From the NCBI GenBank assembly GCA_905234045.1, contig CAJOGS010000001.1, positions 1 to 44,419 of the forward strand: a stretch of DNA of 44,419 nt, written 5' to 3'. Of the stretch, positions 1 through 44,419 are shown piece by piece (within the stretch, counting starts at the first letter, position 1; each line of letters begins with the position of its first letter). Position numbers and translations under genes: made by a program. This stretch comes from an uncultured Selenomonadaceae bacterium (lineage in GTDB: Bacteria > Bacillota > Negativicutes > Selenomonadales > Selenomonadaceae). The notes below the pieces were generated by a model that was not told where the DNA came from, did not search any database, and worked only from the letters and a program-made list of their open reading frames with translations.

Positions 1-100
1 ATTTGTGGATTTTGGAATTTTTCAACAAGCCCTAGTAATTTTGACAAGACAAAGAAAAAGTTCGTTCAATATAAAAAAATAATTTACCAACAACCCCTAG
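1..100. repeat. Left edge: two IS-like terminal repeats
   Basis: Two similar 18-base words, both ending in CCCTAG plus flank, lie at 21-38 and 83-100. Each has an inverted partner at the other edge of the window: 44402-44419 (17 of 18 bases) and 44320-44337 (16 of 18). Read outward from the window they start GGGCTTGTTGAA and GGGTTGTTGGTAAA, which look like insertion-sequence ends following a CTAG target. The simplest reading is that one IS remnant was cut by a second IS whose body lies outside the window. No transposase is visible, so the IS family is not assigned. Confidence 0.5.
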
Positions 101-102
101 CA

Positions 103-834
103 CTTCAAGCTTCTGGCAAGAGGGTTCAACCGTTTTATGACTTAGGAATTAGTAAATCTTTACCCCTAGCTGTCAAATGCTTAGAAAAACTCAATGAAGA
201 TATGGACATTGTTGCTGATAGCATAGTAGATTTAGAAACTTTTATTATGAATACAACACACATCTTATATAAAGACGATAATGTATATAAAGACTTTGAG
301 CATATCATAAATGGCATAGATAACGCTTTATTAAGAGATTCCGACTATCCTCATGTCAAAATGGCAACACCACATCTTATAAATTTATTGGGGACTGTTT
401 ATTTGGAAATGAAAGACTACAAAAATGCTATAAAAAATTTTGAAAGGGCTATTTCATTCGATTCTTTAGGTGCTCTAATGAACTTGAGTAATATGTACAG
501 GGATGGACTTGGAATAGACCAAGATAAGAAAATAGCCTTTATGTTAAAGAAAAAAGTGGCTGATTTGGTTATAAGCGGCTACGCAAGTGATTGGTGGGAT
601 TTATCTGTTGTTGAGGAAAGAACCTTGATGGAGACATTATATGAAGTAGCTGAATCTTATCATTATGGTATCGGTACTAACCAATCTTTCGACGAAGCTG
701 TTAAATACTATAGCTGTATTACGGATACCTTGGGGATATTAATTTTTTTACCGCAAGAATTTATAAAGGAAATAGTTGCAAAAGCAAATGATGCCATTTG
801 CGAAATAGCTAAATTAAAACCCGACGTTAAATAA
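103..834 (+). CDS. TPR/Sel1-like repeat protein, 5' truncated
   Basis: This protein carries tetratricopeptide/Sel1-type helical repeats, probably for protein-protein contacts. One TPR unit reads LINLLGTVYLEMKDYKNAIK, followed by a Sel1-like unit (NMYRDGLGIDQDKKIAFML). The first ATG with plausible downstream coding is at 202, but it has no Shine-Dalgarno sequence, and the frame stays open to base 1 with protein-like composition from about 103. I therefore think the original 5' end was lost to the IS-like sequence at 83-100. The start given is the first codon after that junction. The gene ends just before a bidirectional terminator. It resembles the Sel1 proteins at 20.6 and 27.7 kb in type but is not an evident copy of them. 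Target unknown. Confidence 0.6.
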   Translation, partial: LQASGKRVQPFYDLGISKSLPLAVKCLEKLNEDMDIVADSIVDLETFIMNTTHILYKDDNVYKDFEHIINGIDNALLRDSDYPHVKMATPHLINLLGTVYLEMKDYKNAIKNFERAISFDSLGALMNLSNMYRDGLGIDQDKKIAFMLKKKVADLVISGYASDWWDLSVVEERTLMETLYEVAESYHYGIGTNQSFDEAVKYYSCITDTLGILIFLPQEFIKEIVAKANDAICEIAKLKPDVK

Positions 835-872
835 ATTTAATTTTGTCAGTTAATAAATAAGTCGATAAAGCC

Positions 873-912
873 AAAATCCTTGCCCACAGTGGTGTGAACA
901 AGGATTTTTTAT
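873..912. terminator. Bidirectional rho-independent terminator
   Basis: A perfect 10-base stem (873-882 with 899-908) encloses a 16-base loop, with a T-run on the plus side and an A-run on the other side. It sits between the convergent TPR gene and integrase gene and can serve both. Confidence 0.75.
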
Positions 913-925
913 TGCCATAAAAATT

Positions 926-1867
926 TTAACTAAAAATAGCATCTGCAACAGTCTGTTCACTTTTATTCTTCATTCTCTCTATTGCATGACTGTAAATTAA
1001 TGTTGTGTTGATGTTGGAATGGCGAAGAACTTGTTGAACTTGAAGCAACGGCACACCATTCAACAGAGCTTGCGTTGCAGCTGTATGCCGAAGACTATGG
1101 GCGGTATGTCTGTTATCATCAATAGAAATTTCTCTAAGTTTAGTTTTTACAAGCTTGCTGATGGACTGCGTTTCCATCCTCTGATTAAAATTTCTGCGTG
1201 ATGTTGAAGTGAAAAGCGGTTCGTCAGCATTTAGATTTTTTCTGGTTGCAAGGTATTCTTTGATAAAATTATTGACCTGAGAGGCAACGAGTACTTTTGC
1301 AGATTTTTCATCGTGTCCTTTGCCTTGAATTGCAAGATAAACATCTTCACCAAAAGTATGGAGGTCTCCTACATCTGCTCTAACTACTTCAATAGTACGA
1401 AGTCCGGCTGTCATCATTAATGAAATAATGGCGCGGTCGCGTAAACCTTTGGGATTTGAAATATCAATCGTATTTAGCAACGCCTGACATTGGTTAATTG
1501 TCAAGGCGTCTTTTTTATGTTCTGAATCTGTTTTTGGGCTTTTGATATGTTCGGCAATGTTGGGATAGATATTATTTTGAGCGAGAAATTTGAAAAATAA
1601 TTTAACTGCAATAATGTACAACTGCACCGATGACGGTTTATGTGTCTGATTAAGACATTCTCTCCAGTTTTCAATATCAGAGCGCGTTGGTTGAAAAATT
1701 TTATTCTCGTTAAGAAATTTTAAGAGCTGTTTAATCGCTTTTAGATAAGTATACTGAGAAGATTGGCGAACGTCGGAAAATTTCAGCCACTTTTCTATCA
1801 GCGATTCCGTAAATTTATTTTCTGTAACAAATACTTCAGCAGGATTTAAATTTATAATTTCTTGCAT
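926..1867 (-). CDS. Tyrosine recombinase / phage-type integrase (XerC/D-like)
   Basis: Site-specific DNA recombinase that cuts and rejoins DNA through a covalent phosphotyrosine intermediate; likely the integrase or dimer resolvase of this element. About 313 residues, normal for XerC/D-like enzymes. The N-terminal part (about 15-100) is a SAM-like core-binding domain. The catalytic set is intact: Arg in TAGLRTIEV, Lys in the GKG hairpin, HSLRH, LRHSN, and the nucleophile Tyr in LIYSH. The start is placed at the ATG at 1867 because AGGTGA lies 6 bases upstream; a GTG at 1876 overlaps that site. It is read from a TATAAT promoter at about 1957. No tRNA or evident att site is adjacent, so I cannot say where it integrates. 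Confidence 0.9.
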   Translation of the reverse strand: MQEIINLNPAEVFVTENKFTESLIEKWLKFSDVRQSSQYTYLKAIKQLLKFLNENKIFQPTRSDIENWRECLNQTHKPSSVQLYIIAVKLFFKFLAQNNIYPNIAEHIKSPKTDSEHKKDALTINQCQALLNTIDISNPKGLRDRAIISLMMTAGLRTIEVVRADVGDLHTFGEDVYLAIQGKGHDEKSAKVLVASQVNNFIKEYLATRKNLNADEPLFTSTSRRNFNQRMETQSISKLVKTKLREISIDDNRHTAHSLRHTAATQALLNGVPLLQVQQVLRHSNINTTLIYSHAIERMKNKSEQTVADAIFS

Positions 1868-1956
1868 TTGATTCACCTGCCATTTTCAAAAATTGAGATT
1901 TTAATTGAAATTTTATTAAAAAAATAATCGACTTGCTTATCTTTGGGGATTGATAA

Positions 1957-1985
1957 ATTATATCAAAAAGAGCCTGAAAAACCAA
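1957..1985 (-). promoter_or_regulatory. Sigma-70-like promoter of the integrase
   Basis: On the minus strand a perfect TATAAT (1957-1962) lies 17 bases from TTGGTT (1980-1985), upstream of the integrase. The rest of 1868-2110 has no convincing gene. A short minus-strand reading frame containing EVQKRSKTKYR is seen near 2000-2060, but it has a stop immediately after and no good start. Confidence 0.5.
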
Positions 1986-2110
1986 GACAAACTATAGAAA
2001 AGTACCCTTACCTGTATTTTGTTTTTGACCTTTTTTGCACTTCACTAGAATGAATTTCGTATAAAAAATCGCCTCCATAACAGAGACAATTTTAATTTTG
2101 TGCAGTGTTT

Positions 2111-2362
2111 TCATTCATTATCGCTGGATTTGAAAAGTTCATCCTCCGTTTTGCTGATAAGACATTCGAGGCGTTCAATCGCAAATCCTAATTCGTTTGT
2201 AGCATTTTCAATAAATTCAACACACTCTTTAACATCAGATATTTTGCAGTCACATTCGTCATTGATAATATCAAGTGCTTCATTGGCGTTGTCCTGAGAC
2301 TGTTGTAACAATTCCAATATTGATTGCAAATCTTCTAAATGTTTTTTCGGCATTCTTTTCAT
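2111..2362 (-). CDS. Small acidic coiled-coil protein, unknown function
   Basis: An 83-residue protein with a clear Shine-Dalgarno (AGGAGA, 9 bases before the ATG). It is almost wholly helical, rich in Glu/Asp/Leu/Ile with heptad-like spacing (ILELLQQSQDNANEALDII), and has a single Cys-rich spot (DECDC). No catalytic motif or membrane segment. Its ribosome-binding site lies inside the end of the upstream ATPase fragment (3 bases between the genes), so the two look translationally coupled. It could have been a partner of the ATPase now lost. I do not recognise the family. Confidence 0.6.
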   Translation of the reverse strand: MKRMPKKHLEDLQSILELLQQSQDNANEALDIINDECDCKISDVKECVEFIENATNELGFAIERLECLISKTEDELFKSSDNE

Positions 2363-2365
2363 TTT

Positions 2366-2500
2366 TTATTTTCTCCTTTTCGTGTTAATTTCCTTAAATC
2401 CAGTTATTTCACCTACAAAAATATTTATTCCTGTAGATACGTCAATTTGAATATTTTCAAATACTGTATAATTTTTTAATGACAAAGTCTGGATATTCAT
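2366..2500 (-). pseudogene. N-terminal fragment of a RecF/SMC-like AAA ATPase
   Basis: A 44-codon frame reads MNIQTLSLKNYTVFENIQID followed by VSTGINIFVGE. This is the usual start of RecF/OLD/SMC-type ATPases (beta strand LKNY.vFEn, then the strand leading into Walker A GENGTGKT). Here the frame passes into ITGFKEINTKRRK and stops, so Walker A and everything after it are missing. The fragment keeps a start codon and a purine-rich upstream region and may still be translated, coupling the next gene. Most likely a deletion remnant. The motif match is mine by eye; no search was run. Confidence 0.55.
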
Positions 2501-2876
2501 CAAGTTCTCATCTCACTTAAAAATCAGTTTAAATTATTATATCACGAATGCTCAATATTTTATATCAAGGGTATTTTACAAAATGTAGTAATGAACGACA
2601 AATGAACGAGAGTGTCCGAAATTTTGTGTAAGTCCGAGTAAGAATCGCGCCAACACGCCAAGTAAATCTCAACTTACACAAAAAAATTTACACAATCACA
2701 TGAAACGTCTTTTATATTAATTACATATTGGAATTATTTTATTTTTTTATTAATTTTTTTTAGTCTCCATTAAAAATTATGTACACTACGTTCATATATA
2801 CCCGTAAACCCACATTACAACTAACTTTCCGCCTTGAACACAGCTTAAATTTACGTTCATTTTTGTTCAACAACGT
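2501..2876. other. Intergenic region with inverted repeat and GAAC/GTTC words
   Basis: This 376-base stretch has no supported gene. It contains a perfect 10-base inverted repeat (TTTGTGTAAG at 2623-2632, its complement at 2673-2682, 40 bases apart). There are also several GTTCA/TGAAC words around 2590-2615 and 2840-2890. A TATAAT on the minus strand near 2532-2537 could start the 2500-to-2111 unit. The repeats could bind a regulator or recombinase, but nothing shows which. Confidence 0.35.
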
Positions 2877-3521
2877 TCAAATCTGTTCAAGTTTTTTATC
2901 TCCAACTACCAATCTTAAATCTTGCTCGCGGAAATAAGGTACTACAGCTTCATTAGGATATTTGACGCCATATATCACTGTGTGATGTTCTTCTGTCCCG
3001 TCAACCTCAACGTTTACAATTTCTCCGACTTTTCCTTGCCAAATTTCCGGTCTATCTTCTGACGGATTCAAATAAACAATCATATTGTTATACCAAGAAA
3101 ATTCATTGTCGCATTTTTTAAACCAACGAATTTTTTTCTCATAACAGTAATTTATTTCATCCAGTGACATGTGATTATCTATATGGACACTGCAAACTTC
3201 TCCATTTATTTCAATGTCAGTTTTCACACTTCGCGCTTTCGGAATAACTTTGACTTTATCTCCTATTTCGTATTTTGTATTGATGACTATTTCTCGAAAT
3301 GCATCTTTCTTATTTTTGCGTGTTAAAATTTTTAAATCTTCCGCTTTAAAGCATGGCTTAAATGGCTCGCGCAAAAATTCTACTATGTACACTGCTTGAC
3401 ACAAGTCTATTCCCATTTCCACGATTTTACCAATTCTGCCTTCCCAGTTATCGTTATGCTCTCCGGCTAAAATTTTTACTTTATCGCCAATATCAAATTC
3501 TGTTGGAAACGTCATTTTCAT
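2877..3521 (-). CDS. Protein with repeated SH3/KOW-like beta modules
   Basis: A 214-residue protein built of small beta-barrel-like units. Unit 1 (about 9-67) has IGDKVKIL, then WEGRIGKIVEMG and FKAEDLKIL. A second IGDKVKV motif lies at about 84-93. The final unit (about 160-206) has WQGKVGEIV and FREQDLRLV. These resemble SH3-like/KOW folds, which bind nucleic acid or protein; no enzyme motif is seen. Its ATG overlaps the stop of the AAA+ ATPase gene by 4 bases, so the two are made together and the protein is probably a partner or adaptor of that ATPase. Function unknown. Confidence 0.6.
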   Translation of the reverse strand: MKMTFPTEFDIGDKVKILAGEHNDNWEGRIGKIVEMGIDLCQAVYIVEFLREPFKPCFKAEDLKILTRKNKKDAFREIVINTKYEIGDKVKVIPKARSVKTDIEINGEVCSVHIDNHMSLDEINYCYEKKIRWFKKCDNEFSWYNNMIVYLNPSEDRPEIWQGKVGEIVNVEVDGTEEHHTVIYGVKYPNEAVVPYFREQDLRLVVGDKKLEQI

Positions 3522-5605
3522 ATCGAATTACTCCTTTGTTTAAAACCAATTATATTTTGCGATTTATCATACTGTCCGACTACATTTACTTCAAAATCTT
3601 CAACTTCCAATTTTAAAAGTTCTTCACGCCCAATTTCTTTTCCCTCATTTTCAATCAAGATTCGCTGAGATTGTTTCATTAATGCCTGTTCCAATAAATT
3701 GCGGACAAATCTTCCATTTCCAAAATCTTCTTGATTTTGAACTTTGGAAAAAATTTCGCGGCATTTATTTTCAATTTCAGTATTTAATTCAAATCCTTTA
3801 TTTTTCGCCATAAGCCGAAGAATTTGTAAAAGTTCCTCAGTATTATAATTTGGAAAATCTACATGGAACGCTATTCTACTTCTTAAGCCTTCATTCTTTG
3901 ACAAAAAATTTTTCATTTTGTCGGGATAACCTGCAAATATTACTATTACATCGTCTCGATGATTTTCCATTTCTTGCACTATTGTATTTATTGCCTCATC
4001 GCCATAACTTCCTTCCCAGTGCTCTACAAGCGAATAGGCTTCATCAATGAACAGCACTCCGCCTTTGGCAAGTTTAAACTGATGTTTTACTTTTGGCGCA
4101 GTGTGTCCTACATATTCACCTACTAAATCTGCGCGTCCACATTCAATAAATTCGCCTGTTTGTAAAATTCCTTCCTTGCTCATTATTTCTGCCAATAACC
4201 TTGCCACCGTAGTCTTCGCACTTCCTGGATTGCCAGTAAATACCATGTGCATACTTGTTTTTTGTTGTTCCAAGCCTATTGATGATCTTATTTTTTGAAT
4301 TTTGGCATTGCCTATTATTTGACTGATGATTTTTTTGATTTCATTCAGTCCAATCATATCTTGCAATTTTTGATAGGCATCTTTGGCGTTGATTTCTTCT
4401 TTGGCAACCATAAGACGACTAATTTTTCTATACGCGGTGTATGTATTATTTCTCAAGCTGTCATTCAGCATTGATTCACAAATTTCGTGTATATCTGACG
4501 GGTAAAATGTAACTTTACCGCCAATATACGCCTCTACTTCATTGACTTTGTACTGCATATTGTTTTTTTGTATAAGTTCATCAAGATATTTCAATGCCTC
4601 AGCCTTGTTGCCAGTTCCTTCTTTAATTTCTACCATGTAAATATCTTCCTGTAGAGAACGTATTAATTTTGTTGAAAAGCCGGGATTTTCCGTTACTTCC
4701 AAAAAGATAAACAATGTATTGCGCTGATATTTTTTTACCTGCTTTTCAATATCTTTTACTACTCGTTCATAACAGGTAGCGTAATTTTTATGCTCCTCTT
4801 TAGATCCGCGCAATTCAATTATTATTGTGTTCCCTGCGGACTGGTCAAAAATATTGTATAAATCGCTTTCACTGTAGCAATTTTCCCCTATTTCTGTAAT
4901 CAAACTTATACAACGCCCGACCAATCTTTTATTTTCGTAAAGTGCTTGGCAAAGTAATTCTGCCATTTGTTTTGCTCCATACGCATTTTTTGCCAAAAAT
5001 TTGTAATGCACTGGATGACCATAAAAATTTTTCGGATTTTCGGCTGAATAAATTCTTTCCAATTCTTCCATTAATGTTTTGTCAGCCATTAACTTTTTAG
5101 CTTTAGTCATTGCTTGCTCAAGAGTCAAAGACTCGCCGGAAAATAAATTTTCTTCAATTTTAAATTCTTCGTTTCGATAATAATCCAGTGAAAAATTCCT
5201 ATGCTTTTCTATATTTCCACGTTCCCAACTGCTTCTATATGTTAAATAATCCGCTTTATTTGCTACCTCTAAACATTTTTGCGCTTGAAATGGCGTTATT
5301 TCGTGCAGATTTTTTACTTTGAGATTTTTTAAAATATATCTGTCGGAAAAAACTTTTTTCAAGATTTTTATTAAACTTGCGCTATTTATTCTCAACAATG
5401 AATCTACGCCTACAACTATTTTAAATTCTCCTATTTTTGCATTATAAATCGAAATAACTGTTGTGGCTGATATTTCTATAAGCATTTCATTTAAATCTTT
5501 TATTATTGCCTCTCCCCAATTTCTCTTCATATTTGTTTTCAGTTCTTCGATTACTGTTCCTTCGCCGGAACTGTCAAATGTTATGTGACAATCATAAAAT
5601 TGCAT
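3518..5605 (-). CDS. SpoVK/CbbX-family AAA+ ATPase with long N-terminal region
   Basis: A 695-residue ATPase. The C-terminal AAA+ module (about 408-650) matches the SpoVK/CbbX/EccA clade: Walker A GNPGSAKT (458-465), Walker B GVLFIDEAYSL (from 516), the glycine-rich pore region EYVGHTAPK, arginine finger GLRSR (573-577) and sensor 2 GNGRFVRN (629-636). Residues 190-400 look like a second, degenerate ATPase domain without Walker A. Residues 1-150 are unrecognised. Family members remodel protein complexes. Good Shine-Dalgarno (GGGAGG). It overlaps the SH3-like gene downstream and is divergent from the DUF4143 ATPase. Substrate unknown. The pairing with an SH3-like protein is not one I know. Confidence 0.8.
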   Translation of the reverse strand: MQFYDCHITFDSSGEGTVIEELKTNMKRNWGEAIIKDLNEMLIEISATTVISIYNAKIGEFKIVVGVDSLLRINSASLIKILKKVFSDRYILKNLKVKNLHEITPFQAQKCLEVANKADYLTYRSSWERGNIEKHRNFSLDYYRNEEFKIEENLFSGESLTLEQAMTKAKKLMADKTLMEELERIYSAENPKNFYGHPVHYKFLAKNAYGAKQMAELLCQALYENKRLVGRCISLITEIGENCYSESDLYNIFDQSAGNTIIIELRGSKEEHKNYATCYERVVKDIEKQVKKYQRNTLFIFLEVTENPGFSTKLIRSLQEDIYMVEIKEGTGNKAEALKYLDELIQKNNMQYKVNEVEAYIGGKVTFYPSDIHEICESMLNDSLRNNTYTAYRKISRLMVAKEEINAKDAYQKLQDMIGLNEIKKIISQIIGNAKIQKIRSSIGLEQQKTSMHMVFTGNPGSAKTTVARLLAEIMSKEGILQTGEFIECGRADLVGEYVGHTAPKVKHQFKLAKGGVLFIDEAYSLVEHWEGSYGDEAINTIVQEMENHRDDVIVIFAGYPDKMKNFLSKNEGLRSRIAFHVDFPNYNTEELLQILRLMAKNKGFELNTEIENKCREIFSKVQNQEDFGNGRFVRNLLEQALMKQSQRILIENEGKEIGREELLKLEVEDFEVNVVGQYDKSQNIIGFKQRSNSI

Positions 5606-5725
5606 TTTCGTTACCTCCCATCTTCAAAAATATTTTAACAAATCAAATGTACATATTTTTTTACATTCTCTGCCTTTACTTTCAGATAAATTAATGTTAT
5701 TCTAGCTATGATTGGAGGTGATTTT

Positions 5726-6937
5726 TTGATTTACAGACCTTTATATATGAATAAAATTCTGTCTTTTTTTGATACGCCTTTCGTAAAAATTATTACCGGC
5801 ATCCGGCGTTGCGGTAAATCCACTATTTTAAAAATGATTCAAGGTAAACTTTTGGAGCGCAACATTAAGCCGGAACAAATTTTATTTTACCGTTTTGATT
5901 CTCTTGAACTTGAAAATCTCAAAAATTCCGCCGATATGTACAATGAAATTAAATCTAACCTTCACCCTTCGGATAAAACTTATCTTTTACTTGACGAAGT
6001 GCAGGAAGTTCAGAACTGGGAAAAAGTTGTTAATTCTTTAATGACCGATTTTAACGTTGATATTTTCGTTACCGGCTCTAATTCCAGAATGCTCTCTGCT
6101 GAAATTTCAACTTATCTTACTGGGCGTTATGTTTCTTTTAAAATTTTCCCACTAACTTTTTCGGAATATATGAACTTCAGACAGGCTTACTCAAAACCTG
6201 ACAATATTAAAGCTGAATTTGCAAGATTTATTCGTTTCGGCGGTTTTCCCGCTGTCCATACACACGATTTTAATTTGGACGAAGTTTATACTATTGCCCG
6301 CGATATTTATAATTCAACCATTTTTACTGACATTGTTAAACGTAATCAAATTCGCAAGATTGACCAGCTTGAAAGAATCGTTAAATATTTATTTGACAAC
6401 ATCGGACAAACTTTTTCGGCGACTTCCATTTCTAAATATATCAGAAGTCAGAATCGTACTTTGGACACCGAAACTATTTACAATTATCTTGATAATTTAG
6501 AAAAGGCGTTTATTATTTACCGCTGCCAACGTTACGACATCAAGGGCAAGGCTTTTTTGAAGTCTCAAGAAAAATTTTACATCGCTGACCTTGCTTTAAA
6601 ACATTCTGTACTTGGTTACAACCCCAATGACATTGCCACTGCTATTGAAAATATTATCTACATTGAACTTTCTGCCAGAGGTTACACTGTCAGTGTCGGC
6701 AAACTTGACGATTTTGAAATTGATTTTATCGCTGAAAAATCTAACGACAAAATTTACATTCAAGTTACATATTCTATCAACAGCCCAGAAACTGAAAAAC
6801 GCGAGTATGATAATCTTTTAAAAATCAAAGACAACTATCCCAAATTTGTACTGCGTATGGATGATTTTGCTGAATCAAACTACAAAGGAATTAAAACTTT
6901 ACATATTTCCGATTTTCTCTTGAGCGATTATTTTTGA
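5726..6937 (+). CDS. AAA_14/DUF4143 family ATPase
   Basis: About 403 residues. The N-terminal P-loop domain has GIRRCGKST (Walker A), YLLLDEVQEVQNW (Walker B) and TGSNSRML, all typical of the AAA_14 family. The C-terminal DUF4143 part has GYTVSVGKLDDFEIDFIAE, a PD-(D/E)XK-like strand pattern. The family is very common in anaerobes, often in multiple copies; its role is not established. The start is set at TTG 5726 because GGAGGTGAT lies 3 bases upstream; an ATG at 5708 precedes that ribosome-binding site and is unlikely to be used. Codons end mostly in T, unlike genes right of 15.6 kb. Confidence 0.85.
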   Translation: MIYRPLYMNKILSFFDTPFVKIITGIRRCGKSTILKMIQGKLLERNIKPEQILFYRFDSLELENLKNSADMYNEIKSNLHPSDKTYLLLDEVQEVQNWEKVVNSLMTDFNVDIFVTGSNSRMLSAEISTYLTGRYVSFKIFPLTFSEYMNFRQAYSKPDNIKAEFARFIRFGGFPAVHTHDFNLDEVYTIARDIYNSTIFTDIVKRNQIRKIDQLERIVKYLFDNIGQTFSATSISKYIRSQNRTLDTETIYNYLDNLEKAFIIYRCQRYDIKGKAFLKSQEKFYIADLALKHSVLGYNPNDIATAIENIIYIELSARGYTVSVGKLDDFEIDFIAEKSNDKIYIQVTYSINSPETEKREYDNLLKIKDNYPKFVLRMDDFAESNYKGIKTLHISDFLLSDYF

Positions 6938-6969
6938 GGAGAAAATTATATAAAAAATTTGAATATTGA

Positions 6970-7054
6970 TACCGGTAACTAAATCAAAATTATTATGGTG
7001 GACGTCCACCGACCTTGTCCACCTTTTTATGTTACACTGTGTTTCACGCCATTT
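6970..7054. repeat. GTGGAC palindrome plus 38-base repeat copy
   Basis: Contains TACCGGTAAC (6970-6979), the same word as in the primase-gene array at 11.4 kb; a perfect 14-base palindrome built on GTGGAC-GTCCAC (6997-7010); and a 38-base repeat (7017-7054) that begins GTCCAC and ends TTTCACGCCATTT. The 38-base unit recurs at 15435-15474 in the same orientation and at 15083-15120 inverted. It lies upstream of the WYL regulator, so it may also act as an operator. Confidence 0.7.
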
Positions 7055-7132
7055 GTAAAATAATTATCAGACAATTTGACTGTTTGATTTTTTCATACAG
7101 TACAATTAATTTTTTGAAAGGAAGTTATAAAA

Positions 7133-8113
7133 ATGTTTGGTCTTGGTACTAAAAAAATGTTAAACATCATGATTTTAAAAATTTTAGAGCAGTATTCTGA
7201 TGAACACCGCCCATTAACTCAAAAAAGAATTTTGGAGCTTTTAGATTTGGAATATGGCATGAAGTGCGACCGCCGTTCTGTTAAATCAAATTTAATTTCT
7301 CTAAAAGAAATGGGCTACGACATCAACATTAGAAAAGGCGTTTATATTCGCCGTGATTTTGAAGAAGCCGAACTTCGTATGCTTATTGACAGCGTGCTTT
7401 TTTCTAAAACTCTTTCAAAATCTCAGGCTAAACGCCTTATTGAAAAATTAAAAAATCTCGGCTCCAATCAATTCAGTGCTAAAGTTAATCATATTTGCAA
7501 TTTGCCTGAACTTCAGCACTCCGACAATACTCAGGTAATGAATAATCTGGATACTCTTAACTTCGCCATTACAAAGCGGCGCAAAGTCAGTTTTATTTAT
7601 AACAGCTACGGCACTGATTTTAAACTTCATCCTCGCAGGGAAGAACCTTACATTGTCAGCCCTTACCAAATGGCAGCTACTAACGGGCGTTATTACTTGA
7701 TTGCCAATACCGACGACCACGACAATATTTCACATTACCGCATTGACAAAATGACTGATGTTAAATTGTCTAAATATCCCGTAAAAACTCGACGCTCGAT
7801 TCCGGAACTTTCCAACGGCTTTAGCCTTCCAAAACATATGGCAGAGCATATTTATATGTTCAGTGGCGAAAGTATTGGCGTTAAATTCTGGACTTCAGAA
7901 ACTATGATGGACTCTCTTATTGATTGGTTCGGTAAAGATTTTAAAATCTTAGAAAAAATCGACGGCAAAATTTTAGTCAGCGTTAAAGTCAATGAAACTG
8001 CCATGAAATTTTGGGCTATGCAATACGGCGAAAATATTGAAATTATTGAACCTTTATCACTTCGTGAAACTATTAGAACTACTGCTGAATCTATCGCCGC
8101 TTCTCATAATTAA
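7133..8113 (+). CDS. WYL-domain transcriptional regulator
   Basis: A 326-residue regulator. The N-terminal winged helix (about 5-65: QKRILELLDLEYGMKCDRRS, then VKSNLISLKEMGYDI) is DeoR-like. The WYL domain (about 140-215) has IVSPYQMAATNGRYYLIANT and ISHYRIDKM. The C-terminal WCX-like extension (about 230-320) follows. WYL proteins sense nucleic acid or nucleotide ligands and often control phage-defence or DNA-damage genes. Shine-Dalgarno AAAGGAAG, 10 bases upstream. Its last 57 bases overlap the 3' end of the Fic gene on the other strand. It is a natural candidate to control the leftward TPR-ARH-Fic operon or the repeat-bearing region just upstream of itself. Confidence 0.85.
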   Translation: MFGLGTKKMLNIMILKILEQYSDEHRPLTQKRILELLDLEYGMKCDRRSVKSNLISLKEMGYDINIRKGVYIRRDFEEAELRMLIDSVLFSKTLSKSQAKRLIEKLKNLGSNQFSAKVNHICNLPELQHSDNTQVMNNLDTLNFAITKRRKVSFIYNSYGTDFKLHPRREEPYIVSPYQMAATNGRYYLIANTDDHDNISHYRIDKMTDVKLSKYPVKTRRSIPELSNGFSLPKHMAEHIYMFSGESIGVKFWTSETMMDSLIDWFGKDFKILEKIDGKILVSVKVNETAMKFWAMQYGENIEIIEPLSLRETIRTTAESIAASHN

Positions 8114-8839
8114 ATTTTTCTCCCAAGTTTTTATACTTTGGTCTTGCAAAAATTTAAACATTGGTAAAATTTCTTGCCTATTGTCCCATTCTTCCAACGC
8201 CTGAAAATATTCTTTCCTGTCCTCTTCGTGGATTATCACAGGAGGATAATTTTTTTGCAATAAATAGTAATTTAAAGCCAAACGCCCTGTCCTGCCGTTT
8301 CCGTCTGAAAACGGGTGGATATTTTCAAATTTCAAATGAAAATAAGCGGCAACCTTTAAAATTTCTTTGCCGCTATAGTCATTTATTTCTTTCAACAATT
8401 CCGACATTTCCAGCGGAACATCTTCAGGCAATGCTCCTACTTCGTTTTGTCCTACTACATAATCGTGAATTTTAAATTTACCCGGTCTTTCTCCGGCATC
8501 CCAACGATTTTTATCATATGTATTTTTTGTCAGTTCGTAGTGAAATTTACAAATTAAATCACTATCTAATGGCAAATTTTTTTCATACGCTCCGAGTAAT
8601 TCAATGAACGCATCTTTGGAATTTCGGATTTCAAATAACGTTCTTAAATCACCGGTATATTGCACTACTCTATCATGTTCAAAAATTTCTCGCGTATCGT
8701 TGTAAGTTATTTCTGGATTTTCTATTTTTCCTGAATGATATGCTAACGATATAATTTTCCCGCTTATTGCCGTTTCTAATTCGCTTACTGATGAAATTTT
8801 TCTGCTCTGCCAATATTTAATTATTTCTTGATATTTCAT
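8057..8839 (-). CDS. Fic-domain enzyme (probable AMP transferase), N-terminal inhibitory motif
   Basis: A 260-residue Fic protein. The catalytic loop HPFSDGNGRTGR (175-186) fits the family consensus HxFx(D/E)GNGRxxR. The usual reaction is transfer of AMP from ATP to a target side chain. An upstream SGKIEN (36-41) fits the (S/T)xxxE(G/N) inhibitory helix, which marks a class II, self-inhibited Fic protein. A hydrophobic N-terminal helix and a flap (VVGQNEVG) precede the Fic core. It lies 1 base after the ADP-ribosylglycohydrolase stop and is third gene of a leftward operon. Target unknown. Confidence 0.9.
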   Translation of the reverse strand: MKYQEIIKYWQSRKISSVSELETAISGKIISLAYHSGKIENPEITYNDTREIFEHDRVVQYTGDLRTLFEIRNSKDAFIELLGAYEKNLPLDSDLICKFHYELTKNTYDKNRWDAGERPGKFKIHDYVVGQNEVGALPEDVPLEMSELLKEINDYSGKEILKVAAYFHLKFENIHPFSDGNGRTGRLALNYYLLQKNYPPVIIHEEDRKEYFQALEEWDNRQEILPMFKFLQDQSIKTWEKNLIMRSGDRFSSSSNSFTK

Positions 8840-8840
8840 T

Positions 8841-9803
8841 CTACACCACCTCTAATGCATAGAAAAAATTTTCCGCCATTTCTTCAAGATAAAGTCTGTT
8901 TTGCAAAGTTTTCAGCCAATTTTGGGGAATTTCTTCAATGCCATAATAAATACCTGCCAAACCTCCTGCAACTGATGCTACTGTGTCTGTGTCTTCGCCT
9001 AAATTTACCGCCTTTAATACCATTGATTTATAATTGTCGGTATTCAACAAACACCACAACGCCGCCTCCAATGTATCGACTACATAGCCACTGCTTTTTA
9101 TTTCTTCTTCCAATAAATCTGCAAAATCATCTTGCCACAATCTGGAATAATTTTCTAATTTTTTCTCAAATTTTGAATTGCCGTAAAAATTTTTAGCTTT
9201 TGACAATCCTATTTTTACTGATTCTGAAATTGAATTTCCTTCAAGTAGTTGCACCGCTATTAATGAATAAATCCCACAACCTAACATACTTCTTGCATGG
9301 GCATGCGTTAATGATGATATTTCATGAATTACTTTCAAAGCTCTTTCGTCAAAATTTTTTCCGTAAATCTTATATAAGTAAATAACGGCTGGTAAAATTC
9401 TCATCAATGAGCCATTTCCATTTGCATAACTTTCTTCTGAACCGCAATTCAAAGCCGGAACTTTTTGTATAAATTTAAATATCGCTAATGATGTTATTCT
9501 TCCACAATCAAATCTTACCCCTCTTGCTGTAAATTTTCCTTCAAAGTACCATTCCGAAAAATTTAGCATCAAATCTGTATAATCTATCCTTTTTAGCCTT
9601 GCGATACTTTCCATTGTTGCCACTGTCATGCTCGTATCATCTGACCATGTTCCTGCAGGTTGATTCCAAGTTCCAAATCCCAACATATCTTTTATCGGTT
9701 GTCGTCTCAGTGACTCACGGTTTTTAAATTCTACAGGAACGCCCATTGCATCGGCGACCGCTATTCCCAGTGTCATTGCTTTTATCGTCTCTAAATTAAT
9801 CAT
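8841..9803 (-). CDS. ADP-ribosylglycohydrolase (DraG/ARH family)
   Basis: A 320-residue hydrolase that removes ADP-ribose from modified proteins, nucleic acids or small molecules, using two metal ions. The metal site motifs are intact: GTWSDDTSM (51-59) near the N terminus and LGEDTDTVASVAGGL near the C terminus. The family pattern NGSLMRILP and LTHAHARS is also present. No signal peptide, so cytosolic. Its start overlaps the TPR gene stop by 8 bases, and Fic follows after 1 base, so the three are co-translated. Placed between a TPR protein and an AMP transferase it may reverse a modification. Confidence 0.9.
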   Translation of the reverse strand: MINLETIKAMTLGIAVADAMGVPVEFKNRESLRRQPIKDMLGFGTWNQPAGTWSDDTSMTVATMESIARLKRIDYTDLMLNFSEWYFEGKFTARGVRFDCGRITSLAIFKFIQKVPALNCGSEESYANGNGSLMRILPAVIYLYKIYGKNFDERALKVIHEISSLTHAHARSMLGCGIYSLIAVQLLEGNSISESVKIGLSKAKNFYGNSKFEKKLENYSRLWQDDFADLLEEEIKSSGYVVDTLEAALWCLLNTDNYKSMVLKAVNLGEDTDTVASVAGGLAGIYYGIEEIPQNWLKTLQNRLYLEEMAENFFYALEVV

Positions 9804-10239
9804 CTATGCTATCCTCTTTTTCCAGTTGTTTATTACAAAATTCTAATTCCTTACGAGCCAATTCATTATCCGGCTCAAGTTCAAGAACTTTTTCAAAATT
9901 TGATTTTGCTAATTCGTAATTATTTCCCCATTTTAAAATTGCCATTCCATTATTCAGATACGCTCCGACAAAATCTTTATCCAGTTCTATGACCTTTCTA
10001 AAATATTTGCAAGCAAGAATACTGTCATTAATATCCCATTCAGTATAATATGTTCCCAATGCAGAATGTGCCAAGCCCAGCAAATAATAAATTTCTTTTT
10101 TCATATCCTTGTCCGAACTAAAGCGGGCAAATTTGAGTGCCTTATTGCAATAAGCTACTGCATTATTGTAATTTCCTTCTTTCAAATATTTTTTGGCTTC
10201 TTCCAATTTTTCTTTTGCAATTTTGATGTCATCATTCAT
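9796..10239 (-). CDS. TPR protein, first gene of the ARH-Fic operon
   Basis: About 147 residues made of tetratricopeptide repeats: NYNNAVAYCNKALKFAR, then a unit around DSILACKYFRKVIELD, then NYELAKSNFEKVLELEPDN. The start is put at the ATG at 10239 because GGGAGGA lies just upstream; the ATG at 10254 would begin inside that ribosome-binding site. TPR units bind peptides or proteins, so it may present a target to the two enzymes encoded downstream. A minus-strand TATACT near 10286 could be the operon promoter. No other domain is seen. Confidence 0.75.
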   Translation of the reverse strand: MNDDIKIAKEKLEEAKKYLKEGNYNNAVAYCNKALKFARFSSDKDMKKEIYYLLGLAHSALGTYYTEWDINDSILACKYFRKVIELDKDFVGAYLNNGMAILKWGNNYELAKSNFEKVLELEPDNELARKELEFCNKQLEKEDSIDD

Positions 10240-10385
10240 AACGATTCCTCCCATTAGTCTTTACCTTATCTCTTCTGTATACAGTATAACACCTTCAATG
10301 TACAAAAAAGATTACATTAAATTTCAAAATTTGATTTATCACTATTTATAATTTTATATCACTTTACAGATTCAATCAACTCTTA

Positions 10386-10414
10386 TTGACTTTAATAATT
10401 TACAAAATTATAAT
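10386..10414 (+). promoter_or_regulatory. Promoter of the HTH gene at 10453
   Basis: TTGACT (10386-10391) and TATAAT (10409-10414) with a 17-base spacer, about 40 bases before the start codon. It lies in the 213-base divergent region between the leftward TPR operon and the rightward replication module. Confidence 0.75.
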
Positions 10415-10452
10415 TAATGTATACTCTTTTATTTTGATAGGATGTGATTATT

Positions 10453-10947
10453 TTGAAAGATTTTGATCCTGATGAAGTTACAAGGATTCTTGGCATTCTT
10501 CCGGAAAAGTCTCCGCGTGGGCGCAAAAAATCTCCAGACAATAATAACACTAGTTCCGTTCAAGCCGGTCTCCCCGACGATTGGACTAGAGCCACTTTTA
10601 TTGTTCGAGTTGAGCATCTTCAAAAACTTAAAGATTTTGCCTATACTGAAAGAGTTTCTATTAAAGACGCTCTTGATACTGCTCTTGAACGCTTTCTTCA
10701 AGATTATACTGATTTACTTCCGCACAACAGAGAAAGGCGCACTGACAATAAAATTATTAATATCGACGGTGAAAAACATTATAATATTAAGCAAGTTGCA
10801 GCTATCTTGAATCGCGCCCCTATCAGTATTTATAACTACATTCATTCTGGCAAACTCAAGGCTCGGAAAATTGGCAATACTTTTCTTGTTACAGAATCCA
10901 ATCTAAGGGAATTTGCTAAAAATCAATCTCTTATCGTTGAAAAATAA
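10453..10947 (+). CDS. Putative DNA-binding protein with excisionase-like HTH
   Basis: About 164 residues. The C-terminal part (about 110-160) is a MerR/excisionase-like helix-turn-helix: YNIKQVAAILNRAPISIYNY, then a basic wing GKLKARKIGNTFLV. The middle (about 40-80: ATFIVRVEHLQKLKDFAY and IKDALDTALERFLQDY) resembles a ribbon-helix-helix module. The N terminus is Pro/Lys/Asn-rich linker. The start is TTG 10453, since AGGATGTGAT, a near match to the full anti-Shine-Dalgarno complement, ends 4 bases upstream; GTG at 10444 lies inside it. It directly precedes the primase-helicase leader and may regulate it or act in partition or excision. Confidence 0.65.
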   Translation: MKDFDPDEVTRILGILPEKSPRGRKKSPDNNNTSSVQAGLPDDWTRATFIVRVEHLQKLKDFAYTERVSIKDALDTALERFLQDYTDLLPHNRERRTDNKIINIDGEKHYNIKQVAAILNRAPISIYNYIHSGKLKARKIGNTFLVTESNLREFAKNQSLIVEK

Positions 10948-10982
10948 AAAAGGTGGCTATCCACTTACTTTGTCCACCTTTT
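10948..10982 (+). terminator. Terminator formed by a GTGGAC-type repeat
   Basis: A stem AAAAGGTGG / CCACCTTTT (10948-10956 with 10974-10982) directly follows the HTH gene. It uses the same GGTGGAC/GTCCACC words as the repeats at 7.0 and 15.1-15.5 kb. Confidence 0.6.
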
Positions 10983-10992
10983 CAATTTAAAT

Positions 10993-11085
10993 TTGGTTGC
11001 TTTATTAGAATTTGTATGGTATTATTCACATAGACGCAAAAAAGCCCCGCAGTGTTTCACAGACACTGCAGAGCAAATCTTGTGA
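10993..11085 (+). pseudogene. Possible remnant of a small type I toxin
   Basis: The frame reads LVALLEFVWYYSHRRKKAPQ and ends after FTDTAEQIL: a hydrophobic stretch followed by a basic patch, then a short polar tail. This is the layout of Fst/holin-like type I toxins. It overlaps the terminator of the minus-strand RNA at 11038, as in such toxin-antitoxin pairs. There is no ATG and no ribosome-binding site; upstream is the GTCCACC repeat, so the N terminus seems lost. A TTG at 10993 is the only nearby start. Low certainty. Confidence 0.3.
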
Positions 11086-11139
11086 ATGTACCTTTCACTC
11101 GAAATCCAATAGGTTTTTTGCTGCCAACCGTAGTTGGTT
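11038..11139 (-). ncRNA. Small minus-strand RNA, type I antitoxin-like
   Basis: A minus-strand promoter (TATAAT at 11146-11151, TTGTAT at 11169-11174, 17-base spacer) would start an RNA near 11139. The RNA contains a 5' hairpin AACCAACTACGGTTGG and ends in a strong terminator (stem 11045-11055 with 11063-11073, then six U). Length about 100 nucleotides. From memory, antitoxin RNAs of Bacillota holin-like toxin loci begin with the same ACCGATAACC and GGTTGGCA layout. The opposing frame at 10993-11085 would be its target. It could instead regulate the downstream primase leader. Confidence 0.5.
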
Positions 11140-11202
11140 ATCGGTATTATAACCTAAGAATTGACTTAATACAAGAATATTTTTAAGGAAAATAGATTGA
11201 AG

Positions 11203-11234
11203 GACGGCATTCACAGGCGCGGATGTCGTCTTTT
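11203..11234 (+). terminator. Weak hairpin with T-run before the primase leader
   Basis: GACGGCAT (11203-11210) pairs with ATGTCGTC (11223-11230) with one mismatch, followed by TTTT. It could be a weak terminator or part of a structured 5' leader of the primase-helicase gene. Confidence 0.35.
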
Positions 11235-11256
11235 GCTATTTTATAAAGGAGGTCTC

Positions 11257-11307
11257 ATGGAAAAACTTTATTCACCAAATATTGACGCAACTAAAAAAAC
11301 CTTGTAA
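11257..11307 (+). CDS. 16-codon leader peptide upstream of primase-helicase
   Basis: The frame MEKLYSPNIDATKKTL has one of the best ribosome-binding sites in the window (AAAGGAGG, 5 bases before ATG). Its last codons and the base before its stop form the 5' arm of a 15-base hairpin whose 3' arm is at 11338-11352. A ribosome finishing the peptide would cover that arm and keep the hairpin from forming. This is the layout of an attenuator or translational coupling leader. No run of one amino acid codon points to a sensed amino acid, although Lys and Thr recur. Confidence 0.45.
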   Translation: MEKLYSPNIDATKKTL

Positions 11308-11352
11308 AATTTCAATCGGCTAAAACTGAAAAACTCTCAAGGCTTTTTTAGT
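11290..11352 (+). promoter_or_regulatory. Attenuator-like hairpin before primase-helicase gene
   Basis: The 5' arm 11290-11304 and 3' arm 11338-11352 pair at 14 of 15 positions (one A/C mismatch), with a 33-base loop. The CCTTG/CAAGG core is followed by six T, so it can act as a terminator. The 5' arm lies inside the leader peptide. The primase-helicase start follows 39 bases later. Confidence 0.5.
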
Positions 11353-11390
11353 TCAATATGTTTAACCCCTCAGAAAGGAGTATTTTTTCT

Positions 11391-14300
11391 ATGGAGAATG
11401 ATAACAGAATTAATCAGTTATCACAAGGGGTAACTTCAGTTACCGGTAACCTTCAAATTGGTTACCCCCAGTTACCCCCAGAGCAACAAAATTTTACAAC
11501 TACTGAAGTTGCAAAAATTTTCGGAGTTACTAAACAAGCCGTTATTAAATGGCGTAAAAACGGGAAACTTAGTGCAGATAGTATAGACAAACAGGGAGTT
11601 TATTGGTATTCAAGGGATAACTTGGAAAAGTTACTGGTTACCCCCAGTTACCCCCTAGTTACCGGTAACTTTCAAAGTGATTCACCCCAAGTTACCGGTA
11701 ACCTGAATATTAGTTACCCCCAAGTTACCCCCTCAGTTACCGGTAATTTTCCAACTGGTTACCCCCAAGTTACCCCCTTGGTTACCCCCAGTTACCCCCT
11801 AGTTACTGATAACTTTAAATCACCAACTGAGTCTAAAAAAATCTTCATTCCTGAAAATGTAATTGATGAAATTAAACAGATTCCGCCAGAATCTTTAGCC
11901 GCTCTTGGCGTTATCTCTGTTGCAAAAAAATCCATTAATGGCAAGCCTACTTATGTTTGTCCGAATTGCGAAAATGGTACAGGCAAAGACGGAGATGGGA
12001 TTCAACCGAATTTTGTCGGCAACACTTGGCTTTATCATTGCTTTAAATGCAACGAGGCTTTCAACAATATTCATTTGCTCGGTTTTTATTACAATCTTGA
12101 TTTTCACTCGAACTTTAAAGAAATTTGCCGTCGTGCTTGTGATGATTTCGGGATTTATCTTGATTCAAATCATCAATATAAAAATACAGGCAACAATAAG
12201 CTAATCGCCTTTAATCCTCGTCAAGACTTTGTTCCCCAAAAATCTCCTGAAGAATTAGCTCTTGAGTCTAAAGAAATTGAAATGATTAAGTCTGATATTG
12301 CCATTGCTCAGGATAATCTTAATAATTTACCTGTAGATGCCAGACGTGGAATCACTATTGAAACTTTTAAAATTTTTAAATCCGGTTTTATTTCTGATTG
12401 GACTTCACCTAAAAGCCGTATCAATAATAAATATACGACGCCAACTCCACGCCTTATTATTCCTTCCGGCAATCATTATCTTGCTCGGCTTACTGTGCCG
12501 CTTGATTCATTCGACGAAGAAACTCAAAAATACATTCAGCCTAAACAACACGCAGGTACTAAATTTCCATTCAATTTCGATTCTATTTCTACTGATTTAA
12601 TTAATATTGTTGTAGAAGGAGAGCTTGATGCTATCAGCATTTTTCAAGCTACCAATGGAAAAATTCCCGTCGTTGCTACTTCCGGCGTCTCTGGTTATGT
12701 TGAATTTGTTCGACTTGTTAAAGAAAAATTGGGAAACGCTGACATTAAACCTAAATTTTTGATTCTTTTTGACCCTGATGAATCAGGGCGTAACACTGCT
12801 ACAAAATTTCAAGAAGAATTAAATTCGGCTAAGTTTCCGGCTGTTTGCGATTTCTTGTCAAATGAAATTTCAAAAATTGATGCTAATGATATTCTTTGCA
12901 AAGACGGTGATGCTAAACTTGCCGAGTTAATTAATTCCATTCTCGCAACGGCTCAAAAGAATATTGATAGTATCGCGTTTGAGTTCGCTGAAGAATCAAA
13001 ACTTCAAGATAAAATTGCTACTTGGATTTCAATAAATGGTGATATTGAACCTGCAACTTTATCAAATTTGAAAACTACAGCTGAATATCTGAAATCTTTA
13101 ACTGTTGATAAAATCAATTCTGCTATTGTCAACGAATCTAAAGTTCTCCATGCTGTTGCTTCTTGTCAATTCTACGACTTTTACAGACAGATTGCTGACG
13201 AGTTTTTGGCGCGTGTTTACTCTGCTAAATCTAATGCTAAAAAAGTTGTTCAAAATGAAGCTTCCGATAATCCCGTTTCAGATTCTGCTAGAGCTCTTGC
13301 TTCACTTGATTTAAAATTTGTGACAGATTCTATCAAAAAGTTTGTTACTCAAGTTGCCAAATCTCATAAATCCTATATCGAACAGAAAAAAGCTGAACAA
13401 AATCTTATTGAACACGAACAAAAATTACAAGCCGCTGAGAAATATCGCACTGATGCCATTGAGCATTTAAAATTTTTAAAATCTCAACCGCCGACTACTG
13501 AACGCGATAACGAAATGCGAAAAATTATTGCCAATAATTGCAGTTGGCATGAAGACAAGTATGGAAATAGAATTGCTGTTCGCTCTACCATGGATAACTA
13601 CGATTTAATTTTTTCTTATGACCCTATTATTTCGGGTTTTTTTGCCTATGATGAATTTAAACAAGCCATTGTTTTTATGAAAAAAGCTCCTTGGCGTAAG
13701 AATTTTTCTCCCTATGAAACTTGGCAAGATTCCGATGATGCAAATTTGCGCGTTTATCTTCGTCGTAATTATACCGACATTTCTAATGAAAAACTTTATG
13801 CCGATACTTTTGAATCCTATGCTTGGGGAAATTCTTTCCACGTTGTTAAAGAGTATTTGAATAGTTTACCTAAATGGGACGGAACCCCTCGGGCTGAAAC
13901 TTTATTTATTAAATTTTTGCGTGTCGATGATACCAATTACAGCCGTGAAATTACTATGAACTGGCTTTTTGGGGCATTGGCACGTATTTTTTATCCTGGT
14001 TGTGAATATCAAACTGCTCTTGTTCTTAATGGGGCTCAAAAAATTGGTAAATCTACTATTGCCAAATTGCTCGGGGGAGCTTGGCATGCCGCTCTCAAAG
14101 ATTCGATTGAAGATTCTCACGCCATTGACGTTTTACAGACTGCTTGGATTGTTGAACTTGAAGAATTTTGGGCTGCCGGTAAAGCCGCTGTTAATGCTTT
14201 AAAAGCTTTTATTTCTGCCAATGCTGACGACCGCCGCGAAGTTTATGCTCATAAAGCTAAAAAATTTCTTCGTCACTGCGTTTTTATCGTTACTTGTAAT

Positions 14301-15068
14301 GACCAACAATTTTTGAAAGATAAAACCGGCAACCGGCGTTTCTTGGTTCTCAAATGTAATAGTAAAAAATTTGATTATGTTGAAGGCTTAAATCAAGAAT
14401 ATATTCAACAAGTTTGGGCTGAGGCTCTTTACAAGTTTAACGAAAAATTTGCTGATGGCTTTAACGATTCTAAACTTCAACTTTCTACCGAGACTCAACA
14501 AATTGCTGAAAAAATTGCTGAAACATTTACTATCGATGACAGTTTGGACGGTGAAATTGAAGCCTTCCTCAATACCAAAATTCCTCCTTATCCTGTTTGG
14601 AAACTTTTAACTAAAGAGGAACGCAGAAAATTTTTCCTTGCTAATTCTATTACTTTAGATAAAGAAGATTTGCAAGTTAGACGTAATAAACTGAAAACTG
14701 ATGAACTTGTTGAATTTGATAATGCTATTGAGAATCCCGAATTTACTCGCACTATCGAAAAAGCCACTCCTTATGGTTCAGTCGCTTGCATTTCTATTTA
14801 TGGTAGTGTCTATCGTACTGAAACTTGCGCCTCTGAAGTTTTTAACGAATGTTTTGGAAACGATAAACGTAAAAGTATTTTCCGTATTACAGAAGTTCTT
14901 AGTACTCTTAATGGTTGGTTTTTTTCAGAAAGTAGAAGTAAGGATTTTCACGATTGTTACGGAGACCAACGACGTACTTATTGCCGCAAAGAAATTCCCA
15001 TAAAAGATATAAATGATAATAAAATTTCAGCAGACACAGATAATCAAAATTTCGATTCGCCTTTTTGA
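11391..15068 (+). CDS. Primase-helicase: HTH, zinc finger, TOPRIM and VapE-like helicase
   Basis: A 1225-residue replication protein. Order: a MerR-like HTH (about 35-75, FTTTEVAKIFGVTKQAVIKW); a repetitive linker (about 84-140) encoded by iteron-like DNA; a primase zinc finger (C190, C193, C217, C220); a TOPRIM domain (VEGELDA 408-414, FDPDESG 460-466); a helical middle; and a virulence-associated-E type P-loop helicase (NGAQKIGKST 880-889, Walker B WIVELEEF 919-926, TCND 968-971, GNRRF 980-984). It should synthesise primers and unwind DNA at the element's origin. The start at 11391 has AGAAAGGAG upstream; the ATG at 11358 does not. Third positions are T-rich, unlike genes after 15.6 kb. A GTGGAC hairpin terminator follows. 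Confidence 0.9.
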   Translation: MENDNRINQLSQGVTSVTGNLQIGYPQLPPEQQNFTTTEVAKIFGVTKQAVIKWRKNGKLSADSIDKQGVYWYSRDNLEKLLVTPSYPLVTGNFQSDSPQVTGNLNISYPQVTPSVTGNFPTGYPQVTPLVTPSYPLVTDNFKSPTESKKIFIPENVIDEIKQIPPESLAALGVISVAKKSINGKPTYVCPNCENGTGKDGDGIQPNFVGNTWLYHCFKCNEAFNNIHLLGFYYNLDFHSNFKEICRRACDDFGIYLDSNHQYKNTGNNKLIAFNPRQDFVPQKSPEELALESKEIEMIKSDIAIAQDNLNNLPVDARRGITIETFKIFKSGFISDWTSPKSRINNKYTTPTPRLIIPSGNHYLARLTVPLDSFDEETQKYIQPKQHAGTKFPFNFDSISTDLINIVVEGELDAISIFQATNGKIPVVATSGVSGYVEFVRLVKEKLGNADIKPKFLILFDPDESGRNTATKFQEELNSAKFPAVCDFLSNEISKIDANDILCKDGDAKLAELINSILATAQKNIDSIAFEFAEESKLQDKIATWISINGDIEPATLSNLKTTAEYLKSLTVDKINSAIVNESKVLHAVASCQFYDFYRQIADEFLARVYSAKSNAKKVVQNEASDNPVSDSARALASLDLKFVTDSIKKFVTQVAKSHKSYIEQKKAEQNLIEHEQKLQAAEKYRTDAIEHLKFLKSQPPTTERDNEMRKIIANNCSWHEDKYGNRIAVRSTMDNYDLIFSYDPIISGFFAYDEFKQAIVFMKKAPWRKNFSPYETWQDSDDANLRVYLRRNYTDISNEKLYADTFESYAWGNSFHVVKEYLNSLPKWDGTPRAETLFIKFLRVDDTNYSREITMNWLFGALARIFYPGCEYQTALVLNGAQKIGKSTIAKLLGGAWHAALKDSIEDSHAIDVLQTAWIVELEEFWAAGKAAVNALKAFISANADDRREVYAHKAKKFLRHCVFIVTCNDQQFLKDKTGNRRFLVLKCNSKKFDYVEGLNQEYIQQVWAEALYKFNEKFADGFNDSKLQLSTETQQIAEKIAETFTIDDSLDGEIEAFLNTKIPPYPVWKLLTKEERRKFFLANSITLDKEDLQVRRNKLKTDELVEFDNAIENPEFTRTIEKATPYGSVACISIYGSVYRTETCASEVFNECFGNDKRKSIFRITEVLSTLNGWFFSESRSKDFHDCYGDQRRTYCRKEIPIKDINDNKISADTDNQNFDSPF
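11427..11813 (+). repeat. GTTACC iteron-like array inside the primase-helicase gene
   Basis: Within 387 bases there are ten direct GTTACCCCC units (11461, 11471, 11637, 11647, 11713, 11724, 11758, 11769, 11781, 11791), one inverted copy (11427), three perfect GTTACCGGTAAC palindromes (11439, 11658, 11691) and two near copies (11736, 11802). Neighbouring units are mostly 10-12 bases apart, about one helical turn. All share the half-site GTTACC. The array encodes the Tyr-Pro-Val-Thr-rich linker directly after the HTH domain. This is the arrangement of an origin placed inside its initiator gene, as in lambda O. Confidence 0.8.
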
Positions 15069-15120
15069 ACATAAATAGTATAAAAATGGCGTGAAACATT
15101 GTTAAACACAAAAAGTGGAC

Positions 15121-15157
15121 AAGGTGGATGAGCTAAAAAAGCTTGTCCACCTTTTTT
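15121..15157 (+). terminator. Terminator of the primase-helicase gene
   Basis: A 13-base stem (AAGGTGGATGAGC with GCTTGTCCACCTT, two G-T pairs) with a short A-rich loop and six T after it, 52 bases beyond the primase stop codon. Confidence 0.8.
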
Positions 15158-15255
15158 CCTTCAAAAATTCCGCGTATTTACGCCATTTTTTTACCTTTGG
15201 TGGACAAGTGGACAAGGTGGACGACTTTTCCTATAAATTGGATGAGAAAAAAAAA

Positions 15256-15312
15256 TTTCCCCCGAAATTTTTTCCTATTTTAGCAATTTTTTTTCGGGGG
15301 GAAAATTTTTTT
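15256..15312. terminator. Strong bidirectional terminator
   Basis: TTTCCCCCGAAA (15256-15267) pairs with TTTCGGGGGGAAA (15292-15304), followed by a T-run and preceded by a nine-base A-run, so it works on both strands. It separates the primase transcript from the nuclease/ERF operon. Confidence 0.75.
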
Positions 15313-15581
15313 TTAATATAAAAGTAGAAAAACGCGTCCACTTCGTCCACTCATCCACTTTTTATAATAATGGCGTTTGTACGCGGTTTTTAAACTATAA
15401 AAATGGTGGACGATATATTTTTAGGTTGTCCACCGTCCACTTTTTAATGTTACACTATGTTTCACGCCATTTTTACGCTCTCTAAAAATGATAAATAGCA
15501 GTTCTAAAGATTTCATAGGACGCTCAAAGAAAAATTTTGAAATAATGAAACGGGAGGATTCGTCATTTTTTAGAAAAAAGC

Positions 15582-15610
15582 TTGATTCTATGTAAACATT
15601 GTAATATAAT
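15582..15610 (+). promoter_or_regulatory. Promoter of the nuclease-ERF operon
   Basis: TTGATT (15582-15587) and TATAAT (15605-15610), 17-base spacer, about 39 bases before the nuclease start. It is followed by AGGAGG 7 bases before the ATG. Confidence 0.75.
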
Positions 15611-15648
15611 ATTATATGAAATAAGAAAAGAAATAGGAGGATAAAAAA

Positions 15649-16590
15649 ATGCCAGCGACGCAATTTATATGCCCGAATGGAGAAAAAGTAGATATAGAAA
15701 AATGCTTGAGAAAATGTAGGCAAGGACAAAGATGTATGTTTTTACCGACGTTGAGAGCAATAGCAAAGTCGGTAGATAGAAAAATAAAACAACCATCAGT
15801 AACAGAATTGTTAGTCGGAGTGCGGGAAACATATCTAAAGAAAATGACAAATTATGCGGTAGACCCATTTTCAGTACTGTATTCATTACAAGGACAAGCA
15901 GTACATGCAATTCACGAAAAAAACGCTGAAGGTATTTTGAGTGAAGTAAGATTGGAAGATGGAATAACAAGCGGAAGATTAGATTTATATGGAAATCTGC
16001 TTGATGAGGAAGAAGGAATTTTAGGAGATTTAAAAATTACAAATTCCTACAAACTAATGAAAGCACTGGGGATTTATAAAGTTGAAGTGGAGACAGGCGA
16101 ATTTTATAAAACTGGTGCAAAGAAGGGACAACCAAAAACTAAAAAAGAATTTCGTTATGATGGATTTAGAGATGTTTTAGATTGGACGATACAGCTTAAT
16201 TACTATAGGAAATTATTGGAAAAAGAAGGTTATCCAGTAAATCGAATGGTGATACAAGCAATTTGCCGAGATAGTAATTTAAAGACAGCAGCTGAAAGAG
16301 GAATAACACAGAAATCTTATTTAATAGAGATTAACAAAATAAGTGACCACTGGCTGACAAAATATTTTGCGAAGAAATCAGAAATGTTAAAAGATGCAAT
16401 GGAAACAGGGCAACTACCACCAATTTGCACCCCAAGAGAACGTTGGAGCGACAGAAAATGTTTGGAATACTGTTCAGCACGAGAAAATTGCCCATATGCA
16501 AGAAGATTAATGAATGAAAAAGCAAATCAAAAACCTGAAAATACAACCGAAACTGAAGAAATTAAAAATGGCGGTGTAATAAATGAATAG
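15649..16590 (+). CDS. PD-(D/E)XK exonuclease, Cas4/RecB-like, with Fe-S-type cysteines
   Basis: A 313-residue nuclease. Cysteines C8, C19, C23 and C29 lie at the N terminus, and a cluster CTPRERWSDRKCLEYC plus ENC lies near the C terminus, as in Cas4/AddB-type Fe-S nucleases. The active-site region shows SGRLDLYG and GILGDLKIT (D and DLK of the PD-(D/E)XK motif), followed by QLNYYRKLL (the conserved Q..Y). It likely resects DNA ends to feed the ERF annealing protein downstream. First gene of a tight operon with the strongest-looking promoter of this part. Purine-rich coding strand, unlike the primase gene. Confidence 0.8.
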   Translation: MPATQFICPNGEKVDIEKCLRKCRQGQRCMFLPTLRAIAKSVDRKIKQPSVTELLVGVRETYLKKMTNYAVDPFSVLYSLQGQAVHAIHEKNAEGILSEVRLEDGITSGRLDLYGNLLDEEEGILGDLKITNSYKLMKALGIYKVEVETGEFYKTGAKKGQPKTKKEFRYDGFRDVLDWTIQLNYYRKLLEKEGYPVNRMVIQAICRDSNLKTAAERGITQKSYLIEINKISDHWLTKYFAKKSEMLKDAMETGQLPPICTPRERWSDRKCLEYCSARENCPYARRLMNEKANQKPENTTETEEIKNGGVINE

Positions 16591-16789
16591 AATATTGGCG
16601 GAAGAATTAAAAACGGTACTTATTAATTATGAATCGATGATGGATTTTGTCGAAAGAGAAATGAAAGGCAATATAAATAAGCAAGAAGAAAAAATTTTTC
16701 TAACTCTGGTAGATGAGTACGAAATATTGATTTTCAACCTGACAAAAAATTTTTTAGAAAATTTTTCAATGAATGATGCGGGAGAGTGA
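16583..16789 (+). CDS. Small acidic protein, unknown
   Basis: A 68-residue, mostly helical acidic protein (MNRILAEELKTVLINYESMM at the start). It overlaps the nuclease stop by 8 bases and abuts the ERF gene, so it is translated as part of the recombination operon. No motif recognised. Its place between nuclease and annealing protein suggests an accessory role only by context. Confidence 0.6.
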   Translation: MNRILAEELKTVLINYESMMDFVEREMKGNINKQEEKIFLTLVDEYEILIFNLTKNFLENFSMNDAGE

Positions 16790-16794
16790 AAGAA

Positions 16795-17439
16795 ATGCAA
16801 AAATTAGCGGTTAAATTGATTGAATCAATGAAAGCGTGTAAATATGTAGTCAAAAATGGCTTAAATTCTTTCCACAAATATAAATATGCAACATCAGCGG
16901 ACATATTGGAAAAAGTAAATGCGGCATTCACAAAACAAGGAATAGCAACAATAGTTGTACCCGAAATAATCAAAGATGAACAAATAACAACGGCAAAAGG
17001 AACAGTTGAACATCTGGTTACAGTTCAAATAGAGGTAACGTTGATAGATAAGGATAGTGGAGAGACAGCAGTATTTCGAGGATTTGGCTCAGGACAAGAT
17101 GCAACAGACAAGGCAGTAATGAAAGCTCAAACAGCCGCGTTGAAATATGCTTATATGCTGTCATTGGCAATAGCAACTGGCGATGACCCCGAAGCAGACG
17201 AAAAAACAGATGAGAGCATGGTAGAAAATAAACAAAATGTATCTGAACAAAAGCCAATTAATCGTCCGCCAATAGTCAATCAGCCAAAAGTAAGTCCCAA
17301 TAAAATGAAAATGCCAAAGGGAGGATACATTTGCTACGATTGCGGAATAAAAATAAATGAAAGAGTCGCTGAATATTCCCAACAAAAATTTGGGAAGTAC
17401 TTATGTATGGAATGTCAAAAAAATCACGTTGCATCTTAA
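16795..17439 (+). CDS. ERF-family single-strand annealing protein with C-terminal zinc ribbon
   Basis: A 214-residue recombination protein that anneals complementary single strands in phage-type recombination. The ERF core (about 1-130) shows KYKYATSADILEKVNAAF, then GSGQDATDKAVMKAQTAALK and YAYMLSLAIATGDDPEAD, which is the family signature. A Lys/Pro/Asn linker leads to a zinc ribbon (CYDCG ... CMECQ). The start is ATG 16795, ten bases after GGAG; GTG at 16786 is also possible and overlaps the previous stop. It works with the upstream exonuclease, comparable to an Exo/Bet pair. Confidence 0.85.
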   Translation: MQKLAVKLIESMKACKYVVKNGLNSFHKYKYATSADILEKVNAAFTKQGIATIVVPEIIKDEQITTAKGTVEHLVTVQIEVTLIDKDSGETAVFRGFGSGQDATDKAVMKAQTAALKYAYMLSLAIATGDDPEADEKTDESMVENKQNVSEQKPINRPPIVNQPKVSPNKMKMPKGGYICYDCGIKINERVAEYSQQKFGKYLCMECQKNHVAS

Positions 17440-17483
17440 ATATGCGGTGTAATTTTAATTGACGATAGAGGAGAAATAAAAAT

Positions 17484-17984
17484 ATGATTAATACAAGACA
17501 ACAACTTTTGGGACTATTTAAAGTTGAATCTCAGAAATTGTATATATCTGACCCGTGCTATGAATATAATTCTGTTGGTGCACTGACATTAGAAAATGTG
17601 TTAAATGGGCAATACATAGCTCTATTGAGAAAAAGTAACTGTGATAGGTACATTAAAAATTTGAAAATTTATCATAAAAAATATTTTGGGATTGAACCAT
17701 TAACTGAATATGGAAAAATAGCAGTGGATAGTGGACAAGCGGGGATTTTCGATAATGAATATTATCAACAGAATGAAGGTGGCGAATATGACAACCTCGA
17801 CAGTTTGTATGGATTGGCTTGTGGTCTGACAGATTCAGAAAATCAAGGAGGAATTCTTAAAGATTTTGGAGTTGTTACAGTCGCAGGATTTGGCGATGGT
17901 GAGTATAAAGTTATGATTGGAAAAAATCATGAGCAAAAGATAATATCGGTGTCAATAATTTTTCTTGAAGATGAAGAATATTGA
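17484..17984 (+). CDS. Conserved protein with SDPCY and VDSGQAGIFD motifs
   Basis: A 166-residue protein with a good Shine-Dalgarno (AGAGGAG). Motifs: ISDPCY near residue 27, VDSGQAGIFDNEYY in the middle and VAGFGDGEYKVMIG near the end. Proteins with this combination are widespread in phages and plasmids (DUF4241-like), but I know no established function. It looks like a single beta-rich domain without signal peptide. First of the cargo genes after ERF. Confidence 0.6.
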   Translation: MINTRQQLLGLFKVESQKLYISDPCYEYNSVGALTLENVLNGQYIALLRKSNCDRYIKNLKIYHKKYFGIEPLTEYGKIAVDSGQAGIFDNEYYQQNEGGEYDNLDSLYGLACGLTDSENQGGILKDFGVVTVAGFGDGEYKVMIGKNHEQKIISVSIIFLEDEEY

Positions 17985-18059
17985 CAACCGATTTTTTTGT
18001 GCAAAATTTTGTACTTTCATATGAGTATAATGGAGACAGAAAAAACGGAGGAAAAACAA

Positions 18060-19202
18060 ATGAAGAAATTAGAAATCAAAGGCAATGTTGGCGAAGCAAT
18101 TATCTATACTGTGTCTGATGAAAAAGTTGCAGTTGATGATTATGCAGTGGCACAGATAAAAATGCTTTGTGATAACGAAGTTTCAAGAAATTCAAAAATT
18201 CGAGTAATGCCGGACGTGCATCCTTCAAAAGTTAGTACAGTAGGTCTGACAATGGCAGTTGGAGACAGAATTCTTCCAAGTTTAGTCGGAATAGATATTG
18301 GTTGTGGAGTTACTATGGTTAAATTGGAAAAATTCCGCCCCGAATATCAAAAGATAGATAGCATAATTTTGGAAAATATTTCAACAGAAAAAGGAGTTCG
18401 TAAAAAAAATTATCCCAAAGCAGAAAAATTTGATTTTAACAAATTGGAGGTATCGAATCACATAAATAAAAAAAGAGCGTTGCAGAGTCTCGGAACGCTG
18501 GGATTTGGCAACCACTATTTAGAAATAGATGTGGACAATAACAAAAATTATTATTTAACGGTACATTCCGGCAGTCGAAGTTTAGGCAAAGAAGTCGCTG
18601 AATATTATCTTGCTGAAGGACAAAAAATATTGAAGTCACGCAATGAAATTATTCCATATGAATTAACATATTTGACGGGAGATTTAAAATCAGCGTATTT
18701 GCAAGATTTACAGGCGGTTCAAGAGTACGCTTTATTGAATCGACAAATAATGTTGGAAGAAATTTGCAAGTCTATGAAATGGAAGTTCAGCGAAATTTTC
18801 AACTGCACTCATAATTATGTAGACTTTAGCGGAAGTCAAGCAATATTGAGAAAAGGAGCAATTTCAGCACAGAAAGATGAACTCGTATTAATTCCTGTAA
18901 ATATGCGCGATGGCGTAATAATTGGCAGAGGTAAAGGAAATGAAGATTGGAATTATTCAGCCCCGCACGGAGCCGGAAGAATTTTAAAAAGAACAGAAGT
19001 CAAGAATCAGCATACATTATCGGAGTTCAAAACTTCGATGAAGGGAATATATTCAAGCACAATATCAAAAGAAACGCTGGACGAATCGCCATTTGCTTAT
19101 CGCGGGCTTGAAGACATAACAGAGGCAATAACTGAAACTGTAGAAATAGAGAAAATTCTTCGTCCGGTTTACAATTTTAAAGCTGGTAGCATAAAGGAGT
19201 AA
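18060..19202 (+). CDS. rtcB: RNA ligase RtcB family protein
   Basis: A 380-residue GTP- and Mn-dependent ligase that joins 3'-phosphate (or cyclic phosphate) and 5'-OH RNA ends. Metal and catalytic residues are in place: D79 and C82 in GIDIGCGVTM, H152 in FGNHYLEID, H169 in TVHSGSRSLG, H251 in CTHNYVDF and H303 in APHGAGR, the usual guanylylation site. The start has GGAGG 8 bases upstream; the frame opens earlier at 17997 without support. Shorter than the 408-residue E. coli enzyme, like the RtcB2 type found next to PrfH. PrfH is indeed encoded two genes downstream, suggesting repair of cleaved tRNA or rRNA. Confidence 0.9.
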   Translation: MKKLEIKGNVGEAIIYTVSDEKVAVDDYAVAQIKMLCDNEVSRNSKIRVMPDVHPSKVSTVGLTMAVGDRILPSLVGIDIGCGVTMVKLEKFRPEYQKIDSIILENISTEKGVRKKNYPKAEKFDFNKLEVSNHINKKRALQSLGTLGFGNHYLEIDVDNNKNYYLTVHSGSRSLGKEVAEYYLAEGQKILKSRNEIIPYELTYLTGDLKSAYLQDLQAVQEYALLNRQIMLEEICKSMKWKFSEIFNCTHNYVDFSGSQAILRKGAISAQKDELVLIPVNMRDGVIIGRGKGNEDWNYSAPHGAGRILKRTEVKNQHTLSEFKTSMKGIYSSTISKETLDESPFAYRGLEDITEAITETVEIEKILRPVYNFKAGSIKE

Positions 19203-19208
19203 TTGAAT

Positions 19209-19367
19209 ATGAAAACTGAGCAAGACCTGTACAAGATAACGCTGTAAGATTTTCTTTTGGACATATATTTTTCCAAAAAAGAAAGAGCATTTATACAGGA
19301 TATGCGTAATTTTCTCGTTACCAAGAGAGAATTGAATGTATTATTTAGAGATTTTATGGGATGCTAA
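19209..19367 (+). pseudogene. Short gene interrupted by in-frame TAA
   Basis: An ATG with AAAGGAG upstream opens MKTEQDLYKITL, then TAA (19245-19247). The same frame continues for 39 sense codons with protein-like content (DFLLDIYFSKKERAFIQDMR and more) to a TAA at 19365. The continuation ends where the next gene's ribosome-binding site begins, as a normal gene would. A CAA-to-TAA change would explain it. Family not recognised. Confidence 0.5.
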
Positions 19368-19380
19368 AGGAGGAATTTGT

Positions 19381-19983
19381 ATGAATAAGAGACAGCGTAA
19401 AAAATTAGAGGTTAAGAAAAAATTTAAATTACCGAATGTGCCGCAATTTACGCCGGTGGAGCGTTGGAATATGTTTCATACACTTTCGGTTTACATAGCG
19501 GCAGGATTGAGAACATTTTTGAGTTATAAGATTTATGGAGTGCCGGCTGCCTTAACCGACGATGAACATTATACAGGAGAAAGATTGAGTAAAGAATATC
19601 TTGAAGAACTTAAAGAAGAAGTAAATGAACTTATAGAAGAGCGTAATTTAGTGTTGCCATTCAATCGTAACGAAAAAGTTTCAGAGGAAATGAAAAATTG
19701 GCGCAATATAATTTTAAAAATGTTGTGGTCGTTTGAACAAATTCGAGATGATTATCCTGACAGTCCATTTAACAAATGGCACGATAAACAATTTTGGGGA
19801 CTACTTGATAAGGGAATATTACCAATGGAATTGGAAAAAGCAGACGAAAATGGTTTGAGTAAAGTAAAATTTAATGGAGAGGAAACACCTCAGGAAATCT
19901 GGGACGAAGATAATGTTTATTATGAAAAAATCCAAGAGGGTTTAGATTTATTTGCAAAACATTTTCGCAGTTTGTGGGATTGA
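19381..19983 (+). CDS. Phage-type conserved protein between RtcB and PrfH
   Basis: About 200 residues, ATG preceded by AAAGGAGG. A basic N terminus (NKRQRKKLEVKKKFKLP) is followed by a helical body with many Trp and acidic residues: MLWSFEQIRDDYPDSPFNKW near the middle and KIQEGLDLFAKHFRSLWD at the C terminus. The ending resembles phage proteins of unknown function with an IQEGLxLFAKYFxxLW tail. No catalytic motif. It lies between the RNA ligase and the release factor with short gaps (10 bases before prfH), so a part in the same RNA-damage response is possible but unproven. Confidence 0.6.
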   Translation: MNKRQRKKLEVKKKFKLPNVPQFTPVERWNMFHTLSVYIAAGLRTFLSYKIYGVPAALTDDEHYTGERLSKEYLEELKEEVNELIEERNLVLPFNRNEKVSEEMKNWRNIILKMLWSFEQIRDDYPDSPFNKWHDKQFWGLLDKGILPMELEKADENGLSKVKFNGEETPQEIWDEDNVYYEKIQEGLDLFAKHFRSLWD

Positions 19984-19992
19984 GGTAGAAAA

Positions 19993-20625
19993 ATGTTAAT
20001 ACAAATAAGTTCGGGACAAGGACCGGCAGAATGTGAATTGGCAGTCGGATTGTTTGCAAAATCATTACAGGAAGAATTTGCAGGATTGGAAATAAAAAAA
20101 GCCGTCAAGTCACGGCAAGAAAATTGCTACAGTTCAATAATTTTTAAAGTTACAGATGATAAACAAGAAACTGAAATATTGAAATTGGAAGGAACGATAC
20201 TTTGGATATGTCAAAGTCCGTTTCGCCCGAATCACAAGCGAAAAAATTGGTATATAGCTGTTAGTATTTTATCAGAAGAAGAAATTATTAATTCCGATTC
20301 AGATTACAAGATAGAATATTTTCATTGTGGTGGTAAAGGCGGGCAGAATGTCAACAAAGTAGAAACAGGCGTCAGATTAATTCACTTACCAACGGGAATA
20401 ACGGTTACAGCAACTGAAGAGCGAACACAGCAAGCGAACAGAAGAATAGCCGAAAAGAAAATCCAAGAAATTTTGAAAAAACAACAGAAACAGTTGCAGA
20501 AAAATGCAAAACGTGATGCATGGCACGAGCATTATCAGTTAGAACGCGGAAATCCTGTTAGAATTTATGAAGGAACAAATTTTAAATTGAAATCTGCACA
20601 ACCCACAACTATTCCACTGGATTAG
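19993..20625 (+). CDS. prfH: Peptide chain release factor H homologue
   Basis: A 210-residue release-factor paralogue. The catalytic GGQ (116-118, in HCGGKGGQNVNKVETG) that triggers peptidyl-tRNA hydrolysis is intact, and a basic C-terminal tail rich in Lys/Gln follows. It lacks the classical stop-codon-reading domain size of RF1/RF2, as expected for PrfH. Published work links PrfH with RtcB: PrfH releases the peptide from ribosomes broken in the decoding centre, and RtcB reseals the 16S rRNA. Here rtcB lies upstream with one intact gene between. Confidence 0.9.
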   Translation: MLIQISSGQGPAECELAVGLFAKSLQEEFAGLEIKKAVKSRQENCYSSIIFKVTDDKQETEILKLEGTILWICQSPFRPNHKRKNWYIAVSILSEEEIINSDSDYKIEYFHCGGKGGQNVNKVETGVRLIHLPTGITVTATEERTQQANRRIAEKKIQEILKKQQKQLQKNAKRDAWHEHYQLERGNPVRIYEGTNFKLKSAQPTTIPLD

Positions 20626-20645
20626 AATAAATGGAGGGAATTAGA

Positions 20646-22550
20646 ATGAAAGCGGAAATATGGCTTGAAAAAGGGATGAATTATCTTTACGGTCTTGGTG
20701 ATTTTGAAGAAGATTATGAACAGGCGATGAAATATTTTATAAAAGCATTAGACGCGGGCAGTACTGAAGCAATGAATAAAATCGGTTATATGTATCAATG
20801 TGGCTATGGAGTTGTCGAAAATAAATCAGAGGCGGTAAAGTGGTACAAACGCGGCGCAAAAAATGGCGATAGTGAATCAATGAATTCTCTGGCTGACTGT
20901 TTTTTAAAAGGAATTGGAATAGAGCAAAATATAGATGTAGCAATAAATTGGTACAGAAAAGCCGCCGAGTTGGAGAACTATAGACAAGTAAAAGAACTGG
21001 CTGTTTGTCTTATAAGACGTTCTGGCTCAGATACAGAGGCTTATAAATGGCTGAAGAAAAGTTGCGACAAATATTCATTATTGTGGCTTTTAAGAGAAGA
21101 TAGTGTTGAAGATACAGATTTAAAAGTTATGAGCATGCTGGCAGATATATATAGTAATGATTTACCCAACACAAAAGAAAATAAATTGAAGGCGTTCAAG
21201 TTGTATGAAAAAATAGCTGAAAAAAATCCCAAGTACTGTAGTTATCTTGCAAGTATGTACTATAGAGGTTGCGGAGTAGAAAAAAATCTTGAAAAATATT
21301 TTGAAATGGTGAAAAAAGCCGCCGATGCCGGAAATGCTTCCTCAATGAGAGAAATTGCCGAAATGTATTTAAAAGGCGAATTTGTATCCAAAGACGAAAG
21401 TAAAGCCATTGAATGGCTGACAAGGATTTATAAAGCAGATTCTCGGATTTATGAGAAAGATGAAGGCTGTACGCCTGAAATTTATGCACTGCGCCATTTA
21501 GCAGATATTTATTATGCTGATGAAGATTATTCCGGTCATAGTTGTGATAAAAGTTTGGAAAATAAAAAGCGAGCATTTGAATTATTTCAAGAAATGGATG
21601 AACTTGGTTATACAAAGGCGAAATATCGAATTGCAAGAATGTATGAACGTGGCGAATATGTCAAGCAGGATAAATTAAAAGCACTGGAAATTTATAAAAG
21701 CAATGCTGACAAGGATTCCGGTTGTTGCCGTAAAGTTATTAAAATTTATTTGGAAGAAAAAAATATTTTAGAAGCCTCAAAATTTATCGTTAAATATTTC
21801 AATACTGCAAATAAAGCTTTTTGCACTTGTCCGCTGTGCAGTCCGTTTGAAGAGACAAAAGAAGTTGCGAAGTTTTTTATAGACACACCGAATAAAAAAA
21901 TTATAAAAATGTATGACAATGATAAAAATCAAGCGGCACAAGCAATATTTGATTTTGGTAAAGCCTGCATGAAGTCTCCTGTAAATGTCAGCATATGTTT
22001 AGAAATAATTTCAATAGCGGCAGATATAATGGGTTCTGATTGTTCAAGAAGTATTTTAAAATATCTTGCCGAAAATTATGAAAAAATCTATCAAGATTCA
22101 AAAGAAAAAGGAGTTCCCGAAGAAGTAGAAGGCGACGCGGCAGAAAACTTATTTGGTCGTTTAACGGAATCACTGAGCGATTATTTGGAAGAAAATGACG
22201 AAAATTACACCGAAGGTTCTGTAAGTGTCGGCTATAGTGATGATTATGATGAAGTAAAATTTGAGCATCACGACGCAGATTATTACAAGTATCGCTCGAT
22301 TCATTATCAAATTGCATTAGCGATTAATGACAGAAAATTTGAGGATATAGATAATTTAGCCAATGGATTATTTGAAATTTCCGGCGGTAATGTTCGTCAA
22401 TTAAAAAAAGAAATTAAATTTTTGGTTGAGAGTTATGACAATCTCGATAGAGTTGAAGTAAATCCTAATTTAAAAAGCAATTATAAGCGAAAGTCTCAAA
22501 AGTGGAGTAAAAGAGCAAAACAAATTTTGAATGGAAGTGCAGATAAATGA
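20646..22550 (+). CDS. Large Sel1-repeat protein
   Basis: About 634 residues. The start is placed at ATG 20646 because GGAGGG lies 7 bases upstream; the earlier ATG at 20631 overlaps it. Residues 1-400 hold about eight to nine Sel1-like repeats (for example AMNKIGYMYQCGYGVVENKS and SMNSLADCFLKGIGIEQNID). After about 400 comes a distinct helical domain with CTCPLCSPFEETKEVAKFF and ISIAADIMGSDCSRSILKYL, ending in an acidic segment. The same domain architecture recurs in the broken gene at 27697-29013. Sel1 proteins act as scaffolds. The stop overlaps the PARG start, suggesting partnership. Confidence 0.8.
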   Translation: MKAEIWLEKGMNYLYGLGDFEEDYEQAMKYFIKALDAGSTEAMNKIGYMYQCGYGVVENKSEAVKWYKRGAKNGDSESMNSLADCFLKGIGIEQNIDVAINWYRKAAELENYRQVKELAVCLIRRSGSDTEAYKWLKKSCDKYSLLWLLREDSVEDTDLKVMSMLADIYSNDLPNTKENKLKAFKLYEKIAEKNPKYCSYLASMYYRGCGVEKNLEKYFEMVKKAADAGNASSMREIAEMYLKGEFVSKDESKAIEWLTRIYKADSRIYEKDEGCTPEIYALRHLADIYYADEDYSGHSCDKSLENKKRAFELFQEMDELGYTKAKYRIARMYERGEYVKQDKLKALEIYKSNADKDSGCCRKVIKIYLEEKNILEASKFIVKYFNTANKAFCTCPLCSPFEETKEVAKFFIDTPNKKIIKMYDNDKNQAAQAIFDFGKACMKSPVNVSICLEIISIAADIMGSDCSRSILKYLAENYEKIYQDSKEKGVPEEVEGDAAENLFGRLTESLSDYLEENDENYTEGSVSVGYSDDYDEVKFEHHDADYYKYRSIHYQIALAINDRKFEDIDNLANGLFEISGGNVRQLKKEIKFLVESYDNLDRVEVNPNLKSNYKRKSQKWSKRAKQILNGSADK

Positions 22551-23419
22551 ATTACTACAGCAATGACAAAGAAAAATTAGTAAAAATTTTTGAGGACACT
22601 TTAAATTTGTGCAATAGTGATGAAGTGTTAAAAAAAGCCGTCCAAGAATCAATCAGCGGTTCAATTATTTATGCTGAAAAAGATTTTCCAAAATTGCCGA
22701 CAGCAAAATTTAAAGATACGATAATTTCAGTAAATAAATATCGCACATTTGAAACAGCGCAATATTACAAGAAAAAATATCCAGATTCCAGAATAGCAGT
22801 TCATAATTTTGCATCAGCTACAAATGTTGGCGGAGGTGTAACGAAAGGTAGCAAGGCGCAAGAAGAATGTTTGTGCAGATGTTCGACGCTTTATCCTGTT
22901 TTAAACATTGAAGAAAACATAAAAAATTTTTATGAGTACCACAGAAAGCGTAGAGATTCCAAGTATACCGACCGTTGTATTTATACGCCTGACGTTGTAA
23001 TTTTAAAATCGGATACAGATTTTCCGGAAACATTGCCGGAAAATAAATGGATTAAAGTAGACGTGCTGACTTGTGCCGCTCCGAATTTAAGAGCAAATCC
23101 CAATAATCCAATGAATCCAGAAAATTCAAAGCCAATAAGTATTTCAGATGATAAACTTTATGAGATACATTTGAAACGCGCTGAAAAAATTTTAGCCATT
23201 GCCGCTTATCATGGAGCAGATATTTTTGTAGGCGGAGCGTTTGGATGCGGAGCATTTCAAAATAATCCTTATGTTGTAGCGGAAGCATACAAAGATGCCG
23301 TAAAAAAATTTAAAGGCTATTTTCAAGAAATAACGTTTGCGGTGTACTGTAAGCCGAATGATAAAGGCACAAATTATCTTGCTTTTAACAAAATTTTAAT
23401 CGGAAACTCTAAAAAATAA
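22547..23419 (+). CDS. Microbial poly(ADP-ribose) glycohydrolase-like protein (TIGR02452)
   Basis: A 290-residue protein of the bacterial PARG/TIGR02452 family, a macrodomain-fold hydrolase acting on ADP-ribose chains or related substrates. The signature GGG-x7-QEE is present (GGGVTKGSKAQEE, 95-107) with both catalytic glutamates. Further family blocks are YTPDVVILK, VDVLTCAAPNLR and FVGGAFGCGAFQN. Overlaps the Sel1 gene by 4 bases. Together with the DraG-type enzyme at 8.8 kb it is the second ADP-ribose-removing enzyme here, pointing to a conflict involving ADP-ribosylation. Confidence 0.9.
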   Translation: MNYYSNDKEKLVKIFEDTLNLCNSDEVLKKAVQESISGSIIYAEKDFPKLPTAKFKDTIISVNKYRTFETAQYYKKKYPDSRIAVHNFASATNVGGGVTKGSKAQEECLCRCSTLYPVLNIEENIKNFYEYHRKRRDSKYTDRCIYTPDVVILKSDTDFPETLPENKWIKVDVLTCAAPNLRANPNNPMNPENSKPISISDDKLYEIHLKRAEKILAIAAYHGADIFVGGAFGCGAFQNNPYVVAEAYKDAVKKFKGYFQEITFAVYCKPNDKGTNYLAFNKILIGNSKK

Positions 23420-23498
23420 AATTATTTACCTCTCAGGTAAAGATTTAAAATTTGGTATATGAGATAATGTATGAATTTAAATAAGGAGCTTGATAGGA

Positions 23499-23768
23499 AT
23501 GAAAGTGTACGACTTTTCAAATTGTGATTTTGATAATGAAATTTTGAGCGATGAAAATACAGGCGTTTTATTGTCAAAAAAATTTCAATATAACGGGCAA
23601 GAAGAATCCAGAGTGATTGTGTCCAATTTAAAAGATGAAAAAAGACTGGTTTTCCTTATTAATAATAAAGAATTGGTTGAGCAGACTGGCTATTCTGAAG
23701 AAGAAAAAAATTCCATAATGGAATATTTGTTCAGTATCAAAGATGAGTTGTTGGGCGTGATAGGCTGA
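23499..23768 (+). CDS. Small protein, unknown
   Basis: An 89-residue protein starting MKVYDFSNCDFDNEILSDEN. AGGAG lies about 11 bases upstream; a TTG at 23490 would sit too near it. A short beta-rich first half and acidic helical second half (EEEKNSIMEYLFSIKDELLG). No motif recognised. It could be an immunity- or inhibitor-like small protein, but nothing in the sequence shows that. Confidence 0.55.
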   Translation: MKVYDFSNCDFDNEILSDENTGVLLSKKFQYNGQEESRVIVSNLKDEKRLVFLINNKELVEQTGYSEEEKNSIMEYLFSIKDELLGVIG

Positions 23769-23803
23769 ATAATGACGCTCCGAAATGTTTGCGAGGTAAA
23801 AAA

Positions 23804-24259
23804 ATGACGACAGAAGAGTTAGATTTGGCAATAGCAGAAATAATTATTCCACAGGAAAAGCCGAAAAGCACAGGTAATTCACACAAGCGCAAACAATGGG
23901 AGAATCGCCGAAATTGGCGGATTTGTACAATCGGGAAATCTTGTAAATTGGGATATTTAAAAATTTGTCCGATAGCAAAGCAGAAATCGTCTAAACTGAA
24001 TATGGATAAAAGTTCGGTGTGTTGGCATTGTGTTTGTTGGTGTCATAGGACGTGCGGTAAGGCGTGGCTACTTGTTACTCCTTGGTTTATGGGTGCGACA
24101 CATTATAGTTGTAGACGTACTTGTTATGAGAAGTGATCTTATAACGACAAAGGATTGAGAATTGAACTAAACAGGCGCATCTGAAGGACTTGCAGTGGTG
24201 ACATTGGCAATTACAATTACTATAAAAAACTTTTTGAATATAAGTGGAAATGTGTATGA
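23804..24259 (+). pseudogene. TGNSH/RKQWE family copy 1, with two in-frame TGA codons
   Basis: Starts MTTEELDLAIAEIIIPQEKP, then TGNSHKRKQWENRRNW and CTIGKSCKLG, which nearly repeat the genes at 30180 and 32401. The frame meets TGA at 24134 and again at 24170, yet continues in the same frame to a family-typical ending (SGDIGNYNYYKKLFEYKW, stop at 24257). Over the last 30 residues it aligns without gaps to the copy ending at 24777, where Ile and Arg stand at the two TGA positions. Cys-rich middle (CWHCVCWCHRTCG). Either a decayed gene or, less likely, read through. Confidence 0.6.
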
Positions 24260-24269
24260 GGTAAAAATA

Positions 24270-24428
24270 ATGGGCGATAAAAAAATGCAAATCATTTGTA
24301 GCAAAGATTTTGCTGAATTTATCGAAAAGCGGCGTAATGATATAAGCCGCAATAAATATTTTGCAAAAAGCATTGGAGTTAAAAACTTCAGCTTGAAAAT
24401 AAGTTACTGTGGGACACACAGGAAGTAA
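24270..24428 (+). CDS. Short protein or truncated gene before an IS remnant
   Basis: A 52-residue frame with GAGGT upstream, starting MGDKKMQIICSKDFAEFIEK and continuing with a basic helical stretch to SIGVKNFSLKISYCG. It runs into the IS-like sequence at about 24410, so the natural C terminus may be lost. No family recognised. Confidence 0.35.
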   Translation: MGDKKMQIICSKDFAEFIEKRRNDISRNKYFAKSIGVKNFSLKISYCGTHRK

Positions 24429-24540
24429 CGCTTGTGGAGACTATGTAAGACGCAACACCGGCGCAACGGTCGCTGAATCAAGAATCCCTCCGCATTTATG
24501 CGTGGGGAGTGTCAATAAGTCGTGCAAAGAACCGTTAGAT
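24405..24540 (+). mobile_element. IS200/IS605-like right-end remnant
   Basis: The frame reading GHTGSNACGDYVRR and on to VAESRIPPHLCVGS resembles, from memory, the C-terminal tail of TnpB proteins. It is followed by a hairpin CCCTCCGCA / TGCGTGGGG (about 24488-24508) and GTGTCAA, the form of an IS200/IS605 right end. Everything upstream that would encode TnpB is absent. The sequence directly after it is the interior of a TGNSH-family gene, so the insertion seems to have replaced that gene's 5' half. Confidence 0.35.
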
Positions 24541-24777
24541 TGTGATTCACTCCGTTGCGATAAATGTTATGGACAATGGGGATTGTCTGCACGACGCAGG
24601 GCGTATGGTCGTGGCACAGTGGGTACGGCAGATTGCAAAAGTCACTATAAAAGAATTTATTTTGGGTTGAAGGATTTAAGAACGTTTTACAACCGACAGC
24701 TCAGGCGTTGTTATAAAGGCGAGATTGGCAATTACGGTTATTATCGGAAAATGTTTGAAATTTGGTATCTCATGTGA
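24541..24777 (+). pseudogene. TGNSH/RKQWE family copy 2, 5' part missing
   Basis: From about 24541 the frame matches the second half of the family: CDKCYGQWG corresponds to CVKCYCNC of the gene at 32401, and the ending RRCYKGEIGNYGYYRKMFEI matches copy 1 and the two later copies. The family N terminus (EELD, TGNSH, RKQWE) is missing; IS-like sequence takes its place in frame, giving a chimeric frame from 24409. Probably an inactivated copy. Confidence 0.55.
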
Positions 24778-24792
24778 GTGGAGGAATCAAAA

Positions 24793-25860
24793 ATGAATTT
24801 GCCATATAGCGTAAATCAAGAAGAATTATTAAATTTGCTGGTAAATCTTTCGCCAAGTCGTCCGATTTTTATTTGGGGTTCGCCAGGAATTGGGAAATCT
24901 GCACTGGTAGAAAAATTTGCAGAAGAAGTCGGCTTGCCATGTGTTTCTTTACTCGGTAGTCAACTTGCGCCGGAAGATATTATAGGAATACCACAAATTA
25001 GAGGAAATACATCAGAATTTTTACCGCCCAAAATGATAGCAAGAACAGAACCATATATATTATTTTTAGACGAACTGAACGCCTGTTCGCAGGAAGTTCA
25101 GAAAGCATTTTACAGCTTAATTCATGAGCGTCGAATAGGTGAATATCATTTGCCTAAAGGAAGCGTGGTAATAGGAGCGGGCAACCGTACCCAAGACGGC
25201 GCAATAGTAAAAACAATGTCATCAGCATTAATAAATAGAATGTTTCATGTTCAACTTGTACCAGAGGCAAAAGCGTGGCTGAATTGGGCATATGAAAATA
25301 ATTTACATCATTGGATATTGGATTATTTGACACAGCGTCCTGACCATTTGTTTACAGAACCGCCGAAAACAGAAGAGCCATATTCCACGCCGCGTTCATG
25401 GCATATGTTGAGCGATGCACTTTATCAATATCATGTTGGAGAAGACGACGAAAAATTTTCTCAAGAAATATTGAGAGTATTAGTTTATGGAGCAATTTCA
25501 GCGAAACATGCAGGATTATTCATAGCATTCAGCAAAAACGCCGACAATAAATATTTGTTGAACAATATAATCAAAGGAACTCAGAAATGGCCTGAAAAAC
25601 CTGAAGATAGAGACACATTATATTTTCTTGCACAATGTTTTAGAGCGCGTCTGTTACATGATTTGCCAAGAAAAAAGCACGATTTAAACAGAACAATGCA
25701 ATATTTTACGCACAGAGCCAAAACTTTGATAAAAGACCTTGCAAGAATAAATTATGAATTGGCGCAAATGGTAGTGTCAGATGAAGAGGATGAAGTTTTA
25801 CCGAATTGGTTTATGGTGGAAATAGTTAGAGATTTGCCGAGACTTGCAAGGAGTGCGTAA
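24793..25860 (+). CDS. MoxR-type AAA+ ATPase
   Basis: About 355 residues. Walker A GSPGIGKS (29-36), Walker B ILFLDELNA and sensor ALINRMFHV identify the MoxR branch of AAA+ ATPases. The C-terminal part is the usual helical lid and a longer alpha-helical tail. MoxR ATPases act as chaperones for a VWA-domain partner, and the next gene, 2 bases downstream, encodes such a protein. The start is ATG 24793, 7 bases after GGAGGA; GTG 24778 is too early. Substrate unknown. Confidence 0.9.
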   Translation: MNLPYSVNQEELLNLLVNLSPSRPIFIWGSPGIGKSALVEKFAEEVGLPCVSLLGSQLAPEDIIGIPQIRGNTSEFLPPKMIARTEPYILFLDELNACSQEVQKAFYSLIHERRIGEYHLPKGSVVIGAGNRTQDGAIVKTMSSALINRMFHVQLVPEAKAWLNWAYENNLHHWILDYLTQRPDHLFTEPPKTEEPYSTPRSWHMLSDALYQYHVGEDDEKFSQEILRVLVYGAISAKHAGLFIAFSKNADNKYLLNNIIKGTQKWPEKPEDRDTLYFLAQCFRARLLHDLPRKKHDLNRTMQYFTHRAKTLIKDLARINYELAQMVVSDEEDEVLPNWFMVEIVRDLPRLARSA

Positions 25861-25862
25861 AA

Positions 25863-27683
25863 ATGGCAAAGAAAATTCAGCCTAAATTAAGAAATAAAAT
25901 AGATACTCCGTTAGATAAAGGGATTAGAGCATTATTTTTCAGTAATAGAATTTTTCGGGAAGTTTATGAGAGGACAAGTATTGAATTAAAACAGGTGGAT
26001 AATAACGTTATTGGCAAAGAAGGTGCGGCGATTGTGCAAAGTAACGGTGTAATTTTATTAAATAAAGATTATCAGTTGAATCCCAGCGAGTGGGAATACA
26101 TCATAGCACATTGCATTTTACATTTGAGTTTTGGACATTTTGACGCGGATAAAATGCCGACGCCGTGCAACAAAAAAATTTGGAATATGGCTTGTGATAT
26201 TTACATAGCAAAATTTTTGTCAGACATAAAAATTGGAACGCCGCCTTTTGATTCTATAGATTCATATAACGGGAAAAAGAATGACGAATTACAAATTTAT
26301 AATTATTTACTGAATAGTGGCGAGGAGTTAAGCAAGTATCACTTTGGAACAGCCGCGCCACATCAAGAAGATATGAAAACAGTAAATAAACCTGCACATT
26401 TTCATTTGTTTAGAGATAAAAATTATTTCAGTGAAGCATTTGCAGAGGCGTTGGCGCACTCGGTAAAGGAAACTGTAAACGAAGTCAGCAGAGACTGTCG
26501 CGCAGGATGTGCAACAGAATCGGAAAAAGCCGCCGAATGGTTTATAAATCGTTATCCATTGCTTGGAGGATTGGCAGCGGGATTTAAAATCATTGAAGAC
26601 CAAACTTATTGCTGGCGAAATGAAATCAGAGTGGCGGCAGTCGATGTAATGAAAGGCGAAGTATATATAAATCCTGCCGCAGGCTTGAATTTTGAAGAAT
26701 TAAAATTTGTGCTTGCTCATGAGTTCTTACATGCGGGATTACAACACCATGAACGCCGTCAAGGTCGAGATGCGTATCTTTGGAATGTTGCCTGTGATTT
26801 TGTAATTAACAGTTGGCTTTATGAAATGCAAATTGGAAAAATGCCGCAAGATGCTTTATATGATGAAGATTTAAAAAATATGTCGGCAGAAGAAATTTAC
26901 GATAAAATTGTTAGAGACTTACGGAAGTATTCAAAATTACAAACATTAAGAGGCTGGGAAAAAGGCGATATTATCAGTGAGCCACCAAAAACTTTTAGCA
27001 ATAAGCCGCAAACTTCATTGGACGATTTTTATAAAAGTGCGTTGCAAAACGGGCTTGAATATCATTTAGAAAGTAAACGTGGGACAATACCTGCAGGATT
27101 GATAGAAGAAATTAGAGCGTTGGCGATGCCACCGATTTCGTGGGACGTGGAACTTGGAAAATGGTTTGATATATATTTTTTACCGTTGGAAAAGAAAAGA
27201 ACATATTCAAGACCGAGCAGAAGGCAGGGAAGTACGCCGGATATTCCACGCCCGCGTTATGTTCATTTAGAAATTTCAGATTACAGCCGAACTTTTGGAG
27301 TAGTAATAGATACTTCCGGCTCAATGAGTGCCAAATTGATAGGCTATGCACTTGGAGCGATTGCAAGTTATTCAGCGGCTAAAGAAGTCCCCTGCGCGAG
27401 AGTCGTTTTTTGCGATGCAGATGCTTATGATGTCGGTTATTTGTCACCTGAAGATATAGCTGGACGTGTTGAAGTTAAAGGTCGTGGCGGAACGAAATTG
27501 CAACCTGCAATAGATTTGTTGATAAATGCAAAAGACTTTCCAAAGGATGCGCCAATTTTAATAATAACAGACGGTTGGATTGAAAGAGACTTAACAGTAA
27601 GAAGAGACCACGCTTTTTTAATTCCACGAGGACACAGTTTGCCGTTTCGGACACAAAGTAAAATTTTTCATTTTTCAGATTAG
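25863..27683 (+). CDS. VWA-like metallopeptidase-fold protein (DUF2201 type)
   Basis: A 606-residue partner of the MoxR ATPase. It has two related metallopeptidase-like stretches: HCILHLSFGHFDADK from residue 83 and HEFLHAGLQHHERR from 286, the second with a full HExxH-type zinc site (HEFLH). Each is followed by WNMACD or WNVACD. The C terminus is a von Willebrand A domain with the metal-binding DTSGS (483-487), GGTKLQPA and ITDGW. This is the DUF2201/COG3864 architecture. Probably a MoxR-remodelled, metal-dependent effector. Gene order moxR-VWA is conserved in many bacteria and some phages. Confidence 0.9.
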   Translation: MAKKIQPKLRNKIDTPLDKGIRALFFSNRIFREVYERTSIELKQVDNNVIGKEGAAIVQSNGVILLNKDYQLNPSEWEYIIAHCILHLSFGHFDADKMPTPCNKKIWNMACDIYIAKFLSDIKIGTPPFDSIDSYNGKKNDELQIYNYLLNSGEELSKYHFGTAAPHQEDMKTVNKPAHFHLFRDKNYFSEAFAEALAHSVKETVNEVSRDCRAGCATESEKAAEWFINRYPLLGGLAAGFKIIEDQTYCWRNEIRVAAVDVMKGEVYINPAAGLNFEELKFVLAHEFLHAGLQHHERRQGRDAYLWNVACDFVINSWLYEMQIGKMPQDALYDEDLKNMSAEEIYDKIVRDLRKYSKLQTLRGWEKGDIISEPPKTFSNKPQTSLDDFYKSALQNGLEYHLESKRGTIPAGLIEEIRALAMPPISWDVELGKWFDIYFLPLEKKRTYSRPSRRQGSTPDIPRPRYVHLEISDYSRTFGVVIDTSGSMSAKLIGYALGAIASYSAAKEVPCARVVFCDADAYDVGYLSPEDIAGRVEVKGRGGTKLQPAIDLLINAKDFPKDAPILIITDGWIERDLTVRRDHAFLIPRGHSLPFRTQSKIFHFSD

Positions 27684-27696
27684 GAGGTTAAATTTT

Positions 27697-29013
27697 ATGG
27701 ATTCTGATTCAATGTTGGAATTGGCTTATAGTTTATTGGATGAACAAAATATTGATGAGGCAATAAAATGGTTTAAAAAATCGGCTGAATTGGGAAATAA
27801 AGATGCAATGTATGAACTTGCCGTCATTTCTCTAAAATATGAGCAGAATGAATCTGTAGCTCTGGAATGGCTGAAAAAATATAAAGACGGCGATGAATTA
27901 GAGGCAATGTCTTATTTAGCTGGTCTTTATCGTTCTGATAATCCGCAAAAATCATTTGAATTGTATAAGGAAGTTTCTGATAAAGGTGGGGATTGTAATT
28001 ATGCGTTGGGTGAAATGTACCAAAAAGGGATAGGCACAGAAAAAAATCTTCAATTAGCGATTAAATATTTTGAAAAGCAAGCGCAAATTGAGAATTTTAC
28101 CGATGTTAGAGACGAATACAGCAAATATGACGCAATGTTAAAAATCGCTGAAATATATATCAGCTTGAAAGATGAAAAGTCCGCGTTAGAGTGGCTGACT
28201 AGACGTAATGACGGCAATAAAATTTTTGGAATGAGTGAACTTGCACATATTTACTATGGCGATGATGAATTTGAATATGAAGATACGAATTTGATTGACA
28301 AAGCTAAAGCCCTTGAGTGGTTCAAAAAATTATATGAGCTGAAAGATTCGCATGGAGCATATTATTACGGCGAAATGTTGGAATCAAGCTCTAAAAGCAA
28401 AGCGTTGCAAATCTATGAGGAGGGAACAAAATTTGGCAGTGAGCTTTGTTTTAGAAGAGTCATTCAGCTTTATTTGGAAGACGGAAATATAATTGAAGCG
28501 GCTCGGTGGTCGGTGTAATACGTTAATGTGGCTGACAGTGGTATTTTTAACAAGGTTCATCTTACGCCATTTAAGGAATTGAAACAAATAGCGACATTTT
28601 TTACAGGAGCACCTATGGAAGAAGTGATTAATCTTTACGACGGAGACAGGAAAGTTGTAGCAGAAGAGATTTATAATTTTGCGAGAACCTGTGATAAAAC
28701 TCCGATGAATCTATATGGAAAGCTGTCAATAATGTCGGTAGCGGTAGATTTAATGGGAGAGAATTGTTCGATTGGAATTATTGAACGGTTAGTCAGCCGT
28801 TATGAAGAAATTTATCGTGAAGTTAAAGATAATGGTGTGTCTGATGAGATTGAAGGCGACGAAGAGGAACTCAGGTTAAAGAAGTTATTCGGTGAGCGTG
28901 GAAAACCGTTTAAAGATGATAAAAAATCAGCAGAAAAAATTTATCATGACGCGGAATATTATAAAGCAAAAGCATTGTACTTTAAGAATAAACTTAATGC
29001 TATCTGTAGTTGA
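27697..29013 (+). pseudogene. Second Sel1-repeat protein, split by in-frame TAA
   Basis: Shine-Dalgarno AGGAGG. The first part (27697-28518, 273 residues) has Sel1 repeats (MYELAVISLKYEQ, GEMYQKGIGTEKNLQLAIKY). It ends at TAA 28516-28518, but the same frame continues to 29013 with the C-terminal domain seen in the 634-residue Sel1 protein: IIEAARWSV-stop-YVNVADSG aligns with ILEASKFIVKYFNTANK, Lys standing at the stop. The later blocks VDLMGENCS and YEEIYREVKDNGV match ADIMGSDCS and YEKIYQDSKEKGV. So it is one gene of 439 codons broken by a nonsense codon. Its second half could still be translated separately. Confidence 0.75.
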
Positions 29014-29358
29014 TAGAAAATTTATCCAAAATAGGCGAGAATACCCTATCTTGACTGCAAAATTACAATTTTGTAGAATTACTCAAGCGGTTAGACTTTC
29101 CGTATAAAAAAGTATTTTTGAGCAACGGTCATTGAGCCGTTTTTGAGGGCGTACTAACCCTCCTGAAGCTTTGTCTCTGAAAAGTAGTACAACACACAAA
29201 AAAGTAAGCGGAAGCCCGAAAGGGCGTCCGTGTGTGAGGCTTTTGGACAGCCTTTTGAGAATAAGGGCAATTTCGGTTGCCAAACTTCTCATGAATCTCA
29301 CGCCTAGCGGCGGGTAGTTCAATTAGAGTTATACTTAAGTGGCGAGGGAGATGAAATT
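29014..29358 (+). mobile_element. IS200/IS605-like non-coding remnant with right-end hairpin
   Basis: No gene is supported in this 345-base gap. It ends with a hairpin CACGCC / GGCGGG (29300-29313) followed by GTAGTTCAA, a layout typical of IS200/IS605 right ends. Upstream are several further stem-loops (AAGCCCGAAAGGGC near 29210, GGGCAATTTCGGTTGCC near 29265), as expected for a TnpB guide (omega) RNA scaffold. No tnpB is present, so it would be a remnant or a non-autonomous element. The minus-strand frame here is probably chance. Confidence 0.4.
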
Positions 29359-29658
29359 ATGGCACAGTCTACATTCAGTGTAAATATGGAATCAAACTTA
29401 AAAGACCAATTTGATTTGTTGTGCGAAGAATTTGGAATGACAGCTTCGGCGGTGATAAATAAGTTCGTTCAAACTGCAGTAAAAAATAGAAAATTTCCGC
29501 CAGAGATTACAAATATTAATGAGAAAATTACAAGAGAAAAGGCATTGCAAGCATTTTATGATTTGAGAAAGGAAGCAGAAGAAAATGGCTTGCAAGGAAT
29601 GACTTTAGAGGAAATTAATCAAGAAATAGCTGAGGCACGAAAGAGCCGGAAGGTGTAA
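29359..29658 (+). CDS. RelB/DinJ-family antitoxin
   Basis: A 99-residue antitoxin. The N-terminal ribbon-helix-helix domain shows STFSVNMESNLKDQFDLLCE and EFGMTASAVINKFV, the RelB/DinJ signature. The C-terminal acidic helix (LEEINQEIAEARKSRK) would wrap the toxin. Shine-Dalgarno GAGGGAG. It lies 2 bases before the PIN gene and should repress the pair's promoter, probably located at the edge of the IS-like remnant just upstream. Confidence 0.85.
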   Translation: MAQSTFSVNMESNLKDQFDLLCEEFGMTASAVINKFVQTAVKNRKFPPEITNINEKITREKALQAFYDLRKEAEENGLQGMTLEEINQEIAEARKSRKV

Positions 29659-29660
29659 CA

Positions 29661-30074
29661 ATGAAATATTTTGCAATAATTGATACAAATATTGTGGTCT
29701 CCGCGCTTTTGTCAAATAAAAATGATAGTGCTACCGTGCAAATTATGGAAAAAGTACTCCGACAAGAAATAATTCCCGTGTATAGCAAAGAAATATTTGC
29801 AGAATATGTAAATGTTTTAAATCGTCCAAAATTCCATTTCTCAAAGAATTTGGTTGATTATATGCTTTCGGCAATAAAAAACTTTGGTATTTTGAAAGAA
29901 CCGAATGAAAAAAATGAAATTATCTTGCCAGATATGAAAGATGTACCTTTCTACAGATTAGTTTTAGAGAGCGAAAACACATATTTAGTTACAGGAAATA
30001 TCAAGCATTTTCCGCAAGGACAAAAAATATTAACAGCACGACAACTGTTGGATATTTTAGAAAATCAAAATTAA
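29661..30074 (+). CDS. PIN-domain toxin
   Basis: A 137-residue PIN-fold ribonuclease of the putative toxin group (COG1569-like). Acidic active-site residues are visible: D8 in IIDTNIVVSALLS, E45-region EIFAEYVNVL, D93-region LPDMKDVPF, and the ending TGNIKHFP. Its RelB partner is encoded 2 bases upstream. Likely cleaves RNA when freed. RelB/DinJ antitoxins usually pair with RelE/YafQ folds, so a PIN partner is a less common but known mix. A clear terminator follows. Confidence 0.85.
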   Translation: MKYFAIIDTNIVVSALLSNKNDSATVQIMEKVLRQEIIPVYSKEIFAEYVNVLNRPKFHFSKNLVDYMLSAIKNFGILKEPNEKNEIILPDMKDVPFYRLVLESENTYLVTGNIKHFPQGQKILTARQLLDILENQN

Positions 30075-30114
30075 ATCCTTTCATCCAGACTTCAATGGAT
30101 AGAAAGGATTTTTT
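30073..30114 (+). terminator. Terminator of the toxin-antitoxin operon
   Basis: Stem AAATCCTTT-ATCCA with TGGAT-AAAGGATTT (single-base and two-base bulges), then a T-run. It starts at the stop codon of the PIN gene. Confidence 0.75.
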
Positions 30115-30179
30115 GTGCAAAAAAATGCTCATTAATGATGTTAAAATAATTACAAGAAAGTTTAATGGAGAAATTAATT

Positions 30180-30587
30180 ATGACGCAAGAAGAACTTGAT
30201 TCAAAGATAGCCGAGTTGATAGTTTTGGAAGAAAATCCACCAAGTACAGGCAATTCACATAAGCGCAAGCAGTGGGAAAAACAAAAATATTGGCGTTTAT
30301 GCACGATTGGCGAGAGTTGTAAGTTTGGCAGTTTGAAAGATTATGACGAAGTTTATAATTTTTACGATAAATTTAATCATTGGATACGCCGGTTTATGAC
30401 TTTAGGAACTAGTGGAAGATTGGCAGGTTTTTATTACTCAGTTGAAAGTCATCATTTTAAAAAGTGGTCACACAATAAAAAATGGTTAAGAAAATATGCA
30501 CAGCATCAAGTCAGACGATACAGCGGGGAAATTGCCAACGGTAATATGTACAGGAAAATTTATGATTATGTGTGGGAATGCGATTAA
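30180..30587 (+). CDS. TGNSH/RKQWE family copy 3 (intact)
   Basis: About 135 residues; start ATG 30180 with GGAG 9 bases upstream. The N-terminal block EELDSKIAEL, then TGNSHKRKQWEKQKYWRLCT and IGESCKFG is nearly identical to the copies at 23804 and 32401. The middle differs: it has lost the extra cysteines and carries an aromatic, basic stretch. The C-terminal block RRYSGEIANGNMYRKIYDYV is conserved. Basic overall, one small domain; RNA or DNA binding is possible but not shown. I do not recognise the family. Confidence 0.65.
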   Translation: MTQEELDSKIAELIVLEENPPSTGNSHKRKQWEKQKYWRLCTIGESCKFGSLKDYDEVYNFYDKFNHWIRRFMTLGTSGRLAGFYYSVESHHFKKWSHNKKWLRKYAQHQVRRYSGEIANGNMYRKIYDYVWECD

Positions 30588-30601
30588 AAAGGGAGGGCAT
30601 C

Positions 30602-31060
30602 ATGAACATTACAATAACAGAAATTGAAATTGGTTTTGAGAATGTTGAAGTAGTGAATATTCCGCCTGAATATATAATGGAGCTTAGAATTTGGGGAATG
30701 AAAGATTGGCGTTTAATTCATCGTAATGATGAAGAAATTGGCGGGAATAATGAACTTGTATTATTTCTCAAAAGAAAGAAGGCGGAAGGTGTTTTTATGA
30801 AGATAGACAAAGTAGCCAAAGGGAAAATAATGACCAGTGTTGCAAACTTTATAACCGGCTGTGAAAATGAACTTTTTTGGCGAATTATGCGTTATCCGGA
30901 TATTGTTGACTTAAAAATAAAATATTCGGACGGCACAGAAGAAGAAATTGATGTAGATTGGGAAGACGGCAATAAAGGCGGCGAGATAAATGCCTTACAG
31001 AAAAATGCTTTTGATGACGAGGAAAATTTGGTAATTAAAATTGGCAAAATGAGGAGTTAA
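30602..31060 (+). CDS. Hypothetical protein
   Basis: About 152 residues, ATG 30602 preceded by GGGAGG; the frame opens earlier at 30572 but inside the previous gene. Predicted mixed alpha/beta with acidic C-terminal half (IKYSDGTEEEIDVDWEDG). No motif, signal peptide or membrane helix. Follows copy 3 of the TGNSH family closely. Confidence 0.6.
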   Translation: MNITITEIEIGFENVEVVNIPPEYIMELRIWGMKDWRLIHRNDEEIGGNNELVLFLKRKKAEGVFMKIDKVAKGKIMTSVANFITGCENELFWRIMRYPDIVDLKIKYSDGTEEEIDVDWEDGNKGGEINALQKNAFDDEENLVIKIGKMRS

Positions 31061-31063
31061 AAA

Positions 31064-31507
31064 ATGTTTGGAATTGAAGAAAACAAACATCCGAAATACG
31101 GCGCAGAAATTACACGTGGTAGGCGAAGTAATGGTTGGCATCGTTCAAATGTAAGGCAACATAAACTTGAACTCAGCTTGTGCAATACTTCAAATTTTAT
31201 TTGGACAACGGGAGTATTTTTTGACGAAAACAAAGATAGATTGGTTTGGTTCAGTAATTTGTGGCACAGAAGATTTTGGAGAATTATTTTTAATCGTTGA
31301 ATTCGTCATATAAAAGGCATTCCAAACAATAATTTTTATCGCAAATTTTTTTATCTAGTATTAAATTGCGATAGAGTAAGTCTCGGTTATCATGGAGTGA
31401 AAAAAGCTCGTCGACAAGCAAAGGAAAAAATTATTGTCAAAAAATATCATGAGTGCCAAGTTAGAACAGCACGTTTACAATGGACGCCAATTCATGGGAA
31501 AATTTAA
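31064..31507 (+). pseudogene. Basic protein gene split by in-frame TGA
   Basis: GAGGAG precedes the ATG. The first 78 codons (including RGRRSNGWHRSNVRQHKLE) end at TGA 31298-31300. The frame then continues without another stop for 68 codons (FYRKFFYLVLNCDRV, GYHGVKKARRQAKEKIIVKK) to TAA 31505. The continued part is strongly basic like the first, so one 147-residue protein is the likely original; CGA to TGA would explain the break. No family recognised. Confidence 0.5.
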
Positions 31508-31632
31508 TTTGTAGGAAACAAATTTGAAAGATTTACTGTTGAATGATAAAAATGTTCAAAAAATTACACTTTTATTATGGTAAACTTATTGAGGTTTTAA
31601 GATATTTAAAAAATTTTAAAGGAGAAATTGAA

Positions 31633-32385
31633 ATGGTATATGTAATTCCAGACACACATCTCGGACACGAAAACATAAAAAAATATTGTAACCGTCCGGA
31701 TAATTTTTTTGATTTAATTGAAAGAAATTGGAACAGCATGATTCAGCCAAATGATACTGTAATACATCTCGGCGATATTTCTTTCAAAGAAAATTTGATA
31801 GAACAACTAGCAAGTTGGAACGGGAAAAAAATTTTGGTAAGAGGCAACCATGACAAATTGCCTTATGATTTTTATCTTAATTGCGGATTTACGGCGGTTG
31901 TTGAAGAAATGGTAATGGACATAAAAAATGTGATAATTTTGTTTTCGCACCGCCCGCATTTTGGTCACGATTACGATATAAATATACACGGCCACCAACA
32001 TAATTTGGCGGTTTACGACGAAAAAAGATTATATTTGCCGCTATCGATAGAGCATATAGGATATAAACCTTTGGCACTGGATGAAAATTTCATAAGCAGA
32101 TTAAAGCCGTTCATTATCAATAATAAACAGCCAACTTTAAAAGAAATAATGAGCATGGGACAAGGCGCAATCGGCAAGCCTTCAGATAGAGATTTTTATG
32201 ACGGATTCGGCAAAGGATTTTTTATCAAGGCGAAGGCAAAACTTGGAGAATGTTATGAACTCTTTGAAAATGCTCCGTACAATTCAGCGCAATTTAAATA
32301 TAGACTTTGGCGAAATGCAGTCAGATACATTGAAGATAAAATCACGAAGCAAGAATTTTTAAACACTATAAAAAAATTTTTATAA
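31633..32385 (+). CDS. Calcineurin-like metallophosphoesterase
   Basis: About 250 residues, start ATG 31633 with AGGAG 9 bases upstream; an earlier ATG at 31543 lacks support. All five metal-site motifs are present: PDTHLGH, LGDISF, RGNHDK, SHRP and HGHQH. This makes an active two-metal phosphoesterase likely, of the YfcE/phage type. The C-terminal 90 residues (from about 165) are a separate helical extension that I do not recognise. Substrate could be nucleotides, RNA ends or phosphoproteins. Confidence 0.9.
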   Translation: MVYVIPDTHLGHENIKKYCNRPDNFFDLIERNWNSMIQPNDTVIHLGDISFKENLIEQLASWNGKKILVRGNHDKLPYDFYLNCGFTAVVEEMVMDIKNVIILFSHRPHFGHDYDINIHGHQHNLAVYDEKRLYLPLSIEHIGYKPLALDENFISRLKPFIINNKQPTLKEIMSMGQGAIGKPSDRDFYDGFGKGFFIKAKAKLGECYELFENAPYNSAQFKYRLWRNAVRYIEDKITKQEFLNTIKKFL

Positions 32386-32400
32386 ATTGCGAGTGAACTG

Positions 32401-32829
32401 ATGACGCCTGAAGAACTTGACGCGACTATAGCAAAAATAATCATACCGCAAGAAAAGCCGTTGAATACAGGCAATTCACATCGTCGGAAACAATGGGAAA
32501 ATCGGAAGAATTGGCGACTCTGCACAATCGGACAATCTTGCAAAATTGGTTTTGCGAAATCCTGTAAATTTGCCAAACAAAAAAGAGATAAGCTGTTATA
32601 TCCAAAAAATCCATTGTGTGTGAAATGCTATTGTAATTGTCTCAGTAGTATTTGGTGGTCTGGCGGAGTATATAATCATGACTGTACTTGGTACAAAAAA
32701 AGGTATGATACAAAATATCATTGGGATATTCAAAGAAAATCAGAGCATAAGTTGCGCCATTATAAAGGCGATATTATCAATGGTTCACATTACAAAAAAT
32801 TATTCATACATTTTCTAGACAGATGGTAA
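32401..32829 (+). CDS. TGNSH/RKQWE family copy 4 (intact, Cys-rich)
   Basis: A 142-residue protein: EELDATIAKIIIPQEKP, TGNSHRRKQWENRKNW, RLCTIGQSCKIG, then a Cys-rich middle (SCKFAKQKR, CVKCYCNC) and the C-terminal RHYKGDIINGSHYKKLF. The cysteine pairs suggest a zinc site in this copy and in copies 1 and 2, absent from copy 3. Starts 15 bases after the metallophosphoesterase. A strong terminator follows, so it ends the transcription unit. Function unknown. Confidence 0.65.
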   Translation: MTPEELDATIAKIIIPQEKPLNTGNSHRRKQWENRKNWRLCTIGQSCKIGFAKSCKFAKQKRDKLLYPKNPLCVKCYCNCLSSIWWSGGVYNHDCTWYKKRYDTKYHWDIQRKSEHKLRHYKGDIINGSHYKKLFIHFLDRW

Positions 32830-32834
32830 AAAAG

Positions 32835-32886
32835 AAACACCAGTAACATTGTTGCATTTATCACAACAAAATTACTGGTGTTTTTG
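32835..32886 (+). terminator. Strong rho-independent terminator
   Basis: AAACACCAGTAA pairs with TTACTGGTGTTT, with a second inner stem (TTGTTG/CAACAA), then a T-run. It closes the long cargo transcription unit ahead of the gene at 33054. Confidence 0.85.
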
Positions 32887-33053
32887 ATTGCGTTAATCTT
32901 TAAATAAAATTTCGAGCATTGAAATTAATCAGAAAATTTATTTGTAATTTGGTAGACAATCAAATATAATTACCTCGTCGATAATTTGGGGAAAAATTTG
33001 CACATTGAATCCGATATAATTAGTTTATCAAAAGATTTAAAGGAGAATGTGCA

Positions 33054-34304
33054 ATGTTAGTGAAAAACGGCTTTGAAGGAATATCCCATTTTATAAATCA
33101 CCCTGAAATGCTCCCACATGTAGGCGGTAGAATTTTATTTGTTGGAGAATGTGTTAATCTTCCAGAGAAAAATTTTGAAGATACCGCTGAGTTATTTCAA
33201 AATTGGTATGAAGAGCCAACGCCTCAAGTTCTGAAAGGATTTTCTGAACAAGAATGGCGAATGGCTAAAGTTTATTTTGATGTTCGTCAAACTGTTCATA
33301 GAAACTACGACAAGTACGTTTCGGAACCGCCACAGCTTTTAGCTGAAGTTTCAAAAATGTACCACAACATAGCTGAAAAAATTTTTGCCAAATATATAAA
33401 TTATCAACATATGTATTCTTGTTACGGCTATGACATGCAACATATGGAGATTATCTACGCAATGAGATCTTTAGAATATGATTTAGAACAAGATGTTCGT
33501 TCAAGATTTTTAAATTGCAGTTACTGCACATATTTTCAACGCCCCAATTTAACTTCCGGAGAATTCCAAGAAATAATGCCGGACGAAGATAAAAAATCTT
33601 TTGAAATTTTTCTTCAGATATTGAAAGTGATAGAGCCACGTTTGGTAATTGTACTGTCCAAGAAAGCATCGGAATCTATAAAAAGATTTTCAGACAGAAA
33701 ATTGCCGTATAAAACATTATATTTTAATTCAGTTTTTCCGAATGAGTGGAGCGATTACGAACTGAAAAAATTTAAAACAGAAGTTGGAGCAATATTTAAA
33801 GAAAAAGCTAAATTTCATTTGAAAGATTGGATAATGGCAACAGGTGGAGTCGATGAATATTTTACAACAGCGATTTATGAAACCTTAATTGGGAATTCAT
33901 TTGAAAGGTGTCATCGAAATTTAATTGATAGTTTTGATAAATTGATAGAAACAAATGCCGCAGATTTAATAGCGAAAAATCCAAATGATAAAAAGAAATC
34001 TGCGTGGTTTAATTGCTATCCGCTGAATATTGATACAAAGAAAATTTCCCCGTTATTTTTAGCAATCTGTCGCGGCGACGAGACATTAGAGACTGTATTT
34101 GAAAAAATGCTTGAACAGGCTCAGAAAATTATTACCGCATATCCTGAAGGCAATTTAGTAAAAAGAAATATTGTCCTGCTGACCGACAAATGGGACAAAA
34201 AAATTTTCAAGCGTTATAAAAATGAATTTTTCAAGTACAAGCCACTTATAAATTTTGTTTTTGGACTTGTAGAAGAATCCGAAATAAAATCTGTCGGGAG
34301 GTAA
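33054..34304 (+). CDS. Protein with uracil-DNA-glycosylase-like N-terminal domain (tentative)
   Basis: A 416-residue protein, AAAGGAG before ATG. GGRILFVGECVNLP near residue 25 and VIEPRLVIVLSKKASESIK near residue 195 resemble the first strand and the EPxLIxxLG strand of UDG-superfamily proteins, with CSYCTYFQRPN between. The catalytic polar residues of classical UDGs are not obvious. The C-terminal half (about 260-416) is helical and unrecognised. A TATAAT at 33015 could be part of the promoter. Stop is 5 bases before the PHP-HD gene, so they are an operon. The UDG-like call is an inference. Confidence 0.45.
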   Translation: MLVKNGFEGISHFINHPEMLPHVGGRILFVGECVNLPEKNFEDTAELFQNWYEEPTPQVLKGFSEQEWRMAKVYFDVRQTVHRNYDKYVSEPPQLLAEVSKMYHNIAEKIFAKYINYQHMYSCYGYDMQHMEIIYAMRSLEYDLEQDVRSRFLNCSYCTYFQRPNLTSGEFQEIMPDEDKKSFEIFLQILKVIEPRLVIVLSKKASESIKRFSDRKLPYKTLYFNSVFPNEWSDYELKKFKTEVGAIFKEKAKFHLKDWIMATGGVDEYFTTAIYETLIGNSFERCHRNLIDSFDKLIETNAADLIAKNPNDKKKSAWFNCYPLNIDTKKISPLFLAICRGDETLETVFEKMLEQAQKIITAYPEGNLVKRNIVLLTDKWDKKIFKRYKNEFFKYKPLINFVFGLVEESEIKSVGR

Positions 34305-34309
34305 TAAAA

Positions 34310-35656
34310 ATGTTTATTGATTTACATATTCACAGCACAGAATCCGACGGCACTGACAGCCCTGAAGCGATTGTTGAAAAAATTCTCAATGAAGCCGGAA
34401 TAAAAATTTTTGCATTGACTGACCACGATACAGTTTCCGGCATTGAAAAAATAGAAAAAGTTCTGCCAAGTGACATATTTTTTATTAATGGCGTGGAATT
34501 TTCGTGCAAGATTTCAGACGGCGATAAATGCCACATTTTGGCTTATTTTTACGATTCAAGCAATGAAAAATTTCAAGAAATTCTTCAAAAGGGCAATGAA
34601 CTCCGCAGAAAACAATTTGATATTCGCTTGAAATATCTTAGCGAAAAATACGGTATAACTTTTTCAGAGAGCGATATTGCTGAAATGTGCAAGGCTACCA
34701 TTGTCGGCAAGCCCCATATTGTCAACTTTGTCTCAACGAAATTTGGTTTGAACAAAAACACACTTTATAAAGATTTACAAAAATGTTACGTGGGCGATGC
34801 AAGACAAGACGCGGCAACTGTAATTAAAGCTATAAAAGAGGCGGGCGGAGTTGCAGTTTGGGCGCATCCGCTTGGCGGTGAAGGTGAACCGCTTTTATCT
34901 GATACTGAATTTGAAACTAGATTAAATAAATTGGTAAATATTGGGATACAAGGACTTGAATGTTATTATTCTCTTTACACTGATGAACAGGAAGATTTTC
35001 TGGCAAAAAATGCACAAAAAAATAATTTGTTAATTTCTGGCGGTAGCGATTATCACGGTACAAATAAAAATATTCAACTGTGCGAATTAGGTAGAGAATA
35101 TTCTTCAAGATTTGCGGATTCATCTAAAATTATTTGGCGATTGACAATTTTGCAAAAAATTTTTGAAAAACATAAAAATCCCAGAATTAGAAAAGCTTTT
35201 GAAATTGCAAAAAAAGCACATGACGGACAAGTTGATAAAGCCGGTATTGATTATATTTATCACCCGATGACAGTTGCTTTTCAGTGTGTCGGCGATGATT
35301 CAACAATAATTGTGGCTTTATTGCATGATGTTGTTGAAGATACAAATTACATTTGGGACGATTTGCAAAAACAAATTCCGCTGAATGCAGAGGAATTGGA
35401 AGCATTAAAATTACTGACGCATGATAAATCTGTTCCGTATACAGACTATATTGAAAATATTAAAACCAGCGACTTAGCAAGAAAAGTTAAGATGTGTGAC
35501 TTACACCATAATATGGATTACTCCAGATTTTTTAAAGATGTTAAGCAATGGGGAAATTCTCAGAAATTTACAGAGGCTATAGAAAGTTTGCCGGAAAATA
35601 TCATTACATCCTTAAGCAAGTACGGCGACGCTTACTATCAACTCAGTATGAAATAA
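34310..35656 (+). CDS. PHP phosphoesterase fused to SpoT-like HD domain
   Basis: A 448-residue fusion. The PHP domain (about 1-270) has DLHIHSTESDG, ALTDHDTV, NGVEFSC, WAHPLGG and GSDYHG, the full metal-binding set of RNase AM/YciV-like enzymes. The C-terminal domain (about 285-448) is an HD hydrolase of the RelA/SpoT type: KAFEIAKKAHDGQVDKAG, YIYHPMTVAF, ALLHDVVEDTN and a later KMCDLHHNMD. It could degrade both nucleotide/RNA 5' ends and (p)ppGpp-like alarmones. I do not know this fusion as a described family. Confidence 0.8.
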   Translation: MFIDLHIHSTESDGTDSPEAIVEKILNEAGIKIFALTDHDTVSGIEKIEKVLPSDIFFINGVEFSCKISDGDKCHILAYFYDSSNEKFQEILQKGNELRRKQFDIRLKYLSEKYGITFSESDIAEMCKATIVGKPHIVNFVSTKFGLNKNTLYKDLQKCYVGDARQDAATVIKAIKEAGGVAVWAHPLGGEGEPLLSDTEFETRLNKLVNIGIQGLECYYSLYTDEQEDFLAKNAQKNNLLISGGSDYHGTNKNIQLCELGREYSSRFADSSKIIWRLTILQKIFEKHKNPRIRKAFEIAKKAHDGQVDKAGIDYIYHPMTVAFQCVGDDSTIIVALLHDVVEDTNYIWDDLQKQIPLNAEELEALKLLTHDKSVPYTDYIENIKTSDLARKVKMCDLHHNMDYSRFFKDVKQWGNSQKFTEAIESLPENIITSLSKYGDAYYQLSMK

Positions 35657-35730
35657 ATAAATTTTGTGGAAAGGTGGCAGTAGTGGAAGTATTTTGTAAA
35701 AATATTTAATTTTTTGAGAGGTGATGAAAT

Positions 35731-37716
35731 TTGGCAAATAATAACATAAAGGCAGATAAATATTCTTTGCAGGGGGAAAAATTATTCGCAACTGGTATAG
35801 GTTTGCATAATATTTTTATTATTCCAGAATTTCAACGTCCATATGTTTGGAAGAAAGAAAATTGGGAAGCCCTTTTCAATGATATAGCTTACAGTGATGA
35901 TCTTGGATACTTTATTGGCTCTATTATTTGTGTCGAAGACCAATCTACAATGAAATTTAATACACAGCTCGTAATAGATGGACAGCAACGTTTGACTACA
36001 ATTAGCTTGTTTTACGCGGCTATCTATAAAGTTTTAAAATCTTATGAAGATATTGTTAATCCCCTGACGTTTCAATACATTAAAAATCAATTAATTATTC
36101 CAGTGGATAATAACGGCACAGAGCGTACACGCATAGTTCCGCAAAATCAAGATAATATCAACGATTATTTGAACATATTTATTAAACATGATAAGCCCAT
36201 TGATATTGGACTTGAACTCATCGACCAAAATAAACTTTATCCGTTGGACTTCAACTTAATCACGAATTTCAAAATCGATGGACGGTGTAGTCTTCCAAAG
36301 GCTTATGCCTTCTTTAAAGACCAAATCATTAAGTATTCCGGTAATGGCGATGACAAGGAAAAGGTAGAAAAAATACTTGAACTTTATAAAAAATTAAATT
36401 ATGCACAACTTGTAATGATAACAACCAATTCTCTTTCGAGTGCCGGTGTTCTTTTTGAAACTTTAAATCATCGCGGACAAGCACTTACTATTACTGACCT
36501 TATTAAAAATAAACTTTATCATGCATTAGGAGATAAAAAACTTAATAATTTTCAAAAATCATTAAATGGAATGATTGACAAAATTATTTTAGAGGGTAAT
36601 AGTAAAAGAAAAAAAGAGATTTCCGCCAGCGACCAAGTAAGATTTTTCCGTCACAGTTACGATGCTTTCAGAAACGATTGGATAAAAGATGTTGAAGCTG
36701 GTAAATACGATAAAAAAGTTATTCTTCCGATTGGAGAGAGTAGTCATCTGTATGACTACTACTGCAGAATGATTGAACTTGATTGTGGAAGAGTTTTCTC
36801 ACAAATAGAAAAATGTGCTAAAATTTATCCTCGTATTCAAGGTAAAAAATCTGACGGGATAAATTCAAACAAATTAATTGAAGCCTATAAAGATTTAAAT
36901 CAACTTGATGGTAGAACAAGTTACACGTTGCTTTTATATCTTGTCGATAAGCGTTCAATTTTGAAACTTGAAGAAAAAGATTTTGAAGACATTTGTAAAT
37001 TATTGATAAGTTTCTTTGTAAGACGCAGTTTCAGCGGTGAGCCACCAGCAAATAAATTAGATGAAATTTTTAGAAACTACATTGAAGAAATTAAACAAAA
37101 TAATTATCAAGGCAAAATAATTTTTGAAAAGTTGTCAGAACGGCTGAAAGAAAAATACTATTTTTATGACAAAGATGACATCAAATTCAAAATGCAACTT
37201 AATGGTGATGTTTATAACAATGCAGCTATCAGACTTGTTTTAATAAAAATTGCGGAGCATTATCTTGGAAAACAAAAACCGGCGTTCGGAAACATTAATA
37301 ACGGTGTTCCCACTTGGTCGATTGAACATATTCTTCCTCAAACATTAGAACCTAAGAATAAGAAAAATCCTGATTGGACAAAATCTTGGGTAGAAATGCT
37401 TACAGGCGGTAATGGGAATTTAAGTGAAGCAGAAAAAATTCAAGAAAAAAATGTTCATAAACTCGGTAATCTTACTCTTACTGCTTTTAATCCTGAACTT
37501 AGCAATCGTCCATTTGAAGATAAAAGAGACAACGATGTTAAAGAAAAAGACGGTATGACGACAAAATATAGTAGCTATAAAAACAGTGTCGTAAATGTCG
37601 GAGATGAAAATTTAAATACATATATCTGCAAGCAGGACAAATGGACACAGGAAGAAATTGAAGCGCGTACTGAGCTCTTAATAGAAGTAATTGTAAAAAA
37701 CGTTTTCAAATGGTGA
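35731..37716 (+). CDS. DUF262-DUF1524 protein (GmrSD-like nuclease)
   Basis: A 661-residue protein starting at TTG, with GAGGTGAT 5 bases upstream. N-terminal DUF262 (ParB-like): IIPEFQRPYVWKKENWEALF and VIDGQQRLTTI, an NTP-using DGQQR motif. C-terminal DUF1524 HNH nuclease: WSIEHILPQT and HKLGNLTLTAFNPELSNRPF. Fused GmrS/GmrD-type enzymes cut modified (for example glucosylated) DNA of phages. Here it probably serves phage defence or competition between elements. Follows the PHP-HD gene by 74 bases and ends before a terminator. Confidence 0.85.
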   Translation: MANNNIKADKYSLQGEKLFATGIGLHNIFIIPEFQRPYVWKKENWEALFNDIAYSDDLGYFIGSIICVEDQSTMKFNTQLVIDGQQRLTTISLFYAAIYKVLKSYEDIVNPLTFQYIKNQLIIPVDNNGTERTRIVPQNQDNINDYLNIFIKHDKPIDIGLELIDQNKLYPLDFNLITNFKIDGRCSLPKAYAFFKDQIIKYSGNGDDKEKVEKILELYKKLNYAQLVMITTNSLSSAGVLFETLNHRGQALTITDLIKNKLYHALGDKKLNNFQKSLNGMIDKIILEGNSKRKKEISASDQVRFFRHSYDAFRNDWIKDVEAGKYDKKVILPIGESSHLYDYYCRMIELDCGRVFSQIEKCAKIYPRIQGKKSDGINSNKLIEAYKDLNQLDGRTSYTLLLYLVDKRSILKLEEKDFEDICKLLISFFVRRSFSGEPPANKLDEIFRNYIEEIKQNNYQGKIIFEKLSERLKEKYYFYDKDDIKFKMQLNGDVYNNAAIRLVLIKIAEHYLGKQKPAFGNINNGVPTWSIEHILPQTLEPKNKKNPDWTKSWVEMLTGGNGNLSEAEKIQEKNVHKLGNLTLTAFNPELSNRPFEDKRDNDVKEKDGMTTKYSSYKNSVVNVGDENLNTYICKQDKWTQEEIEARTELLIEVIVKNVFKW

Positions 37717-37728
37717 TAAAAAAATTTC

Positions 37729-37760
37729 AGCATTTGCCTTTGGCAGGTGCTATTTTTTTT
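37729..37760 (+). terminator. Terminator after the GmrSD-like gene
   Basis: AGCATTTGCC (37729-37738) pairs with GGCAGGTGCT (37742-37751) including two G-T pairs, followed by eight T. Confidence 0.75.
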
Positions 37761-37818
37761 GCAAAAATTTAATTGTATTCATTTAAAAACGTTTTTATTA
37801 AATAGATAAAAAATTATC

Positions 37819-37847
37819 TTGACAAACAAAAAAATTCATATTATACT
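37819..37847 (+). promoter_or_regulatory. Strong promoter of replication module 2
   Basis: Perfect TTGACA (37819-37824) and TATACT (37842-37847) with a 17-base spacer. Transcription should start near 37854, so the pentanucleotide repeat at 37861-37898 falls in the 5' UTR. Confidence 0.8.
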
Positions 37848-37860
37848 AAAAACAGTCATT

Positions 37861-37898
37861 AATTGAATTGAACTGAATTGAATTGAATTGAATTGAAC
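37861..37898 (+). repeat. Pentanucleotide tandem repeat in the 5' UTR
   Basis: Seven tandem AATTG units (one is AACTG) plus a partial, directly between the predicted transcription start and the GAGG ribosome-binding site of the gene at 37915. Such simple repeats change length by slippage. A change here would alter the UTR, not the reading frame. Confidence 0.8.
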
Positions 37899-37914
37899 AA
37901 AAAGAGGTTACACA

Positions 37915-38730
37915 ATGGGTAGAAGACAAAAACAAGAACTTGGAGACCTTCCATTATTCAAAGGTTATACAAAAACTAAACCAACAGATATGTTATTATT
38001 ATCACAATACGCACGTACAATAATGGGAAATCGTTCCCAAAAGGCTATTGCAAAAATTTGGGGATATTCTGAAAGCGCAGTATCACAATTATTAAACGGA
38101 AAAACTAATTGTATTGAGCCCGATTTTTTACAATCCATATCGGACAGTATAGAGCCTGGTTGCTCCGTAACTGGAGAAAAATTGCTGGATGCTTATGGGT
38201 ACACTAAAAATCCAAATGCTGAAAAAACTAATGAATCTACTGAAGAATACAAAGAAGACCGTTTGGAGATTCCATATACTCAAATTGCTGACAATGCGCG
38301 TAACGTTTTACAAAACTCACTGCTTGATAAAAAATATCCTATCTTGGAAACAACATTAAATTATCCATTAGTCAATAACATTGACAAAAAAATCATAATC
38401 GACTTTAGTATTCAGACGAAAATTTCGGAGGAACAGATTGTCGAATTAATAATAAAAATTATGCCAAACTCCATCGTGGAAGCGAAGAGCTTCTTTGAAA
38501 CTTTATTTGCTGCACTTTATGTCAAAGAATCTAGCTCCATGATGATGAGATATTCAGTGGTCGTTTTCGACCGCAAAGTATTTAAAGCTTTGAAGGGGGT
38601 GTATCAAGATGTACACGTAGATGACTATATTTCTGTTATTCTTATTGATAATAAGCGTCAGGCAGTTACTGACGAATTTATTATTCCGCGTAGAAATACT
38701 CAAGACAATGTAAAGTCTATATTTGTTTAA
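37915..38730 (+). CDS. XRE-like HTH regulator of replication module 2
   Basis: A 271-residue protein. The N-terminal helix-turn-helix (about 25-75) reads QYARTIMGNRSQKAIAKIWG, then YSESAVSQLLNGKTN, an XRE-type fold. A charged linker leads to an unrecognised C-terminal domain (about 150-260). First gene after the strong promoter and the AATTG repeat. Likely a phage-type repressor or activator of the ssDNA-binding/polymerase/primase genes that follow. No peptidase motif of LexA-like repressors is seen. Confidence 0.7.
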   Translation: MGRRQKQELGDLPLFKGYTKTKPTDMLLLSQYARTIMGNRSQKAIAKIWGYSESAVSQLLNGKTNCIEPDFLQSISDSIEPGCSVTGEKLLDAYGYTKNPNAEKTNESTEEYKEDRLEIPYTQIADNARNVLQNSLLDKKYPILETTLNYPLVNNIDKKIIIDFSIQTKISEEQIVELIIKIMPNSIVEAKSFFETLFAALYVKESSSMMMRYSVVVFDRKVFKALKGVYQDVHVDDYISVILIDNKRQAVTDEFIIPRRNTQDNVKSIFV

Positions 38731-38744
38731 GGAGGAAAATTTTT

Positions 38745-39278
38745 ATGAATAAATATAATGAGGTTCCAGATGTTTATGTAGTCTTAGAATCAGAACAACC
38801 AAACTATTTCAAATTGGACAAACAGATGAAACGTAGTGCATTTATTAAAGAACATCAAGACGAATGGAGAACAATAGGACATCAGTATCGTTTTGTTCGC
38901 GAATTATTGCATTTTAGTCAAAACAGTCTTGCAAAATGTATAGGACTTAGTCCTTCAGTCATTTTTGCCTTTGAAGAGGGACAACCAATACAAAGACATC
39001 GTTTTGTAGAAGGGGCGTATCGTGCAGCTTTAACATCTATTTTCTACAGTTATAATCTTTGGAATTACGAGAAACTTATTAGACATTCATTCCCTATATT
39101 TATTTTAACAGACCTTGTAGCAAATTTATTACATCACAAAAATGTTTCGTTAAAAACTTTATCGGAATTGGTTAATTTATTTGGTTTCAAAATTAAATTT
39201 AAAGATGAATATTGGACTAATATTCTTGATGAACGTGGATACCTTTTATTTTCAGTTCACTGCGAGGAGGTAATTTAA
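38745..39278 (+). CDS. HTH protein, second regulator
   Basis: A 177-residue protein, AAGGAGG before ATG. The middle (about 45-90) reads GHQYRFVRELLHFSQNSLAK, then CIGLSPSVIFAFEEGQ, an XRE-like helix-turn-helix. The C-terminal part is helical with a second HTH-like stretch (VSLKTLSELVNLFGFKI). The stop directly touches the start of the ssDNA-binding protein, indicating an operon. May act with the upstream regulator. Family not recognised. Confidence 0.6.
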   Translation: MNKYNEVPDVYVVLESEQPNYFKLDKQMKRSAFIKEHQDEWRTIGHQYRFVRELLHFSQNSLAKCIGLSPSVIFAFEEGQPIQRHRFVEGAYRAALTSIFYSYNLWNYEKLIRHSFPIFILTDLVANLLHHKNVSLKTLSELVNLFGFKIKFKDEYWTNILDERGYLLFSVHCEEVI

Positions 39279-39803
39279 ATGTTAGACAAACGGGAATTTA
39301 TTAAAGGTACAGTTATTTTTGCTAATTTGGAACGCCCAAGAATTTTTCAAAATGGCAATACTAAACATAGTGTGAGACTAGCAGTTAATAAATCTGATTC
39401 AAATACGTGCAACAAACTACAACATGCATATAGGAAAGCATTATTGGAAGGAGATACGATGTATGGAACAACAGCATTTAGCCAAAAGACCAACATAACA
39501 TCACCAATCAAAGAAGGAGTGCAATACTATGGGGATAGCTACAGCAACTACTATATTTTGGATTTGAATACCAAATTACAACCACAAGTCATAGATGTAA
39601 ACAAGATTTTATTACCAATTAATTGTATCAAGCCAGGTTCTTTTGTATGCGTAGCAATGAGTTTTTTCCCGTACAACGTTAATGAAAAATGTGGCATCAG
39701 CGGTAAACTACATAGTATGATGTTTATACGACAAGATAAGCCCATTGTTACTGAAATTTCAAATGCTTTGGAAGACTTCTCAAACTACGAATTAGATGAA
39801 TAA
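39279..39803 (+). CDS. DUF2815/gp2.5-like single-stranded DNA-binding protein
   Basis: A 174-residue protein, GAGGAGG before ATG. The opening KGTVIFANLERPRIF with KHSVRLAVNKSDSNT, the middle YYGDSYSNYYILDLN, and the end GSFVCVAMSFFPYNVNEKCG fit DUF2815, the phage ssDNA-binding family related to T7 gp2.5 (OB fold). It would coat single strands for the polymerase encoded next. The acidic tail (ALEDFSNYELDE) is typical of SSBs that contact partner proteins. Confidence 0.8.
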   Translation: MLDKREFIKGTVIFANLERPRIFQNGNTKHSVRLAVNKSDSNTCNKLQHAYRKALLEGDTMYGTTAFSQKTNITSPIKEGVQYYGDSYSNYYILDLNTKLQPQVIDVNKILLPINCIKPGSFVCVAMSFFPYNVNEKCGISGKLHSMMFIRQDKPIVTEISNALEDFSNYELDE

Positions 39804-39814
39804 CTAAAAAAGTA

Positions 39815-39850
39815 GAGGTAGTGCGAAAGTCGTTTTCATCGCGCTACCTC
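39815..39850 (+). promoter_or_regulatory. Stem-loop before the DNA polymerase gene
   Basis: A 12-base stem (39815-39826 with 39839-39850, one G-T pair) with a 12-base loop, ending 15 bases before the polymerase ATG and without a T-run. It is thus not a classic terminator; it may regulate polymerase translation or mRNA processing. Confidence 0.5.
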
Positions 39851-39865
39851 GTTGGGGATAGCGAT

Positions 39866-41833
39866 ATGAAACAAACAATTTTTGACATCACAATAGATAT
39901 TGAGACTTACTCAAATGTTGACTTGAAAAAATCTGGTGTTTATAGATATGCAGAATCAAGATATTTTGAAATTTTAACAATCGCGGTATCAGTAAACAAT
40001 GGAAAAGTTGACACCTATGATATAGCGTCCGGCGAAGAACTACCACTTGAAATGGTGCAAGCTCTACTCGATGACAAAATTATTAAGTGTGCGCATAATG
40101 CTATATTTGAAAGAATTTGCCTCAGCGAGTGGCTAAAATGTACTTATCCTGTTTTCTGGAAACATTATGGTAGAAAATATTTAAACCCGATTTGCTGGAG
40201 ATGCACGATGATTTTAGGACTTTATTACGGGTTACCAGCATCATTGAAAGATATTGGCAAAGCGTTAAATCTTCCAAACCAAAAACTTGATGAAGGGAAA
40301 AATCTTATAAAATATTTTTGTCAGCCCTGCAAACCAACATCAATTAATGGTGGCAGAACAAGAAATTTACCTTCACATAATCCTGAAAACTGGAAAATTT
40401 TCATAGAATATAATCGCCGCGACGTTGAAGTTGCTCTTGAAATAAAATCAAAACTTTCAAAATATCCGTTCCCACAAAATCTTTGGCAAGAATATGCACT
40501 CGACCAAATGATAAACGACAGCGGTATATTAATTAGCACAGATTTAGTGAACAATGCCGTTCAATTCTGCAAAAAATACACAGAAGAAATAATTGAAAAA
40601 TTAAAGACATTAACCGGCGTCGATAATCCAAATTCGGTGCAACAAATGATAAAGTGGCTGGCATCTAGAGGTATCGCTACTAAATCATTGGATAAAGAAT
40701 CTGTCAGTGCATTAATAGACATAGTTCCAGACAGCTTAAAAGAAGTACTAATTCTCTACCAAAAAATAAAAAAAACTTCGGTTACAAAATATGAACAAAT
40801 GCTCAATGTAATAGGCTTGGACGATAGGATTAGAGGCGCGTTTCAGTTTTATGGAGCAAGTACCACCGGCAGATGGTCGGGGAGACAAGTGCAATTTCAA
40901 AATTTACCAAGAGGAAACATAACTGATTTAGAAAGTGCAAGGTCACTGTTAAAAGCCGGAGATTATGATGTTTTCAAATTTCAATATGATTCAGTTCTAG
41001 ATACGTTATCGGGACTCATACGAACGGCAATAATTCCCAGTGAAGGTTTTAAATTAATTATAGCGGATTATTCGGCAATAGAAGCTCGTGTACTTGCTTT
41101 TATCGCTAACGAAAATTGGAGACTTAAAGTCTTTGCAGACGATGAAGATTTATATTGCGCCAGTGCTTCAAATATGTTTGGTGTTCCCGTAGTCAAAAAT
41201 GGCGTTAATTCTCACCTCAGACAGAAGGGCAAAATTGCAGAGTTAGCACTTGGATATGGCGGGTCTGTCAGTGCATTAAAAGCAATGGGCGCAACTCAGA
41301 TGGGAGTACCTGAGCAAGAACTTCAATATCTTGTTGACGTATGGCGTGCAACTAATCCAAATATCGTACAATTATGGGGCAACGTAGAAAATAAAATAAA
41401 ATTCACCGTTCGTTATCATATATCATCAACAATAAATGACTTGAAATTTCGCTATCAAGATAACCTGCTGTTTATTACGTTACCTTCAGGCAGAGAATTA
41501 TGCTACAGAAATCCCAAAATCGAATTTGGCAAGTTCGGACAAGAAATTATTACTTATGATGGTGACAAGTTAAATACAAGAATTGAATCTTATGGAGCGA
41601 AATTCGTTGAAAATATTGTACAGGGAATTTCAAGGGATATTCTTGCAAATGCCATGCTTAATCTTAAATCACACGGCAATATTATAGCTCATGTACACGA
41701 TGAAATTATTCTTGAGTGTGATAAAACAAAAACTGTAGATAACATCTGCAAAATAATGATGATAGCACCAACTTGGATGCCTAACATCAATCTCAAGGTA
41801 GATGAATTTGAATCAACGTATTATAAAAAATAA
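39866..41833 (+). CDS. Phage-type family A DNA polymerase with 3'-5' exonuclease domain
   Basis: About 655 residues; start ATG 39866 after GGGGAT (the frame opens at GTG 39821 within the upstream hairpin). Exonuclease motifs: DIETYSNVDL (Exo I), AHNAIFER (Exo II), YNRRDVEVAL (Exo III). Polymerase motifs: TGRWSGRQVQFQNLPRG, motif A IIADYSAIEARV, motif B RQKGKIAELALGYG, motif C AHVHDEII. All key acidic residues are present, so an active proofreading polymerase is expected. No 5'-3' exonuclease domain, as usual for this phage group. Works with the SSB before it and the primase-helicase after it. Confidence 0.9.
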   Translation: MKQTIFDITIDIETYSNVDLKKSGVYRYAESRYFEILTIAVSVNNGKVDTYDIASGEELPLEMVQALLDDKIIKCAHNAIFERICLSEWLKCTYPVFWKHYGRKYLNPICWRCTMILGLYYGLPASLKDIGKALNLPNQKLDEGKNLIKYFCQPCKPTSINGGRTRNLPSHNPENWKIFIEYNRRDVEVALEIKSKLSKYPFPQNLWQEYALDQMINDSGILISTDLVNNAVQFCKKYTEEIIEKLKTLTGVDNPNSVQQMIKWLASRGIATKSLDKESVSALIDIVPDSLKEVLILYQKIKKTSVTKYEQMLNVIGLDDRIRGAFQFYGASTTGRWSGRQVQFQNLPRGNITDLESARSLLKAGDYDVFKFQYDSVLDTLSGLIRTAIIPSEGFKLIIADYSAIEARVLAFIANENWRLKVFADDEDLYCASASNMFGVPVVKNGVNSHLRQKGKIAELALGYGGSVSALKAMGATQMGVPEQELQYLVDVWRATNPNIVQLWGNVENKIKFTVRYHISSTINDLKFRYQDNLLFITLPSGRELCYRNPKIEFGKFGQEIITYDGDKLNTRIESYGAKFVENIVQGISRDILANAMLNLKSHGNIIAHVHDEIILECDKTKTVDNICKIMMIAPTWMPNINLKVDEFESTYYKK

Positions 41834-41862
41834 TTATGTAACAAATTGAATCAAGCAAAATG

Positions 41863-41890
41863 GCGGAATGCTACTCAGCTAGTACTCCGC
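41863..41890 (+). promoter_or_regulatory. Stem-loop before the primase gene
   Basis: GCGGA/TCCGC outer stem and TACT/AGTA inner stem, 25 bases before the primase start. No T-run. It resembles in position the hairpin before the polymerase gene. Confidence 0.4.
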
Positions 41891-41915
41891 TAAAATTTAA
41901 AGGAGGAATTTTAAA

Positions 41916-44165
41916 ATGGGAAATTTTAAACTTTATAGGTCAAGTACCGCCGGTAACAACAAGAATGCTCTTTATCCAATAGAAACAAATGTGAGTTCAC
42001 CAGATATAATGAAGGAGGTTTCAAGGTTCGACCATGTAGGTGCAAAATTTAAAAATTTTATTAGGAGTAACAATAATTTTATTGAATCTAACGTAATTAT
42101 AATGGATTGCGATAACGACCATTCAGAAAATTCTAATGATTGGATGACACCGCAAAAATTACATAGGCTTTATCCGAATCTAATTTTCTTAGCTGTTAGT
42201 AGTAAAAGTAATAATATATTTAAAGGAAATTTTAAGCCAAGACCTAGACACCATTATTACTTCAGACTTAAAGATAAAATCGACGACGTTACCGAATATA
42301 GCAATATGAAAAAGTTTTTACAAGCCAAAATGCCTTTTTTCGACAAGAATGCCGTCGATAGTGCGAGATTTATATATGGAGTAGAAAACGCTTCCGTAGA
42401 AATATTTGAAGGAACAATTACCATTGATGAATTATTACAAACAAATCAAATTTTAACGTATAATCTTGATATTGAAAACGATTATGAAGGCATTCATGAA
42501 AACTTTGAACATAATAAAAATTTGATTACAGAAGGAAATCGTAACAATACAGTTTTTAATACAGCCTTTCGTGCATTCATAAGATTTGGAGATACACCAA
42601 AAGCTTATGATATTATAAAAACTGCTATTCATCAATGCTCTCCTCTCCTCGAAGAATCAGAAATAAATAGCATCATTAACAGCGCATTGAAATACTACAA
42701 TGAAATTATCCAACAAAACGATTATATCTCACCAGAAAAATATAACAAATTAAAAGAAGTTGCCACAAATTTAAAGCCAAGTGATTTCTCAGACATTGGA
42801 CAAGCCAAAATATTCGTTCGAGAAAATAAGGATATGTTGTTATTTACAAAAGCCACACATTATATGTTTTTTAACGGTTCATTTTGGGAAGACGGAGAAA
42901 CTCAAGCCAGATATTCAGTACATACATTGACAGACCGACAATTAGATGAAGTTCAATCTAGGATACAAATACTTAGAAAGCAACTGGCAACAAATCCTAA
43001 TCAAAAAGATATTATAAACAAACTTATTGACCAAGAATTGGAATATCGGAAGTTCATTTTGAAATACAGAAATACCAGCCGTATTGAGGCTACGTTAAAG
43101 GAATCCATACCTGCTTTAACTATTGATGTAAGCAAATTTGATAGCGACCCCTATTTGCTGAATATGCCGTCTGGAACTTACAATTTAAAAACTTCTGAAT
43201 TACAGCCTCACTGCTCCACTGACTACATCACAAAACAAACTACAGTTGACATTTCTGATGATGGTACAGATATATGGCTTAAATGTCTAGGAACTGTTTT
43301 TCAAAATGATACAGAATTAATAAATTATGTTCAAGAAATTTTAGGATTGACATTAATCGGCGAAGTGAAGGTAGAATCGCTTATAATTTGTCAGGGAAAT
43401 GGTAGCAATGGCAAGACTACTTTGTGGAACGTAATTTCAAAAGTTCTTGGTAACTACAGCGGTACAATAAGTGCTGATACTTTAACTGTAAATTGTAGAA
43501 GAAATATAAAGCCCGAATTGGCGAAATTACAAGGTAAAAGGTTAGTCATTGCTCCTGAATTGGAAGAAGGTGTACGTCTAAGCACTTCAACTTTAAAGCA
43601 TATTTGTTCGAGAGATGACATTACCGCAGAGGAAAAATTCAAAGCTCCATTTTCTTTCAAACCCTCACACCAGACAGTTTTGTATACTAATCCTCTGCCT
43701 AACGTAGGCTCCATTGATGAAGGTACTTGGAGAAGAATAATTTTGATTCCATTTAATGTCAGATTTTCTGGAGATAACGAAATTAAAAACTACGAAGAGT
43801 ATTTATTCAACAACGCCGGAGGCGCAATTTTAAAATGGATGGTAGAGGGAGTCAAAAAATGTATTGAACACGATTTTAAACTTACAAAACCTGCGGCAGT
43901 AATCAATGCCACTAAAAATTACAGAGAAGAAACAGATTGGCTTACTCAATTTATCGACGAATGTTGTGACATTGATATAAATGCCTCTACTCAGTCTAGC
44001 GAACTTTTTAAAAATTATAGTGGCTTTTGCGCTTCAGTCGGCGAATTTAGACGCCAACAGAAAGATTTTATCTTTGCTCTCGATTTAAAAGGTTTCCATA
44101 AAAAGAAAACAAATAAATGCAATGTTATTCAAGGCATTAAATTAAAAACCGACATAACTTTTTAA
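41916..44165 (+). CDS. Primase with SF3 (D5/P4-type) helicase domain
   Basis: A 749-residue replication protein, AAAGGAGG before ATG. The N-terminal part (about 40-175) looks like an archaeo-eukaryotic-type primase domain: VIIMDCDNDHSEN (acidic metal site) and PRPRHHYYFRL. The C-terminal D5/P4-like helicase has IICQGNGSNGKTTLWNV (Walker A 494-501), LQGKRLVIAPELEEG (Walker B), TVLYTNPLP (sensor) and DEGTWRRIILIPF (arginine finger). It makes primers and unwinds DNA for the family A polymerase upstream. The window's second, unrelated primase-helicase (compare 11391). Confidence 0.85.
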   Translation: MGNFKLYRSSTAGNNKNALYPIETNVSSPDIMKEVSRFDHVGAKFKNFIRSNNNFIESNVIIMDCDNDHSENSNDWMTPQKLHRLYPNLIFLAVSSKSNNIFKGNFKPRPRHHYYFRLKDKIDDVTEYSNMKKFLQAKMPFFDKNAVDSARFIYGVENASVEIFEGTITIDELLQTNQILTYNLDIENDYEGIHENFEHNKNLITEGNRNNTVFNTAFRAFIRFGDTPKAYDIIKTAIHQCSPLLEESEINSIINSALKYYNEIIQQNDYISPEKYNKLKEVATNLKPSDFSDIGQAKIFVRENKDMLLFTKATHYMFFNGSFWEDGETQARYSVHTLTDRQLDEVQSRIQILRKQLATNPNQKDIINKLIDQELEYRKFILKYRNTSRIEATLKESIPALTIDVSKFDSDPYLLNMPSGTYNLKTSELQPHCSTDYITKQTTVDISDDGTDIWLKCLGTVFQNDTELINYVQEILGLTLIGEVKVESLIICQGNGSNGKTTLWNVISKVLGNYSGTISADTLTVNCRRNIKPELAKLQGKRLVIAPELEEGVRLSTSTLKHICSRDDITAEEKFKAPFSFKPSHQTVLYTNPLPNVGSIDEGTWRRIILIPFNVRFSGDNEIKNYEEYLFNNAGGAILKWMVEGVKKCIEHDFKLTKPAAVINATKNYREETDWLTQFIDECCDIDINASTQSSELFKNYSGFCASVGEFRRQQKDFIFALDLKGFHKKKTNKCNVIQGIKLKTDITF

Positions 44166-44319
44166 CAAAAGTGTATGGAAGTGGAACGTACTTGCATTCA
44201 AATAATATACGAAACCGATTTTATTATGATGAAAAATTGTAGAGTTTATACGAAATATGCTCCACTTGGCTACACATTCCATAGAAGCAGAATATGGTTG
44301 TCCAACCAATCTTTACTTC
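44166..44319. other. Short tail after the primase, no supported gene
   Basis: A 36-codon frame (44257-44367, starting MLHLATHSIEAEYG) runs across the boundary into the IS-like repeat and may be a leftover of an interrupted gene. It has no good ribosome-binding site. No terminator is evident. Confidence 0.25.
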
Positions 44320-44419
44320 TTAGGGGCTGTTGGTAAAATAAAAAATGAAACAACTAAAAAATTTTGATAGTTGGAATTACCTAACCTTTAGCAAATGTCT
44401 TTTACTAGGGCGTGTTGAA
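44320..44419. repeat. Right edge: two IS-like terminal repeats (inverted partners of the left edge)
   Basis: TTAGGGGCTGTTGGTAAA (44320-44337) and TTACTAGGGCGTGTTGAA (44402-44419) are the inverted partners of 83-100 and 21-38. They lie in the mirrored order but with a 64-base gap instead of 44. The last bases of the window are the repeat itself, so the IS body would lie beyond the edge. Confidence 0.5.

Follow-up and report, generated by a model that had tools for sequence, protein, structure and literature searches.

An AATTG microsatellite in a predicted phage leader, probably with a modest, non-switching effect on translation or nearly none

Introduction

Short tandem repeats upstream of start codons have been described in several bacteria. 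In Moraxella catarrhalis, AGAT repeats in the 5' UTR of uspA2 set the expression level of this surface protein gene. According to the account of this work given in PMC4679880 (Attia and Hansen, 2006), 6 to 23 AGAT units vary among strains, and effects on expression were measured. Marine Beggiatoaceae carry intergenic TAACTGA heptamer repeats just upstream of the start codons of unrelated genes, with 169 sets per genome, mostly without a Shine-Dalgarno (SD) sequence, and a translational role has been proposed for them (PMC4679880). In E. coli, A/U-rich stretches with very few Gs located upstream of the SD sequence are translational enhancers (PMC2176067). For pentamer contingency loci in Campylobacter, a cut-off of 5 units is used (PMC6321876), and in Haemophilus, the 4-unit pentamer tract of hsdM has been reported to switch fast (PMC2651432).

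Here, an AATTG array is described that was found in a DNA stretch of 44,419 nt from an uncultured Selenomonadaceae bacterium (in the following: the window). Like the uspA2 repeat in the account cited above, it is a short tandem repeat between a promoter, in this case a predicted one, and a start codon, outside promoter and reading frame. Unlike the uspA2 repeat, it comprises seven interrupted units and precedes the gene of a helix-turn-helix (HTH) protein. With the Beggiatoaceae heptamers it shares the position just upstream of a start codon, but it is one pentamer array upstream of an SD sequence. With the E. coli enhancers it shares AU-richness and the place just upstream of the SD, but it carries a single G in each unit along with a self-complementary AAUU, and only ~34% of it is predicted to be unpaired. 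In our view, the array is probably an AU-rich microsatellite in a tolerant phage leader that has a modest, non-switching translational effect or nearly none.

Sequence and rarity of the array

The original prediction had placed an AATTG repeat of seven pentanucleotide units at 37861-37898. The repeat is real: TRF reports period 5, 7.4 copies and 93% matches for 37861-37897, so that the predicted end was one base too long. The count of seven units comprises six perfect AATTG units and a variant third unit, AACTG. In order, the array reads (AATTG)2-AACTG-(AATTG)4-AA, and its longest perfect run (37874-37897) comprises 24 nt with 4 full units.

Chance does not explain this array. When up to 2 mismatches were allowed, the longest 5-periodic run extended over 32 positions, compared to a maximum of 17 in 60 dinucleotide-preserving shuffles of the window. 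Four perfect units (AATTGx4) have a single occurrence in the own genome, and the ~417 kb of this genome that include the window have no other pentamer tract longer than 16 nt. Therefore, the array is real and rare. Furthermore, it is isolated and stands outside any genome-wide set of pentamer simple sequence repeats (SSRs), and none of 65 congeners contains AATTGx4. In the window as a whole, the AATTG unit is not in excess (20 matches vs 19.8 expected), so that nothing points to a shared operator motif. A multi-copy regulon motif was ruled out, since the unit is neither enriched in the window nor present in more than a single copy in the genome.

Genetic context and predicted leader

The array and its neighbours are arranged as follows:

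35731-37716, upstream gene: GmrSD-type restriction protein with both domains
37729..37751, + strand: intrinsic terminator-like hairpin with a 10 bp stem, 5 GC pairs and a ATTTTTTTTG tail, which closes the upstream GmrSD-type gene
37819..37847, + strand: predicted sigma-70-like promoter TTGACA-N17-TATACT, 11/12 consensus
37854..37914, + strand: putative 5' leader of ~61 nt, with the transcription start put ~7 nt past the -10 box
37861..37897, + strand: AATTG microsatellite of 7.4 units, from sequence and TRF
37903..37907, + strand: Shine-Dalgarno-like AGAGG in the sequence, 7 nt ahead of the ATG
37915..38730, + strand: first gene of the run, 271-aa protein with an N-terminal XRE-type HTH (Pfam, PHROG, model)
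38745..39278, + strand: 177-aa protein with a weak HTH_3 match
39279..39803, + strand: Enc34-type ssDNA-binding protein (SSB), E 4.2e-22
39821..41833, + strand: family A DNA polymerase (PolA), from profile matches
41916..44165, + strand: D5_N/DUF5906 primase-helicase of phage type, from profile and protein matches

Hence, the proposed placement is borne out: the array follows a near-consensus promoter, precedes the gene of an HTH protein with which a replication gene run begins, and lies in a predicted 5' leader. Among the 9 promoter-like sites of the region, this promoter is the best-scoring. Since 9.1 such sites are expected by chance, it rests on its position and score and not on number. 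Intrinsic terminator-like sites were found five times in the region (0.6 expected). If transcription starts where we infer, the array would span roughly +8 to +44 of the leader; it ends 17 nt from the start codon of the first gene (ATG at 37915). The leader is predicted to be not especially open: its folding energy is no better than that of shuffled sequences (z 0.94), and the unpaired share amounts to ~34% in the repeat and ~22% in the SD. A structured RNA was ruled out by this z value together with the lack of any Rfam match in the window.

The match of the 271-aa protein to Pfam HTH_3 falls short of the cut-off (E-value 0.003), and its C-terminal part matches phrog_1337 ('DNA binding protein') with an E-value of 5.9e-10. 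Its AlphaFold model, based on a 4-row alignment, has a mean pLDDT of 72 that rises to ~90 across the HTH. Model residues ~22-96 align with the DNA-binding domains of SinR and P22 c2 (Z 7.4-9.2); a search by sequence against the PDB yielded no match. The primase-helicase most resembles proteins of Streptococcus and Ruminococcus phages (~40-44% identity). The tight spacing of the genes is consistent with one transcription unit, and the first gene might, judged by its position, be the 'switch for the whole module' that had been suggested. The GmrSD-type protein, whose best PADLOC matches are the Orf5 and HEC-06 models, adjoins the replication gene run, and its gene is a candidate defence gene.

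The presence of an XRE-type HTH in the protein encoded downstream would fit an operator. The repeated TTGAATTGAA would then be a putative multi-site target, bound by this HTH protein or by a regulator of the host, allowing autoregulation just past the promoter. The array begins at ~+8, and a protein bound at this position would obstruct transcription; alternate units recur at 10 bp, that is about one helical turn. However, no dyad extends beyond AATT, the unit lacks the above-mentioned enrichment, and homologous regulators are found without the repeat (see below). An operator is very unlikely.

Effects of a change in unit number

The array had been interpreted as a phase-variation device. Within the repeat, TGA occurs in all three + frames, which makes frame switching on the + strand impossible and rules out a frame-switching contingency gene. 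Changes in unit number would leave both the -35/-10 and the SD-ATG spacings intact, as both are located outside the array. A promoter-spacing switch was ruled out, too, since the hexamers are not part of the repeat. This means, the gain or loss of a unit shifts neither a frame nor a promoter spacing as it would in a contingency locus, and any effect would have to be exerted via the length or structure of the leader or via protein binding. The perfect run of 4 full units (24 nt) in the interrupted array falls just under the 5-unit cut-off used for Campylobacter (PMC6321876). Given the switching of the 4-unit tract of Haemophilus hsdM (PMC2651432), instability of the array is possible. Altogether, the interrupted tract, the closed frames and the unaffected spacings lend no support to a phase-variation device, though they do not disprove it.

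In a phase-variable or rheostat leader, slipped-strand changes in unit number might alter the length or structure of the leader and thereby tune the regulator and the replication genes. Precedents are the AGAT repeats of Moraxella uspA2, as far as they are reported in PMC4679880, the fast-switching pentamer of Haemophilus hsdM (PMC2651432) and, among phages, an array of differing length in front of a CI-like repressor gene (see below). Nevertheless, with an interrupted array, promoter and SD spacings that would not respond, no frame to be switched on the + strand and homologous leaders devoid of the repeat, such tuning is quite unlikely here.

Homologues of the regulator

Neither relatives at the DNA level in phage and plasmid collections nor close protein relatives in phages, plasmids and viral contigs were found. 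Strain variants of the array were searched for in the own genome, the class and the phage, plasmid and viral collections and not detected. Distant homologues of the regulator are present in 4 other genomes of the class; one congener and a second genus of the family contain homologues with 23-30% identity. The leaders of three distant homologues (L003, L066, L069) do not contain tandem repeats of period 5-9. L003, the closest homologue, has its own promoter (TTGACA-N17-TACAAT) and a leader of similar length, with ~60 nt between -10 box and start codon compared to 67 nt here. Since three homologous leaders lack pentamer repeats, the repeat is not a conserved feature of the gene family. The family A polymerase used as bait in viral contigs retrieved nothing. 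The primase-helicase as bait retrieved only distant phages, and these loci, in which the regulator gene was not seen, were for this reason left out of the leader comparison.

Pentamer arrays in viral contigs

IMG/VR was searched for contigs with four perfect units, and the reversed unit GTTAA was used as control. AATTG was found in 25, GTTAA in 71, GATTA in 21 and GTAAT in 13 contigs. Downstream proteins were clustered into families, and arrays between co-directional genes were counted. In 10 of 12 independent families, AATTG/CAATT arrays end at most 22 nt (a limit set after the data had been seen) from a start codon, and in 2 of 12 from a stop codon; the genes following the near-start arrays are diverse. 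By the same measure, GTTAA arrays have no start bias (12/25 families near a start, 10/25 near a stop). A rule that all pentamer SSRs sit at starts was ruled out by GATTA (3/13 near a start, 7/13 near a stop) and GTAAT (0/4 and 2/4). On the sense strand, 20 arrays of the G-free C-form and 5 of the G-form are located near starts, compared to 10 and 19 elsewhere (Fisher P 0.001, uncorrected). As the limit is post hoc, the genes are simple ORF calls and the statistics are uncorrected, start-codon proximity is a lead and not a result. The array in the window fits the near-start position but belongs to the minority G-form.

TTAAC/GTTAA arrays (L094-L164) are about three times commoner in IMG/VR than AATTG arrays, and none of them lies within a called ORF. 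Their unit is reminiscent of the UUAACUUUA translational enhancer of T7 gene 10.

Proposed role of the array

The view that we favour, in which an AU-rich microsatellite occupies a leader that tolerates it, is based on the repeat and its place, the closed frames and unaffected spacings, the absence from distant homologues and the proximity of similar arrays to start codons elsewhere. A short, interrupted AT-rich microsatellite presumably arose by local duplication or slippage between promoter and SD. In the mRNA, it would place AU-rich sequence immediately ahead of the SD, at the normal docking place of 30S subunits and protein S1. The likeliest effect on how the first gene is translated would be a modest, non-switching contribution, or nearly none. 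The copy number may drift in evolution, and a dedicated phase-variation device would not be involved. The leader that is predicted to be not especially open, the minority G-form, the post hoc 22-nt limit and the missing start bias of GTTAA arrays argue against this view.

A neutral microsatellite with zero effect would also be in line with a single, interrupted array that is absent from homologues, and with a leader fold no better than that of shuffled sequences. By contrast, similar phage arrays are unevenly spread and adjoin start codons, although this may only reflect where leaders tolerate expansion. Complete neutrality is unlikely.

A variable array upstream of a CI-like repressor gene

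Three IMG/VR contigs contain CAATT arrays, all on the reverse strand:

L005:8082-8772, locus with (CAATT)19
L006:648-1323, locus with (CAATT)16
L007:1165-1827, locus with (CAATT)16

The array ends ~14 nt before the gene of a protein that combines HTH_3 with Peptidase_S24 and is, judged by these domains, a CI/LexA-like repressor. The repressor gene faces a small HTH-like gene of divergent orientation. Over the 600 nt on the repressor-distal side, L005 and L006 share 99% identity. An upstream ORF with its own SD-like GGAG crosses the repeat and reaches, in a frame other than that of the repressor, into the start of the repressor gene; the frame of this ORF is unchanged between the 16- and 19-unit arrays. 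The three loci are a case of natural unit-number variation before a phage repressor among closely related phages, known from assembled metagenome contigs alone. Literature searches on phage SSR switches of repressors yielded nothing directly relevant and no phage example.

The array in the window and those of L005-L007 belong to the same pentamer class and end close to where the gene of a phage HTH regulator starts. The latter differ in being CAATT on the mRNA (opposite strand), perfect and much longer, in the upstream ORF running through the repeat and in the kind of regulator. It is highly improbable that AATTG/CAATT and GTTAA/TTAAC arrays constitute a recurrent phage leader element whose length changes, here and in L005-L007, tune a regulator in a slippage-based control of replication or lysogeny. 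If varying leader repeats did tune phage regulators, slippage could make the decisions of phages more diverse. The value of the window is smaller: it provides a clean case of a non-coding leader microsatellite, likely with a mild effect, and a pointer to L005-L007, which are the better test case, as two unit numbers already exist there.

Other repeat arrays

The own genome (contigs C2-C21 of G000) contains many degenerate tandem arrays of 7-8-mers with a TAGTG/CACTA core. They are mostly intergenic and often form inverted pairs (e.g. L171:19579-19614, L174:3784-3814 and L178:2014-2043). TAGTG-N2-3-TAGTG is absent from the window and occurs 97 times in 373 kb compared to 2-3 times in mononucleotide shuffles. 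In the window, a repeat array composed of GTTACCCCC and GTTACCGGTAAC-like units (11440-11820) is located within the 5' part of an ORF (11358-15068) for a 1236-aa Toprim/VapE-type primase. This iteron-like array could be a replication origin within a replication gene. Downstream of the primase ORF, short tandem 9-mers (GGTGGACAA / CGTCCACTT) at 15199-15222 and 15335-15360 form an inverted pair around an A/T-rich stretch.
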